Shown in pieces: positions 1-64,000 of a stretch of DNA of 64,000 nucleotides; position 1 is the first letter of the stretch, and every line of letters starts with the position of its first letter. Under the pieces are notes generated by a model. It did not search any database. It was not told the origin of the DNA and saw only the letters and a list, made by a program, of their open reading frames with translations. Where the stretch lies: positions 593,586 to 657,585 of the forward strand of contig JAHBVS010000001.1 of NCBI GenBank assembly GCA_019637445.1, given 5' to 3'. The position numbers and the translations under genes were made by a program. The DNA comes from Gemmatimonadaceae bacterium (GTDB taxonomy: Bacteria; Gemmatimonadota; Gemmatimonadetes; Gemmatimonadales; Gemmatimonadaceae).

Positions 1-644
1 TGGTGGTCCTTCACCGCGCCGCCGCCGCCGTGGTCCGCGAGGGCAATCAAGAGGGTGCCCGGGTCCTGCAGATCCAGCGCGGCCAGCAGCCGTCCCATCG
101 CGGCGTCCATCTGCCGCGCGGCCTCCGCGTACGGCTCCGACATCCAGCCGTGCTCGTGTCCGATGCGATCGCAGTCAGGCCAATGCATCAGCAGAAGGCC
201 CGCCGCCTGGCTGCGCAGGGCGGGCGTCGCGTGATCCAGGATCTCCTGGCAGGTCTCGCCGCGGAACGTCGGCTTCGTGACCCCGAGGCGCTTGGCGATC
301 TGATGCGCGATGCCAACGAAGAGCAGCGGCATCCGACGCAAGAAGGCCTGCGTCGGCAAACCGTGCGCCGCGAGCAGCCGCGGCAGCGGATCGATCTGCC
401 CCGTGGCTCGCGGCAGGTGAAAGCGCTCACTCTGCAGTCCGTGGCGCTCGGGCGCCGCGCCCGTGAACAGCGAGGCCATCGCGCAGGCCGTCACGCTCGG
501 TGACACCGTGCGCCCGAGCATCGTGCCCGCACCGCGCTGGACCAAGCCGCCGATGTGGTGCAGGCCAAAGCGGGGGATGGCATCGGGCCGCAGGCCGTCG
601 AGGACGACCACGATGACGCGGCGTACTGGGGTCTCTCGCAACAT
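1..644 (-). CDS. Alkaline-phosphatase-superfamily phosphodiesterase, C-terminus cut by window edge
   Basis: The reading frame starts at ATG 644 behind a GAGGAA ribosome site and runs off position 1 without a stop, so 214 residues are visible. Seen: an N-terminal metal-binding motif VIVVVLDGLRPD, a nucleophile region ending SLFTGAAPERHG, the PDCDRIGHEHGW histidine/aspartate motif and ADHGGGG. These are the ordered metal-site motifs of the type I phosphodiesterase/nucleotide pyrophosphatase branch of the alkaline phosphatase superfamily. There is no signal peptide, so a cytoplasmic enzyme is likely. The substrate cannot be told from the sequence. It is divergent from the glycosyltransferase gene, with about 155 bp between the two starts. 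Confidence 0.85.
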   Translation of the reverse strand, partial: MLRETPVRRVIVVVLDGLRPDAIPRFGLHHIGGLVQRGAGTMLGRTVSPSVTACAMASLFTGAAPERHGLQSERFHLPRATGQIDPLPRLLAAHGLPTQAFLRRMPLLFVGIAHQIAKRLGVTKPTFRGETCQEILDHATPALRSQAAGLLLMHWPDCDRIGHEHGWMSEPYAEAARQMDAAMGRLLAALDLQDPGTLLIALADHGGGGAVKDH

Positions 645-799
645 TGGTTCCTCGGACGTGGAAGGCATTCGTCTCTTCGACGAGCAAGCTCCCACGCCGC
701 GGCGACGGCACCATCACGCCCGCGTCCCGCCTGCGTCACGCTCCCACTCGCGTGTCGTCACGGGCCAGGGCGCGCGGGGCGCGGCGCCGTAGGAGACTC

Positions 800-2008
800 G
801 TGACCACCCCGTCACCATTCAGTGACCTCTCCGCGCATCTTTCGCTCGTGCCACGCATCCTTTTTTGCTCCGACACCTATCCGCCGCAGGTCAACGGCGT
901 GAGCGTCGTCACCGCCCTCTCGGTCACGGGCCTGATGCGCCGCGGCTGGAATGTGGAAGTCATCGCCCCCCGCTACCCCGAGGAAGCGCCGCGCATCTTC
1001 GAGTCCGGGATGAACGAGGCGCCGGTGACGGAAATCGCCTCGGTCCCAATGCCGACGTATCCCGACATCCGGCTGGCGGCCCCGCAGCGCGGCAAGGTCC
1101 GCGACGTCGTCGCCCGCTTCAAGCCCGACCTGCTCCACTCGGCGACGGAGTTCATGATCGGCCGACTCGGACAGTCCGCGGCGATGCGCGACGGCATTCC
1201 CGTGACGACGTCCTACCACACGGACTTCGCCAAGTACACGGCCTCCTACGGCCTGCCATTCCTGCGGAAGCCGGTCACCGCCTGGATCCGACGCTTCCAC
1301 GCCAACGCTTCGCGCATCTTCACGCCCTCGGCACCGGCGCGCGAGGACCTGCTCGCGCTCGGGCTGAAGGACGTTGAGGTCTGGGGTCGCGGCGTCGATG
1401 ACGTGCTGTTCCATCCCTCGAAGCGCTCCCTCACCCTTCGCCAGCGCCTCAGCCTCGGCGACGCCTTCACCTTCCTGCACGTGGGGCGACTCGCGCCGGA
1501 GAAGGGCGTCGACATCCTACTGGATGCCTTTGGCAAGCTGGAAGCCGAGCTCGGCTCGGACCGCGTGCGTCTCGTCGTCGCCGGTGCGGGGCCAAGCCTG
1601 CCGGGGCTCAAGGCGCGCGCGCCAAAGTCGGTGACCTTTCTCGGCAACCTCGACCGCAACCGGGAGTTGCCGGCGCTCTATGCCTCGGCGGACGCGTTCA
1701 TCTTTGCGAGCACCACGGAAACGCTCGGCCTTGTCGTGTTGGAGGCGATGGCGGCCGGGACACCAGTCGTCGCCGCACCGGCTGGGGGCGTTGCGGACCA
1801 TCTGCGACACGAAGTGAACGGTCTCGCCTATCCGCCGTTGGATGCAGCGGCCTGCGCTGCGGCGATGGGCCGCTTGGTGCAAGACCAGCCCCTGCTACTG
1901 AAGCTGCGCGAAGGCGCACGGGCCACGGCCGAGCGCCGGACCTGGGAACAGGAACTCGATCGGCTGGACGCCAGCTACCGCGAGGTACTCACGCGGTCGG
2001 GACGGTGA
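800..2008 (+). CDS. GT4-family glycosyltransferase (mannosyltransferase-like)
   Basis: A 402-residue GT-B fold glycosyltransferase. The N-terminal Rossmann half begins RILFCSDTYPPQVNGVSVV; the C-terminal half has the sugar-nucleotide motif LHVGRLAPEKGVD and the family E-x7-E motif ETLGLVVLE followed by GTPVVAAPAGG. It resembles GDP-mannose-dependent alpha-mannosyltransferases of the MgtA/PimB type, so a role in glycolipid or envelope polysaccharide synthesis is likely. The donor is inferred, not shown. I chose GTG 800 because AGGAG sits at 791-795; GTG 848 is the alternative. The 3' end overlaps the convergent histidine kinase gene by 20 bp. Confidence 0.88.
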   Translation: MTTPSPFSDLSAHLSLVPRILFCSDTYPPQVNGVSVVTALSVTGLMRRGWNVEVIAPRYPEEAPRIFESGMNEAPVTEIASVPMPTYPDIRLAAPQRGKVRDVVARFKPDLLHSATEFMIGRLGQSAAMRDGIPVTTSYHTDFAKYTASYGLPFLRKPVTAWIRRFHANASRIFTPSAPAREDLLALGLKDVEVWGRGVDDVLFHPSKRSLTLRQRLSLGDAFTFLHVGRLAPEKGVDILLDAFGKLEAELGSDRVRLVVAGAGPSLPGLKARAPKSVTFLGNLDRNRELPALYASADAFIFASTTETLGLVVLEAMAAGTPVVAAPAGGVADHLRHEVNGLAYPPLDAAACAAAMGRLVQDQPLLLKLREGARATAERRTWEQELDRLDASYREVLTRSGR

Positions 2009-3830
2009 AGCGGAAGGTGCTCCCGCTCCCGAGCGTGCTCTCCGCCCAGAGCCGCCCTCCGTGCGCTTCGACAATGCCGCGGGCGATCGCCAACCCGAGT
2101 CCCGTGCCGCCCTTGGGTGCGTTGCGACGCACCGTCCAGTAGCGCTCGAAGATCCGGCCGAGCTCGCCGTCGGGAATGCCCGGCCCATTGTCGTGCACCG
2201 CGAACTCGATCTCCTCGCCGTGCCTCTCCGCCAACACGGACACGCGTCCCCCGCGCTCGCTGAATCTCAGCGCGTTGCCCAAGAGGTTCGCGAGGACCTG
2301 CACCAGGCGTTCCTCGTCCCCGATCATCGGGGGAAGGGCAGAGGCGGCGGAGAACTCGAGCACCACACCACGGTCGGCGGCATCGCGGCGGAACATCTCG
2401 TCGGCGCGGTCCAGCACCGCCCGCGGCGCGACGTGGCGCCGCTCAACCGCCAGTCGCCCGACCTCGATGCTCGCAACGTCCAGTAGATCGCGGATCATCC
2501 GCTGTGTGAGCTCGGTGGAGTCCATGATCGTGCGCACCAGCTCTCGGCGCTCGGCATCATCGGCATCGGTGCTGGCGAGCAGCGCCCGTGCGCACATCCC
2601 GATGGCCGAGATGGGATTGCGGAGGTCGTGCGAGACCACGCCCAGCGCGTGGTCACGGGCGATGGTGGCCTGCTGCGCCGTGTCGTAGAGTCGTGCGTTG
2701 TCGAGGGCAAAGGCCGCGCGCAACGCGAGTTCCTCGGCAATCAGCACGTCCTGCTCCGTGAAGGCGCGCGGATGGACGGAGCGAAAGATCGTCAACACAC
2801 CCAGCACGTGCTCACGCGCCACGAGCGGCAGCATCAGCAGGGCGCGCGCGCCCAAGGCCTGCATCCGCTCGAGTTCGTCGGCGTCCGCGCTATGCGCCTC
2901 GATCCATTCAGCGTCCACGTTCCCCACGAGCTCGGAGCGCCCGTGGCGCAACACGTCCACCACGCGCGACGGCGAGTCGAGCGTCAGCGGTCGCTCGGCG
3001 ACGCGCCCGAGTGCGGCCGCCAGCGCCGGATCGCCGGGGCGCGCCGGAACCCGGCGAAGCGCGTCGCCGCCCGTCATGACGTCGAGAAAGGCGCCGTCAC
3101 CCAGCCACCCGAGCGGCAGGTCACAGATTGAACGTTCCGTGGCGGCGACGTCCAGCGTCTCACCCAGCACCGCCAGCGCGTGCGTGAGCTGCCGCTGCGA
3201 TTCGTCGCGCAGGCGGCGCTCACTGATGTCGCGCAGCAACACCGTGTAGATGTGCTCGCCGCCGGCTACGACGAGCTTGGAGATCGAGGCCTCGGCGGGA
3301 AACTCCGAGCCATCGCGTCGTACGCCCGAGATGGCGCGCCGCGCGCCCATCTGCCGCGAGCGGTCGCCGGAGCGACCAAATCCGGCCACGTGCTCCGCGT
3401 GGTTGTCGCGGTGCCGCTTCGGCAGCAGAAAGGACAACTCACGTCCGATGGCCTCCTCGGCCGTCCACCCGAAGATGCGCTCGGCGCCAGAGTTGAAGTG
3501 CAGGATCCGCTGGCGCTCATCCACTGAGATGATGGCGTCCGCCGCGATCTCGAGGATGCCCGCAAACTTGGCCTCCGAGGCGCGCAGCGCGGCCTCCACG
3601 CGCTCGCGCCGCTCCAGGTCATCGTGCAGGCTCGCATACGCGAACCAAGCGAGCACCAGCGCGAGGATGACCAGGATGGTGACGAGGGCCTGCGCGAGGT
3701 TGAGCGCGGGACTGTCACTGCGGCCGGCCAATGCCCAGCGTGTGGCAAGTACCGCCACTGCGCCTACGGCACTGATGGCGAGCACGCCGGCACCGACGAC
3801 GTAACGAAGCTTGGCTTCGGAGGAGAGCAT
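1989..3830 (-). CDS. PAS-GAF sensor histidine kinase
   Basis: A 613-residue membrane histidine kinase. Two hydrophobic segments (about 7-31 and 44-67) are followed by a PAS domain (about 86-205), a GAF domain (about 220-380), HisKA with the phospho-accepting His401 in GVVSHDLRNPI, and an HATPase domain with N box (NLLGNA, about 516), G1 (DNGPGIPDGE, about 547) and G2 (GGTGLGLAI, about 574). The short extracytoplasmic loop suggests that sensing is done by the cytoplasmic PAS and GAF domains. It lies directly downstream of a NarL-type regulator on the same strand, its likely partner, but a strong hairpin separates them. The signal is unknown. Confidence 0.92.
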   Translation of the reverse strand: MLSSEAKLRYVVGAGVLAISAVGAVAVLATRWALAGRSDSPALNLAQALVTILVILALVLAWFAYASLHDDLERRERVEAALRASEAKFAGILEIAADAIISVDERQRILHFNSGAERIFGWTAEEAIGRELSFLLPKRHRDNHAEHVAGFGRSGDRSRQMGARRAISGVRRDGSEFPAEASISKLVVAGGEHIYTVLLRDISERRLRDESQRQLTHALAVLGETLDVAATERSICDLPLGWLGDGAFLDVMTGGDALRRVPARPGDPALAAALGRVAERPLTLDSPSRVVDVLRHGRSELVGNVDAEWIEAHSADADELERMQALGARALLMLPLVAREHVLGVLTIFRSVHPRAFTEQDVLIAEELALRAAFALDNARLYDTAQQATIARDHALGVVSHDLRNPISAIGMCARALLASTDADDAERRELVRTIMDSTELTQRMIRDLLDVASIEVGRLAVERRHVAPRAVLDRADEMFRRDAADRGVVLEFSAASALPPMIGDEERLVQVLANLLGNALRFSERGGRVSVLAERHGEEIEFAVHDNGPGIPDGELGRIFERYWTVRRNAPKGGTGLGLAIARGIVEAHGGRLWAESTLGSGSTFRFTVPTA

Positions 3831-3847
3831 CGCGCGAAAATATGAAA

Positions 3848-3878
3848 CGGCGCCCGCCTCCGTGGGAGGCGGGCGCCG
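3848..3878 (-). terminator. Perfect 14-bp hairpin between regulator and kinase
   Basis: Arms 3848-3861 and 3865-3878 are perfectly complementary with a 3-nt loop. Read on the minus strand the stem is followed by a T-rich stretch (TTTCATATTTT), the layout of an intrinsic terminator. It sits just after the response regulator stop and just before the kinase start, so it probably lowers kinase transcription relative to the regulator. Confidence 0.75.
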
Positions 3879-3891
3879 TGATTCGCGGGGC

Positions 3892-4551
3892 CTAGGCGTG
3901 CAGCAAGCCCAGCCGCAGCGCGAACTGCACGTACTCGTGACGATGGCTCAGCCCGAGCTTGTCCTGGATCCGCTGCTTGTAGGTGTCCACCGTCTTTGGC
4001 GAGATGAACAGCCGTTCGCCAATCTCCGGCGCGCTGTAGCCCTGCGCGGTCATCCGGAGGACGTCGCGCTCGCGTTCCGTCAGCCGCTCGTAGCGCGCGC
4101 GGTCCTCGTGCATCGGGTCCTTGCGCTGGTAGCCCTTGGCCAGGATGCGCGCCGCCTCCGCGCGCACGTACACCTCGCCGCGGGCCACCGTGCGCACCGC
4201 GTCCAGGAGCTCCTTGTCCGCCGCGGTCTTGGGGAGGAACCCACTGGCGCCCACCTCAAGCATCGGCACCAGGTACTCCTCCTCTGGGTGCATCGTGAGA
4301 ATGAGCACCTTGGAAGGAATGCCCTTCTCGATCAGCATCTTGGTGGCCTGCCCGCCGTCCACCTCGCCAATCGAGAGGTCCATGATCACCACGTGAGGCT
4401 TCAGGCGCTCTGCCATCGCGACCGCCTCTGGGCCGCTGCTGGCCTCCCCCACGACGTGCATGTCCTTCGCGGCGCCGAGCACAGCCTTGAGGCCGGCACG
4501 GACGACGCTGTGGTCGTCGGCAAGGATGACGCGAATGAGGTCGTCGCTCAT
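3892..4551 (-). CDS. NarL/FixJ-family response regulator
   Basis: A 219-residue two-domain regulator. The REC domain (about 4-120) has the acidic pair in VILADDH and the phosphorylation site Asp58 in VVIMDLS. The C-terminal LuxR-type helix-turn-helix (about 150-215) reads LTERERDVLRMTAQGYS and then ISPKTVDTY. I chose ATG 4551, which opens directly on the REC domain and has GAGGTGAG upstream; an in-frame ATG at 4608 would add 19 unconserved residues. It is divergent from the asparaginase gene, with a palindrome between them, and upstream of the kinase on the same strand, so the two form a likely two-component pair. Confidence 0.93.
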   Translation of the reverse strand: MSDDLIRVILADDHSVVRAGLKAVLGAAKDMHVVGEASSGPEAVAMAERLKPHVVIMDLSIGEVDGGQATKMLIEKGIPSKVLILTMHPEEEYLVPMLEVGASGFLPKTAADKELLDAVRTVARGEVYVRAEAARILAKGYQRKDPMHEDRARYERLTERERDVLRMTAQGYSAPEIGERLFISPKTVDTYKQRIQDKLGLSHRHEYVQFALRLGLLHA

Positions 4552-4608
4552 GGGCGTAGTCTCACCTCGGGGACCCGCAGCAACCATAAGGCCCTGTCGG
4601 ATTTTCAT

Positions 4609-4623
4609 TAGGGGAATCCCCTA
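4609..4623. promoter_or_regulatory. Palindromic operator candidate between regulator and asparaginase genes
   Basis: TAGGGGA and TCCCCTA form a perfect 7-bp inverted repeat around one central base. It lies roughly midway between the starts of the divergent response regulator (4551) and asparaginase (4685) genes, where an autoregulatory site for either gene would be expected. The binding protein is not known; the adjacent regulator is the obvious candidate. Confidence 0.45.
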
Positions 4624-4684
4624 CAGGCCATTTTGGTTAGGTTGGGAGGCGCTGGATAGCCCTCCACATCAGACGCCGTGACCC

Positions 4685-5800
4685 GTGAAGACTCTCCGCT
4701 GGCTGCTCGCCGTACAGGTGTTGGCCCTCTCGACCGTTCGGGCGCAGCAAGCGTCTGATTCCCTGCCCCGGGTGCTGCTGGTGGCTACCGGTGGGACAAT
4801 TGCCGGCGTGCAGGATGCCCCGGGCACATTGGGCGGCTACCGCGCGGGAACGCTGACGGCCGAACAGGTCGTGGCCTCGGTGCCCGAGCTGAAGCGCTTT
4901 GCCGAGGTTCGGTACGAACAGTTCTCCAATGTGGCCAGCCCCTTCATCACGCCCGCACAGTGGGTGGCGTTGTCGAAGCGCATCGACGCGGCGTTCGTCG
5001 AGGATCCGCGGCTCGCAGGGGTGGTGGTTACCCACGGCACCGACCGGCTCGAGGAGACGGCGTTCTTCCTCTACCTGTCGGTGCGCAGCGAGCGACCCGT
5101 CGTGGTAGTAGGCGCTCAGCGACCGGCGACGGGCATCAGTCCGGACGGTCCGATCAACCTGCTGGCAGCGGTGCGCACGGCCGCCGACACGGCCGCCGTG
5201 GGCAAGGGCGTGATGGTCGTGATGGACGACCGCATTCTCTCCGCTCGCGAGGTGCGGAAGCACTACCAGCGCGTCGGCGGCTTCGAGGGCGGCGATATGG
5301 GGCTGCTGGGCGTCGTCGCCTCAGACGGACCACAGTTCTTCTTCGCACCGGTGCGTCGGCACGGCGCGCGCAGCGAGTTCGACCTGCGCCAGATGGACTC
5401 ACTTCCGGATGTGGCGCTGACATTCTCGTATCCTGGCGGGCGCGGCCCGGCCTTCGACCAGACCCCGGCCGGCGTGGTGGTCACCACCACCGGGTTTACG
5501 CGTGACGAGTCGCGGGCCTATCGCCGATTGCGCCGCGACGGCGTGGTGGTGGTCGAGGTGTTCCCCTCCGGCGACAACGTGAACGGCACGCGCCAGCGCG
5601 CCCCAACCACGATGAACATCGATTCCCTCTTCGCCGCCGCAAAGACGGAAGCGGACTCCCTGCGGGCGGAAGAGCTGGCCGCACCACCAATGGTGAGCGC
5701 CCAGCACCTCACGCCGCAGAAAGCCCGCATCCTGTTGATGCTCGCGCTCACCCGCACGCGGGATCCACGCGAGATCCAGCGCTACTACCGCGAGTACTAG
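4685..5800 (+). CDS. Type II (periplasmic) L-asparaginase
   Basis: A 371-residue asparaginase/glutaminase-family protein that would hydrolyse L-asparagine to aspartate and ammonia in the periplasm. Seen: a signal peptide (about 1-20, cleaved after VRA), the first catalytic threonine in LVATGGTIAG, the second Thr-Asp pair in VVTHGTDRLEETAFF, and the substrate-binding stretch GAQRPATGISPDGPINL. The catalytic Lys region reads SAREVRKHYQ. Start is GTG 4685, which gives a normal signal peptide, although no clear ribosome site is visible. Its stop codon overlaps that of the convergent gene by two bases (shared CTAG). Confidence 0.92.
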   Translation: MKTLRWLLAVQVLALSTVRAQQASDSLPRVLLVATGGTIAGVQDAPGTLGGYRAGTLTAEQVVASVPELKRFAEVRYEQFSNVASPFITPAQWVALSKRIDAAFVEDPRLAGVVVTHGTDRLEETAFFLYLSVRSERPVVVVGAQRPATGISPDGPINLLAAVRTAADTAAVGKGVMVVMDDRILSAREVRKHYQRVGGFEGGDMGLLGVVASDGPQFFFAPVRRHGARSEFDLRQMDSLPDVALTFSYPGGRGPAFDQTPAGVVVTTTGFTRDESRAYRRLRRDGVVVVEVFPSGDNVNGTRQRAPTTMNIDSLFAAAKTEADSLRAEELAAPPMVSAQHLTPQKARILLMLALTRTRDPREIQRYYREY

Positions 5801-7644
5801 TCGTGGTGGTCGTGCTCGCCGATCATGTTGCCGTCCTTGTCGTGCCGCATCACGAAGCCGCGCGGCACGGTCGGGGTCGGAAGCGCCGGTAGGAATCCGA
5901 CGGCCGGGCCACCCATGTTGTGCACGCCCATCATCGCGGTCATGCGCAACCAACCCTCGACACTCATGATCTCGGTCGTGTCATCGCGATATGCGCTGGC
6001 GGCCTTGAGGATCTCCGCGCGCTTGGCGTCGCGCGGCACGTTCGGGTTGGCGAGGATGTCGCTGATGACGTCGTGCATCGAGTGCAGGTTGTCGAAGACA
6101 ACGGCGAGGGTCGGATAGCGCTTGGCAAACTCCGGCGCCACTGCCGCCGTCATCGGCATCACGTGCGGATAGTTCTCGGGTCCGTTCACCATCATCTGGC
6201 GGAAGCGGGCGACCGTCGCCGCCACGCCCATCTGCCGCTCGGTGACGTTCGTGCCCGTCATCAACGGTTCGTAGAGCCCCACCTGCAGCCAGTGGTAGGC
6301 CCAGATCAGCCCGTTGAACTTCGGGAAGTTCTGCCGGAAGGCCAGCGAGTACGGCTGCTCCTGCATCAGCGCCATCGTTTTGGGATGCCGGCTGTAGGCC
6401 AAGTCGCGGCGCGTGAAGTAGTACGCCTCGAGCCGTGCCATCTCGGCGTCCTTCTCCTCCTGACTCAGGCGCTCGTCGGCGAGCACGTCGTAGACCTGGC
6501 GGTGCAGCAGGTGCGCCCACTCGAACATCGCCTTGGCCTCGGGCGCCAAGCGCGTGTACATCGGCTCAATGGCGTCCTCCACGGCGGGGAGTCGCGGCGG
6601 CCGGTTCAGGATCTTCTCGGTGAGGTTCGCGTACTCGGCCTGTTCGAGGAGCTGCACAGCCTGCTCTGGACGCGTCCACAGCATCTCGTAGAGGATCGCG
6701 TGGCCATAGTCAAAGGCGTTGAACAGCCGGTCGGCCGCGGGATATTGGCGGCGGAAGTAGAAGTTGTGCGGCGCCTGGAGGTAGAACTGCTCATAGACGG
6801 TGCTCCACTGCGAGCCCGTGGGGCGCACCTGCACGCCCGTAGGTCGCGGCGCGCTCTTGATGGGCCGCGCAAACGCGTAGGCGCCACCGAAGGTCAGGCC
6901 CCAGCCGGGAAGTCCCGTGGAGAGTCTGCGAAACACGCCGATGTCCGCCGCGAGCCGAGAGCTCACCTGCCGACGCAATCCGAGTCCGGCGCGCCATTCA
7001 ACCTCACCGTCATCGAGCAACGACTCCTGCGCGGTCACGTCGAAGCCAATCAACGTCTGGTGTAGCGGGAAGGTGCGGTCCATCGCGAGGCCCGCCATCC
7101 AGCGCGGCTCCTCGGCGCCTTCCTCGCCCGCCGTGAACGCATCACCCGGCGTGTAGTTGGCGTTGAGATGCACGCGGCCCCAGGGCAGCGTGCGTGTCGC
7201 CAAGGCGCGCAGCGAGGTCAGCGTGCGCGCCGGCGCAAACGGTCCGGCGGGCACGTGCACACCAGCGCCAACCGCGAGGAATGGCCAGAACTGCGTCTCG
7301 GTGTTCAACTGGTGCAGCAGCTCGACCTCGACACCCGCGGCGCCGGAGAGCCGGCGCCCGCTGAGGGCGTCATCCGCGAAGAGCATCGGAACGGCGATCT
7401 CCAACTGGGTCCGCGGCAGCAGGCCGAAGGCCAACTCCGGCGCGATGCCCCAACTGGTGAAGCCGGGCAGTACGCGCTCGACGCGCAGTGGAACGGCCTG
7501 CAGCTCGATGGCGCGGCGCTCCACGACCACCGCGTCCTCGACCGCAAGCGGGCGGCCGCGGTCCGTGTTGTAGAAATCCGACTGGGCCGATGCCGTGGAC
7601 GCGAGGAACGCCACGGCGAAGGCGGGGATGACTGACTTGTGCAT
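5797..7644 (-). CDS. Secreted protein with beta-barrel-like N-half and His/Glu-rich helical C-half
   Basis: A 615-residue protein I do not recognise as a named family. ATG 7644 opens a signal peptide (MHKSVIPAFAVAFLASTASA). Residues about 22-265 alternate hydrophobic and polar residues with aromatic strand ends, like an outer-membrane transporter-type barrel. Residues about 285-590 look helical and carry repeated His/Glu helices (HAILYE, EWAHLLHRQVYD, AYHWLQVGLYE, HSMHD), and the protein ends EHDHHD. The histidine pattern suggests metal binding; this is an inference. It lies 115 bp downstream of the His-rich gene and probably shares its metal-type promoter. The frame stays open upstream to 7845, but that extension has no signal peptide. 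Confidence 0.6.
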   Translation of the reverse strand: MHKSVIPAFAVAFLASTASAQSDFYNTDRGRPLAVEDAVVVERRAIELQAVPLRVERVLPGFTSWGIAPELAFGLLPRTQLEIAVPMLFADDALSGRRLSGAAGVEVELLHQLNTETQFWPFLAVGAGVHVPAGPFAPARTLTSLRALATRTLPWGRVHLNANYTPGDAFTAGEEGAEEPRWMAGLAMDRTFPLHQTLIGFDVTAQESLLDDGEVEWRAGLGLRRQVSSRLAADIGVFRRLSTGLPGWGLTFGGAYAFARPIKSAPRPTGVQVRPTGSQWSTVYEQFYLQAPHNFYFRRQYPAADRLFNAFDYGHAILYEMLWTRPEQAVQLLEQAEYANLTEKILNRPPRLPAVEDAIEPMYTRLAPEAKAMFEWAHLLHRQVYDVLADERLSQEEKDAEMARLEAYYFTRRDLAYSRHPKTMALMQEQPYSLAFRQNFPKFNGLIWAYHWLQVGLYEPLMTGTNVTERQMGVAATVARFRQMMVNGPENYPHVMPMTAAVAPEFAKRYPTLAVVFDNLHSMHDVISDILANPNVPRDAKRAEILKAASAYRDDTTEIMSVEGWLRMTAMMGVHNMGGPAVGFLPALPTPTVPRGFVMRHDKDGNMIGEHDHHD

Positions 7645-7759
7645 TGGCTGTGCGATTTTGATGAAGTCCCACCGCGGGGCGCCCAGCACAGTCGTGTGCG
7701 AACGCGAGACAGGACCGCGGCTGTCAATGAGGTCGCCGAGTCGCGGCAACCGGAGGACT

Positions 7760-8206
7760 TCAGTCGCGCGGAGGCGGTGTGTCGATCGCCAGTGCGGGCG
7801 CCGCCGGCGCCGTCGGCTCGAGGCGGAGGTCGCTGATTGGGCCAAGGCCGGGGCTCAGGGGCCGCGGCGGTGCCGCGGCAAGCGCGGCAACGGCGCAGTG
7901 CGCGATGTCGGGACAGCTGCCGTGGACCGGTGCGTGGTGACTGCTACCATCCGGCGCGCTGGGGATTGCAGCCTCGCCGGCTCCGCCGACCTCGGCTGGC
8001 GTCTGTTCGGCGTGTGCCGCGTGTGCCGCGTGTGCCGCGTGATCGTGCGACTCCGCGACCGGCGCCGGCGCCTGCGCCGGCGTCGCCTCCGCGCTCAGCA
8101 TGGGACAATCCGCCAGGACACGCGTCGGGAGCAGCACCAAACTCACCCAGGCCAGCAGGGCAGGAATGGCACGGCGCACGCGGAGGCGGCGGACAGCGCG
8201 GTTCAT
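7760..8206 (-). CDS. Small secreted His-rich protein, probably metal-binding
   Basis: A 148-residue exported protein with an Arg-rich n-region, a hydrophobic core and a signal cleavage site near VLA-DC (about residue 33). The mature part has Cys in DCPM, a run SHDHAAHAAHAAHAEQ, then SSHHAPVHGSCPDIAHC. Clustered histidines and three cysteines around low-complexity Ala/Pro sequence are typical of periplasmic copper or zinc buffering proteins, though I cannot place it in a family. Its start is two or three bases from the predicted transcription start of a promoter whose spacer is a CsoR-like palindrome, which supports copper or a related metal as the inducer. It is likely co-transcribed with the barrel-like gene downstream. 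Confidence 0.65.
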   Translation of the reverse strand: MNRAVRRLRVRRAIPALLAWVSLVLLPTRVLADCPMLSAEATPAQAPAPVAESHDHAAHAAHAAHAEQTPAEVGGAGEAAIPSAPDGSSHHAPVHGSCPDIAHCAVAALAAAPPRPLSPGLGPISDLRLEPTAPAAPALAIDTPPPRD

Positions 8207-8214
8207 AGCGGTGG

Positions 8215-8244
8215 ACTATACCCCCATAGGGTATCTGGCGTCAA
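8215..8244 (-). promoter_or_regulatory. Sigma-70 promoter with CsoR-like operator in its spacer
   Basis: On the minus strand there is a -35 TTGACG (8239-8244), an 18-bp spacer and a -10 TATAGT (8215-8220). ATACCC and GGGTAT (8218-8223 and 8229-8234) form a perfect inverted repeat with 5 bp between the arms, overlapping the -10. This TACCC-N-GGGTA layout is that of operators bound by the CsoR/RcnR family of metal sensors. The predicted transcript would start about 2 nt before ATG 8206, so it would be nearly leaderless. No csoR gene lies in the window. Confidence 0.7.
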
Positions 8245-9215
8245 GGTGTCCGGTCCACGAGCCAGGCCAGCAGATTCAGGGCAAACTGCGCGTTCTGCTC
8301 GGCCATCGGCGCGTTCATTCCCATTGGCCGCCCCTCGCCGGGGCCCGCGCGCTGCGCGCTGAACATGGCAGCCTCGCCGAACATTGCCACGCGCCCCCGC
8401 CCTTCCTGGCGCACCGCACCCTGCAGCCATCCGCCGACTTGGCGTATCGGCGTGTCGTCCTCGAACTGCCAGGCGATGCGGGGCTCGAGCGAGACGAAGT
8501 CGGGCGGCAGCACGAGCAGCGGTGCCACGCCGGGTCGGTCCCAGCGGAAGGCCTGCCCCGTGAACGTGCGCACCTGCGTGATGCGGTGCTGTCCGGCGCC
8601 GTCGGTGATTGCGTGGCCGCGCAGTGATCCATTCTCGCGCACGAACACTGCTGGGTTTCGCTCGGCGAGCGCGCGCGCATCGCGCGGTGAGTCCGTGCCC
8701 CAGGGCGCGTAGGCGAAGCCGTCAGTGAACGCCGCTCCAAACGCGGCGGCCAGTCGCTTTGCCGCGCCCGCCAGCGGCATGTGATCGGCAATCAGCAGCA
8801 GCGATCCGCCACCCTGCACCCAGCGCAGCACCGCGGCGATCTCCGCATCCGTGAACGCCGACGGCGTCGGCTGCGGATACGTCGTCCACGGCTCGTCGTT
8901 TGGCTGCGCGTTGGAGATGACCAGCAGGTCGCACTCGGCGAGCACAGCCGCGGTGAAGGCAGCGCGCGAGGGCCGCACGCGATAACCGTCGCGGGTGGCA
9001 AGCGCGCCGAAGCTATGGAAGCGGCCGTCGAGCGTGTGGAAGTTGTAGTGGGCCTCGTCGAGGCAGAGGCGCGGGCCGGAGCTGGCCGCGTATGCCGGCG
9101 GGGTAACGACGGGCCGGAAGGCCGTGTCGGCGCGCTGCTGGGCACTGATCAAGTGCGGCGCGACGAGGATAGAGATGGCGAGGACGCGCCGCGCGACCTG
9201 TAGTCGGTTCTTCAT
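8241..9215 (-). CDS. Secreted DUF4350-like protein
   Basis: A 324-residue protein with a signal peptide (MKNRLQVARRVLAISILVAP, cleaved near ISAQ). The body has the LCLDEAHYN and FHTLDGRF stretch, then ISNAQPND, VLRWVQGGGSLLLIADH and a glutamine-amidotransferase-like alpha/beta core, matching DUF4350-type proteins of unknown function. ATG 9215 lies only two bases past the 3' end of tRNA-Lys, so the upstream open frame that reads through the tRNA is not coding. There is no room for a ribosome site outside the tRNA, so the message may be made by tRNA 3' processing or translated without a leader. The 3' end overlaps the promoter of the His-rich gene. Confidence 0.7.
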   Translation of the reverse strand: MKNRLQVARRVLAISILVAPHLISAQQRADTAFRPVVTPPAYAASSGPRLCLDEAHYNFHTLDGRFHSFGALATRDGYRVRPSRAAFTAAVLAECDLLVISNAQPNDEPWTTYPQPTPSAFTDAEIAAVLRWVQGGGSLLLIADHMPLAGAAKRLAAAFGAAFTDGFAYAPWGTDSPRDARALAERNPAVFVRENGSLRGHAITDGAGQHRITQVRTFTGQAFRWDRPGVAPLLVLPPDFVSLEPRIAWQFEDDTPIRQVGGWLQGAVRQEGRGRVAMFGEAAMFSAQRAGPGEGRPMGMNAPMAEQNAQFALNLLAWLVDRTP

Positions 9216-9217
9216 AG

Positions 9218-9290
9218 TGACCCGGGTGGGGATCGAACCCACGACCTGCGGATTAAAAGTCCGTTGCTCTACCGGCTGAGCTACCGGGTC
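9218..9290 (-). tRNA. tRNA-Lys (anticodon UUU)
   Basis: A 73-nt cloverleaf: acceptor GACCCGG/CCGGGTC, D arm GCTC/GAGC, anticodon loop CTTTTAA with anticodon TTT, T arm GTGGG/CCCAC with TTCGATC loop, discriminator A. CCA is not encoded. Its first 33 nt are repeated exactly at 15205-15237, which marks it as the attachment site of the neighbouring island; the working 5' half was probably supplied by the island. Confidence 0.97.
9258..9290 (-). repeat. 33-bp attachment repeat, tRNA-side copy
   Basis: These 33 bases are the 5' half of tRNA-Lys, from nucleotide 1 into the anticodon loop, and are identical to 15205-15237. The two copies are in direct orientation and bracket the accessory genes. This is the expected product of site-specific integration into the anticodon region with restoration of the tRNA. 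Confidence 0.9.
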
Positions 9291-9350
9291 GGAAAAAAAG
9301 CTTATGTCCAGCGACAACAAACGGCACGCGCTCTTCACCTGAGAACCGAG

Positions 9351-10250
9351 CTAAGTCGATCTGTGCCAGAAGCTGTGGCAGATGCTACTTAATCTAGTCT
9401 GAATCGGCCCGGCTTCTCCGGCGCCTCGGCAGTTAATTTTCACGGCCGCGAACCTGCGCGCCTCGGTCGCCCACCTAGGACCCGCCAGCTGAGCAACGGC
9501 AAATAGAGGCCACCAGTTGTCGGCGGCCCTGTCGATCACGTTTGACGACGCTTTGGGCTCCACCTTGGACAGTCGGGGTCTGATGTCGTCCTCCCAGCGC
9601 GCAACCTTGCGATGGAGGATGCGCGGTTCTGATACTGCGTGGGACGTAAGCTTCGCGGTACCTTCCGTTGGCAGCTTTCGCCGAAGTGAGATTACGATGG
9701 ATCGATCTTCAATGGTCGGCGGGAGCGTACGAATCCTGGCCAAGATCGTCGGGCTCCAAGCGAAAAGTGCTTGGGGTCGAGGCTGTGGGCCTACTCCGAG
9801 ACGCCGTGGCCACTTCACGTGTGTGTCCGCTTGGCAGAATGCCCACGAGTTCCCCGCGCCCTTCGAGGTAAGTATCCATCTCATCCAAAAGCAGCGCTGG
9901 ATGACTCGAACTATCGGCCCGGAAGACCACTGCTGGCGTGACATTCGATGTCGGGAGATGTCGCGGGACTAGCTGTGAAAGCACCGAGAAGAACGTTGAC
10001 GTACCACAGCGCTACTCCGGCGAGACGGCCGCAAGAATACCCGAGGTTCGGAACTCATCGTGTACGTGACTCGACACGACCCACAGCGCCACCGCAGTTG
10101 CTTCTCCATCCCGCAGAGCAGTAAGTCGTCACGGTCTCCGCGACGTCGTCTAGGAGGGCCAACCGTCGACCGGACGGTCCCACGGCGGCACCGCGGCTTC
10201 CCCCTGCCATCTGCCTGCCTTGCTGCTCTTCCTTCCTCTCCCCGCACTCA
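9351..10250 (-). pseudogene. Decayed DUF3631 helicase/primase-like gene
   Basis: Three frames of the minus strand together spell a DUF3631 domain, a family found in phage and plasmid replication or helicase-like proteins. In order: LLDDVAETV and VALWVVSSHVHDEF (about 10060-10180, with a frame change between them), LAAVSPE then an in-frame TAG at the normal Lys of SPEKRCGKT (the rest reads RCGTSTFF), TSNVTPAVVFR and PALLLDEMDTYLE, then SGHTRE near 9825. A second frame change near 9805-9820 follows, then LPPTIEDRSIVISLRRKLP and DRAADNWWPLFAVAQLAG. The Walker A lysines are lost, so it cannot make a working protein. It is likely a relic of the original mobile element. Confidence 0.8.
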
Positions 10251-10397
10251 TAAACCGTCTCTTGGATTGATGTCTTGGAGACAGCCACTCGGCGCGCCTC
10301 TAATCTCTACCTGAAGACGGGCCCCGTTCCGGACAGAATCGCCACTCTCGGAAGAATTCACTTCGCCCGCAACCCTGCTCCGGCCCATATTTCCTCA

Positions 10398-12929
10398 ATG
10401 TCCGCGACCGAATCCCCTCCAGCCGCGCCGCCGCTTGGATGGCTGATCCGTCGAGCCGCAGAGGACCTTCTCGCCGCGGTCGAGGAGGCTCGCTTAACAG
10501 CATCGGCGCGGCTCAACCAAAAGCAGCGTGGCGCGAAGGGGCAGTACTTCACGCCAGCCCAGACTGCGCGGTTCATGGCCTCGCAGTTCACGCCGCGAGG
10601 AGGCCGCATCAGACTCCTTGACGCGGGCGCCGGAGTCGGCAGCCTAAGCGCCGCTTGGATCGCCCAGGCCGCGCAATGGGAATCGCCACCCGAGCACATT
10701 CACGTCACGGCCTTCGAACTCGAACCTTTGCTTGCTGAGTACCTGGAGGCGACGTTCTCGAAGGCCGCTGCTGTCGCGGCAGGCGCCGGAGTCGGACTCT
10801 CTTGGGAAGTGCGCGGAGAGGACTTCATCGAGTCTGCCTCGGCTTCAGCCGTGGCAGAGTTGTTCGCGCAGACGCTGCCTCGATATGACGTGGCGATACT
10901 GAACCCGCCGTATCACAAGATTCGCTCCGACTCGAAGGCGCGCGAGACCCTCCGGCGCGCTGGCATCGAAACGAGCAACCTCTACTCTGCTTTCGTTTGG
11001 CTGGCGGTTAGCCATCTCACACGTGACGGCGAACTAGTCGCGATTACGCCGCGCAGCTTCTGCAATGGCCCGTACTTCCGCCCGTTCCGGAAATACCTAC
11101 TGGAGCAAAGCAGTCTCGATTGGCTTCATGTCTATGAGAGCAGAGACACTGCTTTCGCCGACGACGAAGTGCTTCAGGAGACGCTGATATTCAAGGTGAC
11201 GCGCGCTGAGGACCAGCGCTCGACGGTCACGGTCAGCAGTAGCGAGGCCGGCCACGAACACGATGTGAGCCAAAGGCAGCTACCGTATGGCCGAGTCGTC
11301 CTTTCAGATGACCGGGAGTCAGTCATTCACCTTCCCGACGAGGAAGGCGAGTACACCGCGTCGTTCATCCGCCAGCTACCGGCCACGCTGCGGGAGACTG
11401 GGCTCAGCGTGTCCACGGGCAAAGTCGTGGATTTCAGATGCCGTGAGCAGCTGAGAAGTGATGCCAGCGCGGATACGGTACCGCTGATCTATCCGCAGCA
11501 CTTTCTCAACGGTCGAGTTGAATGGCCGAAGACCGGCGCAAAGAAGCCGAACGCGCTCCAGATTCACGCTGATGTTGAATCGCTGTTGGTCCCTGCTGGA
11601 TACTACGTGTTGGTCAAACGCTTCTCCGCTAAGGAGGAGCGGCGGCGCGTCACTGCCGCTGTATTTGACCCCTCATCTGTCGCGTGCGAACAGGTCGGCT
11701 TCGAGAATCACCTGAACTATTTTCACGCACAGGGTGCACCTCTTAACAAGGAATGCGCATTTGGCTTAGCCGCATACCTGAACTCGACGCTGTTGGATGA
11801 CTACTTCCGTACCTTTAATGGCCATACGCAGGTCAATGCTTCCGACCTAAAGTCGCTACCGTACCCAAGCAGGGCCCAGCTGCAGGAGCTTGGCCGCTTG
11901 GTGCTCAATTCAGCGCTGCCTCAACCCGAGCTCGACACAGTCGTCGAGGAACACCTCTTTAAACCGCAGGATTCAGAGATGCCATCTGCTGGCGCCGAGA
12001 AGATTTTGGAAGCTACAGAGATACTTCGCGCGCTCGGATTGCCGAACGACCAGCTGAACGACCGGTCGGCGCTAACTCTGCTTGCGCTGGCGGATGTGCA
12101 TCCTGACAGCCATTGGCTCGCTGCGTCGCAGCCGATGATAGGCGTCACACCCATCATGGACTTCGCTCGCGACCGCTATGGCAAGCAGTACGCTCCGAAC
12201 ACACGCGAGACTTTCAGGCGCTTCACACTGCATCAATTTGTGGAGGCTGGGCTGGTGCGGGCAAATCCCGACGATCCGAACCGGCCTGTCAACTCGCCAA
12301 AGTATTGCTATCAGCTAACAACCGAAGCCCTCACACTCATCAGGCATTTCGGAACGAAGGCTTGGCTGAAAGCGCTAGAGGCACACAAGTCGGCGCTGGG
12401 CGAACTCAAGATGCGCTGGGCAGCGGAGCGCGAAATGCAGAAGATTCCGATCACGCTACCACAAGGCGGTGAGCTGGCGCTGTCGCCGGGGGGCCAGAAC
12501 GAGCTAGTCAAGCTCATCGTTCGCGAATTCCTGCCTCGCTTTACCCCAGGTGGGCACGTTGTCTACCTAGGAGACACGGAACAGAAGGATCTGTTCTACG
12601 ATCGCGAGTGCCTGAGGGCTCTCGGCGTCACGCCTCTCGACGATCACGGCAAGATGCCGGACGTTGTCGTGCATTTTGCGGCCAAAGACTGGCTCGTCTT
12701 GATCGAAGCAGTTACGAGCCACGGCCCCGTAAATCCGAAGAGGCAGGAGGAGTTGAAGCGACTCTTCGGAAAATCGCGGGCAGGTCTGGTATTCGTCAGC
12801 ACGTTTCTGACGAGACAGGACCTGAGTAAGTACCTAAGGGACATCGCGTGGGAAACTGACGTCTGGGTCGCGGAAGCTCCCAGCCACATGCTCCACTTCA
12901 ACGGAGAGAGATTCCTCGGTCCCTACTAG
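10398..12929 (+). CDS. Fused N6-adenine methyltransferase and PstI/BsuBI-type restriction endonuclease
   Basis: An 843-residue single-chain restriction-modification enzyme. The N-terminal methyltransferase has motif X (GQYFTPAQTARFMA, about 49), motif I (LLDAGAGVGSLSA, about 73) and the catalytic NPPY (169-172), as in Eco57I-like gamma-class N6-adenine methylases. After a target-recognition middle comes the helix-turn-helix and nuclease part of the BsuBI/PstI family (about 570-843), with VVYLGDTEQKDLFYD, MPDVVVHF and LIEAVTSHGPVNPKRQEEL. PstI and BsuBI themselves are usually separate from their methylases and cut CTGCAG; whether this enzyme shares that site is unknown. Start: ATG 10398 is the first ATG, while a TTG at 10275 would add 41 unconserved residues. 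The stop abuts the convergent gene with no gap. Confidence 0.88.
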   Translation: MSATESPPAAPPLGWLIRRAAEDLLAAVEEARLTASARLNQKQRGAKGQYFTPAQTARFMASQFTPRGGRIRLLDAGAGVGSLSAAWIAQAAQWESPPEHIHVTAFELEPLLAEYLEATFSKAAAVAAGAGVGLSWEVRGEDFIESASASAVAELFAQTLPRYDVAILNPPYHKIRSDSKARETLRRAGIETSNLYSAFVWLAVSHLTRDGELVAITPRSFCNGPYFRPFRKYLLEQSSLDWLHVYESRDTAFADDEVLQETLIFKVTRAEDQRSTVTVSSSEAGHEHDVSQRQLPYGRVVLSDDRESVIHLPDEEGEYTASFIRQLPATLRETGLSVSTGKVVDFRCREQLRSDASADTVPLIYPQHFLNGRVEWPKTGAKKPNALQIHADVESLLVPAGYYVLVKRFSAKEERRRVTAAVFDPSSVACEQVGFENHLNYFHAQGAPLNKECAFGLAAYLNSTLLDDYFRTFNGHTQVNASDLKSLPYPSRAQLQELGRLVLNSALPQPELDTVVEEHLFKPQDSEMPSAGAEKILEATEILRALGLPNDQLNDRSALTLLALADVHPDSHWLAASQPMIGVTPIMDFARDRYGKQYAPNTRETFRRFTLHQFVEAGLVRANPDDPNRPVNSPKYCYQLTTEALTLIRHFGTKAWLKALEAHKSALGELKMRWAAEREMQKIPITLPQGGELALSPGGQNELVKLIVREFLPRFTPGGHVVYLGDTEQKDLFYDRECLRALGVTPLDDHGKMPDVVVHFAAKDWLVLIEAVTSHGPVNPKRQEELKRLFGKSRAGLVFVSTFLTRQDLSKYLRDIAWETDVWVAEAPSHMLHFNGERFLGPY

Positions 12930-13493
12930 TCACCTGGTGGCGGCTTCACGCCGACGCCGACGGAGGGGCAAGTCGCGTGTCGACGCCATTCCTTCGACTT
13001 GCCCCACGTTGAGCTCAGCCTTCGGCTCAGCACCGGACTCTAGCTGCGCTTCGAGCTCCCGGACATCCTCCGTAAAGTCGAGCACGAGATTGAGCTGCTG
13101 CTCGCGGTGCTCGTTAACGTACCGAACGATGTTGCTCAGTTGGTGACAGTCAGCAACGATTGCGTTCCGCTTCTGGGCGACCATCGTACGGACGAAGCCG
13201 AACTCCGCGGTCCGCAAGTCATCCCAAAACGTACCCTGCTCGCCATCTCGCACGATCGTGGCCGGGTGCATCACGCGGACTCTCCGTCCCTTCTCATCGA
13301 TGATTGAAGACTCTCGCATGGCTGCGGCGATGTCCTCAGCGCAGACCCTGAGCTTCGCTTCAGCTTGGATCTCCCATCTGCCGTGCTCCATCGCCCACAA
13401 CGCGATCTCCGTCTTCTTCGCAGGCCATGGCCCTCCGGCTTTCCGATAATCATCGACAATCTGTTGCAGCTTCCTCGTGTAGCTCGAAGCCAT
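12930..13493 (-). CDS. Conserved hypothetical protein of the island
   Basis: A 187-residue soluble protein, ATG preceded by GGAGGA. It has YTRKLQQIVDDYRKAGG, ALWAMEHGRW, a middle DEKGRRVRVMHP, and an acidic FTEDVRELEAQLE stretch before a basic tail (RRRRREA). Similar proteins of about this size are known to me as unnamed neighbours of restriction and toxin-antitoxin genes, but no function is established. The mixed charge and basic tail would allow nucleic-acid binding. It lies 18 bp downstream of the antitoxin gene on the same strand and may be a third gene of that operon. Confidence 0.65.
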   Translation of the reverse strand: MASSYTRKLQQIVDDYRKAGGPWPAKKTEIALWAMEHGRWEIQAEAKLRVCAEDIAAAMRESSIIDEKGRRVRVMHPATIVRDGEQGTFWDDLRTAEFGFVRTMVAQKRNAIVADCHQLSNIVRYVNEHREQQLNLVLDFTEDVRELEAQLESGAEPKAELNVGQVEGMASTRDLPLRRRRREAATR

Positions 13494-13511
13494 CGCTCCT
13501 CCGTGTGAGAA

Positions 13512-14660
13512 CTACGATCCCGCACCAGCCACTGTTCCGAATCCATCGACCATTGCCGTCGCGGTCACGTGTTCACGGACCTTCGCGAGATGCTTGGTGA
13601 ACTTGTTCCACGCCTTTAGTCGCCTACGGAGTTGGCCAGCAACGATTCCCGGATGGCGCCCTTGCACCTGTGCAAACAGGCGAATGTTCTGGTCCGTGAA
13701 CAAGGGTCCCTTCCGGTCGATGAAGCTCTGAAGCGCAGCCTGCGGTAAGCAAAACTCCGCAGCAGCATGGTTAGCGCGAGCCTCTATCGGAGACTCGGAC
13801 TCGCCATCCCCGTCCAAATCGTCGTCAACAATAGCTCCAGACTTTCCGTCCTCGTTCAGCACATGCTCAATTTCGTGCCGGAGGACGAACCAGAAGTTGT
13901 CGATTCGATCTGCTGTCATCGACATTCCGATGACAGGCTGAGAGTTCTCATTAACCCAGAAGCAGACGCCGTCAGTTTTTAGCCCCGGCAGTCGCTCGAC
14001 GATGAGAAAACGAACTCCAGCCGCGTCCAGCAGCTTTGGCACCTGCGCAACAAGCTCTGGTTCCCGGAGTAGTGCCTTCATTCGATCAACCGTGCTGAGC
14101 AGTTTCTCGCGAGAATAGCCTGGAGTGATCATCGACTCCGCGAGCTGCTTAACGCGCAGTAGCCACACTTCCTGCACAAGCGAGCTCGGCTGATCGTACT
14201 CTCTCTGCTTTGCCGCCTTCGCGAACGGTGCATGCTCTTGGAGGCTGTCGACGCCAAGAAAGTTCAGCACGTTCGCCCGGAGCTCGTGCACGTCCGTCGA
14301 TGGCTTCACCCAACCCCGGGAGATCATCTGGCGAAGCGGGACTCGTTGCCGGATCGAAGCGCGCTCAGCAATCGAAGTCGAGGCGGGCTCCGTGTGCCTG
14401 AGACGATAGAGCGCCTCAGTACGCGTCCAGAACTCTGCCTCAATCCCGAGGGCCGCTTCGAGCTCGCGAGCAGTCTCCTCGGTCACCCGCTTCTTTCCGC
14501 GGATGATCTCGCTCACCACCTGAACCGGGCGCTCCATGACCTCCGCAAGATCTGCTTGCGTCCAACCGCGAGCCTCTAGCTCATCTTTGATGAACTCGCC
14601 GGGAGGAAACACTTCCGCAGGTACGAAAGTTGCCACGCGGTCCTCCTCTCTAGTCCCCAT
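13512..14660 (-). CDS. HigA-type antitoxin fused to ImmA/IrrE metallopeptidase
   Basis: A 382-residue protein. Residues about 18-85 are a HigA/XRE helix-turn-helix (PPGEFIKDELEARGW, TQADLAEVMERP, VVSEIIRGKKRVTEETA). Residues about 170-330 are an ImmA/IrrE-type peptidase with the zinc motif RHEIEH (His262, Glu263, His266) and a downstream IEARANHAAAEFCLP (Glu293). HigA part: would bind the adjacent toxin and its own operator. Peptidase part: in related proteins it cleaves repressors, so regulated proteolysis is possible here. The coding region begins inside the end of the toxin gene (ATG 14660, toxin stop 14650-14652); a TTG at 14672 is an alternative start. Confidence 0.88.
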   Translation of the reverse strand: MGTREEDRVATFVPAEVFPPGEFIKDELEARGWTQADLAEVMERPVQVVSEIIRGKKRVTEETARELEAALGIEAEFWTRTEALYRLRHTEPASTSIAERASIRQRVPLRQMISRGWVKPSTDVHELRANVLNFLGVDSLQEHAPFAKAAKQREYDQPSSLVQEVWLLRVKQLAESMITPGYSREKLLSTVDRMKALLREPELVAQVPKLLDAAGVRFLIVERLPGLKTDGVCFWVNENSQPVIGMSMTADRIDNFWFVLRHEIEHVLNEDGKSGAIVDDDLDGDGESESPIEARANHAAAEFCLPQAALQSFIDRKGPLFTDQNIRLFAQVQGRHPGIVAGQLRRRLKAWNKFTKHLAKVREHVTATAMVDGFGTVAGAGS

Positions 14661-14955
14661 AGTGATTCTCAATCCCCTTGATTCTCACGAGCTCGTTCGG
14701 CTCTTCACCTTCGAACTCGACGATAAGTCGCCACTTCTTGTTGATGCGCATCGAATGCTCATGCTTCCGTTGCCCCTTCAGCTGCTCAAGCCCAAGACCG
14801 CCGAACTGATACAGACTCGACTTCCGCGACACGGTGCGGAGCCGCTGCATGACCTTCCGGAAGCCCTTCACGACGGGAACCGCAAATCCGGCGGTGAAGG
14901 CCGCCTCTTTCTCCAACCGCGCCAAGTCAGGATCGTCGTGGTGTACTTCGAGCAT
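14650..14955 (-). CDS. HigB/RelE-ParE superfamily toxin
   Basis: A 101-residue basic protein with the HigB pattern: FRKVMQRLRTVSRKSSL, GLGLEQLKGQRKHEHSMRI, NKKWRLIVEFEG and a C-terminal NHYGD. HigB-type toxins are ribosome-associated mRNA endonucleases. It is the first gene of the pair, toxin before antitoxin, which is the known HigBA order, and its stop overlaps the antitoxin start. The operator and promoter lie directly upstream at 14981-15010. Confidence 0.88.
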   Translation of the reverse strand: MLEVHHDDPDLARLEKEAAFTAGFAVPVVKGFRKVMQRLRTVSRKSSLYQFGGLGLEQLKGQRKHEHSMRINKKWRLIVEFEGEEPNELVRIKGIENHYGD

Positions 14956-14980
14956 CTACCGCACGTAGAAAAGAGAGTCA

Positions 14981-15010
14981 TATATACATCGATTCACCCC
15001 TAGGGTGAAT
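14981..15010 (-). promoter_or_regulatory. Toxin-antitoxin promoter with palindromic operator over the -35
   Basis: On the minus strand: -35 TTCACC (15004-15009), 17-bp spacer and -10 TATATA (14981-14986). ATTCACCC and GGGTGAAT (14992-14999 and 15003-15010) form a perfect 8-bp inverted repeat with a 3-bp centre covering the -35. A repressor bound here would block RNA polymerase, the usual way HigA-type antitoxins control their own operon. The rest of 14956-15296 holds the right attachment repeat and no gene I can support. Confidence 0.72.
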
Positions 15011-15204
15011 ATCTGCTTTCTGACTCGTGCGCGCAAGGGCTTCTCGAAAGCGGCTTGGGCTCGCGATTTGCAGTGTCGTGTGTCGTGTCAGGATCTGATT
15101 GAATTCGGGGGCCCGGACTACGCCAGCGCAGGTCCGCAAGAGGACTTAAGTTACTACCTTGCAACGTTTTACACGGAAATACGCAATCGCCAGAGGGGAT
15201 TAGG

Positions 15205-15237
15205 AGTCCGTTGCTCTACCGGCTGAGCTACCGGGTC
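15205..15237 (-). repeat. 33-bp attachment repeat, displaced 5' half of tRNA-Lys
   Basis: Identical to 9258-9290. It is the original 5' half of the tRNA, pushed about 6 kb away by the integration. Upstream of it on the minus strand a TATTAT hexamer remains near 15256-15261, at a fitting distance from the tRNA 5' end. It is possibly the original tRNA promoter's -10, now driving a dead half-gene. Confidence 0.88.
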
Positions 15238-15296
15238 TCGGGAATCCGGTAAAGATAATAGACCTCATCTCGGGGCCGGCCTGGCGGACTTCCCTG

Positions 15297-15737
15297 CTAT
15301 GGGACGGCGATGCGAGAGGAGTGTGACGCCAGCATCACCCAGGCGCCCTCGTGGCGCAGCCACGTGCGCGTGAAACGGAATCGGCCGCTGAACGGCTGCC
15401 CATCCGCGCCGGTACCGGCCTGCACGGACGTACCCGTGATGACCGCGACGTCCCCGTGCTGCCGTACTACGACGTCCTCATTGCGGATGACGGTATTCAC
15501 CCGACCACCTCCAGCTCCCCGCCTCAGCTCGTCGAGGTACGCACGTCGATCCTGCTGCCGACCGTCGGAATGCGTCAGCACCCAGTCTGCGGCCAGCAGT
15601 GCTTCCAGGCCCGCCGCGTCACCACTCAAGCGCAACTGATTCCACGCCGAGTCGCGGGCCATGAGCGCAGCATCCTGCGCCGCCAGCGGCCCCGCACACA
15701 GACACAGCAGCAAGCACCACAGGACAGCTCTTTGCAC
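15297..15737 (-). CDS. Secreted DUF4440/NTF2-like protein
   Basis: A 146-residue exported protein with signal peptide MQRAVLWCLLLCLCAGPLAA and a SnoaL/NTF2-like fold: MARDSAWNQL, LEALLAADWVLTHSDGRQ, AYLDELRRG, VRQHGDVAVITGTS, RFRFTRTWLRHEGAWVML. Family members range from enzymes to binding proteins, so no activity can be assigned. The second of two nearby GTG codons (15737) is chosen as start because AGGAGG stands five bases before it; the first GTG (15743) overlaps that ribosome site. Confidence 0.75.
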   Translation of the reverse strand: MQRAVLWCLLLCLCAGPLAAQDAALMARDSAWNQLRLSGDAAGLEALLAADWVLTHSDGRQQDRRAYLDELRRGAGGGRVNTVIRNEDVVVRQHGDVAVITGTSVQAGTGADGQPFSGRFRFTRTWLRHEGAWVMLASHSSRIAVP

Positions 15738-15749
15738 CGGCACCTCCTA

Positions 15750-17276
15750 CTAGTGCGTCAGGAACAGCGGGGCCCCGGGCCCCGTCGGCAACCGCAGCCA
15801 CACCCACAACACCAGCATCAGGCTCCAGGCCACGAAGTTCGCCACCGAGTACGGCAGCATCGTCGCCGAGAGCGTACCGATCCCCGCCTTGGCATCGTAC
15901 TTCTGGAAGAATATCAGCACCAGCGGGAAGTTCGAGCTCAGCGGCGTGATGATGTTGGTGAGCGAATCGCCCACCCGGTACGCCGTCTGCGTGAGCTCCG
16001 GCGAGTAGCCAAGCAACATCAGCATGGGCACCATCACCGTGCCGAGCATCGCCCACTTCGCCGATGCGCTGCCGAGGAAGATGTTGATGGTCCCCGTGAG
16101 CGCGATCAGCATGATGAGCAGCGGGATCGGCCCGAGGTCCAGCGTGCGCAGGAAGGCCGCGCCCTGCACCGCCATCAGCACGCCGAGGTTCGACCAGTTG
16201 AAGATGTTCACGAACTGGGCGATGAAGAACACGATGACGATGTAGCCCGCCACCAGCTCCATGTTCTTCGCCATCCCCTTGTAGACGTCCTTGTCGCTGG
16301 TGATGGTGCCGGCCACGAGCCCGTACACGACGCCCGGCACGAGCCCGAACACGAAGATCCAGAACACGAGTCCGCGGAGGAAGAACGAGCCGATGAAGCC
16401 GGGGCGCTCACTGTCCTGCAGAAAGCCGTTGTCGGGCAGCAGGCCCCAGAGCACGAGCGCAGTGAGCACGCCGAGACTCGCGAAGGCCCATCCCAATCCG
16501 CGCCACTCCGCGCGCGACAGCGGCTCCGACTTCTCGGGCACCACGGCGCCGCCGTAGGCACCCAAGCGGCGCTCGACGATCCACTCGGTCATCACCGTGC
16601 CGGTAATCGTCACCAGGAAGACCGACGAGGCGAGGAAGAAGTAGCTCGCCATCGGCGTGACCACGTAGCCCGGCTCGATGATGCGCGCCGCTTCCTGCGT
16701 GAGTCCCGCAAGGATCACGTCGGTCGGCGAAAGCAGGAGGTTCGCGGCAAAGCCGCCGGACACGCCGGAGAAGGCCGCCGCCAGCCCGGCCAGCGGATTG
16801 CGGCCCACTGCGTGGAACAGCGCCGCCGCCATCGGCAACAGCAGCACGTAGCCCACGTCGCCAGCGGTGCTCGACGTCGCGCCGACGAATACGATGACCA
16901 GCGTGAGCAGCCGTGGCGGCGTCGCGCCGATGATCACGCGCACCACGGCACCGAGAAAGCCGCTGTGCTCGGCCACCGAAAGCCCGAGCAGGCAGACCAG
17001 CACGGGGCCAAAGGGCCCGAAGTTCATGAAGTTCGGCAGCAGGCCCATTACCAGGCGCTGCAGGCCGGCGACCGTCGCCAGGTTCGTCGCGCCGATCACG
17101 TCACCCGTGGTCGGATGCTGCACGGTCACCCCAAGGGTGCTGAACAGCCACGACAGCAGCACCACGATCGCCGACAGGATGACGAACAATGACGCCGGAT
17201 GCGGCAGCAGGTTGCCGACGCGCTCGACGGCATCGAGCGCCCGGAGCAGACGGGACCGCGACTGGACCTCGGTCAT
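15750..17276 (-). CDS. AbgT-family transporter
   Basis: A 508-residue inner-membrane protein with about 11-13 hydrophobic segments. It begins RVGNLLPHPASLFVILS and carries AbgT hallmarks: FVGATSSTAGDVGYVLLLP, FSGVSGGFAANLLLSPTDV, and GSASAKWAMLGTVMVPMLM near the C-terminus. The known member imports p-aminobenzoyl-glutamate; some homologues export sulfonamides or p-aminobenzoate. ATG 17276 overlaps the stop of the upstream amidohydrolase (ATGA), so the two are translationally coupled, which favours a role with acyl-glutamate compounds. The open frame continues upstream, but that part lies inside the amidohydrolase gene. Confidence 0.92.
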   Translation of the reverse strand: MTEVQSRSRLLRALDAVERVGNLLPHPASLFVILSAIVVLLSWLFSTLGVTVQHPTTGDVIGATNLATVAGLQRLVMGLLPNFMNFGPFGPVLVCLLGLSVAEHSGFLGAVVRVIIGATPPRLLTLVIVFVGATSSTAGDVGYVLLLPMAAALFHAVGRNPLAGLAAAFSGVSGGFAANLLLSPTDVILAGLTQEAARIIEPGYVVTPMASYFFLASSVFLVTITGTVMTEWIVERRLGAYGGAVVPEKSEPLSRAEWRGLGWAFASLGVLTALVLWGLLPDNGFLQDSERPGFIGSFFLRGLVFWIFVFGLVPGVVYGLVAGTITSDKDVYKGMAKNMELVAGYIVIVFFIAQFVNIFNWSNLGVLMAVQGAAFLRTLDLGPIPLLIMLIALTGTINIFLGSASAKWAMLGTVMVPMLMLLGYSPELTQTAYRVGDSLTNIITPLSSNFPLVLIFFQKYDAKAGIGTLSATMLPYSVANFVAWSLMLVLWVWLRLPTGPGAPLFLTH

Positions 17277-18121
17277 CCCTGCTCCTGCGCGCGTGCGCCA
17301 GCCGCCACGGCGAAGGCCGCGCAGGTCTCTCGTAGCGCCGCGAAGCCCGGCCCGCGCTCGAAGCGCGCCTCGTCCATATAGAGGGCGCGATTGAACTCCA
17401 CTTGGATGCTGTGCCGGCGCTCGGCCGGCGCGCCGAAGCTCCGCACGAGGTCCCCGCCCTGATACGGCTCGTTCACCTGCACGCGCAGTCCACGCCCCCG
17501 AAACCACTCGGCGGCCCACTGCGTGTGCTCCTGCGCCGCCGTGGTCCCGTGGCGGTCGCTGACCACGACGTCCGGGCGCAGGGCACCGTTGTCCACGTTC
17601 ATCCGGTTGCCGCGGGATTTCATCGAGTGCGCGTCGACGTGCCAGACGCGCCCGAACCTGTCGTACGCGGTGTCGAGTGCACGGCGCAGTGCGTCGCGGT
17701 ACGGTCGATAGAAGCCGCTGATGCGGGCCTGAATCTCGCGCACCGTCAACGGCTGCCCGTACATCGGGACATCCGGCAGCGCGTTGCGGCGAATGAGTCC
17801 CATCCCACGCTTGGTGTAAGCAGTAGGCGTCAGCGGTGTGGGCCAGGGCTCAGCCAGCAGTTCTGGATCGATGTCATCCTCGGCGCGGTTCGCATCGAGG
17901 TAGGCACGCGGAAAGGTCGCGCAGACCAGCGTGGCACCAGCCGCAGGTGCATCGCCCCAAAGTTCGTCGACGAAGGCATCCCAGGTGGTGTGGATCGCCT
18001 CGCGTGACGCGGCGGGCACGAAGTCCTCGGGCCACTCCATCCCGGAGTGCGGCGAGTCGACGACGAGGGGGATCGGTGGAACCGTCGGGGCCAGCACCAG
18101 CACCGGGGGCGTGGAAGGCAT
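17273..18121 (-). CDS. N-formylglutamate amidohydrolase family protein
   Basis: A 282-residue cytoplasmic hydrolase. Motifs: LVVDSPHSGMEWPEDF at the N-terminus, FVDELWGDAPAAGATLVCAT, ANRAEDDIDPELL, and HVDAHSMKS in the middle. The family hydrolyses N-formylglutamate, the last step of one histidine degradation route, and related N-acylated amino acids. No other hut gene is nearby. Overlap with the AbgT transporter suggests that it processes an imported N-acyl-glutamate. ATG 18121 is chosen because upstream sequence in frame belongs to the permease gene. Confidence 0.88.
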   Translation of the reverse strand: MPSTPPVLVLAPTVPPIPLVVDSPHSGMEWPEDFVPAASREAIHTTWDAFVDELWGDAPAAGATLVCATFPRAYLDANRAEDDIDPELLAEPWPTPLTPTAYTKRGMGLIRRNALPDVPMYGQPLTVREIQARISGFYRPYRDALRRALDTAYDRFGRVWHVDAHSMKSRGNRMNVDNGALRPDVVVSDRHGTTAAQEHTQWAAEWFRGRGLRVQVNEPYQGGDLVRSFGAPAERRHSIQVEFNRALYMDEARFERGPGFAALRETCAAFAVAAGARAQEQG

Positions 18122-18128
18122 CCCCCAA

Positions 18129-19619
18129 TCAACTCGTGGTAGGCCTCGAGCGGAATAGCGTCGGCGCAATCGCCACGGCCGCCACGCCGGCCATCGCCAG
18201 CGCGGCGCGGAACGCGCCGAGTGACACGTACGCGGCGAGATAGGCACTCGACACCAGCAGCGTGAACAGCGTGACCTGCACGCCGGTCCTCGCAAACGTC
18301 GCGAAGCTGATGCGCACGCCCTCGCGCTCGACGAGCCCCAACGTTGTCACGTTGGCGGATGCGCCAATCGGCGTCGCGTTGCCGCCGAGGCAGGCGCCGA
18401 GGGCGAGCGCCCACCAGAGCACGCGCGCATCGCCGGGAAGCTCCGGCACCAGCGCTGCGATGACCGGGATGCTCACCGCCACAAACGGAATGTTGTCCAT
18501 CAACGCCGAGAACGCGGCGGCGCACCAACACACGAGCAGCGCTGCGAAGAGCAGCGTGCCGGCATCGTCAAGCGCAAAGGCGTCGCGGCCCGCAATGATG
18601 CCATCGCGCAGCCAGTGCGCGAGGGTCGTCGTGAGCCCGGTGGCCTCCGCCGCCCCCACGAGCACGAACAGAAACGCGAAAAAGGTCAGCGTCGGCCACT
18701 CGATCTCGCGCTCGATCACGTGCAGGATGCCGTGCTGCCGGTCCGCGTGCGTAGGTCGTGACGCCCGCAGGTAGCGAAGGTCCTGCACCAGCAGCGCGAC
18801 GGCCGCGCCGACAATCGCGGGCACGGCCGTGGGCATCCCCGTCGCCCCGTGCGAGACGAAGCCGACCAGCACGCCCACGCCGATGGCCGTCAGCCAACGC
18901 AGCAGTCCGCGGTCGGCGATCTCCGCGAGGTCAGAGTCGGCGCTGGCGGCCGGTCGCTCGGCCGCGGTACGGGCCGCCAGCGCGGCGCGAAGTCGCCGGG
19001 CCGCCCAGACGTGCAGCCCTCCCATCATGGCCAGCGTCGGCAGGGCGAGCGCGCCGAGGAAGTCGAGGAAGCTCAAGCCCGCGCCCGAGCCAATCATGAT
19101 GTTCGGTGGGTCGCCGATCAGCGTCGCGGTGCCGCCGATGTTGGCCGCCATCACCAGCGGCAGCAGCACCAAGGTCGGTGGCGCGCCGATGCGGCGGCCG
19201 GCGGCGAGCGCCATCGGCGTCACGAAGATCACCGTGGTGACATTGTCGACGATCGCCGACGCGATGGCCGTGAACCACCAGAGCGCAGCGATGGCGCTGG
19301 CGGGATCGTGCCGTCGGTGCGCGAGCAGACGGTCCACCGCCCAGGCGAACACGCCGGTGGATTTCAGCACGCCAACCAGCGCCATCATCCCCGCCAGCAG
19401 CAGGAGGACGTTGAGGTCGATGGCGTCGCCGGCATGCTCCAGCGGGAGCAGGCGGAAAGGCGTGAGGTAGGTGATGCCCCACAGCGCTGCGACGGCGACG
19501 AGCACGACCAAGACGCGATGGGCCGCTTCCAGCGCGAGGACGACGAACACCGTCGTCAGCAGCAGCGCCACCAGGAGCTGCGAGACGGGGTCGGACGTGC
19601 TGGCGAGTGCGTCGTGCAC
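18129..19619 (-). CDS. ArsB/NhaD-type permease of the ion transporter superfamily
   Basis: A 496-residue inner-membrane protein with about 11-12 hydrophobic segments in two related halves. Each half has the family loop: SAIVDNVTTVIFVTP and IGGTATLIGDPPNIMIG in the first, SALMDNIPFVAVSIP and LGGNATPIGASANV in the second. These are shared by arsenite (ArsB), Na+/H+ (NhaD) and SLC13-type permeases. The substrate cannot be decided, and no ars genes are near. Start is uncertain: GTG 19619 gives a compact protein, while TTG 19676 has a G-rich possible ribosome site upstream. Confidence 0.85.
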   Translation of the reverse strand: MHDALASTSDPVSQLLVALLLTTVFVVLALEAAHRVLVVLVAVAALWGITYLTPFRLLPLEHAGDAIDLNVLLLLAGMMALVGVLKSTGVFAWAVDRLLAHRRHDPASAIAALWWFTAIASAIVDNVTTVIFVTPMALAAGRRIGAPPTLVLLPLVMAANIGGTATLIGDPPNIMIGSGAGLSFLDFLGALALPTLAMMGGLHVWAARRLRAALAARTAAERPAASADSDLAEIADRGLLRWLTAIGVGVLVGFVSHGATGMPTAVPAIVGAAVALLVQDLRYLRASRPTHADRQHGILHVIEREIEWPTLTFFAFLFVLVGAAEATGLTTTLAHWLRDGIIAGRDAFALDDAGTLLFAALLVCWCAAAFSALMDNIPFVAVSIPVIAALVPELPGDARVLWWALALGACLGGNATPIGASANVTTLGLVEREGVRISFATFARTGVQVTLFTLLVSSAYLAAYVSLGAFRAALAMAGVAAVAIAPTLFRSRPTTS

Positions 19620-19708
19620 TGGGACTGCGCGCGGGGCGCGGGAGGGGGTGGGCGCGGGAAGATACAGCGCCGCCAATCACCGCGCGCTCCCCCCGCCGGG
19701 AACGTGCT

Positions 19709-20335
19709 TCAGAGCAGCGATTCCTGCCCCCCAAGCGCCGTGCGGCAGAACGCCAGCCGATGGTGCGGCGTGAGCCCGTGCGTTCGCAGCGCGGTCAGGT
19801 GCACCGGCGTGCCGTAGCCCGCGTTCGACTCCCAGCCATACGCCGGGTATCGCCGCGCGAGCCGCTGCATCAGCCGGTCGCGCACGACCTTGGCCACGAT
19901 GCTCGCGCAGGCAATCGAGTAGCAGCGCGCATCGCCGCCGACGATCGCCTCGTGTGCGATACCCAGTGTCCGGATCGGCTTGCCGTCCACCAACACCGCG
20001 TCCGGCCGCAACGGCAGTCGCTCGATGGCGCGCGCCATCGCCCGCACCGTCGCCTGGTAGATGTTGTAGCGTCCGATGTCGCGGACGCTCGAAGCGGCAA
20101 GGCGCAGTGCCAAGGCGTGGGCAAGGATCTTCTCGGCCAGCCGTTCGCGATCGGCCGCGCTGAGCTGCTTGGAGTCCGTGACCCCGGCGATGGCGCGCCG
20201 GTCGGCCGGCATGATCACGGCGCAAACGACAACGGGGCCCGCCAGGGGGCCCCGTCCGACTTCATCGACTCCGGCGATGTGCACTGCACCGGCGGCGCGG
20301 CGCGCCTTCTCGATCGCGCTCCAGCCGCCGGCCAC
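19709..20335 (-). CDS. rnhB: Ribonuclease HII
   Basis: A 208-residue enzyme that cleaves the RNA strand of RNA-DNA hybrids and removes ribonucleotides from DNA. Seen: the catalytic AGVDEVGRGPLAGPVV motif (Asp-Glu), DSKQLSAADRE, VLVDGKPI and SIACASIVAKVVRD, the ordered acidic motifs of type 2 RNase H, plus the C-terminal GYGTPVHLTAL typical of HII. GTG start, nine bases after the rplS stop, which matches the frequent rplS-rnhB pairing. Confidence 0.96.
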   Translation of the reverse strand: MAGGWSAIEKARRAAGAVHIAGVDEVGRGPLAGPVVVCAVIMPADRRAIAGVTDSKQLSAADRERLAEKILAHALALRLAASSVRDIGRYNIYQATVRAMARAIERLPLRPDAVLVDGKPIRTLGIAHEAIVGGDARCYSIACASIVAKVVRDRLMQRLARRYPAYGWESNAGYGTPVHLTALRTHGLTPHHRLAFCRTALGGQESLL

Positions 20336-20344
20336 GTGAACCGC

Positions 20345-20725
20345 TTACGCCGTGGTGGCCTCGCCCGAGGCCGGCACCTGCACGCGCACCTTCTTCTCGG
20401 CGATACGCGCGGCCTTGCCGGTCACGTTGCGGAGATAGAAGAGCTTGGCGCGACGCACGCGGCCACGACGCACGACCTTGATCTCGGCGAGCATCGGCGA
20501 GTGCAGCGGGAAGATGCGCTCCACGCCGACGCCGTTCGAGATCTTGCGCACCGTGAAGGTCGCCGAGACGCCGGCGCCCTTGCGGGCGATGCAGACGCCT
20601 TCGAACGCCTGGAGGCGCTCCTTGTCGCCTTCCTTCACGCGGACGTTCACGCGGAGCGTGTCGCCGGCACGGAAAGCGGGCACCTGCTTCAGGTATTCCT
20701 TCTGGGTTTCGGTGAACGGATTCAT
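20345..20725 (-). CDS. rplS: Ribosomal protein L19
   Basis: A 126-residue large-subunit protein at the 30S-50S interface. It shows the L19 pattern: [52 protein letters not shown] and [14 protein letters not shown] 20725 is used, with GGAG upstream; an in-frame start two codons earlier is less likely. It sits between trmD and rnhB as in many bacterial genomes. The C-terminus is slightly extended ([12 protein letters not shown]). Confidence 0.97.
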
Positions 20726-20782
20726 ATGCAACTCCGGGCGCGGTGTTCGGCCCGCTGGGGTGACAGAGATGAGCCTTGTAAG

Positions 20783-21469
20783 CTACTGCGGCTCTGAGGG
20801 TTGTGCAACGGGGCTCCCCCGCCTGTTTTGGGTCAGCCGCTCCCCCTCTTCCCGCCTCCAGCGCTCGATCTGGGCGTGGTTCCCAGAGAGCAGCACATCG
20901 GGGACCTTGAAGCCCTTGTAGTCGGCCGGTCGGGTGTAGCTCGGGGCCGAGAGTCCCCGGTCAAAAAAGGAGTCCGTCCGGGCGGATTCGATGTCGCTCA
21001 TCGCCCCTGGCAGCAGTCGGACCACGGCGTCCACCACGGCCAAGGCCGCCGGCTCCCCGCCGCTCAGGACGAAATCGCCCAGCGAGATCTCCTCGGTGGC
21101 CAGGTGGTCGGCCACGCGCTGGTCCACATCCTTGTAGTGGCCGCAGAGGAGGGTCAGCTCCGTACCGGCGGCAAAGCGCTCGGCGTCGGCGTGCGAAAAC
21201 ACCTTCCCGCGAGGCGAAAGCAGGACAATCGGGGCCCTCGCCTTGAGTGACTCCACGGCATCAAAGAACGGCGCGGGCTTCATCACCATGCCTGGCCCGC
21301 CGCCAAAGGGGGCATCGTCCACCGTCTTGTGCTTGTCCGTCGCGAAGGCGCGCAGGTCCACCAGGTTGTAGCGCACCAACCCCGCCTCGGCGGCCCGCTT
21401 GGGAATGCTCAGGCCGAGCGGTCCCGCGAAGAAGTCGGGAAAGATCGAGACGATGTTGATGGGAAGCAC
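20783..21469 (-). CDS. trmD: tRNA (guanine-37-N1) methyltransferase
   Basis: A 228-residue SPOUT-family enzyme that makes m1G37 in tRNAs, guarding against +1 frameshifting. Seen: INIVSIFPDFF at the start, FGGGPGMVMKPAP, LSPRGKVF, CGHYKDVDQR, EISLGDFVLSGGEPAALAV of the trefoil knot, and SYTRPADYKGFKVPDVLLSGNH near the end. GTG start. In most genomes it directly follows rimM; here an opposite-strand SDR gene separates them, so trmD needs its own promoter within or beyond that gene. Confidence 0.97.
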   Translation of the reverse strand: MLPINIVSIFPDFFAGPLGLSIPKRAAEAGLVRYNLVDLRAFATDKHKTVDDAPFGGGPGMVMKPAPFFDAVESLKARAPIVLLSPRGKVFSHADAERFAAGTELTLLCGHYKDVDQRVADHLATEEISLGDFVLSGGEPAALAVVDAVVRLLPGAMSDIESARTDSFFDRGLSAPSYTRPADYKGFKVPDVLLSGNHAQIERWRREEGERLTQNRRGSPVAQPSEPQ

Positions 21470-21529
21470 GCCGAAAGCTATCGCGACGGCGCAGGGTTAG
21501 AATCCACGGACCCAAAGCCGGAGAGGGAG

Positions 21530-22453
21530 ATGGCGGCGCTCAAGGGAAAGGTTGCGGTGGTGGCCGGTGCCAGCCGGGGCGCTGGGCGGGGCATCGCCCT
21601 CGCGCTGGGCGAGGCCGGCGCAACGGTGTACGTGGCAGGGCGTTCGGTGCGCGGCGGCCCGGCGCCGACAGATGGGGCTCCCGGGACGATCGAAGACACC
21701 GCCGAGGCGGTGACGGCGCGTGGCGGTAGAGGAATCCCGGTGCGCACGGACTGCACGGACGAGACGCAGGTCGCGCAGCTATTCGCGCGCGTCGAGCGGG
21801 AACAGGCAGGACTCGATATTCTCGCGAACGCGGTCTGGGGCGCCTCGGACGGCACGGCCTCGCCGGACGAGGCGCTGGCGGGCTGGGGCACGCCGTTCTG
21901 GGAACGATCCCCGACCGAGTGGCGGCGAATGATGGATGGCGGCCCGCACGCGTACTATCTCACCGCGTTCCACGCGGGCCGCCTGATGGCCAAGCACAAG
22001 CGCGGGCTGATCGTGGGCGTCACCGACGGATTTCTCGAGGGCACTCCTGAGGCGGTGTTGGCCGGCAAGGAGAGCGGTGAGTACGGTGGCATGCTGCTGT
22101 ACGACCTCAGCCACGCCACGATCAACCGCCTCATGCTTGGGATGGCGGCCGACGCCAAGAAGTCGAAGATCGCGGTGGTGACGCTGATGCCGGGCTTCAT
22201 GCGGACGGAGCGGGTGCAGCGCTCGATGACCTCGCAGGAGGTGCAGCGGCAGTTCCGCTACGACCTGAGTGAATCCGTGGAGTACATCGGGCGCGCCGTG
22301 GTCGCGCTCGCGGCGGACAGGCAGGCCATCAAGAAGTCGGGCCGCATTCACTTCGTGGCGGACTTGGCGGCGGAGTATGGATTTACGGACGTCGATGGAC
22401 GTCGGATTCCACGCTTCGACCCATTCGACGCGGCGGGCGTCACGCCGGCATAG
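21530..22453 (+). CDS. Short-chain dehydrogenase/reductase family protein
   Basis: A 307-residue NAD(P)-binding protein: VAVVAGASRGAGRGIALALG is the glycine-rich cofactor motif and RSVRGG the start of the second strand. The catalytic Tyr-x3-Lys is not in a normal place: LLYDLSHATINRLMLGM occupies that region, so activity may be altered. The C-terminal lid contains LMPGFMRTERV. Start is ATG 21530 with GGAGAGGGAG before it; the frame is open far upstream, but that part is antisense to trmD. It lies between rimM and trmD on the opposite strand and ends 8 bp from the rimM stop. Substrate unknown. Confidence 0.85.
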   Translation: MAALKGKVAVVAGASRGAGRGIALALGEAGATVYVAGRSVRGGPAPTDGAPGTIEDTAEAVTARGGRGIPVRTDCTDETQVAQLFARVEREQAGLDILANAVWGASDGTASPDEALAGWGTPFWERSPTEWRRMMDGGPHAYYLTAFHAGRLMAKHKRGLIVGVTDGFLEGTPEAVLAGKESGEYGGMLLYDLSHATINRLMLGMAADAKKSKIAVVTLMPGFMRTERVQRSMTSQEVQRQFRYDLSESVEYIGRAVVALAADRQAIKKSGRIHFVADLAAEYGFTDVDGRRIPRFDPFDAAGVTPA

Positions 22454-22461
22454 CGGCGAGC

Positions 22462-23013
22462 TCAGGTCTCGAGCAGTCCCGACGGTGGTCGTACGCGAAT
22501 GACGCGCGCGTCGCGATCCACCTCGTCGACGAACTCGTCGACGAAGGGTAGGCTGGCCAGGCCACGCGCCGTCTTGAACTCGAGCAATAGCCCCTGCGGT
22601 AACTCGTAGAACTCCACGACTTCGCCGAGTGGCTGGGATGTATCGGCGTGAACGAGCTGCATCCCGACCAACTCGTGCGCGAACACCTCGCCCTCGTCGG
22701 GCTCGGAGAGCTCCTGCACCGGCACCATCAGGTGCCGCCCATTCCACTTCTCGGCCTCCGTCCTGTCCTGCACGGCGTCGAGCGTGAGCAACCAGCCTTC
22801 CTTGAACGGCCGCTGCCCTGTGATCTCGAGTTCGCGCGGCTGTTTCGAGCGCGGATCAAGCCACAGCGCGCCCTCCGGCGTGCCCTGGAAAACACGACGG
22901 CCGGGCGCGAAGATCGCGTCCGGCTCGTCGGTCAATGCTTCCACAACAAGTTCCCCGCGCACGCCGTGCGGGCGACGGATCCGCCCCACCGACGCGCAGT
23001 CGGGAACCGTCAC
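22462..23013 (-). CDS. rimM: Ribosome maturation factor RimM
   Basis: A 183-residue 30S assembly factor that acts on the 16S 3' head region with protein S19. The N-terminal RimM barrel has VGRIRRPHGVRGELVVEAL, and the C-terminal PRC-barrel-like domain has LVGMQLVHADTSQPLGEVVE and LPFVDEFV. GTG start four bases after the rpsP stop, so the two are probably co-transcribed. Confidence 0.95.
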   Translation of the reverse strand: MTVPDCASVGRIRRPHGVRGELVVEALTDEPDAIFAPGRRVFQGTPEGALWLDPRSKQPRELEITGQRPFKEGWLLTLDAVQDRTEAEKWNGRHLMVPVQELSEPDEGEVFAHELVGMQLVHADTSQPLGEVVEFYELPQGLLLEFKTARGLASLPFVDEFVDEVDRDARVIRVRPPSGLLET

Positions 23014-23017
23014 GCGC

Positions 23018-23329
23018 TTACTCCTCGGCCTTCACCGGCACGGCCTTGGACGCGAGCTTGGTCGCGAGGCGCGCCTCGTGGCGGGCCTTGAGCACGCCCG
23101 CCTTGCGCAGCAGCGAGCGCACGGTGTCGGACGGCTGCGCGCCGTTGTCCAGCCAGTACAGGGCGCGCTCGACGTTGAGCTGCAGCGCCTGCTCACCCGT
23201 CCGCGGGGCATACTGCCCGAGGATCTCGATGAACTTGCCGTCGCGCGGCGAGCGGCCATCGGCGACGACGATACGGTACTGGGGCGCCTTCTTGCGGCCC
23301 TGACGACGGAGACGAATACGAACTGCCAT
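23018..23329 (-). CDS. rpsP: Ribosomal protein S16
   Basis: A 103-residue small-subunit protein, starting [20 protein letters not shown], then [19 protein letters not shown] and [19 protein letters not shown], an unmistakable S16 signature. It lies between ffh and rimM as in many bacteria. The tail is Lys/Ala/Glu-rich. It is separated from ffh by a 170-bp stretch holding a palindrome and repeats. Confidence 0.98.
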
Positions 23330-23436
23330 GGGGAGATCCTCACTACGGGTGATTGTCCTGCACCTGGCTCTTCGCGATCACCGGAGGTTCCGGGTCGCAC
23401 CAGGGTCCAGCAGGATGAAAGATGGAAGATGGAGGT

Positions 23437-23458
23437 GGCGAGGCCGTACGGCCTCGCC
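23437..23458. terminator. Perfect 22-bp palindrome between ffh and rpsP
   Basis: Bases 23437-23458 are a perfect palindrome able to form a 9-bp stem with a GTAC loop. On the minus strand it follows the ffh gene and precedes rpsP, where it could terminate or attenuate transcription. It sits next to short CTTCAT-type repeats, so it may instead be part of a dispersed intergenic repeat. Confidence 0.5.
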
Positions 23459-23467
23459 TCTTTCATC

Positions 23468-23511
23468 CTTCATCCTTCATCGTTTTCCGGCTTCATCCTT
23501 CATCGTTTTCC
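23468..23511. repeat. Two 21-bp direct repeats at the ffh 3' end
   Basis: The same 21 bases occur at 23468-23488 and 23491-23511, built from CTTCAT units followed by CGTTTTCC. The second copy covers the last codons and stop of ffh. The origin is unclear; slipped duplication of the gene end would explain it. Confidence 0.7.
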
Positions 23512-24801
23512 AGCTGCCATCCGCTTCATCATTTTCTGCATGTCCCGGAACTGATCCAGCAAGCGATTTACGTCGCTCACGGGCCTACCGGCACCCTTGG
23601 CCACGCGGGCCCGCCGCGACCCGTTTATCAACGACGGATTCTTGCGCTCCTCGGCGGTCATCGACAGCACGATCGCCTCAAGATGCTTCATCCGCTTCGG
23701 GTCCACCTGGCTGGCCTGCTTCATCATCTTGCTGTTCACGCCGGGGAGCATCTTCAGGATGTTCTGCATGCTGCCCAGCTTTTCCATCTGCTTCATCGCC
23801 GAGAGGAAGTCCTGGAGGTCCATGCCCTCCTTGCGGATCTTCTTCTCCATGCGCTTGGCCTCGTCGGCGTCGAAGGTCGCCTGCGCCTTCTCCACCAGCG
23901 TGAGGACGTCACCCTGCTGCAGGATGCGTCCGGCCATGCGGTCCGGATGGAACTCCTCGAGCGCGTCGGGCTTCTCGCCGACACCGATGAACTTGATCGG
24001 CTTCTTGGTGACGCCGTAGATGGAGAGCGCGGCGCCACCGCGGGCGTCGCCGTCCATCTTGGTGAGCACCACACCCGTCACGCCCAGCGCGTCGTTGAAG
24101 CCCTGCGCGATGCGCACGGCGTCCTGGCCGGTCATGCCGTCGGCGACGAGCAGGATTTCGTCCGGCTGCACCGCGTCCTTCAGGCGACGCAGCTCCTGCA
24201 TCATCTCGTCGTCAATCTGCAGGCGGCCGGCGGTGTCCACGATGACCACGCGGTCGCGCTCGCGCTTGGCCTGCTCGATGCCGGCCTTGGCGATCTTCAC
24301 CACGTCAGTGGTGCTGCGATCGGCGTACACAGGCACGGCGAGGTCGCGGCCCAGCGTCTCCAACTGATCGATGGCGGCCGGGCGATACACGTCGCAGGCC
24401 ACGAGGCGCGCGGGCTTGCTCTCGGCCTTCAGCTTGCGGGCGAGCTTGGCGGCGGTGGTCGTCTTGCCGGAGCCCTGCAGGCCGACCATCAGCACGATGG
24501 TGGGCGGCACGGAGGAGAGCTTGAGGCCCTCCTTGCGCTCGCCGAGCATCAGCGTGAGTTCGTCGTAGACGATCTTCACGAGCTGCTGCGCCGGCTGCAC
24601 GGTCTTGAGCTGCGCGACGCCGGTGGCGCGCTTCTCGACGCGCGCCAGGAACTCTCCCGTCAACTGGAACGAGACGTCGGCTTCGAGCAGAACCCGGCGC
24701 ACTTCGCGCAGGCCCTCCTTGATGTCGGCGTCTGTCAGGACTCCACGGCCGCGCAGTCGCGCGAACGTGGCTTCCAGTTTCTCGGAAAGTTCAGTGAACA
24801 T
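23500..24801 (-). CDS. ffh: Signal recognition particle protein Ffh (SRP54)
   Basis: A 433-residue GTPase that binds SRP RNA and signal sequences to target membrane proteins. The NG domain has GLQGSGKTTTAAKLA (P loop), VDTAGRLQID and TKMDGDARGGAAL; the M domain (about 300-433) is Met-rich with MEKLGSMQNILKMLPG and MKHLEAIVLSMTAEER. ATG 24801 is chosen because it gives the standard FTELSEKLEATF opening; an upstream in-frame start would add 7 residues. The last codons lie in a direct repeat. Confidence 0.97.
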   Translation of the reverse strand: MFTELSEKLEATFARLRGRGVLTDADIKEGLREVRRVLLEADVSFQLTGEFLARVEKRATGVAQLKTVQPAQQLVKIVYDELTLMLGERKEGLKLSSVPPTIVLMVGLQGSGKTTTAAKLARKLKAESKPARLVACDVYRPAAIDQLETLGRDLAVPVYADRSTTDVVKIAKAGIEQAKRERDRVVIVDTAGRLQIDDEMMQELRRLKDAVQPDEILLVADGMTGQDAVRIAQGFNDALGVTGVVLTKMDGDARGGAALSIYGVTKKPIKFIGVGEKPDALEEFHPDRMAGRILQQGDVLTLVEKAQATFDADEAKRMEKKIRKEGMDLQDFLSAMKQMEKLGSMQNILKMLPGVNSKMMKQASQVDPKRMKHLEAIVLSMTAEERKNPSLINGSRRARVAKGAGRPVSDVNRLLDQFRDMQKMMKRMAAGKR

Positions 24802-24853
24802 AGAGCCTTGAAGGATAACCACTTAGGTGGCGGACTCCAAGGGTCCGATGCTG

Positions 24854-25315
24854 CTACTGGCTCACCTCGAACTCGGGGCTCCGTTCGGCCCCTGCCGATG
24901 CGCCGTCCTGGCCAAAAAACCGAAGCACAAAGCGGTACCGGCCGGCCATGGCGTCGGTGGGAACGTCCACGGCGACTTCGTCGGTCTGCCCCGCCGCGAG
25001 GGTCAGGGACGTGGGGGGGCAGAGCCGTAGTTCCGGAGGCCCCGGCTCCCACCAGCCGCTGGATGTCAGGCGCTCGACGCCGCGGCTGCAGTGGTTGTAA
25101 TACAGCGCCAGGGTGCCGCCGTTGAATTGCCGCAGTCGAATGCTCCCGCCAGGGGCAGCCTGTGCGTCAATCAGTTCGAACCGCAGGTCGCGCGTGGACA
25201 GCGTGGATGCGGGCGGCTCGAACGGCGGTGGTCCAGACGGAAACGGCTCATCGATCCAGCAGCCCGTGGCGAGCACGCTCATTACGGCCACACAGGTCGA
25301 CACCCGGCGCCCCAC
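24854..25315 (-). CDS. Lipoprotein, paralogue 1 of 3
   Basis: A 153-residue lipoprotein: GTG 25315 gives a signal ending in lipobox LATGC (Cys19). The mature part looks like a single beta-sandwich, with IRLRQFNGGTLALYYNHC, PPELRLC and DVPTDAMAGRYRFVLRF. The two cysteines of YNHC and LRLC match those of the two upstream paralogues and probably form a disulfide. The start follows the upstream stop by two bases, with GAGGTG as ribosome site, so it is co-translated with paralogue 2. Function unknown; an Ig-like or inhibitor-like fold is possible. Confidence 0.75.
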   Translation of the reverse strand: MGRRVSTCVAVMSVLATGCWIDEPFPSGPPPFEPPASTLSTRDLRFELIDAQAAPGGSIRLRQFNGGTLALYYNHCSRGVERLTSSGWWEPGPPELRLCPPTSLTLAAGQTDEVAVDVPTDAMAGRYRFVLRFFGQDGASAGAERSPEFEVSQ

Positions 25316-25317
25316 CG

Positions 25318-25752
25318 CTACTGCACCTCGAACTGCCCAGTCACGACGCTCAGCGCCGCGCCCGTCGGGGCCGCCATAGGAAACCGGTAGCGATACTGGC
25401 CCGCTGGCGCCGTCGCCGGAATGTCGAAGCGCCGAAGGGTCGAACCGCCGGCCGGGACGACGACCAGTTGCTGGGCGCAATCGACGCCCGAGCCGAACTG
25501 GTCCACCCAGATCCCGCCGTTGAGCCGCTCGAGTCTCCGCAGGCAGGGCGAGAACGAATACAGGACCGCGCCCGGATTCTCGAACTGCACGTTGACGGAG
25601 TCACCCGCGGAGGCTCCGTAGGCCAGCACGCTGGCGGTCGGCCGGAGGCCAGGCAGGTACTCAAACTCCTGGACTGCCGTCGGCGCCGGGCCGTAGGAGC
25701 CGCAGGCCACTAGGCCGAGCAGCAAGATCGCAGCCGAGATGGGTCGCTTCAC
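25318..25752 (-). CDS. Lipoprotein, paralogue 2 of 3
   Basis: A 144-residue lipoprotein with signal MKRPISAAILLLGLVAC (lipobox Cys17). It is the most diverged of the three neighbours: the YNHC site is SFSPC and the second Cys is in SGVDC, but the end IPATAPAGQYRYRFPM lines up with the paralogues. A small beta-sandwich exported to a membrane surface is likely. Function unknown. Confidence 0.72.
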   Translation of the reverse strand: MKRPISAAILLLGLVACGSYGPAPTAVQEFEYLPGLRPTASVLAYGASAGDSVNVQFENPGAVLYSFSPCLRRLERLNGGIWVDQFGSGVDCAQQLVVVPAGGSTLRRFDIPATAPAGQYRYRFPMAAPTGAALSVVTGQFEVQ

Positions 25753-25834
25753 AAAGCCTCCCTCGTGGGGGGACGCCCCACGATGAGACCGACCAGGGCT
25801 CCGCGCAAGAGACGCGGGCCCCGGTGCCGCGGGA

Positions 25835-26278
25835 TCAGTCCTCGACGCGGAACGTTGGTGAGACCGCCTCGAGCACCTCGCGCGTCGACTCGCGCCAGAA
25901 CTGGAGGGCGAACCGGTGGTTGCCGGGCTTCGCGTCCGCCGGCACGTCCACCCATACCTCGGCCGACGCGCCGGGAGCCAGCGTATGGAGGTCGGCTGTG
26001 CAGAGGCGCAGTTCCGGCGGCAGCCGATCCCAACCCGTGTCCACGGCGCGGTCCACCTTGCGATTGCAGTGGTTGTACATCAACGCGGCGGTGCCCGTGT
26101 TCGTCTGGGTGATGCGCAGCACCTGACCGGCCCGAACGACTCCGGTAGGAAGCGTGATCACGACCGGTGCCGGGCCATCGACAAGGTCCGCCGGCGGCGG
26201 CAGCGTGGGCTCGGCGCTGCAGGCGGTGGCTAGGACTGCGAGGCCGGTCCCTAGAAGCGTCCCGAAGTGGAGTCTCAT
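25835..26278 (-). CDS. Lipoprotein, paralogue 3 of 3
   Basis: A 147-residue lipoprotein with signal MRLHFGTLLGTGLAVLATAC (lipobox Cys20). It shares with paralogue 1 the stretches MYNHCNRKVDRA, PPELRLC, VWVDVPADAKPGNHRFAL and a C-terminal SPTFRVED. It comes first in the minus-strand order and lies about 55 bp downstream of the porin gene, so it could be read through from that gene. No function can be given. Confidence 0.74.
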   Translation of the reverse strand: MRLHFGTLLGTGLAVLATACSAEPTLPPPADLVDGPAPVVITLPTGVVRAGQVLRITQTNTGTAALMYNHCNRKVDRAVDTGWDRLPPELRLCTADLHTLAPGASAEVWVDVPADAKPGNHRFALQFWRESTREVLEAVSPTFRVED

Positions 26279-26332
26279 ACTGAACCCTACTCCGACACGA
26301 GCCGCCGCGTCACCGGGACGCGCCGGCCTCGC

Positions 26333-27568
26333 CTAGTAGTTGAACTGCGCCTGGAGCCGCAGGAATCGCCCCTTCTGCCGGTTGCCGACGCTGGTCGCGT
26401 CCTCGAAGAGCCGGTCGGAGTTCGTGAACATTGCCGTCAGTTCAAAGGCCGGGAACGGGCTCCACTCGACGCCAAGCTCCACCTCGTTCACGTCGTAGTG
26501 CCGCGCATCGGTCTCCGCCTTCTTGCCGCCCGAGTACTCGTGGTAGCGGACGAAGGGAATCACCACGGTCGTGCCCGAGGTCCAGCGGTACATCGCTTGG
26601 ACGAACCCACCGTAGACCCGCCGACTCTCGATCGCATTGCTGCCGGGGACGTATTGCGGCCCCCGGCCGATGTTGTACTCGGCCACGAGTCCGAACGGCT
26701 GCGGGTACACTACCAGCGTCGCCGCGGCGCGCTCGTCGCGGTACTCCGCATCGGCGGTTACGCCGGCACTGGTCGACAGCGGCACGAATCGACCGCTGTA
26801 CGCCTGGATGCCCGTCTCGACGAACTGCCCGTTGGGCAGTTCCCACGGATACGTCAGCCGCGCCACGGCGTGCAGCGAGTTGTTCGCCTCCGGCCGGTTC
26901 GCCGACTGTCCGTTGAACAGCCCGAACCCAAACATGCCGTAGTCGCCCGAATGCTTCAGGCCGCGCGAGGCGATGGTGCGGAACCGGCGCGTGACCGCGG
27001 CGGGGGTGGCGTAGTACAGCACACCGATGTCCCGCTCGTTGGGCAGGGCGCTGTTTAGGCCATCGTGGCGGTCCAAAGGCAGGCGGTTCTGCGACGACTG
27101 CAGGTTCTCGAAGCCGAACGGGATCTTGCTCTGGCCGAAACGCAGGCGGTGCGTGCGCGCCGAGTCCACGTAGAGGTCGAAGTAAGCATCCCGCAGCTGG
27201 AAGTAGTGGAGGCCGCCGGCAGCATCGCTGCCGAAGTCCGACTGCACGTAGACGTAGACGCGCGGGTGCACGTTCCCGAAGAGCACGATGCGGCCGCGGC
27301 GGAGGAAGAAGCCACCATTGTCACCAATGGACTTGTCGCACTGCGCGCACTTGAGGTCGGCATTGCTCTCGAGCAGCCGGTTGTAGCGCACCTGCGCGTA
27401 GCCGCGGATGGACAGCCGCTCGTACCACGGGGCGGGCGCATCGGGGATCCGCTGGCTTGTACCTGCCCGCGCCGAATCGGCGCCCGTTGCCTGTTGGCTC
27501 GCAACGGGCGCCGCTGCCGTGAACCCGGCCAAGAGTGACGCGAAAAGCGCGAGATGAAGTCGTTGCAT
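26333..27568 (-). CDS. Phosphate-selective porin O/P family protein
   Basis: A 411-residue outer-membrane porin. ATG 27568 opens a signal peptide cleaved near VASQQ. The mature chain has the O/P pattern GGFFLRRGRIVLFGNVHPRV, YFQLRDAYFDL, RFGQSKIPFGFENLQSSQNR and ends with an aromatic beta strand, LRLQAQFNY. Known members favour phosphate or polyphosphate. An unusual CAQC pair lies in the first periplasmic segment. Upstream are a CGTTACA motif and helically spaced GTGAC repeats that may be PhoB sites. The upstream open frame to 27700 lacks a signal sequence and is not used. Confidence 0.85.
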   Translation of the reverse strand: MQRLHLALFASLLAGFTAAAPVASQQATGADSARAGTSQRIPDAPAPWYERLSIRGYAQVRYNRLLESNADLKCAQCDKSIGDNGGFFLRRGRIVLFGNVHPRVYVYVQSDFGSDAAGGLHYFQLRDAYFDLYVDSARTHRLRFGQSKIPFGFENLQSSQNRLPLDRHDGLNSALPNERDIGVLYYATPAAVTRRFRTIASRGLKHSGDYGMFGFGLFNGQSANRPEANNSLHAVARLTYPWELPNGQFVETGIQAYSGRFVPLSTSAGVTADAEYRDERAAATLVVYPQPFGLVAEYNIGRGPQYVPGSNAIESRRVYGGFVQAMYRWTSGTTVVIPFVRYHEYSGGKKAETDARHYDVNEVELGVEWSPFPAFELTAMFTNSDRLFEDATSVGNRQKGRFLRLQAQFNY

Positions 27569-27633
27569 CGCGTGTAAGAGTCGGTTAAAGGCGCCCGACC
27601 CAACCCACCTTGGGGACCGGACGACGAAACGTA

Positions 27634-27648
27634 GGTGACACTTGTAAC
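27634..27648 (-). promoter_or_regulatory. Candidate Pho-box upstream of porin O/P
   Basis: On the minus strand GTTACAAGTGTCACC sits about 66 bp before the porin start. The CGTTACA core recurs upstream of the TonB receptor (45215-45221) and of the PhoU-like operon (58809-58815). The three genes fit one phosphate-starvation regulon, and phoB is in the window. Binding is inferred. Confidence 0.4.
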
Positions 27649-27665
27649 GGCGATGTATCATCGAC

Positions 27666-27772
27666 GTCACAACATCACCTCGACGTCTCTTCGTCATCAC
27701 GGCACAGTCACGACCGGCCGGTCAGTGTCACGAACTCTTCGGTAATGTCACGGCTGCCTACAACCCGGTCAC
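27666..27772 (-). promoter_or_regulatory. Helically phased GTGAC repeats upstream of porin
   Basis: Read on the minus strand, GTGAC or GTGAT elements start at 27772, 27751, 27731, 27711, 27700 and 27670. Successive steps are 21, 20, 20, 11 and 30 bases, all near whole DNA turns, so every copy would face the same side. Such arrays are typical of OmpR/PhoB-type sites. They lie between the divergent porin and lon genes and could serve either. Confidence 0.45.
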
Positions 27773-27863
27773 AGCCGTCGAACCGGGCGAGTGCGCGGGA
27801 CGACCCACGGCATCCGCGGTTCCGGTGGTACGCGGTTGCAGGCAAACAGATAGATTCCCCGCC

Positions 27864-30338
<2,475 letters not shown>

Positions 30339-30344
30339 CGGTCG

Positions 30345-30367
30345 CGGTCGCGAACATTGCGCGACCG
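30345..30367. terminator. Hairpin after lon
   Basis: CGGTCGCG and CGCGACCG (30345-30352 and 30360-30367) pair perfectly around a 7-base loop, starting 7 bases after the lon stop. There is no T-run, so it may act as a weak terminator or an mRNA-stabilising stem. Confidence 0.4.
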
Positions 30368-30423
30368 TGGCGGCGTAGGGCAGCTCCTCAGACCCTGCCG
30401 CTCACGCCCTGCCGCTCAAGCAA

Positions 30424-30443
30424 CGGCCGCGTTGAATCGGCCG
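30424..30443 (-). terminator. Hairpin after the Cys-rich peptide gene
   Basis: CGGCCG arms (30424-30429 and 30438-30443) with an 8-base loop sit one base beyond the stop of the 24-residue peptide on the minus strand, marking the likely end of the sigma factor-peptide transcript. The stem is short and there is no T-run. Confidence 0.35.
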
Positions 30444-30444
30444 C

Positions 30445-30519
30445 CTAGCAACAGCCGCTGCCGCAGCTCCCGCCGCAGCCACAGCCGATGCCACCGCAAC
30501 ACCCTGACCTGTCCTTCAT
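30445..30519 (-). CDS. 24-residue Cys-rich microprotein
   Basis: ATG 30519 is preceded by AAGGAGG four bases away, the best ribosome site in this region, and the frame runs to TAG 30445. The peptide is MKDRSG followed by CCGGIGCGCGGSCGSGCC: 24 residues, 7 Cys, 9 Gly, no hydrophobic segment. CC, CxC and CxxxC spacings could bind soft metals (Cu, Zn, As, Fe-S) or be a modification substrate. It is the next gene, 36 bp after the SigZ-like sigma factor, whose own C-terminus carries a CC pair, so co-expression is likely. It is too short for normal gene finders. I know no named family; metal binding is an inference. Confidence 0.65.
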   Translation of the reverse strand: MKDRSGCCGGIGCGCGGSCGSGCC

Positions 30520-30555
30520 CCTGCCTCCTTGGTCTCGCGGCGGTCCATTCCGCCG

Positions 30556-31188
30556 CTACTTCCGAAGACGCTGGATCTGGTGAAAGGACGCAGGGGCGGC
30601 GCAGCTGGAGCCATCGTCGGACTCCTGCCGACGGAGAATGCCGTGCCTGTCGAGATGCACCCCGCAGCAGTGCTCGATCTCCGTCCGCACCTTGGCGCGG
30701 GCGCGCTGCACCCGCGATTTCATCCCGGAAAGCGAAATGCCGGCGCGCTCGGCGGCCTGTTCCTGCGTGAGGCCGTCGAAGGCGGTCCAGCGCAGCGCCG
30801 AACCGTAGGGCTCCTCCAGCGCGAGGACAAACGCGCGGACGCAGGGAGCAAGTTCGGAGAGCGCGTGCCGCTCGTCCTCCGGCTCAACGGTGAGCGAGTC
30901 GGGCTCCACGTCGCTGCCGCGGGCTTCGCGACGGCGCTGCGCGCGCAGGGCATCAGCCAAGGCCGAGCGGGCCGCGCGGAAGACCCACGCCTCGAGGTCC
31001 TGCACGCGCTGGAGCGTGTCGCGGTGTCGCGTCAGCCGGAGAAATACATCCTGGACGATGTCCTCGGGGTCTAGGCTGTGGGGCGTGCGCCGGCGCACGA
31101 ACGCACGCACGGCGGCCGCGAACGCGGTCCAGCGGGCGTCCGCCGCAAGTTCGAGGTCGCCGGCAGGTAGGCTGTGGACGTGGGGCAC
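30556..31188 (-). CDS. ECF/SigZ-like RNA polymerase sigma factor
   Basis: A 210-residue sigma-70 family protein with region 2 (SLDPEDIVQDVFLRLTRHRD, about 39-58; AWVFRAARSALADALRAQ) and region 4 (AFDGLTQEQAAERAGISLSG then MKSRVQRARAKVR, about 135-168). After region 4 comes EIEHCCGVHLDRHGILRR, the CC-x-V-x-L-D-x-x-G extension seen in SigZ-type factors, then an extra Ser/Ala-rich tail with one Cys. No anti-sigma gene is adjacent; a redox or metal response through the cysteines is possible. GTG start. Divergent from the SET gene, with 65 bp between them, and followed by the Cys-rich microprotein. Confidence 0.85.
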   Translation of the reverse strand: MPHVHSLPAGDLELAADARWTAFAAAVRAFVRRRTPHSLDPEDIVQDVFLRLTRHRDTLQRVQDLEAWVFRAARSALADALRAQRRREARGSDVEPDSLTVEPEDERHALSELAPCVRAFVLALEEPYGSALRWTAFDGLTQEQAAERAGISLSGMKSRVQRARAKVRTEIEHCCGVHLDRHGILRRQESDDGSSCAAPASFHQIQRLRK

Positions 31189-31253
31189 GCCCTAGAAGAC
31201 GCCGCATCGGACGGAAGGACGCAAGAGCCGCGGTTCCGCGCGTAGATTCCGGC

Positions 31254-31811
31254 GTGCCATCCCCCACCCAGAAGCGCCGACCGTCTTCAGAACGTCCCTG
31301 GGCTGTCCGTCGCTCCCCCCGCCACGGCCGCGGCGTCTACGCCACCGCGCGCATCCCCGCCGGCACGCGCATCATCGAGTACACGGGGGAGTTGATCTCC
31401 GAGGCCGAGGGCGAGCGCCGGTACCCCACCCTGCCGAGTGGCGAGGAGGAGCCGGAGCACACCTACCTGCTCACCCTCGACGAGCAGCGGGTGATCGACG
31501 CCAACGTGGGCGGCAACGCCGCGCGGTTCATCAACCATTCCTGTGAACCCAACTGCGAGCCGATTGCGTATGGCGACCATATGTGGATCGTGGCCATCCG
31601 TGACATCCGCCCCGGCGAGGAGCTGGCGTATGACTACGCCATCGAGCTCGACGAACCGCACACGCCCGCACGCAAGCGGCGCTTCCCCTGCCGCTGCGGC
31701 GCGCGCCGCTGCCGTGGGTCGATCCTGAAGCCCAAGTACCAGCCGCTGCATCCGCTGGTCCGTGCGGCCATCCGCCGCTACGGGCCGTCGGCACGCGACG
31801 CGCGGGCATAG
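31254..31811 (+). CDS. SET-domain protein-lysine methyltransferase
   Basis: A 185-residue compact SET protein that would move methyl from S-adenosylmethionine to lysine. Seen: RHGRGVYATARIPAGTRIIE with YTGELIS, the NHSCEPNCEP motif, EELAYDYAIE, and a Cys-rich post-SET end CRCGARRCRGSILKP that would complete a zinc site. All catalytic elements are present and the length matches minimal bacterial SET proteins. The target is unknown; the family is best known for eukaryotic histones, so transfer from eukaryotes or use on a bacterial chromatin or ribosomal protein are both possible. GTG start, 4 bp before the DUF445 gene. Confidence 0.9.
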   Translation: MPSPTQKRRPSSERPWAVRRSPRHGRGVYATARIPAGTRIIEYTGELISEAEGERRYPTLPSGEEEPEHTYLLTLDEQRVIDANVGGNAARFINHSCEPNCEPIAYGDHMWIVAIRDIRPGEELAYDYAIELDEPHTPARKRRFPCRCGARRCRGSILKPKYQPLHPLVRAAIRRYGPSARDARA

Positions 31812-31815
31812 TCAC

Positions 31816-32925
31816 GTGTCGCCCTTCGTGCAGGAACTGCTGCTCAGCATCGCGATCGGCACCATCGCCGGCGGCGTGACGAATGCCATCGCCGTGTGGA
31901 TGCTCTTCCACCCGTACGAGCGGCGTTACGGCTTCCACGGGGCGATCCCGAAGAACAAGGCGCGCCTGGCCAAGAGCATCGGCCGCACGGTGGGCGAGAA
32001 GTTGCTGACGCCCAAGGACCTGATCGACGAGCTGCAGCGCGCCGGCTTCCGCGAGACGCTGGACGCGCGGCTGGCCGAGTTCATCCAACACCTGCTGGAA
32101 GTCGAGCGCGGATCCTTGCGCGAGATGCTGCCCGCCGCGGTGCTTCCCGAAGTGGAGCGCGCGCTCGCGGGCCTCGGCCCCGTGGTCGGGACGCGCGTCG
32201 CGGACTGGGCGGCCACCCCAGCCTTCGAGGTCAAGGTCCGCGAGGCCTTGGCCCGCCTGCGCAGCGAACTCGGCGCGCGGCCCGTGAACGAAGTGCTGAC
32301 CGACGCGCGACGCCGCGACCTGGCACAGCAGGCCGCCAACCTTGCCACGCAGCTCATCGAAGAGAGCCGAGACGCCGAGGACCGCTCCGCGGCCGCACGC
32401 CTCAGCGATGCCGTCCTGCGCATCGCAGGACACACCCGCACGAAGGCGTTCATCGAGCAGGCCGTGGTCGAGGCCTTGGGCCGCGCCGGCACGCGCACCT
32501 GGTCTGACGTGCTCGACATGATCGGCGAGGACGCGGTGGTGCACTGGGTCCTCGACTCCGCGCGCTCACCGCGTATCGAGCAGTTGGTGGCCGAGGGCGC
32601 GGCCAGTGGCGCCACCGGCCTGCTCGACCGACCGATTGGGCGACCAGCGCGGTTCTTCGCGCCAGAGACGGCGGCGCGCCTTGGGACGGTCGCCGGCCCG
32701 GCGCTCTGGAACTGGCTCGAACGCGAACTGCCGAAGTTTGTGGAGCAGCTCGACATCCCGGCGATGGTGGAGCGCAAGGTGTTGGGCTTCAGCACGGCGC
32801 GCATCGAGGAGATCATCCGCGGCGTCACGCAGCGCGAGCTCACGATGATCGTAAACCTTGGCTACGTGCTCGGCGCGATCATCGGCGTGCTGTCGTTCTT
32901 CGGGCGTCGCCTCGTCGGCGGCTGA
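31816..32925 (+). CDS. DUF445 membrane protein
   Basis: A 369-residue protein with an N-terminal membrane segment (LLLSIAIGTIAGGVTNAIAV), the DUF445 motif WMLFHPYERRYGFHGAIPKNKARLA (split here as WMLFHPYERR and AIPKNKARLA), a long amphipathic helical middle, and a C-terminal membrane segment (VLGAIIGVLSFFG). The topology is a cytoplasmic or intermembrane helical body tethered at both ends. Function of the family is unsettled. GTG 31816 is used; upstream in-frame sequence overlaps the SET gene. Probably co-transcribed with it. Confidence 0.85.
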   Translation: MSPFVQELLLSIAIGTIAGGVTNAIAVWMLFHPYERRYGFHGAIPKNKARLAKSIGRTVGEKLLTPKDLIDELQRAGFRETLDARLAEFIQHLLEVERGSLREMLPAAVLPEVERALAGLGPVVGTRVADWAATPAFEVKVREALARLRSELGARPVNEVLTDARRRDLAQQAANLATQLIEESRDAEDRSAAARLSDAVLRIAGHTRTKAFIEQAVVEALGRAGTRTWSDVLDMIGEDAVVHWVLDSARSPRIEQLVAEGAASGATGLLDRPIGRPARFFAPETAARLGTVAGPALWNWLERELPKFVEQLDIPAMVERKVLGFSTARIEEIIRGVTQRELTMIVNLGYVLGAIIGVLSFFGRRLVGG

Positions 32926-32951
32926 TTCGCGCGGGCCGCGAGCGGCGGCGG

Positions 32952-34229
32952 CTACGGCTCCTGCAGCGTGACAGCCGCAAGGTTCAGGAGCCCCGTCGCG
33001 GCGCCGGACGGCACATCCTCCCACACGACCACCGAGCGGCCGCTGAGCGAGAGCATCTGCAAGGCGAGGCTGCGTCCGCGCGCGCGCCAACGCCGAGTCT
33101 CACCTGTGCCGCCGCTGCGCGGGGCGGCGCCGTACCGACGCTCCACCATCCGTTCCATACGGTCGCGGAACTCCGCGGCTTCGACAGCGTCATCCCACAC
33201 CGAAAGCCAAGCGATGCCAGGCCCCTGCGACGTCTGCACGACCTGGTACCGGTCGCCGTCCCATCCCGCCGCCGCCGCAGCGGAGCCGCCGACATCCTTG
33301 GAATGCTCGTACAGGAAGAGGCGCGTCTCGAACTCGCCGAGGTTGTCCTCGTGAATGAGCGAGCCGCCGCGTGGCGCGCCCAGCGTGACACGCGTCGGAT
33401 GGTCCGGCGTGTCGCCGAGCAACTTCTCCGGATGCAGGATCTGCTCGGTGGACTGCGCGAGGGGCTCGAACGGTGACTGGCCCGGTCGCAGTCGCTTGAA
33501 CTGCCGCGCGTACTCGGCGCCGCTGAGATACGGAAAGAGCAGCGTCTCCTGCAGCAGCACGGGCGCGGCGGCGAACTTGGGCATGCCGGCCTGGCCCTCG
33601 CGAATCATTTCGCGCACGGCGTCCCAGCCGCCCGGCAGGCGCATCGAGAAGTCGGAGCCACCCAGCGCCTGCGACATCTGCTCGTAGGTCGCGTGGCCTT
33701 CGATCACGGCAGATGCGGCCACCTGTCGGTCGTTGTCGCCCTTGAGCGCCTTCGTCGAATCCAGCGGGAAGTACTGGTCCTGCAGCGCATGCACCAACTC
33801 GTGGTCGATGGTGACGCCTGTCATCTCCGGCGACGCGCCTTCGACGATGTACAGCACCTTCGTGGACGGGTCGTAGTAGCCGGCCACCTGCTCCGTGAGC
33901 AGGTCGAGCAGGAAGCTGCGCAGCTCCAGCGAGTCGGGAATCATCCCAAACAGCTTGTAGGCGCGCTCGACACCGGCCAGCTCCAGCGGCGTGATCTGTT
34001 CCTGGAAAGCCCGCTCGAGGAACTCGCGCACCTGGTCGCGGTCGCGCAGTTCGAGCTTGGGCGTGGCCTTGAAAGTCAGTCCCGAGGAGGCCTCGATGCG
34101 CGGGATGGCGCGACGCACCTCGGCGCGGAACGGACCTTCGTAACCGGTCTTGTCGCCGACGCAGCCGGTGATGGCGATGAGAGAGAGCGCAAGCGCGCCC
34201 CCCAGTCGTGCAGTGGTGATTGCTTGCAT
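32952..34229 (-). CDS. Lipoprotein with HExxH metalloprotease-like motif
   Basis: A 425-residue lipoprotein (lipobox AITGC, Cys23) with IDHELVHALQDQ (His143, Glu144, His147), a zinc-protease motif, and VIEGHATYEQMS further on, a possible third ligand (Glu or His). The first part, [20 protein letters not shown], and DPSTKVLYIVEGA fit secreted peptidase-like proteins of unknown target. ATG 34229 is chosen for its signal peptide. It follows the prepilin peptidase gene on the same strand by about 20 bp. Confidence 0.72.
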   Translation of the reverse strand: MQAITTARLGGALALSLIAITGCVGDKTGYEGPFRAEVRRAIPRIEASSGLTFKATPKLELRDRDQVREFLERAFQEQITPLELAGVERAYKLFGMIPDSLELRSFLLDLLTEQVAGYYDPSTKVLYIVEGASPEMTGVTIDHELVHALQDQYFPLDSTKALKGDNDRQVAASAVIEGHATYEQMSQALGGSDFSMRLPGGWDAVREMIREGQAGMPKFAAAPVLLQETLLFPYLSGAEYARQFKRLRPGQSPFEPLAQSTEQILHPEKLLGDTPDHPTRVTLGAPRGGSLIHEDNLGEFETRLFLYEHSKDVGGSAAAAAGWDGDRYQVVQTSQGPGIAWLSVWDDAVEAAEFRDRMERMVERRYGAAPRSGGTGETRRWRARGRSLALQMLSLSGRSVVVWEDVPSGAATGLLNLAAVTLQEP

Positions 34230-34248
34230 GACGAAGGCAGTGGTCGAA

Positions 34249-35088
34249 TCAGGACGCCGCGGCGCCGATGTAGACAAGGTACTTCGCGATCATGGGCTCG
34301 CCGAAGAGCAGCGTCACGAGCCCGGCCGGTGCGAGGAATACCCCGAATGGCACGAGGGGAAGTTCAAAGGGCTCGCCGCGGCGCTTGGCGCGCAGGGCCC
34401 CGATCGGCGCGACGATGGCAAGGAACGCGGCGCTGCCGATCCCGGCGGCCACGAAGACGGTGAGGAAACTGCCAACCGGTCCGACCATCGCACCGATCAT
34501 CGCCATCAACGTGACGTCGCCCTGGCCCATCGCCTCTTTGCCCAGCGCGACCTCACCCAACCAGCCGACGATGGCAATAAGGCCGGCACCCGTGCAGGCA
34601 CCGATCACCGCCTCCCAGGGACCGACGAAGGGCCCCTGCTCTCCAATGAATGCGGCCACCAGCGGCGCCAGCACCGCGATGAGAAAGCCCGTGACCGTGA
34701 AGCCATCGGGAATCACGTAGTGCTTCAGGTCGGTCATCACCACGCCGAGCAGGATCGTGGCGGCGATGGCGACGCGGACGGCCGTGAAGCCGAGTCCGAA
34801 CCAGTAAGCGGCGGCCACCCACATCAGGCCGACCACAAGTTCGATGGCTGGATACTGCGCGCTGATCGGCGCGCCGCAACCGCGGCAGCGCGCCCGCAGC
34901 AGCAGCCACGAGATGATCGGGATGTTGTCGTACCAGGCGATCTCGTGCCCGCACTTCGGGCAGCGCGAGCGCGGCCGGACCACCGACTCCTCGGCCGGCC
35001 AACGCGCGATGCACACGTTGAGGAACGAGCCCAGGCTGGCGCCGAGGAAGAAGATGGTGATCCACACGACGATAGCAGCGGCTGTCAT
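34249..35088 (-). CDS. Prepilin peptidase / leader methylase (A24 family)
   Basis: A 279-residue inner-membrane enzyme that cleaves and N-methylates type IV pilin or pseudopilin leaders. It has the cytoplasmic zinc loop CPKCGH and CRGCGAP (Cys43, 46, 68, 71), LGASLGSFLNVCIARWP, and the two catalytic aspartates in TDLKHYVIPD and GQGDVTLM. About eight membrane segments. No pilin or secretion genes lie in the window. It is upstream of the HELVH lipoprotein. Confidence 0.94.
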   Translation of the reverse strand: MTAAAIVVWITIFFLGASLGSFLNVCIARWPAEESVVRPRSRCPKCGHEIAWYDNIPIISWLLLRARCRGCGAPISAQYPAIELVVGLMWVAAAYWFGLGFTAVRVAIAATILLGVVMTDLKHYVIPDGFTVTGFLIAVLAPLVAAFIGEQGPFVGPWEAVIGACTGAGLIAIVGWLGEVALGKEAMGQGDVTLMAMIGAMVGPVGSFLTVFVAAGIGSAAFLAIVAPIGALRAKRRGEPFELPLVPFGVFLAPAGLVTLLFGEPMIAKYLVYIGAAAS

Positions 35089-35107
35089 CGAGGCTCTGGC
35101 GAGATGG

Positions 35108-35878
35108 TCAGGAAGCGGAAGATGGGCGCAGGGCGTGCAGCAGGATGCCCGCGGCGACGGCGACGTTCAGGGACTCCGCGCCGACGGCCATCGGAATGGC
35201 GACGAGCCCCGCGCAAAGGTCACGCACACTGGGCTTGAGGCCCGCACCCTCGTTGCCCACGACGATGGCAAGGCGCGGCAGCGCCGGTTCGGCTCCGAGA
35301 ATTACACCCGACGCGTCCGCCCCCCAGGCCACGACGCCCGCGTCGCCGAGGAACTGCTGGAACTGCTCTTCCGTACAAGAGATGGTGGAGTGCGTGAACT
35401 GCATCCCGACGGCACTCCGCACGACCTTCGCGTTCCAGGGATCCACCGTTCCCGGCAGCACGAGGGTCGCCCCGCAACCCAAGGCCGACGCCGTGCGCAG
35501 CAAGGTCCCGACATTCCCCGGATCCTGGATCCCATCGAGCACCAGCAGCCGTGCGGGCGGCTGGCGCGTGAGCGCCTCGAGCGAGCGCGTGGGGATCTCG
35601 GCGATGGCGAGGATGCCCTGGGGATTGTCGGTGTCGCTGGCGCTGACGAACTCGCGCTCGCTGACTCGCACGACCTCGACATCGCGGGCGTGGCACTGGG
35701 CTACGAGCGCGGCCCCGCGCGGCGTCCTGTCAATCAGGTCGCAGGTCAGCACGCCGCGGACGGGCAACGGGGAGGCCAAGAGCTCCTCGACCGTGCGGAC
35801 GCCCTCCGCGACGAACATTCCCTGGCGTTCCCGCGCCTTGCGGCGCACCAAGTCCCTCGCTAGGGTCAAGATTCTCAT
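35108..35878 (-). CDS. SpoU/TrmH-family RNA 2'-O-methyltransferase
   Basis: A 256-residue enzyme: an N-terminal substrate-binding part (RQGMFVAEGVRTVEELL) and the SPOUT knot domain with LVLDGIQDPGNVGTLLRTA, VGNEGAGL and PMAVGAESLNVAVAAGILL. It would methylate a ribose in tRNA or rRNA; which one is not clear. ATG 35878 overlaps the start ATG of the opposite-strand M48 gene within a single CATG, so each promoter must lie inside the other gene. Confidence 0.9.
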   Translation of the reverse strand: MRILTLARDLVRRKARERQGMFVAEGVRTVEELLASPLPVRGVLTCDLIDRTPRGAALVAQCHARDVEVVRVSEREFVSASDTDNPQGILAIAEIPTRSLEALTRQPPARLLVLDGIQDPGNVGTLLRTASALGCGATLVLPGTVDPWNAKVVRSAVGMQFTHSTISCTEEQFQQFLGDAGVVAWGADASGVILGAEPALPRLAIVVGNEGAGLKPSVRDLCAGLVAIPMAVGAESLNVAVAAGILLHALRPSSAS

Positions 35879-36671
35879 GCGATTCGTTGCCGTTTTGGCC
35901 CTCGTGGCCCTCACCGGTGGCTGCGCCGTCTCGACCCAGCAGGAAGTCGAGATGGGGGCAAGCTACGCCGCCGAGATCAATCGTCAGCTGCCCATCGTGC
36001 AGGACGCCGAGCTCAATCGGTACCTGAACGTACTCGGGGACTCCATCGCGCGCATTGCCGACTCGCGCAACCTCGACTGGCAGTTCCACATCGTGGACAG
36101 CCCGGACGTGAATGCCTTCGCGGTGCCGGGCGGCTTCATCTATATGAACCGCGGCCTGCTGGAGCGCGCCACGAACATGGCGCAGGTGGCCGGCGTGCTG
36201 GGTCACGAGATCGGCCACGTGACGCAGCGGCACTCCATCAAGCAGATGCAGAAGGCGCAGGGCACGAACATCGGCCTGCTCGGCGTCTGCATCTTCACGA
36301 GCATGTGCAACACCGAGGCCGGCACCCAGCTGATGGGCCTCGGCGCCAACGTCGCGATGGCCAGCTTCAGCCGCTCGGACGAGGACGACGCCGACCGCGT
36401 GGCGGTGGGCTACATGGTGCGCGCCGGCATCGACCCGACGGGCATCCCCGAGATGTTCCAGATCCTGCTCGACGAACGGCAGGCCAAGCCCGAGGGTCTG
36501 GAGACCTGGTTCCGTTCGCACCCGCTGGAGGAGTCACGCATCTCGGCATCGCGCGCGCGGATCCAGAACTACTCGGCGGACCAGTTGCGCGGGCTCACCA
36601 AGGACTCGCCGAACTTCCAGGCCTTCCAGCGGCGGCTAAAGTCGTTGCCGCCGTCGCCGCCAGGCAGCTGA
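35877..36671 (+). CDS. M48-family lipoprotein metalloprotease
   Basis: A 264-residue lipoprotein (ALTGGC, Cys16) with EVEMGASYAAEINRQLP, VPGGFIYMNRGLLERA, and the zinc site GHEIGHVTQRH (His110, Glu111, His114), third ligand in DEDDADRVAVGYM. This is the Loi/BepA-type periplasmic M48 protease layout, linked to outer-membrane protein quality control, but without the C-terminal repeat domain. ATG 35877 shares bases with the divergent methyltransferase start. Confidence 0.9.
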   Translation: MRFVAVLALVALTGGCAVSTQQEVEMGASYAAEINRQLPIVQDAELNRYLNVLGDSIARIADSRNLDWQFHIVDSPDVNAFAVPGGFIYMNRGLLERATNMAQVAGVLGHEIGHVTQRHSIKQMQKAQGTNIGLLGVCIFTSMCNTEAGTQLMGLGANVAMASFSRSDEDDADRVAVGYMVRAGIDPTGIPEMFQILLDERQAKPEGLETWFRSHPLEESRISASRARIQNYSADQLRGLTKDSPNFQAFQRRLKSLPPSPPGS

Positions 36672-36718
36672 TCCACGAGCGCCGTGCCGTGTCGGCGCGG
36701 CGCGGCGCGAACAAACAG

Positions 36719-37558
36719 CTAGAGCAGCGCGACCCAGCGCTCCACAAGGCCGCAGAAGGCGTCCGCTGCCCTGCGGCCTTCTTCCATCACCTCGGCGTGA
36801 TCCAGCGGCGCCGCTCCGATGCCCGCCGCCGGATTCGTGATGCAGGAGACGCCGGCGACTTCCATGCCGATGGCGTTCGCCACGATGGTCTCCGGCACGG
36901 TGCTCATCCCCACCGCGTCGGCGCCGAGCGCGGCGAGCATCCGCACCTCGGCGGGCGTCTCGTAGGTGGGCCCGAGCAGCCCGGCGTACACGCCGCGCGC
37001 GAGTGCGAACCCGCCATCCTTGGCCGCTGACTCCAGCAAGGCCTGTAGGCGCGGCGCGTAGGCGGCGCTCATGTCGGGAAAGCGCGTGTCACCGGGCTCC
37101 ACTCGCCCCTCCAGCGGATTGCGGAACTGTAGGTTCAGGTGGTCGGTGATCATCATCAACGTGCCCGGCACGAAGGCGCGGTTGATACCGCCGGCCGCGT
37201 TGGACACGAAGAGCACACGCGCGCCCAAGGCGTGGACCACGCGCACCGGGAAGGCCGCGACCTGTGCGCTGTGCCCCTCGTACATATGGAAGCGGCCGGC
37301 GAGCAGCAGCACCTCGCGCCCGCCCAGCGTGCCGGCGATGAGTTCGCCGCGGTGACCCTCGACGCCCGGCGCGTGGAAGCCCGGGATCTCGCCGTAGGGT
37401 ACGCGCCGCGCGTCGGCAACACGCTCGGCGAGGGCGCCGAGGCCTGAGCCGAGCACGATGGCCGCGGCGGGCGACCGAACCTGCAAACGCTCGCGGACGG
37501 CATCCGCTGCAGCGCGCGCCGCTGCGGCACCGTGTTCGTTCGATGTGCAGGTGCTCAC
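36719..37558 (-). CDS. Purine nucleoside phosphorylase
   Basis: A 279-residue trimeric-type enzyme that splits inosine or guanosine with phosphate to base and ribose 1-phosphate. Seen: AIVLGSGLGALAERV, YGEIPGFHAPGVEGHRGELI, LAGRFHMYEGHS, SNAAGGINRAFVPGTLM, GPTYETPAEVRM and ITNPAAGIG. GTG 37558 overlaps the stop of adenosine deaminase (GTGA), the last step of a translationally coupled purine salvage operon. The product, hypoxanthine or guanine, would need a phosphoribosyltransferase not present here. Confidence 0.93.
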   Translation of the reverse strand: MSTCTSNEHGAAAARAAADAVRERLQVRSPAAAIVLGSGLGALAERVADARRVPYGEIPGFHAPGVEGHRGELIAGTLGGREVLLLAGRFHMYEGHSAQVAAFPVRVVHALGARVLFVSNAAGGINRAFVPGTLMMITDHLNLQFRNPLEGRVEPGDTRFPDMSAAYAPRLQALLESAAKDGGFALARGVYAGLLGPTYETPAEVRMLAALGADAVGMSTVPETIVANAIGMEVAGVSCITNPAAGIGAAPLDHAEVMEEGRRAADAFCGLVERWVALL

Positions 37559-38598
37559 GCGTGCACCCCTCGAAGCGTGGCGAACTCCGTGTCGATGCGC
37601 GCGAGCAGTGCCTGCTTCTCCGCCTCCGGCAGGAACGCGTTCACGAAGCCCGTGCGGGCCACGCGCTGCAACTCGTCGAACGTGAATCCAAGGTGCCGGG
37701 CCGCGAGGCCGTACTCCGTCACGAGGTCCGTCCCGCTCATCAGGCGATTGTCGGTGTTGATGGAGACCTGCAGGCCCGCCTCGAAGTAGCGACGCAGCGG
37801 ATGCTCGTCGAGGGCGCGGACCGCGTGCGTCTGCAGGTTGCTCGTCAGGCAGCACTCGATGGCGACGCCCTGCGCCTTCGCCTCAGCGAGCAAGGTGGGG
37901 TCCTCGATCAGCCGCGTGCCGTGTCCGATGCGGTGCGCCTGGCACTGGTGCATCGCCTCGGCCACCGATTCGGCGCCGGCGCCCTCACCCGCGTGGCAGG
38001 TACAGGGCAGGCCGTTGTCCACGGCATGGGCAAACGCCGCCCTGTGGAGCGCGGCCGGGTTCCCCGCCTCGCCGCCTGCGAGATCGAAGCCGACGACACC
38101 TCGGTCCTTGTAGTCGACGGCCAGCCGTGCGAGACCCAGCGAGGTCTCGGGCGACATGCTGCGGATGGCACACACGATGACCCGCGCGACGATGCCGTAC
38201 TCGCGTTCCGCCCGCGCAAGCCCGCGCAGCGGCGCCTCCACCGTCTCGGCGAGCGAGAGTCCCCGCTCGATGTTGAGCACGGGGGCATAGCGCGTCTCGA
38301 GGTAACGCACGCCCTCCCGCGCGCAGTCCTCCGCGAGCTCGTAGGCCACACGCTCCAGCGACTCCGCCGTCTGCATCACGCTCAGCGTGTGGCCAAAGCG
38401 TGCGAGGTAGTCCTCGAGGTTTCGCGCGTCATCCACGCGCATGTAGTCGCGCAGGGCCTCGGGATCGTCGGCCGGCATTTCCACGCGCTGCTCGCGTGCC
38501 AACTCGAGCATCGTCGCGGGTCGCAGGGAGCCATCGAGATGGCAGTGCAACTCCGCCTTGGGCAAGCGACGGAGCAGCTCGCTCGTGATCGGCGGCAC
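37555..38598 (-). CDS. Adenosine deaminase
   Basis: A 347-residue zinc hydrolase converting adenosine to inosine. Metal and catalytic motifs in order: LPKAELHCHLDGSLRP (His18, His20), CTCHAGEGAG, HRIGHGTRL and SINTDNRLMSGT (Asp pair). Length is normal. GTG start immediately after the stop of the 77-residue protein; its own stop overlaps the phosphorylase start. It gives the inosine used by that enzyme. Confidence 0.95.
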   Translation of the reverse strand: MPPITSELLRRLPKAELHCHLDGSLRPATMLELAREQRVEMPADDPEALRDYMRVDDARNLEDYLARFGHTLSVMQTAESLERVAYELAEDCAREGVRYLETRYAPVLNIERGLSLAETVEAPLRGLARAEREYGIVARVIVCAIRSMSPETSLGLARLAVDYKDRGVVGFDLAGGEAGNPAALHRAAFAHAVDNGLPCTCHAGEGAGAESVAEAMHQCQAHRIGHGTRLIEDPTLLAEAKAQGVAIECCLTSNLQTHAVRALDEHPLRRYFEAGLQVSINTDNRLMSGTDLVTEYGLAARHLGFTFDELQRVARTGFVNAFLPEAEKQALLARIDTEFATLRGVHA

Positions 38599-38832
38599 TC
38601 AGGCCTCGGTATCGCGGAGGGCGCGCGCGCTGACAACGCGCATCACGTAGCCGCCGTGCACCGACGTGTCGGCCGCGACAGGCAGTCCGCGGCTGTCCAC
38701 GATGGCGCGGGTGCCGGCGCGCACCTCATCGGCCGCCGCGGCATCCGACGCGGCCACCGCGTCGAGCACGCTGCTGCCGGGCGACACCGAGACGCCCTTG
38801 CCGTTCACAAAGACCCGCAGCGCCTCGCTCAC
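38599..38832 (-). CDS. 77-residue beta-grasp-like protein in the purine operon
   Basis: A small soluble protein with VFVNGKGVSVSPGSSVLDAV, TRAIVDSRGLPVAAD and GGYVMRVVSARAL. The VNG, SVLDAV and central DSRG spacing recalls ThiS/MoaD-like beta-grasp folds, but there is no C-terminal Gly-Gly, so no sulfur-carrier role can be claimed. GTG 38832 overlaps the stop of the 5'-nucleotidase (GTGA) and its stop abuts adenosine deaminase, so expression is coupled to both. Function unknown. Confidence 0.72.
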   Translation of the reverse strand: MSEALRVFVNGKGVSVSPGSSVLDAVAASDAAAADEVRAGTRAIVDSRGLPVAADTSVHGGYVMRVVSARALRDTEA

Positions 38833-41800
38833 GGCGTCACCGCCTGGATGCGCGGCGCGGTGAGGGCAGGCGTCGCGGTCAGCGTGCCGTTGGGCAGCTT
38901 CCGCAGCTGCGCGATGAGCGCGTCGAGATCGATCACTCCGATTTCCTCCGGCGCGCTGCCCGCGCCCAGGCCGGCGCCATCGCCGCCGCTGGCCATGAAG
39001 TCCGACATGATGACCCGATACGTGAGGCGGTCGTTCAGGCGACGGCCATCGGCCATCGTCACCTGCCGCAGGCGGCTGCCGCTGGGTGCCGCGGGATCGT
39101 AGCGCAGCGTGGCGCCGCTGATGTGCACGCTGATGGATCGGCCACCCACGAGGCGCTCGAAGTAGCGGCGCAGCTCGGCGCCACGCACCGTGATCGCCAC
39201 GAGCCGATTCGCGAAGGGCGAGACTTCATGCAGGTCGCCGTAGGTCACCCTGCCTTGGCGAATCTCCGCCCTGATGCCGCCGTTGTTCATCACGCCCACG
39301 TCGCCGTTGCCGGCGGCGCGCTGGGCGTCGGCGATCAGGTTGCCGAGCGCGTACTGGTTGCCTTCACGCGGGAAGCGCTCGGTGGCGGTCGCAATGACCT
39401 CGCCGACGCGAGGGGCGACTCGCGCCACTGCCTCTGCCACGATGCGTTCGACCGCCGGGTCGGGCACGATCGAATCGGAGACGACGTCGCGCACCACGGG
39501 TCGCTGCGGCGGCGAGCCCGGTGCAGGCCCGAGGTCCACGATGCCCAGGGCGCGCGTGCTCGAGCGCGCCTGCACGATCGGGATCCCGTTGACGATGGTG
39601 GCGACTTCCGAATGCGTGTGACCGGACACGATCGCGTCGACCGTGCCGGGCGCCAGCGTCCGGGCCAGCTCGATGATCTCGCCGCGACATTCGTCCGGCG
39701 CGTTGATGGTGCAGAACCCGCCGAGGTGCGCGACGACCACAACCCACTGCGCCCCGCGCTCGCGCAGCGAGGCAGCGCGCGCGGTGATGACGGGCGCCGG
39801 CGGCGCGAAGCGCAGATCGGCCACGTGCCGCGGCATCGTGGTGCGTGGCGTGGCGGGATCGGCGATGCCGATGATGCCGACGCGGCCGGCTGCCGTGCCC
39901 ACCAGCGTGTCGTCGCGGATCCACGGCACGTCGCTGCCATCGGCGTAGGTGACGTTGGCGCCGAGGATGGCGGCGTCGAGGCCACGCATCCGGGCGCGCA
40001 GCGTGTCCTGGCCGTAGTCGAACTCGTGGTTGCCGAGCGCGTGGGCGGTGAAGCCCATCGCGTTGTAGACGGGCAGCGTCGCCGCACCGGTGGTGAGGTC
40101 GGACGCCGGCGTTCCGGTGAACAGATCGCCGCCGGAGAGCAGCAGCGTCGCGCAGGCAGGCGCACACTCAGCGCGGGCCTCGCGGACCATCGTGGCGATC
40201 TGCGCATAGCCGCCGCGATTGCCGTTCGCGCCATCGGGCCGCGGCCGGAAGGCTCCGTGCATGTCGTTCATCGCGATCACGCGCAACGTCGGACGCGGTG
40301 GAAGCAGCCGGTAGTTCTCCTCGTACACGTCCGAGGGTTGGATGCTGCCGCGCGTCTTCAGAAACTCGATGATGAGCTCGCGAATCTCGCGGCCGCCTTC
40401 GTAGACCACCGGCGCCCCGCGCAGCATGTCGTAGCCGCCGCCTCCGGACGCACGGTACGAGTTGATGGCGACCGTGAAGCTGTCCGAGTCGGCAACGGGC
40501 CGGCCGCGCCGCGCCAACTGCGTCACGCGATGCCCCATCGGCTGCGCGAGGTCGATCGTGTAGTCGAGCCCCTGCAGGATGTCGTAGTTGTAGCCCGGGA
40601 TGCGCGGGTCCGGCCTGATGCGCAATCCGTTGGCGTCGGCGCCGACCGTCCAGTAGCGCGCACTATGCTCGAGGAAGGCGCGGATCTGCGCGCCGCTGAG
40701 GCGCAGTGCCCGCAGGGTGTTTTCGTACGGATACAGTACCGTGAGGCGTTCGACGGAGATCGGGCCCGGCGCGAAGCCGGCCTCGAGCGAGAACGCCGAG
40801 GCGATACTCAGCTCGGCGCCCGTCTCCTGGCGCTGGACGTAGTGGATCAAGTCGATGAGCGGCGTGTCACGCAGTCGCGCCGAGTCGCCGGCCCAAATGG
40901 CGTCGGTGCGCGCGACAACGGCGGTGGAGTAGGCCATCGCCGCGCGATGTGCACGCTCCACCGCGCGCACGACCACTTGCTGTTCGGGCCATCCACGCAC
41001 GGGAACCGTGACGCCGGACTTTGACGCCACGCGCCACGCGCCGCCCGGCGCGCGCTCCAGCTCAAGCGTCGCGACGGCAACGCTGGTTGCCCAGTTCCGT
41101 GGCTGCATCACCATCACGCCATTGATGGTCGAGTCCGCCAGCTCGCGATGCGAGTGGCCAATCACCAGCAGGTCGATGCCCGGCACTTCCCGCGCGACGC
41201 GGGCCATCGGGTTCTCACTGGCCACGGCGGTGCCGACGGTGTCATACGAACTGACCTCGCCGAGTCCTGAGTGGGCCACGACGACGACGACATCCGCGCC
41301 CTCGGCGCGGGCGGCGCGGACCTCGGCGGGCAGGGCCGCCACGATGTCCGTGACCTCGACGCGGCCACGCAGGTTGTCGCGGTCCCAGATCATCGAGCCC
41401 GGCGTCGTGACGCCGATGATGGCGATCTTGGCGCCGCCGCGCGTCACGGTCAGGCGCGCCGGATACTCCCGCTTGCCGTCGAGGCGGCGCGTGTTGGCCG
41501 CGAGGAACGGGAAGCCCGCTTGGGCAATGGCCCGGTCGAACAGCGGCACGCCGTAGTTGAACTCGTGGTTGCCCACCGCCGCCGCGTCGTAGCGCATCAC
41601 GTTCATCGCCGCGATGACCGGGTGCGGCCGCATCGAGTCCACGCGACCCGCGACGTAGGTCATCGCGTTGCCCTGCAGGAGGTCGCCGGCATCGACGAGG
41701 ACGACGCGGTCGCGGGCCACGCGGCGGAGGGAATCGACGATGCTGGCGGCGCGCGCGAGGCCGCGGAGGCTGTCAGGGGCTCCAGCGGCGTAGTCCCAGC

Positions 41801-41930
41801 CGCGCAGGCGACCGTGGACGTCCGTGGTCGCGGCAATCTTGATGGTCAGGCGCTCCTGGGCCTGCAGGCCGCCCAAGGCCGAGATACAGAGCAGTCCCGC
41901 CACCGCGGGCGCAAGGCACTTTCGCAACAT
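38829..41930 (-). CDS. Double-domain secreted 5'-nucleotidase / 2',3'-cyclic phosphodiesterase
   Basis: A 1033-residue exported protein with two complete 5'-nucleotidase units in tandem, about twice the usual ~550. Signal MLRKCLAPAVAGLLCISALG. Unit 1 (about 27-560): TTDVHGRLRGWDY, DAGDLLQGN, GNHEFNYG, IGHSHREL; its C-terminal domain has YPYENTLRALRLSGAQ and AINSYRASGGGGYD. Unit 2 (about 570-1030): MNDMHGAFRP, SGGDLFTGTP, GNHEFDYG, SGHTHSEV, VMNNGGIRAEIRQG and SDFMASGGDGA. Both keep the metal ligands. It would free phosphate and nucleosides outside the cell for the downstream adenosine deaminase and phosphorylase. ATG 41930. Confidence 0.92.
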   Translation of the reverse strand: MLRKCLAPAVAGLLCISALGGLQAQERLTIKIAATTDVHGRLRGWDYAAGAPDSLRGLARAASIVDSLRRVARDRVVLVDAGDLLQGNAMTYVAGRVDSMRPHPVIAAMNVMRYDAAAVGNHEFNYGVPLFDRAIAQAGFPFLAANTRRLDGKREYPARLTVTRGGAKIAIIGVTTPGSMIWDRDNLRGRVEVTDIVAALPAEVRAARAEGADVVVVVAHSGLGEVSSYDTVGTAVASENPMARVAREVPGIDLLVIGHSHRELADSTINGVMVMQPRNWATSVAVATLELERAPGGAWRVASKSGVTVPVRGWPEQQVVVRAVERAHRAAMAYSTAVVARTDAIWAGDSARLRDTPLIDLIHYVQRQETGAELSIASAFSLEAGFAPGPISVERLTVLYPYENTLRALRLSGAQIRAFLEHSARYWTVGADANGLRIRPDPRIPGYNYDILQGLDYTIDLAQPMGHRVTQLARRGRPVADSDSFTVAINSYRASGGGGYDMLRGAPVVYEGGREIRELIIEFLKTRGSIQPSDVYEENYRLLPPRPTLRVIAMNDMHGAFRPRPDGANGNRGGYAQIATMVREARAECAPACATLLLSGGDLFTGTPASDLTTGAATLPVYNAMGFTAHALGNHEFDYGQDTLRARMRGLDAAILGANVTYADGSDVPWIRDDTLVGTAAGRVGIIGIADPATPRTTMPRHVADLRFAPPAPVITARAASLRERGAQWVVVVAHLGGFCTINAPDECRGEIIELARTLAPGTVDAIVSGHTHSEVATIVNGIPIVQARSSTRALGIVDLGPAPGSPPQRPVVRDVVSDSIVPDPAVERIVAEAVARVAPRVGEVIATATERFPREGNQYALGNLIADAQRAAGNGDVGVMNNGGIRAEIRQGRVTYGDLHEVSPFANRLVAITVRGAELRRYFERLVGGRSISVHISGATLRYDPAAPSGSRLRQVTMADGRRLNDRLTYRVIMSDFMASGGDGAGLGAGSAPEEIGVIDLDALIAQLRKLPNGTLTATPALTAPRIQAVTP

Positions 41931-42109
41931 CTTGAAGAATACCGAAGCGTGACCGCGGTTGCAGGTGCGTGCGGAGTTGACGGCCGGCCCTCCCAACCCC
42001 CAACGTTCGGCGGCTACCTCCGATACAGGACCGTGACGTCCGTAACGCTTTTCGCGCCCGCCAGCCCCGGACAGATTCCTCGCGTGCTTCCTTCCCCCAC
42101 TGCCGCGCG

Positions 42110-42736
42110 ATGCGTCCGCTGATCATCGGGATCGCGGGGGGTTCCGGGTCGGGCAAGACGACCGTCGCCCGCAACCTCGCGTCGGCGCTGACCGAGACCC
42201 AGTGCGCGTTCCTCGATATGGACGCGTACTACCGGGACCACGACCGGCTGTCGCCAGACGCGTTGCGCAAACTCAATTGGGACCACCCGGACGCGTTTGA
42301 CCTCGACCTCTTGGATACGCAGTTGCAGCAACTGGCGGCTGGGCAGGCGATCGACAAGCCGGTCTACGATTTCGTGCACCACCGACGCCAGGCCGCGGCC
42401 GAGCGCGTGGAACCGGCCGATGTCGTGGTGGTTGACGGCATCCTGCTGCTAGTGGACGAACGCATCCGGTCGCGCCTCGACATCAAGGTCTTCGTCGACA
42501 CCGATGCCGACATCCGACTGGTCCGCCGCATCCGGCGCGACATGGCCATGCGCGGTCGGCAACTGGACGACGTCCTCGAGCAGTACCTCACCACGGTCCA
42601 ACCCATGCACCTGAAGTTCGTCGAGCCGAGCAAGCGCTACGCCGACGTCGTGATCCCACGTGGCGGCGACAATAGCGTCGCCATCGACCTGTTGGTCGCT
42701 GCCGTGTCACGCCGCCTCGAAGGAGCGGGCGCGTGA
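42110..42736 (+). CDS. udk: Uridine kinase
   Basis: A 208-residue kinase phosphorylating uridine or cytidine to the monophosphate. P loop GIAGGSGSGKTTVARNLA (about 7-24), DMDAYYRDHDRL, NWDHPDAFDLDLL, YDFVHHRR, VVVDGILLLVDERIR, and the Arg-rich lid RLVRRIRRDMAMRGR. Its end overlaps the GTG of phoB by four bases, so the operon joins nucleoside salvage to the phosphate sensor pair. Upstream is a CGTAACG site, the complement of the Pho-box-like core with one change. Confidence 0.95.
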   Translation: MRPLIIGIAGGSGSGKTTVARNLASALTETQCAFLDMDAYYRDHDRLSPDALRKLNWDHPDAFDLDLLDTQLQQLAAGQAIDKPVYDFVHHRRQAAAERVEPADVVVVDGILLLVDERIRSRLDIKVFVDTDADIRLVRRIRRDMAMRGRQLDDVLEQYLTTVQPMHLKFVEPSKRYADVVIPRGGDNSVAIDLLVAAVSRRLEGAGA

Positions 42737-43446
42737 CCGCTGCCGTCGCCCCGACAGAACGCATCCTCGTCGTGGACGACGAGCCGGATATCGTCGCGCT
42801 CGTCGTCTACCATCTCGCGAAGGCCGGATACAAGGTGTCCAGCGCCTCCACCGGCACCGACGCGTTGGCGCTCGCCAAGCGCGACCGCCCAGCCCTGGTG
42901 GTGCTCGACCTGATGCTGCCGGGGATGTCCGGATTCGACGTCATCGCGCGGCTGCGTGAGGACGAAAGCACGCAAGGCATCGCCGTGCTGATGCTGACAG
43001 CGCGCAAGGAGGAACCGGACCGCATCCGCGGCCTCGAGCTCGGCGCCGACGATTACCTCACCAAGCCGTTCTCCCCGCAGGAACTGGTGCTGCGCGTCGG
43101 GGCGATCCTGCGCCGCGTGCATTCGCCCTCCGAGGCCAGCGACACGATCCACGCCGGTGCCATCCGCATCGACCGCTCGGCGCATCGCGTGACGGTACGG
43201 GACCACGAGGTCGAGCTCACTCCGACGGAGTTCAAGCTGCTGCTCACGTTGGCGGAGCGTCGCGGGCGCGTGCAGTCGCGTTCGCACCTGCTGGAGACGG
43301 TCTGGGACGCGGCGCCGGACATCCAGACGCGCACGGTGGACATGCACATCCAGCGCCTGCGCACCAAGCTGCACCCCGCCGGCGACCAAATCGAGACCGT
43401 GCGCGGCTTCGGGTATCGCCTCAAGGGAATGGGCAAGGACGCGTGA
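42733..43446 (+). CDS. phoB: OmpR/PhoB-type response regulator
   Basis: A 237-residue regulator: REC domain (about 10-125) with ILVVDDEPD and phosphorylation site Asp59 in LVVLDLMLPG, Lys in YLTKPFSPQELVLR, and a winged helix (about 140-232) with ELTPTEFKLLLTLAERRGR, TVDMHIQRLRTKL and ETVRGFGYRL. The pairing with a PhoR-like kinase and the phosphate genes downstream support PhoB. GTG overlaps udk, and the kinase start overlaps its end. Confidence 0.9.
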   Translation: MTAAVAPTERILVVDDEPDIVALVVYHLAKAGYKVSSASTGTDALALAKRDRPALVVLDLMLPGMSGFDVIARLREDESTQGIAVLMLTARKEEPDRIRGLELGADDYLTKPFSPQELVLRVGAILRRVHSPSEASDTIHAGAIRIDRSAHRVTVRDHEVELTPTEFKLLLTLAERRGRVQSRSHLLETVWDAAPDIQTRTVDMHIQRLRTKLHPAGDQIETVRGFGYRLKGMGKDA

Positions 43447-45155
43447 GGCTCACCCAGCGGCTCCTGCTGGGTGCATTCATCGTTGTCGGGTTCCTCTCGA
43501 TCGCGCTGGTCATCTTCGTGGACGGCCAGCTGCGGGACCGCCTGCGCGAGGACGCCGAGGGCTTTCTCTCGCGCGAGGCCACGCTGACCGGCGTCCTCTG
43601 GCAGCGCGAACCCGGCGACCCCGACGCGTTGGCCGACCGTGTCGGCCGGGCCCTTGGCCGACGCGTCACGCTGGTGGACTCCCTCGGCGTCGTCCTGGGG
43701 GACTCGGAGTTCGACGGCGAAGGCCTGGCCAACCTGCAGAACCATCGGCAACGGCCCGAGATCGCGCGGGCCTTCATCGAGCGGATCGGATCGAGCGCGC
43801 GCCCCTCGCCGTCCACGGGCGATGAGGAGCTGTATGTCGCCGTACTGGTCGAGGGCCGCGGCGTCGCGCGGGTCTCCATCCCGACCCAGAGCCTGGAGCA
43901 GGTGACCGACGCCGCCCGCCGCGACGTGCTCAAGGCGTCGCTCTTGGCGTTGCTTGGAGCGCTGGTCATCGCGTTCTTCTTCTCGCGCTCCGTGTCGCGG
44001 CCCGTCGAGGAACTGCGCGACGTCGCCGAGGCCTTGGCCGACGGCGACCTCGAACGCCGGCCCACGCTGCGCGCGCCGGGCGAGGTGGGCGACCTGCAGC
44101 AGGCCCTGCGCGAACTGGCGGCGCAGCTGTCGGCGCGCCTCCACGCCCTTGAGGCCGACGAGACGCTGCTGGTGCAGCTGACCGAGTCGCTGAACGAGGG
44201 CGTCATTGCCGTGGATACCTCGCGACGCGTCGTGCGCATCAACGAGACGGCGCGGCGCCTGCTGGGGATGCGGGCGCCCCTACCCTTCGCCGTGGACGAG
44301 CTGCCGCGCGACGTGGCGCTGCGCGAGGCGCTCTCGTCGGCCTTCGCCGGCGACACGACGGAGGGCGCCGAGTTGGTGATCTTCGGCCGTACGCTGAACA
44401 TCACCGCACGGCCGCTCACGGGCGGCGGCGCGGTGCTCGCCTTGTTCGACCTGACGCGCGTGCGCCGGCTCGAGGCCGTGCGGCGTGACTTTGTGGCGAA
44501 CGTGTCGCACGAACTGCGCACGCCGCTGACCATCGTCGGCGGATTTGCGGAGACGATGGTGGAGGAGGAAGTCCCCAGCGATGTGCGCCGCCAGTTCGCC
44601 GAACGCATCCTCGGCAACACCCGGCGAATGCAGCGCATCGTCGACGACCTGCTCGACCTCTCGCGCATCGAGTCAGGTGGCTGGAAGCCCAATCCGCAGC
44701 CGATCGACCTCGTGGCGATGGTCAGCGAGGTGTTCCAGGCCGCCCGCGATGCGGCCGACCGCAAGGGACTCTCGCTGCATACGGAGATCCCGCCGGCCCA
44801 GTCGACCGTGTACGCCGATGCCACGGCGCTGCGACAGGTGGTCGGCAACCTGGTCGACAATGCGGTGCGCCACACCACGTCGGGCCACGTGACCGTGTTT
44901 GCGGCGCCGCACGAACGGGGCACCATCGTAGGCGTGCGCGACACCGGCAGCGGCATCGCGGCCGAGCACCTGCCGCGGATCTTCGAGCGCTTTTATCGCG
45001 TTGATCCGGGCCGTGCGCGTGAGGAAGGCGGCACGGGGCTTGGCCTGGCGATCGTGAAGCACCTCGTGGAGGCGCACGGGGGGCGCGCGCGCGCGGAGTC
45101 CGAGGTGGGCGCGGGAACCACCATTACGGCCCTGTTCCCGGCCGCCTCGGCGTAG
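43443..45155 (+). CDS. phoR: PhoR-like sensor histidine kinase
   Basis: A 570-residue kinase: membrane helix (8-27), periplasmic part (28-162, longer than in enteric PhoR), second helix (163-181), HAMP (182-235), PAS (about 236-340), HisKA with His356 in VANVSHELRTPLTIV, and HATPase with VGNLVDNAVRHT, DTGSGIAAEHLP and GGTGLGLAIVKHLVEAHGG. A substantial sensor domain suggests a signal read outside the membrane, besides contact with PhoU. GTG start overlaps phoB by four bases. Confidence 0.9.
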   Translation: MRLTQRLLLGAFIVVGFLSIALVIFVDGQLRDRLREDAEGFLSREATLTGVLWQREPGDPDALADRVGRALGRRVTLVDSLGVVLGDSEFDGEGLANLQNHRQRPEIARAFIERIGSSARPSPSTGDEELYVAVLVEGRGVARVSIPTQSLEQVTDAARRDVLKASLLALLGALVIAFFFSRSVSRPVEELRDVAEALADGDLERRPTLRAPGEVGDLQQALRELAAQLSARLHALEADETLLVQLTESLNEGVIAVDTSRRVVRINETARRLLGMRAPLPFAVDELPRDVALREALSSAFAGDTTEGAELVIFGRTLNITARPLTGGGAVLALFDLTRVRRLEAVRRDFVANVSHELRTPLTIVGGFAETMVEEEVPSDVRRQFAERILGNTRRMQRIVDDLLDLSRIESGGWKPNPQPIDLVAMVSEVFQAARDAADRKGLSLHTEIPPAQSTVYADATALRQVVGNLVDNAVRHTTSGHVTVFAAPHERGTIVGVRDTGSGIAAEHLPRIFERFYRVDPGRAREEGGTGLGLAIVKHLVEAHGGRARAESEVGAGTTITALFPAASA

Positions 45156-45215
45156 AGCCAGCGCGGGCGGCAATCGCCGCGATTGTCACGCAAGCTGCCC
45201 CGCATCACGGGGGCC

Positions 45216-45233
45216 GTTACACGTTCGTTGCAG
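45216..45233 (+). promoter_or_regulatory. Candidate Pho-box upstream of the TonB receptor
   Basis: GTTACAC-GTTC-GTTGCAG is a 7-bp direct repeat with a 4-bp spacer, the 11-bp period of PhoB sites, about 100 bp before the receptor ATG. TTGTCAC at 45183-45189 stands 33 bp (three periods) upstream. A similar CGTTACA core precedes the porin and the PhoU-like operon. Binding is inferred. Confidence 0.45.
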
Positions 45234-45334
45234 TTCCGTGGGAGGTCCGGTACCGGGTCTCGGGAGATTTGTGGTGTTCGGCGAGGGGTCCTGCGCCGGA
45301 CCACCAACCTTTCCGCTTATCCCACGAGACGCCA

Positions 45335-48097
45335 ATGCGCCGTGTTCTGTTTGTTCTTCTTGCTGGCCTGACCCTCACTGCCCCACTCAGCGCGCAGACG
45401 CCGACTGCGGGCCGCATCGTCGGCCGCGTGGTCGATGCCTCGAGCGGCGCCGGACTCGCCGAGGCGGGCATCCAGGTCGTCGGCACGACGATCGGTACGC
45501 GCTCCGGCGTGGACGGCCAGTTCTCCATCGCCGGCGTGCCGGCCGGAACGGTCACACTGATCGTGCGCCGCATCGGCTACGCGCAGAAGACCATCACCGG
45601 CCTGTTCCTCGAGGCCGGCAAGACGGTCGAGCAGAACGTCGCGCTCGAGCAGGCCAGCGTCGAACTGACGGCGCAGGTCGTGACCGCCGCCGCCGAGCGC
45701 GGCACGGTGGGTGAGGCGCTGGACGCGCAGAAGAACTCCATCAACGTCGTCAACAGCGTGACGTCCGAGCAGATCGCCAAGAGCCCCGACGGCGACGCGG
45801 CGCAGGCCGTGCAGCGCGTGTCGGGTGTGAGCGTGCAGGACGGCAAGTATGTGTTCGTCCGCGGCCTCGGCGAGCGGTACACGCAGGCCTCGCTCAACGG
45901 CGCGCGGATTCCTTCCCCGGAGCCGGAGAAGAAGGTCGTGCCGCTGGACCTGTTCCCGGCCGGCCTGCTGCAGACGATCACGACCGTGAAGACCTTCACG
46001 CCGGACCAGCCGGGTGACTTCTCGGGCGCGCAGGTGGACATCCAGACCAAGGAGTTCCCGGCGCAGCGCACCTGGGCGATGAGCACCAGCGTGGGCGGCT
46101 CGGACGCCGTGGTCGGTCGCAAGCTCCTGATGCCGATCCGCGTCGGTGGCGACCTGGTGGCGAACGGCGCGGTGCCGCGCTCGCTGCCCGGCTTCATCCA
46201 GCAGTACGGCAACTTCTCCAGCAGCGTGCCTGGACAGGCGGACTACAACCGGATGGTCTCGGACTTCCGCAACGCCTGGTCGCCGCGCGGGCAGGAGGGC
46301 GGCCTCAACGGCTCGACCTCGCTGTCGGTCGGCGGCAACGATCCAGTCTTTGGTCGTCGCATCGGTTATCTCGTGAGCGGCACCTATTCGTACGGCCAGG
46401 AAGCGCGCGTGGACAACGTGCGCGCGCTGGCGCTGGCGCAGTCGGGCGCGACACCGTCGGCAATCGACCGCTACACCGGCGACGTCGGCAAGCAGTCGGT
46501 GCTCTGGGGCGGCCTGGCGAACTTCTCGACGCTGCTGGGCTCGCGCACGCGCCTCGCGCTGAACAACACCTACAACCGCACGATGGACTCGGAGGCCCGC
46601 CGCGAGGAGGGCGTCTCGGAGAACATTGGCATCCCCTTCATCATCACGCGGCAGAAGTATGTGGAGCGGAGCATCCGCTCCTCGCAGCTGCTGCTGCAGA
46701 GCGACCTGACGACGAACCAGAAGTTCGAGGCCGCCATCACGGCGTCGGGCGTGACGCGCAAGGAGCCGGACCGCTCGGAGTTCGTGCAGGCGATCTTCAC
46801 CGACCCGGGCACGGGCGCCCCGATGGCGCCGCAGTGGTTCGCCGCGTCCAACGAGGGCGCGGTGCGCACCTTCGCGGACCTCCGGGAGTCGGGCATCGAG
46901 GGTCGCGCGCACTGGCGCATCCAGTTCGGCGAGCCGGGCCGCTCGACGGCTCTCAAGGTGGGCGGCCTCGGCCGCCACGCCGGCCGCGACGCCATCAACA
47001 CGGCGTACAGCATCAATGGCTCGGGCCTCACGCAGGCGGACCGCGAGCTGGCGCCCGAGCAGATTTTCGCGCGCTACCTGAACAGCTCCGACAACGTCTG
47101 GCGCGTGACGCCGATCGGCGTCGGCGGTTCCTACGACGCCAGCGACTACCTCTTCGCCGGCTTCGCGATGGTGGAGAAGGAGTTCGGGCCGAAGTGGCAG
47201 CTGATCACCGGCGCGCGCGCCGAGTATTCGGACGTGCTGGTGCGCTCGGAGCCGACGGTCGGCGCCCGCACCTCGACGAACCCGACGTTCATGGACGTGC
47301 TGCCGGCCATAGCCATCACGTATCGCCCGGGCCAGCGCACGAACATCCGTCTCTCGGCGTCGCAGACGGTGTCGCGGCCGGAGTACCGTGAGCTCGCGCC
47401 GATCCAGTACCGCGAGGTCATCGGCTTCGACAACGTGATCGGCAACCCGAACCTCCAGCGCGCGCTGATCCAGAACTACGACCTGCGCTGGGAGTTCTAT
47501 CCCTCGCAGGGCGAGGTGATCAGCCTGGCCGCCTTCGCCAAGCGCTTCACCGACCCCATCGAGCGCGTGTACATCGGCTCGTCAGGTACGCGCATCATCA
47601 CCTTCGTGAACGCGAAGGGCGCCGACAACTTCGGCCTCGAGCTGGAGGCACGGAAGTTCCTCGACTTTATCAACCCCTACCTGGCCAACATGGCGGTGAC
47701 CACGAACGCCACGGTGATGGCGTCGGAAATTCGTCTCGACGCGACCTCGGCGTCGGTGACCAACGCCAACCGCGCGATGGTGGGCCAGGCCCCGTACATG
47801 TTCAACGCCGGCCTGCAGTGGACGTCGAACTCGGGCGGCACCAGCGCCTCGGTGCTGTACAACGTCGTCGGCAAGCGCATCACGGACGCCGGCGAGATCC
47901 CGCTGCCGAACGTCGAGGAGCTCGAGCGCCACATCGTCGACTTCTCGCTGCGCTTCCCGGTGACGGAGCAGATCAGCGCCCGCTTCGATGCGAAGAACCT
48001 GCTCGACGCGCCGTACCGCATCGTACAGGGTCCGGTGACGCGCGAGTCGTATCGCGTGGGCCGCGGCTTCACGCTGGGGCTGAACTGGCGCCCGTAG
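45335..48097 (+). CDS. TonB-dependent outer-membrane receptor with carboxypeptidase-like domain
   Basis: A 920-residue receptor. Signal MRRVLFVLLAGLTLTAPLSA, an N-terminal carboxypeptidase regulatory-like domain (AGRIVGRVVDASSGAGLAEA, about 26-105), plug (about 130-245, with VSGVSVQDGKYVFVRGLGE), then a 22-strand-type barrel ending in FTLGLNWRP. Between phoR and pstS, behind a possible Pho-box and ahead of a strong terminator, it is likely a phosphate-starvation receptor for a phosphorus compound too large for porins. The substrate is not known. ATG 45335. Confidence 0.88.
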   Translation: MRRVLFVLLAGLTLTAPLSAQTPTAGRIVGRVVDASSGAGLAEAGIQVVGTTIGTRSGVDGQFSIAGVPAGTVTLIVRRIGYAQKTITGLFLEAGKTVEQNVALEQASVELTAQVVTAAAERGTVGEALDAQKNSINVVNSVTSEQIAKSPDGDAAQAVQRVSGVSVQDGKYVFVRGLGERYTQASLNGARIPSPEPEKKVVPLDLFPAGLLQTITTVKTFTPDQPGDFSGAQVDIQTKEFPAQRTWAMSTSVGGSDAVVGRKLLMPIRVGGDLVANGAVPRSLPGFIQQYGNFSSSVPGQADYNRMVSDFRNAWSPRGQEGGLNGSTSLSVGGNDPVFGRRIGYLVSGTYSYGQEARVDNVRALALAQSGATPSAIDRYTGDVGKQSVLWGGLANFSTLLGSRTRLALNNTYNRTMDSEARREEGVSENIGIPFIITRQKYVERSIRSSQLLLQSDLTTNQKFEAAITASGVTRKEPDRSEFVQAIFTDPGTGAPMAPQWFAASNEGAVRTFADLRESGIEGRAHWRIQFGEPGRSTALKVGGLGRHAGRDAINTAYSINGSGLTQADRELAPEQIFARYLNSSDNVWRVTPIGVGGSYDASDYLFAGFAMVEKEFGPKWQLITGARAEYSDVLVRSEPTVGARTSTNPTFMDVLPAIAITYRPGQRTNIRLSASQTVSRPEYRELAPIQYREVIGFDNVIGNPNLQRALIQNYDLRWEFYPSQGEVISLAAFAKRFTDPIERVYIGSSGTRIITFVNAKGADNFGLELEARKFLDFINPYLANMAVTTNATVMASEIRLDATSASVTNANRAMVGQAPYMFNAGLQWTSNSGGTSASVLYNVVGKRITDAGEIPLPNVEELERHIVDFSLRFPVTEQISARFDAKNLLDAPYRIVQGPVTRESYRVGRGFTLGLNWRP

Positions 48098-48140
48098 CAT
48101 CGCAACGCGGCGGTCGCGCCGCTGTGACTGGGCTGTGACG

Positions 48141-48175
48141 AAAGCGCCATCGTGCAGAGACACGATGGCGCTTTT
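48141..48175 (+). terminator. Strong intrinsic terminator after the TonB receptor
   Basis: Perfect 14-bp arms (48141-48154 and 48161-48174) with loop CAGAGA, followed by a T-run (TTTT, 48172-48175). This is a textbook terminator 44 bases after the receptor stop. Confidence 0.9.
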
Positions 48176-48240
48176 GTACTGATGTGCCCGTCACGCGACG
48201 CCCACGAAGGCGCGCCCACTTCCATTCCACTGGAACCCCA

Positions 48241-49653
<1,413 letters not shown>

Positions 49654-49667
49654 CCCAGTAGATTGTG

Positions 49668-49722
49668 GGAGCGGCCGGTGCCCGGATCCGGGCGCCGGCC
49701 GCTCCGGCATTCACGACCTTTT
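49668..49722 (+). terminator. Very stable intrinsic terminator
   Basis: Bases 49668-49705 form an almost perfect 19-bp stem (one T-G pair) with no loop to speak of, and ACCTTTTT follows at 49716-49722. It ends the beta-helix lipoprotein transcript ahead of the next lipoprotein gene. Confidence 0.85.
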
Positions 49723-49725
49723 TCC

Positions 49726-50331
49726 ATGCGCAACGTCCTTCCCTTTCTCATCGCGCTGGTGGCTGTCGTTGGCTGTGACCGCAACCGCAGCGAGCAGGCC
49801 GCGTCCGACGTCCCACACCAGGAAGTCCACGTGGACAGCGCGCTGCCGATCGACACGCTGCTGGCCCGGTTCCGGGCCACGGTGGCGGATACGCCCCGCC
49901 GCCTGGACGGCGGCGCGCGCGATGCCGAGGCGCTGACGCGTGCCCTGCTGACGGCGCTGCAAGAGCAGGACACGGCGGCGCTCCGTCAGCTGGTGCTCAC
50001 CCGCAGCGAGTTCGCCTGGCTGTACTATCCGCACACGAAGTTCACGGCGCCGCCGTATGAGCTCGGGCCCGAGCTGCTCTGGTTCCAGCTGCAGTTGGCC
50101 AGCGAGAAGGGGGCCACGCGCCTCGTGCGCCGCTACGGCGGCTCGTCGCTCCGCTTCGAGGCGCTCGAGTGCCCGGACAGTGTCAGCGTCGAAGGGCCGA
50201 ACCGTGTGGTCACCGGGTGCCGAGTCCGATTCGCGGCCGCCGACTCCGCCGCGCGGACCATGCGGCTGTTCGGGTCATTGCTGGAGCGCGACGGACGCGT
50301 CAAGTTCGTGACGTATGCCAATGACCTGTAG
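49726..50331 (+). CDS. Lipoprotein of unknown function
   Basis: A 201-residue lipoprotein (LVAVVGC, Cys17). The body has ALTRALLTALQEQDTAALRQ, FAWLYYPHTKFTAPPYEL, WFQLQLASEKGATRLVRR, VVTGCRVRF and a C-terminal LFGSLLERDGRVKFVTYAN. There is no known domain to me; the pattern suggests an alpha/beta NTF2-like fold. It ends 6 bp before pstS, so it likely belongs to the phosphate operon. Confidence 0.7.
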   Translation: MRNVLPFLIALVAVVGCDRNRSEQAASDVPHQEVHVDSALPIDTLLARFRATVADTPRRLDGGARDAEALTRALLTALQEQDTAALRQLVLTRSEFAWLYYPHTKFTAPPYELGPELLWFQLQLASEKGATRLVRRYGGSSLRFEALECPDSVSVEGPNRVVTGCRVRFAAADSAARTMRLFGSLLERDGRVKFVTYANDL

Positions 50332-50337
50332 GTCGGC

Positions 50338-51435
50338 TTGACCGTCCCGCCGCGCTCCCGTGTCCTCCTGCAGTCCGTCGCCTTCGGGTGGCTGGGACTG
50401 CTGGTCGGCTTTGCTGTCGGCGTCGAATGGATTCGTTCGCGGAGCGAGCCGCCGCTTCCCTCGGGCGGCATCGACCTGACCGGCGCCGGCGCCACCCTGC
50501 CGTTCCCACTCTACCGGCGGTGGTTCCAGGAGTACGGCCGCCAAAGCGGCGTGGCGATCAACTACTACTCGGTGGGGAGCGCCGAAGGCATCCGCATGGT
50601 GCTCGCCGGCGACACGGACTTTGGCGCTGCCGACCGTCCGCTGACCGCCGCCGAGCGCACGAGAGCCAGCTGTGGAGCCGTGGAGATTCCCACTGTGCTC
50701 GGTGCGGTCGCGGTGGCCTACCGCGTGCCGGGGCTCTCGGCGCCACTGCGCCTCGACGCGGAGACGCTCGCCGACATCTTCCTTGGCCGCGTGACGCGCT
50801 GGGATGACGCGCCGATCCAGGCGCTGAACCCTGGGCTTCGCCTGCCGGCGTTGGAGATCCGTCCGGTACGGCGCGCCCGCGTCACCGGGACGGGCGCTGT
50901 CTTCAACCGCTACCTCGCGGCGAGCCTGCGCTGGCGCGCCGCCGAGGCGGCCGGCGGCCCCCAAACCGGTAGTGAGGCGGTGGAGGGCAACGAGGGCATC
51001 ACGGCCGCGATTGCCGCGCGCGACGGTGCCATCGGTGCGGTGGAGTTGACCTACGCGCAGCAGGCGCGGCTAGCCGTGGCGAACCTGCGCAATGCCGCCG
51101 GCGAATACGTGGCACCGAGCTCGTCATCGGTGGCCGCGGCGGCACGCAGCATCAGCGATCCGAGCACGACGGACACGCTCCCGGGCCTCGTGAACAGCGG
51201 AGGCGCCGATGCGTACCCCGTCGTCGCCCTCACGCGCATCATCGTGGACGGGGTCCTCCGTGACGCGGCGACGACGGCGCATTTCGTCTCCTTTGCGCAG
51301 TGGGCGCTGCGCGACGGGGCCAACCTCGCGACTGAACTTGGATACGCGCCGCTTCCGGAGTCGGTGCGGGCACGCGAACTGCGCTACCTGGCGACGCTGA
51401 CGCCGGGCGCCTGCCCCGCTCCGGCCCGTCGATGA
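50338..51435 (+). CDS. PstS-like phosphate-binding protein
   Basis: A 365-residue periplasmic binding protein tethered by an N-terminal membrane helix (VAFGWLGLLVGFAVGVEWI). PstS features: LTGAGATLPFPLYRRWFQEY, NYYSVGSAEGIRMV, DFGAADRPLT, ETLADIFLGRVTRWDD, VTGTGAVFNRYL (where PstS usually has SGT), EGNEGITAAI and a late AYPVVALTRIIV. TTG start. No pstC, pstA or pstB follows; it would pass phosphate to another system or act as sensor with PhoR. Its stop overlaps the next ATG. Confidence 0.85.
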   Translation: MTVPPRSRVLLQSVAFGWLGLLVGFAVGVEWIRSRSEPPLPSGGIDLTGAGATLPFPLYRRWFQEYGRQSGVAINYYSVGSAEGIRMVLAGDTDFGAADRPLTAAERTRASCGAVEIPTVLGAVAVAYRVPGLSAPLRLDAETLADIFLGRVTRWDDAPIQALNPGLRLPALEIRPVRRARVTGTGAVFNRYLAASLRWRAAEAAGGPQTGSEAVEGNEGITAAIAARDGAIGAVELTYAQQARLAVANLRNAAGEYVAPSSSSVAAAARSISDPSTTDTLPGLVNSGGADAYPVVALTRIIVDGVLRDAATTAHFVSFAQWALRDGANLATELGYAPLPESVRARELRYLATLTPGACPAPARR

Positions 51436-53045
51436 ACCTGCCCAAGTCGGGCGGCGATGGTCCGTACCGCTCCGCGCAGGAGGAGCGCGACATTCGCATT
51501 GCCGCCATCGACATCGGCTCGAACTCGATCCGGCAAATCGTCGCCGATGTGTCGCCCGAGGGCAGCATCCGCGTGGTGGATGAACTGAAGGCCGCGCCGC
51601 GCCTTGGCGCCGGCCTCGCGGAGACAGGTCGACTCGGCGAGCGGAATATCGAGGAAGCCGTCGCCGCACTCGTGCGGATGGCGACGCTTGCGCGGCAGAT
51701 TGGGGCCAAGAAGGTGGAGACGGTCGCCACGAGCGCGGTGCGCGACGCCAGCAACGGGGCGGAGTTCATCAGCCGCGTGCGGCGCGAGGCAGGCCTGCGC
51801 GTGCGCATCCTCGTCGGCGAGGAGGAGGCACGGCTCGCCTTCCGCTCCGCGCTGGCGCACTTCGAGCTGGGCGTCGGCCGCTCGGTGGTGATGGACATCG
51901 GCGGCGGTTCGCTGGAACTGGCGCTGGCTGCCGAGGGACTGGTGGAGCGGCTGATCACCTTCCCCTTCGGGGCGATCCGACTGACGGAGCGCTTCCTCGA
52001 CGGCAAGCCATCGTCAAAGGGCGTGAAGAAGCTGCGGAAGTACGTGCGGGTAGCGATTCGCAAGGCTCTGCCGGTGCGGGATTGGCGCGGCGCGATGGTC
52101 ATCGGATCCGGCGGCACCTTCACGAACCTCGCGGGCATGTTCCTCGCGCGGCAAGGCATCCGGGTGAAGAGCGTCCACGGGACGCACATCCCGCGGCACG
52201 AGCTCGAGCACATCCTCGAGCAACTGGCGTCGATGACGCCGGACGAGCGGTTGGAGGTGGAAGGGCTCAACGCCGGTCGCGCGGACATCATCGTGGCTGG
52301 TCTCGCCGTCGCGGCGGAGGTGTTGGCGCGCATTGAACCGCGCGAGCTCACTGCGTCGGGCTACGGCATCCGCGAAGGGCTGTTGCTCGAGACTGCGCGC
52401 GTGATGCCGGTGATCGCCGACCCGGGCGAGGCCCGCGAGCGCTCGGTGCGTGCCTTCGCCGAACGCTGCCACTACGAGGCCCCGCACTCGAAGCACGTGC
52501 AGCGCCTTGCCCTGCAGCTGTTCGACGCGATCGGCGCGCGCATCGGCTGCGCGCCCGAGGAGCGGCAGACGCTCTCCGACGCGGCGCTGTTGCACGACGT
52601 CGGCTACCACATCAACTACCAGGGACACCACAAGCACTCGTACCATCTGATCCAGCACGCGGACTTGCTCGGCATCGCGCCGGAAGAGCAGATCGTCATT
52701 GCCCACGTCGCGCGGTATCATCGCGGCAACGAGCCGCGGCGGAAGCACGCCGAGTACTGGGCCCTTGAAGGCTCGACGCGCGAGCGCATTCGACGCCTGA
52801 GCGCACTGCTGCGTGTGGCGGATGGTCTCGACCGCGGCCACGTGGGGGCCGTGGACCGCGTGAAGGTGCGCTGGCTCGAACGCGCCGTGCGGATCACCCC
52901 GGTGCCGCGGCGCCCAAATGCGCATCTCCGGCTCGAACTCTGGGGTGGTAGCCGAAAGTCCCAGCTCCTGGCCGAGATGGCCGGGAAGCCGGTGGAGTTG
53001 GTGGGCCCCGACGCGACCGTGTATACCGCCGACAGCGCCGAATAG
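51432..53045 (+). CDS. Exopolyphosphatase / guanosine pentaphosphate phosphatase family
   Basis: A 537-residue enzyme of the actin-like fold: IAAIDIGSNSIRQIVADV, VATSAVRDASNG, VGEEEARLAFRSAL, VMDIGGGSLELAL and VIGSGGTFTNLAG, followed by an HD-type C-terminal domain (ALLHDVGYHINYQGHH, about 395-410). It would release phosphate from polyphosphate or hydrolyse pppGpp. ATG overlaps the pstS stop (ATGA), so the two are coupled. It is the counterpart of the polyphosphate kinase on the opposite strand. Confidence 0.93.
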   Translation: MNLPKSGGDGPYRSAQEERDIRIAAIDIGSNSIRQIVADVSPEGSIRVVDELKAAPRLGAGLAETGRLGERNIEEAVAALVRMATLARQIGAKKVETVATSAVRDASNGAEFISRVRREAGLRVRILVGEEEARLAFRSALAHFELGVGRSVVMDIGGGSLELALAAEGLVERLITFPFGAIRLTERFLDGKPSSKGVKKLRKYVRVAIRKALPVRDWRGAMVIGSGGTFTNLAGMFLARQGIRVKSVHGTHIPRHELEHILEQLASMTPDERLEVEGLNAGRADIIVAGLAVAAEVLARIEPRELTASGYGIREGLLLETARVMPVIADPGEARERSVRAFAERCHYEAPHSKHVQRLALQLFDAIGARIGCAPEERQTLSDAALLHDVGYHINYQGHHKHSYHLIQHADLLGIAPEEQIVIAHVARYHRGNEPRRKHAEYWALEGSTRERIRRLSALLRVADGLDRGHVGAVDRVKVRWLERAVRITPVPRRPNAHLRLELWGGSRKSQLLAEMAGKPVELVGPDATVYTADSAE

Positions 53046-53204
53046 CCGGACGCGACCTCGCCCGCTGTGCAGGGTTCCCCGACAGCGGTGAACAAGCCAG
53101 CCGCCCGTCCGACACTCAGTGACAAGTGACCGACGACCTGGCCTATCACTCCCGGTAGTCAGATGCCGCCGGCCACTGCCCAACCCTCCTGAGGCAGACC
53201 GGCA

Positions 53205-54791
53205 ATGGCAACTCCCGTACATCGCAAGTTCGAGTCCGAGCGCAAGCGCTCATCGCTCACGCTGACGGGTCGCGAGGTCGAGATGCGGGACGGCAGCACC
53301 CTCGTCACGCGCACCGACCTGACGGGCAAGATCACCTACGCGAACGACGAGTTCGTGGAGATCTCCGGCTACACGCGCGAGGAGCTGATCGGCCGCCCGC
53401 ACAGCATGATCCGCAACCCGATCATGCCGCGCAGCGCCTTCCTTGACTTGTGGGACACCATCCAGGCCGGTCGCCCGTGGAACGGGATGGTGGTCAATCG
53501 CTGCAAGAACGGCGACCACTACTGGGTGGACGCCAACGTGGCCGCCATCGTCGAGAACGGCCAGCACGTGGGGTACATGTCCGTGCGCCGCAAGCCGACG
53601 CGTGAGATGGTGCGTCGCGCCGATGACCTGTACCGCAAGGTGCTCGACGACCAGGCGACGTTCCCCTTCACCGCGCGCAAGGTCGTGTCCGTGCGGCGCA
53701 GGGCGGATGTCGCATTCACCGCGGCGGCCGCGCTGTCCCTCGCTGGCGTCGTCGGCGTCGTGCTGGGCGCTCCGGTGGCCTTTGCGGCCGCCGTCGGGGT
53801 CGGCATCGTCACGGCGATGGTCTACGCCCGCAAGGTCGTGGTGAGCGTCGTGACGCCGCTCGATGACGCGGCCGCCGTGGCCGGCCGCATCGCTACCGGC
53901 GACCTCACCGCGCGCATCGACCACACGCGCGGCGACGAAGTCGGCCGCGTGCAGCAGCAGCTGCTCGCGATGCTGATCAACACCGCCGGCCTGCTCGTGC
54001 AGATTCGCGAGAGCTCACAGACGGTGAATGGCTCCGCCGTGTCGATCGGGCGCACCAGCGAAAGCATTGAGACCGGGGCCCGCGACATCGCCGGCCAGGC
54101 GAGCTCGATTGCCTCGGCGGCCACGCAGATGAGCCAGACGCTGATGTCGCTCTCGGCGGGCACCGAGGAGATGTCGGTCTCGGTGGACGAGGTCGCCAAG
54201 CAGGCGGCGGATGCGGCGCGCGTGGCGCAGGCGGCGGCGGAACAGGCGGAACTGGCGCAGCGCACGCTGTCCCAGCTGCAGTCCGATGCGCAGGCCATCG
54301 AGTCGGTGGTGGAGAGCATCACGCAGATCGCGGCCAAGACCAACCTGCTCGCGCTCAACGCCACCATCGAGGCCACGGCAGCAGGCAACGCGGGCAAGGG
54401 CTTCGCGGTCGTGGCCTCGGAGGTGAAGGAACTGGCGCGTCAAGCCGCCATCAGCGCCAACGACATCAAGTCGAAGGTGGTGGGGATGCAGCGCAGCTCG
54501 CAGGACTCGATGAAGGTGATGACCGACATCCTCGAGGTGTTCGCCAACGTGCGGTCGATTTCGGTGACGATCGCCGCGGCGGTGGAGCAGCAGTCAGTGA
54601 CGACGCGCGAGATCGCGTCGAACGTGCACGACACGACGGGCGCCGCGAACGAGGTGGCGCGCAATATCGAGACGATCTCCGCCTCGTCCACCCAGGCGGC
54701 GTCGAGCGCCGGCGAGGCCTTGGAGGTCGCCCGCGGTTTCCGCGGCCTGGCCGAGGACCTGGACCGCACCGTCAAGCGTTTCGCGATCTGA
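53205..54791 (+). CDS. Aer-like methyl-accepting chemotaxis protein with PAS domain
   Basis: A 528-residue chemoreceptor. PAS (about 25-130: [20 protein letters not shown]), a short hairpin of two membrane helices (about 168-208), HAMP (about 210-262) and a cytoplasmic signalling coiled coil with hairpin tip [19 protein letters not shown]. The layout is that of Aer, where the PAS holds FAD and senses redox; flavin ligands here are not proven. No cheA, cheW or flagellar genes are in the window. It ends 54 bp from the convergent ppk gene. Confidence 0.92.
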
Positions 54792-54844
54792 CCGGAGGGG
54801 GCAGACGCGGGACTGGGCGCCGTGGGACTGCGGTCCTGCGGCGC

Positions 54845-57034
54845 TCAGTGCGTGAAGGCGCGGAACTCGGCCGTGGAGGACGGCGGGCGGCCCATGCCGC
54901 GCGCGTCGTCGCGGCGCAGCGGGCTGGCGTCGAACGTGAACGCCCCGCTCTCGCGGCTGGCGCCCCAGGAGTCGCGCAGCAGCATCCGATGCGTGGCGCG
55001 CTCGCCGTGCTCCCCGGGCTCACGCTGCACGTAGCGGCCGTCGGGCTGGAGGTCCCAGGCCTGGCGATTGTCGCTCAGGCAGATGTCGAGCACGGACTGC
55101 AGGCGGCGGCGGAACAACGGATTGAGCACCGGCGTCACGACCTCGACGCGGCGATCGAGGTTGCGCGGCATCCAGTCGGCGGAGCCGAAGAAATACTCCG
55201 GCTCGCCATCGCCGCCGAACATCCAGATGCGGGAGTGCTCCAGGAATCGGCCGATGATGCTGATGACACGGATGCGTTCGGAAAGTCCGGCCACACCCGG
55301 TCGCAGGCAGCAAATGCCCCGCACGACGAGGTCGATCTCCACGCCGGCCTGTGAGGCCTCGTAGAGCGCCTGGATGACCTCGGCGTCCACCAACGAGTTC
55401 ATCTTCGCGATGATGCGGCCCGCGCCGCCCGCCCGCGCATTGGCCGTCTCACGCGCAATCAGCCCGAGCAGGCGTGCCCGCATGTTCACCGGCGCGACGA
55501 GCAGGCGCCGGTATTCGCGCTGGCGCGAGTACCCCGTGAGCGCATTGAAGAGGTCGCTGACGTCGGCCCCGATCTCCTCGTCGCAGGTGATGAGGCCGAG
55601 GTCCGTGTAGAGCCGCGCCGTGCGCGTGTTGTAGTTGCCGGTGCCGACGTGCACGTAGCGGCGGATGCCGTCGCCTTCCTTGCGGACCACAAGTGCGGTC
55701 TTCGTGTGCGTCTTGAGGCCGGGCAGTCCGTAGACCACGTGGACGCCAAACGATTCCAGCGTTCGCGCCCAGGCAATGTTGTTGACCTCGTCGAAGCGCG
55801 CCTGCAGCTCCACCAGCACGGCCACCTGCTTGCCACGCTGGGCCGCCTGAGTCAGTGCCTGCACGATGGCGCCGTCACCCGAGGTGCGGTACAGCGTCAT
55901 CTTGATGGCCAGCACCTGCTCGTCGCGCGCGGCGGTCTCGATGAAGGTCTCCACCGAGGCCCCAAAGGAATCGAAGGGGTGGTGGACGAGGATCTCCTGG
56001 TCGCGCACCACATCGAAGATCGAGCGCGTGGTGTCGCGCAGTTCCGGCGGCACCGCGGGGATCAGCGGCGGGTCGCGATGCTCGGGTAGGTCGAGCCCGG
56101 CGATCGCCATCAGCGCGCTCAGGTCGAGGAGCGGACCTGGCTCGTGCACCTCGCGCATCGTCAGCGGCGCCATCTCGGGCGCCTCGCTGGCGCGTAGTTC
56201 ATCGAGCAGCAGCTCGCGCAGGTGCACTGGCATCCCTTCCTGCACCTCCACGCGCACGACCTCGCCGAAGCGGCGCTGGAAGAGCTGCTCCTCGATCATC
56301 GCCAGCAGGTCCTCGGGCTCCTCGGTGTGGGAGATCTCGAGGTCCGAGTAGCGCGAGAGGCGGAAGGTGTAGCTGCCCATCACCTCCATGCCAGGGAACA
56401 GTGCGTCGAGCCGCTGCGCGATCACCGCCTCCAGGGGCACGAAGCTTGTGGAGCGTCCGGTCGGCACCCAGCGCGGCAGGCTCTTCGGCACCTTCACGCG
56501 CGCAAAGCGCACGTCGCCCTGCTCCGGGTCGCGCAGCTCCACCGCCAGCGAGAGCGAGAGGTTGGAGATGTAGGGAAAGGGGTGGCCGGGATCCACCGCT
56601 AGCGGTGTCAGCACCGGGAAGACCTGCTCCTCGAAGAAGCGGTCCACGGCATCGCGCTCGTCGTCGTCGAGCGACCCGTCGGGCCGCAGCTCGACGCCGA
56701 TGGCATCGAGCCGCGGGATGAGCTCGTCGTGCAGCAGCGCGCGGGCGCGCGCCGACAGTTCGCGCACGCGGGCGTCAATCAGGTCCAGCTGCTCGGCTGG
56801 CGTCAGGCCATCGGGCGGTGTCTGCAGCACGCCGGCCGAGAGCTGCCGCCGCAGGCCGGCGACGCGCACCATATAGAACTCGTCAAGGTTCGAGGCGAAG
56901 ATCGCCAGGAACTTCACGCGTTCGAGCAGCGGGGTCCGTACGTCCTCCGCCTCGTGGAGGACCCGGGCGTTGAACTCGAGCCAGGACAGCTCCCGGTTCA
57001 GGTAGCCCGGATCCTTGGAGGCGAGGGGGTTCAT
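54845..57034 (-). CDS. ppk: Polyphosphate kinase 1
   Basis: A 729-residue enzyme making polyphosphate from ATP. N-terminal YLNRELSWLEFNARVLHEA, middle AIKMTLYRTSGDGAIV, ARFDEVNNI, the phospho-accepting His443 in LKTHTKTALVVRK, RYVHVGTGNYN, and the second active-site His600 in RFLEHSRIWMFGG. Length is normal. It is the last gene of a PhoU-like-Pit-ppk operon, with a 4-bp gap from the pit stop. Confidence 0.97.
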   Translation of the reverse strand: MNPLASKDPGYLNRELSWLEFNARVLHEAEDVRTPLLERVKFLAIFASNLDEFYMVRVAGLRRQLSAGVLQTPPDGLTPAEQLDLIDARVRELSARARALLHDELIPRLDAIGVELRPDGSLDDDERDAVDRFFEEQVFPVLTPLAVDPGHPFPYISNLSLSLAVELRDPEQGDVRFARVKVPKSLPRWVPTGRSTSFVPLEAVIAQRLDALFPGMEVMGSYTFRLSRYSDLEISHTEEPEDLLAMIEEQLFQRRFGEVVRVEVQEGMPVHLRELLLDELRASEAPEMAPLTMREVHEPGPLLDLSALMAIAGLDLPEHRDPPLIPAVPPELRDTTRSIFDVVRDQEILVHHPFDSFGASVETFIETAARDEQVLAIKMTLYRTSGDGAIVQALTQAAQRGKQVAVLVELQARFDEVNNIAWARTLESFGVHVVYGLPGLKTHTKTALVVRKEGDGIRRYVHVGTGNYNTRTARLYTDLGLITCDEEIGADVSDLFNALTGYSRQREYRRLLVAPVNMRARLLGLIARETANARAGGAGRIIAKMNSLVDAEVIQALYEASQAGVEIDLVVRGICCLRPGVAGLSERIRVISIIGRFLEHSRIWMFGGDGEPEYFFGSADWMPRNLDRRVEVVTPVLNPLFRRRLQSVLDICLSDNRQAWDLQPDGRYVQREPGEHGERATHRMLLRDSWGASRESGAFTFDASPLRRDDARGMGRPPSSTAEFRAFTH

Positions 57035-57038
57035 CCGG

Positions 57039-58070
57039 TCAGCCGCGCACCGCGGCCACCAGGAAGTAGGACAGGGCGGCCACGATGGCCGATGCGGGAA
57101 TCGTCAGCACCCAGGCCCAGACCATTCGGGTCGCGACACCCCAGCGCACGGCCGAGAGGCGATGCGTGGCGCCCACGCCAACGATGGCGCCGGAGATGGT
57201 GTGCGTCGTGGAGACGGGAATGCCGAGCGCCGTCGCCAGGAAGATGGCCGAGGCACCGCCAGTCTCCGCGCAGAACCCGCCGATGGGCCGCAGCTTGGTC
57301 ACGCGCGAGCCCAGCGTGTGCACGATGCGCCAGCCACCCATGAGCGTGCCGAGGGCGATGGCCGCGTGCGCACCGAGCTTGATCCAGAACGGGATGGTGT
57401 TGCCGTTCTCCAGATAGAAGTGCCGCAGGAATCCCGTCTCGTTCACGAAGTACACCTGCCCCGCCACGAGCAGCGAGACGATGATGCCCATCGTCTTCTG
57501 CGCGTCGTTGGCGCCGTGCGAGAGCGAGAACAGCGCCGAGCTGGCGATCTGCATGCCGCGGAACAGCGGCTCCACCCTGGCCGGCCGCGCCTTTCGGAAG
57601 ATCCAGGTCGAGGCGACCATCAACAGCCAGCCGGCCAACATGCCGACCATCGGCGAAAGGAAGATGAAGATGATCGGCTTCACCCAGCCCGGCAGCAGCA
57701 GGGCGCCGAAGCCCGCCTTGGCGATGGCCGCGCCGCCGTAGCCGCCGATGAGCGCGTGCGACGAGCTCGACGGGATGCCGTACCACCAGGTGATGAGGTT
57801 CCAGGTGATGGCGCCAAGCAGGCCGGCGAGGATCACGTCGGGATTCACGATCGCGATGTCGATCATCCCCGAGCCGATGGTCTTGGCGACCTTGGTCTCG
57901 AAGATGAAGAGGGCGATGAAGTTGAACGTCGCCGCCCAGACGACCGCGGTGAAGGGACTGAGCACCCGCGTCCCCACGATGGTGGCGATGGAGTTCGCCG
58001 AGTCGTGGAAGCCGTTGATGTAGTCGAAGATGAACGCGACGAAGACGATCGCGAGGATATACCAGACCAC
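57039..58070 (-). CDS. PiT-family inorganic phosphate transporter
   Basis: A 343-residue inner-membrane permease with the family signature GFHDSANSIATIVGTRVLSP near the start, about ten membrane segments, the second PiT signature region SHGANDAQKTMGII in the second half, and STTHTISGAIVGVG. It imports metal-phosphate by proton symport at low affinity. GTG start. It sits 8 bp after the PhoU-like gene and 4 bp before ppk, so import and storage are made together. Confidence 0.95.
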   Translation of the reverse strand: MVWYILAIVFVAFIFDYINGFHDSANSIATIVGTRVLSPFTAVVWAATFNFIALFIFETKVAKTIGSGMIDIAIVNPDVILAGLLGAITWNLITWWYGIPSSSSHALIGGYGGAAIAKAGFGALLLPGWVKPIIFIFLSPMVGMLAGWLLMVASTWIFRKARPARVEPLFRGMQIASSALFSLSHGANDAQKTMGIIVSLLVAGQVYFVNETGFLRHFYLENGNTIPFWIKLGAHAAIALGTLMGGWRIVHTLGSRVTKLRPIGGFCAETGGASAIFLATALGIPVSTTHTISGAIVGVGATHRLSAVRWGVATRMVWAWVLTIPASAIVAALSYFLVAAVRG

Positions 58071-58078
58071 GTCGACGC

Positions 58079-58690
58079 TCAGGAATTCTTGAGGGAGATG
58101 CTCTCCAGCACGTTCGCCACGTCTTCACACTCGTCGACGGCGTGCTCGATGTTGTCGTAGATCTCCTTCCACTTGATCACCTCGAGCGCGTCCGGCTTGC
58201 CGTCGAACAGGGCGTGGATCGCGTCGCCGTAGATGACGTCCGCCTTCTCCTCGAGTTCCTTGATGCGGCGGGCGGACTTGTGCACGGCCGCTGGCGAGCG
58301 GATGTCCTTCACGCCGGTGGCGATGACGGCGGCGCACTCCTTGAGGACGCCAATCAACTGGACGACGGGCTCGCGGCGCTCGGTCACCCGGAACATGCGG
58401 GCGCGGCGGGCGGTGCCGTCGATCAGGTCGACCACGTTGTCGAGACGGTTCGTGAGGAGATGGATGTCCTCGCGATCCAGCGGCGTGACGAAGGAGCGGT
58501 CGATGCGCTGCATCACGTCATAGGTGATGACGTCGGCCGCGTGCTCCTCGGCCTTGATCTGCTTGGTCAGGTCCTCGAGCCGGGCCGGCTGGTCGAAGAG
58601 GGTGTGAAGGAGGCTCGAGGCGTTGGTGAGGCGCTCGGCAAGCTTGTCAAACAGGTCGAAGAAGCCTTCGTCCTTGGGAAGAAATCGCAC
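58079..58690 (-). CDS. PhoU-like/DUF47 family protein
   Basis: A 203-residue all-helical protein of the DUF47 (PhoU-related) family: RFLPKDEGFFDLFDKLAERL, IKAEEHAADVITYDVMQRID, TPLDREDIHLLTNRLDNVVD and a C-terminal IKWKEIYDNIEHAVDECEDV. Genes of this kind typically precede a Pit transporter and regulate it. It is the first gene of the operon; the promoter region 58691-58831 has a Pho-box-like core. Confidence 0.93.
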   Translation of the reverse strand: MRFLPKDEGFFDLFDKLAERLTNASSLLHTLFDQPARLEDLTKQIKAEEHAADVITYDVMQRIDRSFVTPLDREDIHLLTNRLDNVVDLIDGTARRARMFRVTERREPVVQLIGVLKECAAVIATGVKDIRSPAAVHKSARRIKELEEKADVIYGDAIHALFDGKPDALEVIKWKEIYDNIEHAVDECEDVANVLESISLKNS

Positions 58691-58796
58691 GGGTCGGATC
58701 CGCGGGTGGGGCGGGATGGGCCGCGAGGCCTCGGGGTGCCGGCTGGCACCGCAACGACCTCATGAGCCCGAAAATTTACGCCCGCCCAGGCCCACT

Positions 58797-58815
58797 CGGC
58801 AAACGCGATGTAACG
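58797..58815 (-). promoter_or_regulatory. Candidate Pho-box upstream of the PhoU-like-pit-ppk operon
   Basis: Minus-strand CGTTACATCGCGTTTGCCG, about 110 bp before the operon start, matches CGTTACA-N5-(G/T)TTGC seen at 45215-45231. TTGTAAC lies 23 bases further upstream (58831-58837). This would make uptake and storage respond to phosphate via PhoB. Binding is inferred. Confidence 0.42.
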
Positions 58816-58831
58816 CCTCGTGGCGGAATCG

Positions 58832-59617
58832 TTACAAATCGAGGGCCGCGGGCCCCAAGAGTCCACGCCGCAACAGGATAGCGCGGCGCCTCTCGACGAG
58901 CTCGTCCCGCTCGAATAGGCGAATCAGCAGTGCCCCGGCGATGAACCCGCCGACGTGGGCCCAGACCGCCACGCCACCTCCTGAACGGTCCAGTATCGCC
59001 AGGTCAGACAACCCCAGCAGTACCTGCAATCCGAACCACCAGAGCAGCACGACCCAAGCCGGCAGCGGGATGATCCGAAAGAAGATCACGAAGACGAACA
59101 GCATCCGGACGCGGACCCGGGGGAAGAGCATCAGGTAGGCCCCCATCACACCTGACACGGCACCGGATGCCCCGACGGTCGGCACCGGTGAACCCGGCTG
59201 CAGCAGCACGTGCGCAGCGGCCGCAGCGAGCCCGCACACGAGATAGAACACGAGGAAGCGGCCACGCCCCGTCACGTCCTCGATGTTGTTGCCGAACACC
59301 CAGAAGAAGAGGGCGTTGCCGGCCAGGTGCGCCCAGCTGCCGTGCAGGAACATCGAGGTCAGCGGCGAAAGCCAGTTCGTCGGCTCGGCGTCCACCACGC
59401 AGGCCAGGTCGCGGGTGAGTGGAATGCTCGTCCCCAGTGGGGCCGCTCCCGTGAGCTCCGCCGGTACCATGCCCAGGTTGCAGACGCTCATCGCCAGAGT
59501 CGTCGTGTCGAACCCCGCGCCCTGCACGATCAGCCAGACCGAGACCATCGCCCCGAGCAGCAGGATGGTCATCACCGGCACGCGGACCGTCGGATTGTCG
59601 TCGCTCAGCGGAATCAA
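58832..59617 (-). CDS. Rhomboid-family intramembrane serine protease
   Basis: A 261-residue membrane protein with about six helices. Catalytic Ser151 in [14 protein letters not shown] and His221 in [12 protein letters not shown]; the family WxxxFLH motif is [20 protein letters not shown] (first residues about 89-108). It would cut membrane-spanning substrates. The substrate is unknown. It lies between the PhoU-like operon and dnaK, and its stop codon borders the Pho-box-like region. Confidence 0.92.
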
Positions 59618-59776
59618 GGAATTTTCCTGTCAGAGCCGGCGCGACGACGACCATTTCTCCGCCAAAATGGCGTGAATCTCTGGCCTTCAGCTTGCCGTTC
59701 CAACTATTCAGAAGTCAGCCAGCCCTATGACGGCTTGGCTCAACTGCAGGATTCAAGATATCCAGCCGAGGAAGCG

Positions 59777-61708
<1,932 letters not shown>

Positions 61709-61771
61709 GGCGGGCCGGAAACCATCTTTCGCCGGTTCGGTACTTATCGGAAGAGAGTGGCAGTCGTGACG

Positions 61772-61801
61772 AAGGGGGCCGCCACCAGTGGGGGCCCCCT
61801 T
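61772..61801 (+). terminator. Hairpin between dnaK and htrA
   Basis: Arms 61772-61780 (AAGGGGGCC) and 61793-61801 pair over 9 bp with a 12-base loop. There is no T-run. It may end or dampen dnaK transcription before the htrA start at 61820. Confidence 0.5.
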
Positions 61802-61819
61802 CATTACCTTCCCAACACT

Positions 61820-63355
61820 ATGGTGACGCGCTTGAATCGGACCAAGATCCTCATCGCGGCCACGGTCGCGTTCGTCGGAGGCATCATCTTCGCCTCGTCG
61901 ATGGACTGGACGGACCGCATCTTCGCGCAGGGCAGCCCCGCGCAGCAGGCGGCGCCCAAGCCGCGCAACGACGAAGTTCGCACGATCGCCGAGGCCAGCA
62001 ACGCCTTCGTGTCGATCGCCGAGTACATCACGCCGGCCGTGGTCAGCATCCAGGCCGAACGCGACCGCCGCGCCCGCAACCCGCGTGGCCGCCAACAGGT
62101 CCCGCCGGGCTTCGAGGAGTTCTTCCGCATCCCCGAAGGGCAGCAGCAGCCGCAGGAAGCCACCGGCAGTGGTTTCGTCGTCTCGCGCGACGGCTACATC
62201 CTGACGAACAACCACGTGGTCGAGGGCGCGGACCGCGTGAAGGTCGCGCTGCAGGACCGCCGCGTGTTCGACGCCAAGATCATCGGCCGCGACCCGACGA
62301 CGGACGTCGCCGTGCTCAAGATCGAGGGGCGCAACTTCACGCCGCTCTCCTTCGGCGACGACGAGTCGCTGCGCATCGGTGAGTGGGTGCTGGCCATTGG
62401 CAACCCGCTCGGCCTCGACTTCACGGTCACGGCCGGCATCGTGAGCGCCAAGGGTCGCGGCCTCCCGGGCTTGAACCCGGACTCGTATGCCATCACCGAC
62501 TTCATCCAGACGGACGCCGCCATCAACCCCGGCAACTCGGGCGGGCCGCTGGTGAACTCCAAGGGCGAGGTGGTCGGCATCAACACGGCCATCGCCTCTC
62601 AAACCGGCTTCTACTCGGGCTACGGCTTCGCCATCCCGATCACGCTGGCCAAGCAGGTGATGGACGACCTGATCGAGCACGGTGAGGTGCGTCGCGCGGT
62701 GCTCGGCGTGGGCATCAACGAGGTGACGCCGGAGGACGCGCAGGTCGCCGGCCTGCGCACGATCACCGGCGTGAAGATCGGCGGCTACTCCGGCGAGGAT
62801 TCGCCGGCGCAGCGTGCGGGCCTCGAGCCCGGTGACATCATCACGAAGATCGACGGCAAGTCGGTGGATCGCGTGAGCGCACTGCAGCGGGCGGTGCGCG
62901 CCAAGGCGCCCGGCGAGACGGTGGAGCTCGAGGCCTGGCGCTACGGCAGCCGGAAGACCTTCCGCGTGCGGCTGGCGGCTGCGCCGAGCAGCGAGACGAC
63001 GGTGGCAGAGGCGGTGCGACAGCCCGAGGAACCGGCGACTACCTCTCGACTTGGCATCAGCGTGGAGCCCGTGCCCTCAGAATTGGTCAACGCGCGCCGC
63101 ATTCCCGAGCAGTATCGCGGACTGCGTGTGGCGGCGGTGGATCCGGCGGGACCGGCGGCGGACAATCGCCTCGTGGTCAATGACGTGATCGCCGAGGTGC
63201 TGTATCCGCAGCCAAAGACGCGCGTGTCCAACTCGGCGGACTTGCAACGCGTGCTCGACCGGATGAAGCCCGGCGAGATCCTGTCGTTGCTCGTGTTCCG
63301 CGGTGTGCAGGGCCAGGGCGGCGGCACCGTGGTGGTGAATCTCCGCACGAACTGA
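61820..63355 (+). CDS. HtrA/DegP-like serine protease with two PDZ domains
   Basis: A 511-residue periplasmic or membrane-anchored protease: N-terminal membrane helix (about 8-30), trypsin-like domain with His132 (TNNHVVEG), Asp162 (TTDVAVLKI) and Ser240 (NPGNSGGPLV), PDZ1 (about 290-395) and PDZ2 (about 415-510). It degrades misfolded envelope proteins. ATG 61820 is chosen since it starts just before the helix; an upstream start at 61757 reads through the hairpin. Placed after dnaK, so proteostasis genes are together. Confidence 0.94.
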   Translation: MVTRLNRTKILIAATVAFVGGIIFASSMDWTDRIFAQGSPAQQAAPKPRNDEVRTIAEASNAFVSIAEYITPAVVSIQAERDRRARNPRGRQQVPPGFEEFFRIPEGQQQPQEATGSGFVVSRDGYILTNNHVVEGADRVKVALQDRRVFDAKIIGRDPTTDVAVLKIEGRNFTPLSFGDDESLRIGEWVLAIGNPLGLDFTVTAGIVSAKGRGLPGLNPDSYAITDFIQTDAAINPGNSGGPLVNSKGEVVGINTAIASQTGFYSGYGFAIPITLAKQVMDDLIEHGEVRRAVLGVGINEVTPEDAQVAGLRTITGVKIGGYSGEDSPAQRAGLEPGDIITKIDGKSVDRVSALQRAVRAKAPGETVELEAWRYGSRKTFRVRLAAAPSSETTVAEAVRQPEEPATTSRLGISVEPVPSELVNARRIPEQYRGLRVAAVDPAGPAADNRLVVNDVIAEVLYPQPKTRVSNSADLQRVLDRMKPGEILSLLVFRGVQGQGGGTVVVNLRTN

Positions 63356-63379
63356 GCGCGCGGTCCAAGCGCTGTTCAA

Positions 63380-63417
63380 CACGGGCGGCCCGGCATCGCG
63401 ATGCCGGGCCGCCCGTG
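63380..63417. terminator. Perfect 38-bp palindrome after htrA
   Basis: The whole of 63380-63417 is self-complementary, 19 bp per arm without a loop, 25 bases after the htrA stop. It would form an exceptionally strong hairpin or cruciform and would block read-through into the tRNA-Leu gene. No T-run follows. Confidence 0.75.
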
Positions 63418-63454
63418 GGCATTTGGGGGCAGCGACGGTAAGTTGTGGCTCTGC

Positions 63455-63536
63455 GCGAGAGTGGCGGAATTGGTAGACGCCCGGGACTTAGGATCCCGTG
63501 CCGCAAGGCGTGTGGGTTCGAGTCCCACCTCTCGCA
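63455..63536 (+). tRNA. tRNA-Leu (anticodon UAG)
   Basis: An 82-nt class II tRNA: acceptor GCGAGAG/CTCTCGC, D arm, anticodon loop CTTAGGA with anticodon TAG, a long variable arm (GTGCCGCAAGGCGT region) and T arm GTGGG/CCCAC with TTCGAGT. The long variable arm and UAG anticodon give leucine. CCA is not encoded. Confidence 0.96.
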
Positions 63537-63664
63537 TTCCGTTGGGATGAAGGACGAAGGGGGGGAGGACGAAGGATGGACGGAGTCCATACCGCCGCCC
63601 CCCGCGAGTGAGCGTAGCACGCACGTCGCGAACTATCGGACCCGTGGCCGCGTTCAGGGCCCAT

Positions 63665-64000
63665 ATGCGCATCGTCGTCATCGGCAGTGGATTCGGGGGA
63701 CTCGCCGCGGCTATCCGGCTGCAGGCGCAGGGGCACGAGGTCACGGTCGTCGAGCAACGCGACCAACCCGGCGGCCGCGCCTACGTGTATCGCCAGGACG
63801 GGTTCACGTTCGACGGCGGGCCGACGATCATCACGGCGCCGTGGCTGATCGACGAGGTGTTTGCAGCGGCCGGACGGCAGACGCGCGACTACGTGGACAT
63901 CGTGCCGATCGATCCGTTCTATCGGATCCGGTTCGAAGACGGCTCGCTGTTCACGTACAACGGCGATCGCGAGGCGCTGCTGCGGCAGATTCGCGCATTC
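63665..64000 (+). CDS. CrtI-type phytoene desaturase, N-terminal part (cut by window edge)
   Basis: The frame starts at ATG 63665 and runs off the window with 112 residues visible. It opens IVVIGSGFGGLAAAIRLQ, the FAD-binding dinucleotide motif, then VVEQRDQPGGRAY, and FDGGPTIITAPWL, the CrtI pattern (amine oxidase/phytoene desaturase-like). It would introduce double bases in carotenoid precursors. Other carotenoid genes may follow outside the window. Confidence 0.85.
   Translation, partial: MRIVVIGSGFGGLAAAIRLQAQGHEVTVVEQRDQPGGRAYVYRQDGFTFDGGPTIITAPWLIDEVFAAAGRQTRDYVDIVPIDPFYRIRFEDGSLFTYNGDREALLRQIRAF

Follow-up and report, generated by a model that had tools for sequence, protein, structure and literature searches.

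Below the gene for an ECF sigma factor in a Gemmatimonadaceae bacterium lies a reading frame of only 24 codons packed with cysteine and glycine, which raises the question of whether so short a frame is a gene at all and what it might have to do with its neighbour. The window analysed here is a stretch of 64,000 nucleotides of contig JAHBVS010000001.1 (assembly GCA_019637445.1). The original prediction, made from the letters alone, regarded the frame as a hidden microprotein and the pair as a minimal metal or redox response unit, in which the peptide buffers or reports the ligand of a cysteine-bearing sigma factor. The predicted frame, with its seven Cys, nine Gly and AAGGAGG site, is indeed present (Table 1), and its ATG follows the sigma stop codon after 36 nt. 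The peptide consists mostly of Gly and Cys and contains vicinal (CC) as well as CxC motifs. Among the 419 open reading frames of 15–60 amino acids in the window, two contain at least 20% Cys, and of these two only the 24-residue frame has a strong ribosome site. Searches against Pfam and NCBIfam, metallothionein profiles included, returned no significant match for the peptide.

Table 1. Features of the sigma factor and microprotein locus (positions are those of the window)
Feature	Position	Strand	Remarks
SigZ-like ECF sigma factor gene	30556..31188	minus	210 aa, GTG start; conserved Cys 116, 174, 175 and 196
Promoter-like element 1, TGCGTCCTTCCGTCCGATGCGGCGTC	31198..31223	minus	just upstream of the sigma start
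Promoter-like element 2, TGCGTCCTTTCACCAGATCCAGCGTC	30567..30592	minus	within the last sigma codons (ASFHQIQR), ahead of the peptide
Leader hairpin GCGGCGG-N6-CCGCCGC	30537..30556	minus	near the predicted 5' end of the peptide transcript; conserved
Ribosome-binding site AAGGAGG	30524..30530	minus	purine-rich site kept in all six sigma-bearing genomes
Cys/Gly-rich microprotein MKDRSGCCGGIGCGCGGSCGSGCC	30445..30519	minus	24 aa, 7 Cys, 9 Gly

The original prediction had staked itself on conservation of the frame and its ribosome site in related genomes. In a sample of 17 genomes of the genus, the sigma factor is encoded in six, including the window genome, and the five orthologues are 50–57% identical to the window protein. 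At the corresponding position behind the sigma gene, all six genomes carry a Cys-rich frame that has diverged in sequence and is preceded by a purine-rich ribosome site. The orthologous peptides (MNDAMLLGGAENCCEGGGGGCCGGEETGCC, MRKHSVKADTTGCCEGGTCCGSCDCC, MRDLSLKAESNGCCEGGTCCGSCDCC, MPTDLMDRSEPGCCEGDVSGCCGGEPSGCC and a 77-residue version that ends in SGGCC) range from 24 to 77 residues, and their sequences vary so that the Cys clusters alone are kept. In five same-genus genomes, the peptide frame contains 6–8 Cys, as compared to 0–2 in the other two frames. For the closest pair (L003/L004), the Cys core shows one synonymous change and no amino acid change while the N-terminus has diverged, although the numbers are small. 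Cys-rich frames downstream of SigZ-like sigma genes, which the original prediction proposed to search for elsewhere, were also found in Acidobacteria and in another Gemmatimonadota family. Judged by this sequence conservation, the tiny Cys-rich peptide is a real gene and not a product of chance.

The two genes also appear to move together. In the nine sigma-less genomes of the genus in which both ends were readable, lon ends a short way from the SET-domain gene, and the two genes would not fit in between. Because of this clean absence, sigma factor and peptide behave as a cassette, placed on the opposite strand. For the same reason a functional partnership with lon or the SET-domain gene was rejected as incidental. 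The SET-domain gene next to lon (31254-31811; Pfam SET, 1.6e-27) is found in 16 of the 17 genomes, and a second, more distant SET-domain paralogue is usually present as well.

The protein encoded next to the peptide is an ECF (group 4) sigma factor: it scores above the Pfam cut-offs for Sigma70_r2 and Sigma70_r4_2, contains regions 2 and 4 only, and its best Foldseek matches are ECF sigma factors (predicted structure with a mean pLDDT of 86 and a pTM of 0.49). The best NCBIfam families are SigZ models, but with 134.5 bits against a curated cut-off of 168.65 for TIGR02959 and 136.8 bits against 212 for NF007215 the window protein stays below both, and we therefore call it SigZ-like. Relatives of the same group exceed the TIGR02959 cut-off (L134, 187.5 bits; L091, 214.6 bits). 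The protein ends in ...EHCCGVHLDRHGILRRQESDDGSSCAAPASFHQIQRLRK, and the CC-containing extension after region 4 that had been noticed earlier is genuine, but it is not specific to this gene, as C174 and C175, located just behind region 4, are present in 70 of 70 aligned SigZ-like members. C116 in the sigma2–sigma4 linker is found in 56 of the 70 and is missing from many ArsM-type members; it is the single linker Cys in all six orthologues of the genus. Further towards the C-terminus, C196 shows only moderate conservation, being present in 38 of 70 with alternatives close by; it is the only C-terminal Cys beyond the CC pair in the window sigma, while relatives have one to six. A Pfam and NCBIfam profile search of the neighbouring genes revealed no anti-sigma gene beside the sigma gene, in agreement with the original prediction.

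How the two genes might be coupled is suggested by a promoter-like element that the original prediction overlooked, together with the arsenic link and the hairpin in the peptide leader described below. Sigma factor and peptide are each preceded by one copy of TGCGTCC-N15-CGTC. No third copy was detected in the window genome, even when two mismatches were allowed, and a regulon beyond the locus was therefore rejected. With the strict pattern, each of the six sigma-bearing genomes of the genus contains two sites at the locus, G003 contains one more elsewhere, and none of the 11 genomes without the sigma factor contains any. Additional matches in G003, G008 and G012 are not located ahead of obvious targets. 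The peptide-side element overlaps the last sigma codons in five genomes of the genus, but is located after the sigma stop codon in L006 and likewise in L137, which shows that its conservation is not a by-product of protein conservation. The shared element makes it very probable that sigma factor and peptide are co-regulated, and the sigma factor itself would be the protein that uses it. Across 395 genomes of the phylum, background matches to a looser version of the pattern are few. One genome, G201, stands out with 34 loose-pattern matches (e.g. L218-L247), which belong to a genome-specific, dispersed TC-rich repeat and were consequently discarded as promoters or as a regulon. Within positions 31186-31223 of the window, the −10-like CGTC of the first promoter precedes the GTG of the sigma gene by just 9 nt; the sigma mRNA may thus be nearly leaderless in the window genome, while relatives have a ribosome site there.

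The hairpin that had been predicted just after the peptide stop codon did not hold up: it is no better than those of shuffled sequences (z −0.5), and as it also lacks a T run, it was dismissed as a terminator. The hairpin ahead of the ribosome site does exceed the shuffles (z −3.07). A 7-bp stem with a 6-nt loop is present in eight of nine leaders from Gemmatimonas and Acidobacteria, at nearly the same distance from the promoter; L006 has a shorter and imperfect stem. The stems were compared ungapped from the best stem, because a MAFFT alignment misplaced them. In Acidobacteria they read GGCCGCG, GACCGCG or GCTCGCG with their complements, and they differ from the Gemmatimonas stems in pairs 3–6, which are swapped in both arms. 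No Rfam family reached its threshold for the leader (isrG, 15.5 bits versus 100). The hairpin might protect a short mRNA or control translation, although both roles are guesses.

To place the locus in a wider context, SigZ-like sigma factors were gathered from many phyla. Two features defined the group, a CC behind region 4 of the protein and a TGCGTCC-N15-CGTC element at its locus, and the window locus has both. The element is present at 97 of 106 SigZ-like loci, as compared to about 2.35 expected from shuffles, in a sample that was drawn with the motifs of the query itself. It occurs in Myxococcota, Nitrospirota, Acidobacteriota, Actinomycetota, Pseudomonadota, Cyanobacteriota and Chloroflexota, follows the consensus TGCGTCCTTT-N12-CGTCT and, at 89 of 103 loci, has a spacer of exactly 15. 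The gene that separates the element from the sigma gene, classified by BLAST against a few representatives combined with a simple ORF caller, is ArsI-like at 39 loci, ArsM-like at 33, a DF-family or Cys-tail protein at eight and a Cys peptide at three. Some of these eight (e.g. L060, L079) were probably classified through their Cys-rich tail alone and are better seen as Cys peptides. At three loci (L082, L091, L115), in Cyanobacteria and Nitrospirota, a gene for a DF-family (seleno)protein-like product with a Cys-containing tail replaces arsI or arsM ahead of the sigma gene.

Cys peptides are encoded after the sigma gene at eight loci. In the types that lack the enzymes, such peptides occupy their position: downstream of the sigma gene in Gemmatimonas, Acidobacteria and another Gemmatimonadota family (L136, L137), and upstream of it at L060, L062, L079 and L139. 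In Actinobacteria, the sigma gene faces a convergent arsI (L088, L110) or Cys-peptide gene (L108), which carries a separate copy of the element on the opposite strand; at L111, a matching site is located at the same distance. In a sigma factor tree, those members from Gemmatimonas and Acidobacteria whose peptide gene lies downstream form one cluster (support 93/81). The original prediction knew of no description of such a pair, but its uniqueness is not supported, as SigZ-like sigma factors with Cys-rich peptides or Cys-tailed proteins exist in several phyla. What remains of the proposed response unit is a pair that is real, conserved and, given the shared element, very probably co-regulated, and to which a metal-type response would fit, but which is not unique.

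Representatives of the neighbouring genes score above cut-off in the NCBIfam models of ArsI/CadI, arsenite methyltransferase and ACR3. Genes for ACR3 and ArsK-like proteins are located near SigZ-like sigma genes in relatives, and the vicinity of the L071 sigma gene encodes an ArsK-like MFS protein and an ArsO-like flavoprotein, both below cut-off. None of the arsM genes of the window's genus carries the element, and the arsenic link is therefore provided by homology of the wider group only. A second connection comes from the peptides themselves. Plasmids of Afipia and Hydrogenophaga encode, between arsR and a gene for an MFS transporter, a FAD-dependent oxidoreductase whose C-terminal tail is similar to the L006/L071-type peptide (GCCGG...ACCALDAEVK...GCGCGA...GCC); Bosea has a match of this kind, again flanked by arsR and an MFS gene. 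At L071 (Kofleriaceae), the sigma reading frame continues into the Cys-rich stretch, and genes for a related flavoprotein and an MFS protein come next. The same Cys-rich module seems to exist both as an enzyme tail in plasmid ars islands and as a free SigZ-linked peptide. Because the other outputs of the group are arsenic enzymes, a trivalent arsenical would be the likeliest ligand, with cadmium or another thiophilic metal as a possible alternative; ArsI/CadI proteins have a connection to cadmium as well.

Taken together, we favour, with a probability of roughly 60%, a self-contained stress cassette of two genes, in which an autoregulated and probably arsenical-responsive sigma factor that operates without an anti-sigma factor is combined with a ligand-trapping, metallothionein-like peptide. 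The sigma factor would sense a thiophilic ligand, most likely a trivalent arsenical, via C116, C174-C175 and C196. In its active state, it would recognise TGCGTCC-N15-CGTC ahead of its own gene, resulting in positive autoregulation, and the second site inside the end of the sigma gene would generate a short, hairpin-led mRNA for the 24-residue peptide. The peptide is predicted to bind the ligand via its vicinal and CxC thiols and would thereby contribute to detoxification. By withdrawing the ligand also from the sigma factor, it might close a homeostatic loop and return the sensor to its resting state. Since the window genome contains no other predicted target, the peptide itself is the presumed effector, most simply as a chelator. 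Of the two roles predicted originally, buffering the ligand fits better than reporting it. For the SigZ-like group as a whole, we propose more tentatively, and at somewhat less than even odds, a widespread family of one-component arsenical-sensing sigma factors that bind the ligand on their own cysteines and use TGCGTCC-N15-CGTC as a dedicated promoter. Their outputs would range from arsI/arsM operons to a lone Cys-rich microprotein that detoxifies the ligand and resets the sensor, with a second promoter inside the sigma coding sequence.

The same regulation could also serve another thiophilic metal (Cd, Zn, Cu, Hg) or thiol-oxidising stress, with the peptide as a general metallothionein-like or redox buffer. 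This is unlikely, yet deserves serious consideration, because the name of the ArsI/CadI family includes the cadmium response, no ars gene of the window's genus is placed under the element, and CorE2, the nearest studied analogue, responds to Cd and Zn, and CorE responds to Cu (PMC10141476). Against it speaks the presence of arsM, an arsenic-specific enzyme gene, between promoter and sigma gene at 33 loci, as do the nearby ACR3 and ArsK-like genes.

Somewhat less probable is that the peptide acts as a metallochaperone or direct modulator that exchanges the ligand with the sigma factor or ArsM, either delivering or removing it, as implied by the idea of a reporting peptide. Similar Cys-rich tails on enzymes (ArsI, ArsM, the flavoprotein, the DF family) in the same kind of operon, and the L071 tail in frame with the sigma factor, are consistent with such a role. 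In the window genome, however, the peptide is the sole predicted target and the element precedes no gene for a partner enzyme; moreover, the variation from 24 to 77 residues with retention of the Cys clusters alone suits chelation more than a specific interface.

We consider it very unlikely that the leader hairpin or a small RNA is the functional product and the Cys-rich frame incidental. The compensatory changes in the hairpin would agree with an RNA function, but Cys richness is confined to one frame despite divergence, the ribosome sites are kept, the Cys core of L003/L004 lacks amino acid changes while the N-terminus varies, and no Rfam family is matched at threshold. Even less credible is the reading of the peptide as a natural-product precursor that is modified after its synthesis on the ribosome: some heterocyclised precursors are likewise rich in Gly and Cys, but no modification enzyme adjoins the cassette, whose neighbours are lon, the SET-domain gene and DUF445, and the cassette is present or absent as sigma factor and peptide alone. 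Finally, although GC-rich DNA generates many short frames, as the 419 in the window illustrate, a chance frame after an ordinary sigma gene has virtually no credibility for a sequence that is kept at all six orthologous loci, in Acidobacteria and in another Gemmatimonadota family, each with its own element and ribosome site.

By analogy, the two-gene cassette may be filed under a known kind of system, the metal-responsive ECF sigma factors that lack an anti-sigma factor. Its sigma factor has its best family match in SigZ, with which it shares the CC tail after region 4, but it falls below both curated cut-offs. In CorE, a Cys-rich extension senses the metal (PMC8999054, PMC3107203), and CorE-like proteins (former ECF44) feature a CxC in the sigma2–sigma4 linker (PMC8999054). 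CorE and CorE2 (former ECF44, now partly ECF238) have no anti-sigma factor, and no anti-sigma gene lies beside the window sigma gene either; their Cys-rich C-terminal extension may have a counterpart in the CC pair and C196 of the window protein. They are metal-responsive and partly autoregulated, two traits that are predicted for the window sigma. As the window protein has a single C116 in its linker in place of CxC, it is not a member of CorE. In addition, CorE is surrounded by copper genes, whereas the SigZ-like group is surrounded by arsenic genes or Cys peptides. We know of no Cys-rich microprotein that accompanies CorE. Bacterial metallothioneins resemble the peptide in being small and Cys-rich with CC and CxC motifs and in their metal-stress induction, which is predicted here, but the peptide has no Pfam or NCBIfam match, comprises only 24 residues, mostly Gly and Cys, and its metal binding is a prediction.

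Our literature search, outside of which most subscription papers lay, found no description of a SigZ promoter, ligand, function or arsenic link, and neither an ECF sigma factor tied to arsM or arsI nor these peptides. The conserved element would offer a concrete promoter and predicted regulons for SigZ-type sigma factors across many phyla. It would also tie the group to arsenic metabolism, for which most descriptions otherwise name ArsR-type repressors as the regulators. With one sigma factor, one 24-residue peptide and two predicted promoters genome-wide, the Gemmatimonas version comes close to the smallest unit of sensor and effector, and might be used as a compact orthogonal expression switch or arsenic reporter. 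The peptides would also add a class of microproteins that are invisible to genome annotation.

A related solution is found in ArsR-controlled ars operons, such as that of Afipia pOC167, which encode a Cys-tailed FAD oxidoreductase and an MFS exporter. In these operons, a comparable Cys-rich module forms the C-terminal end of the flavoprotein; an ArsR-type regulator gene lies alongside, and there is neither a dedicated sigma factor nor a free peptide. In the plasmid ars islands L162 (5732-7099), L163 and L165, an ArsO-like FAD oxidoreductase encoded beside an MFS transporter likewise ends in a Cys-rich tail.
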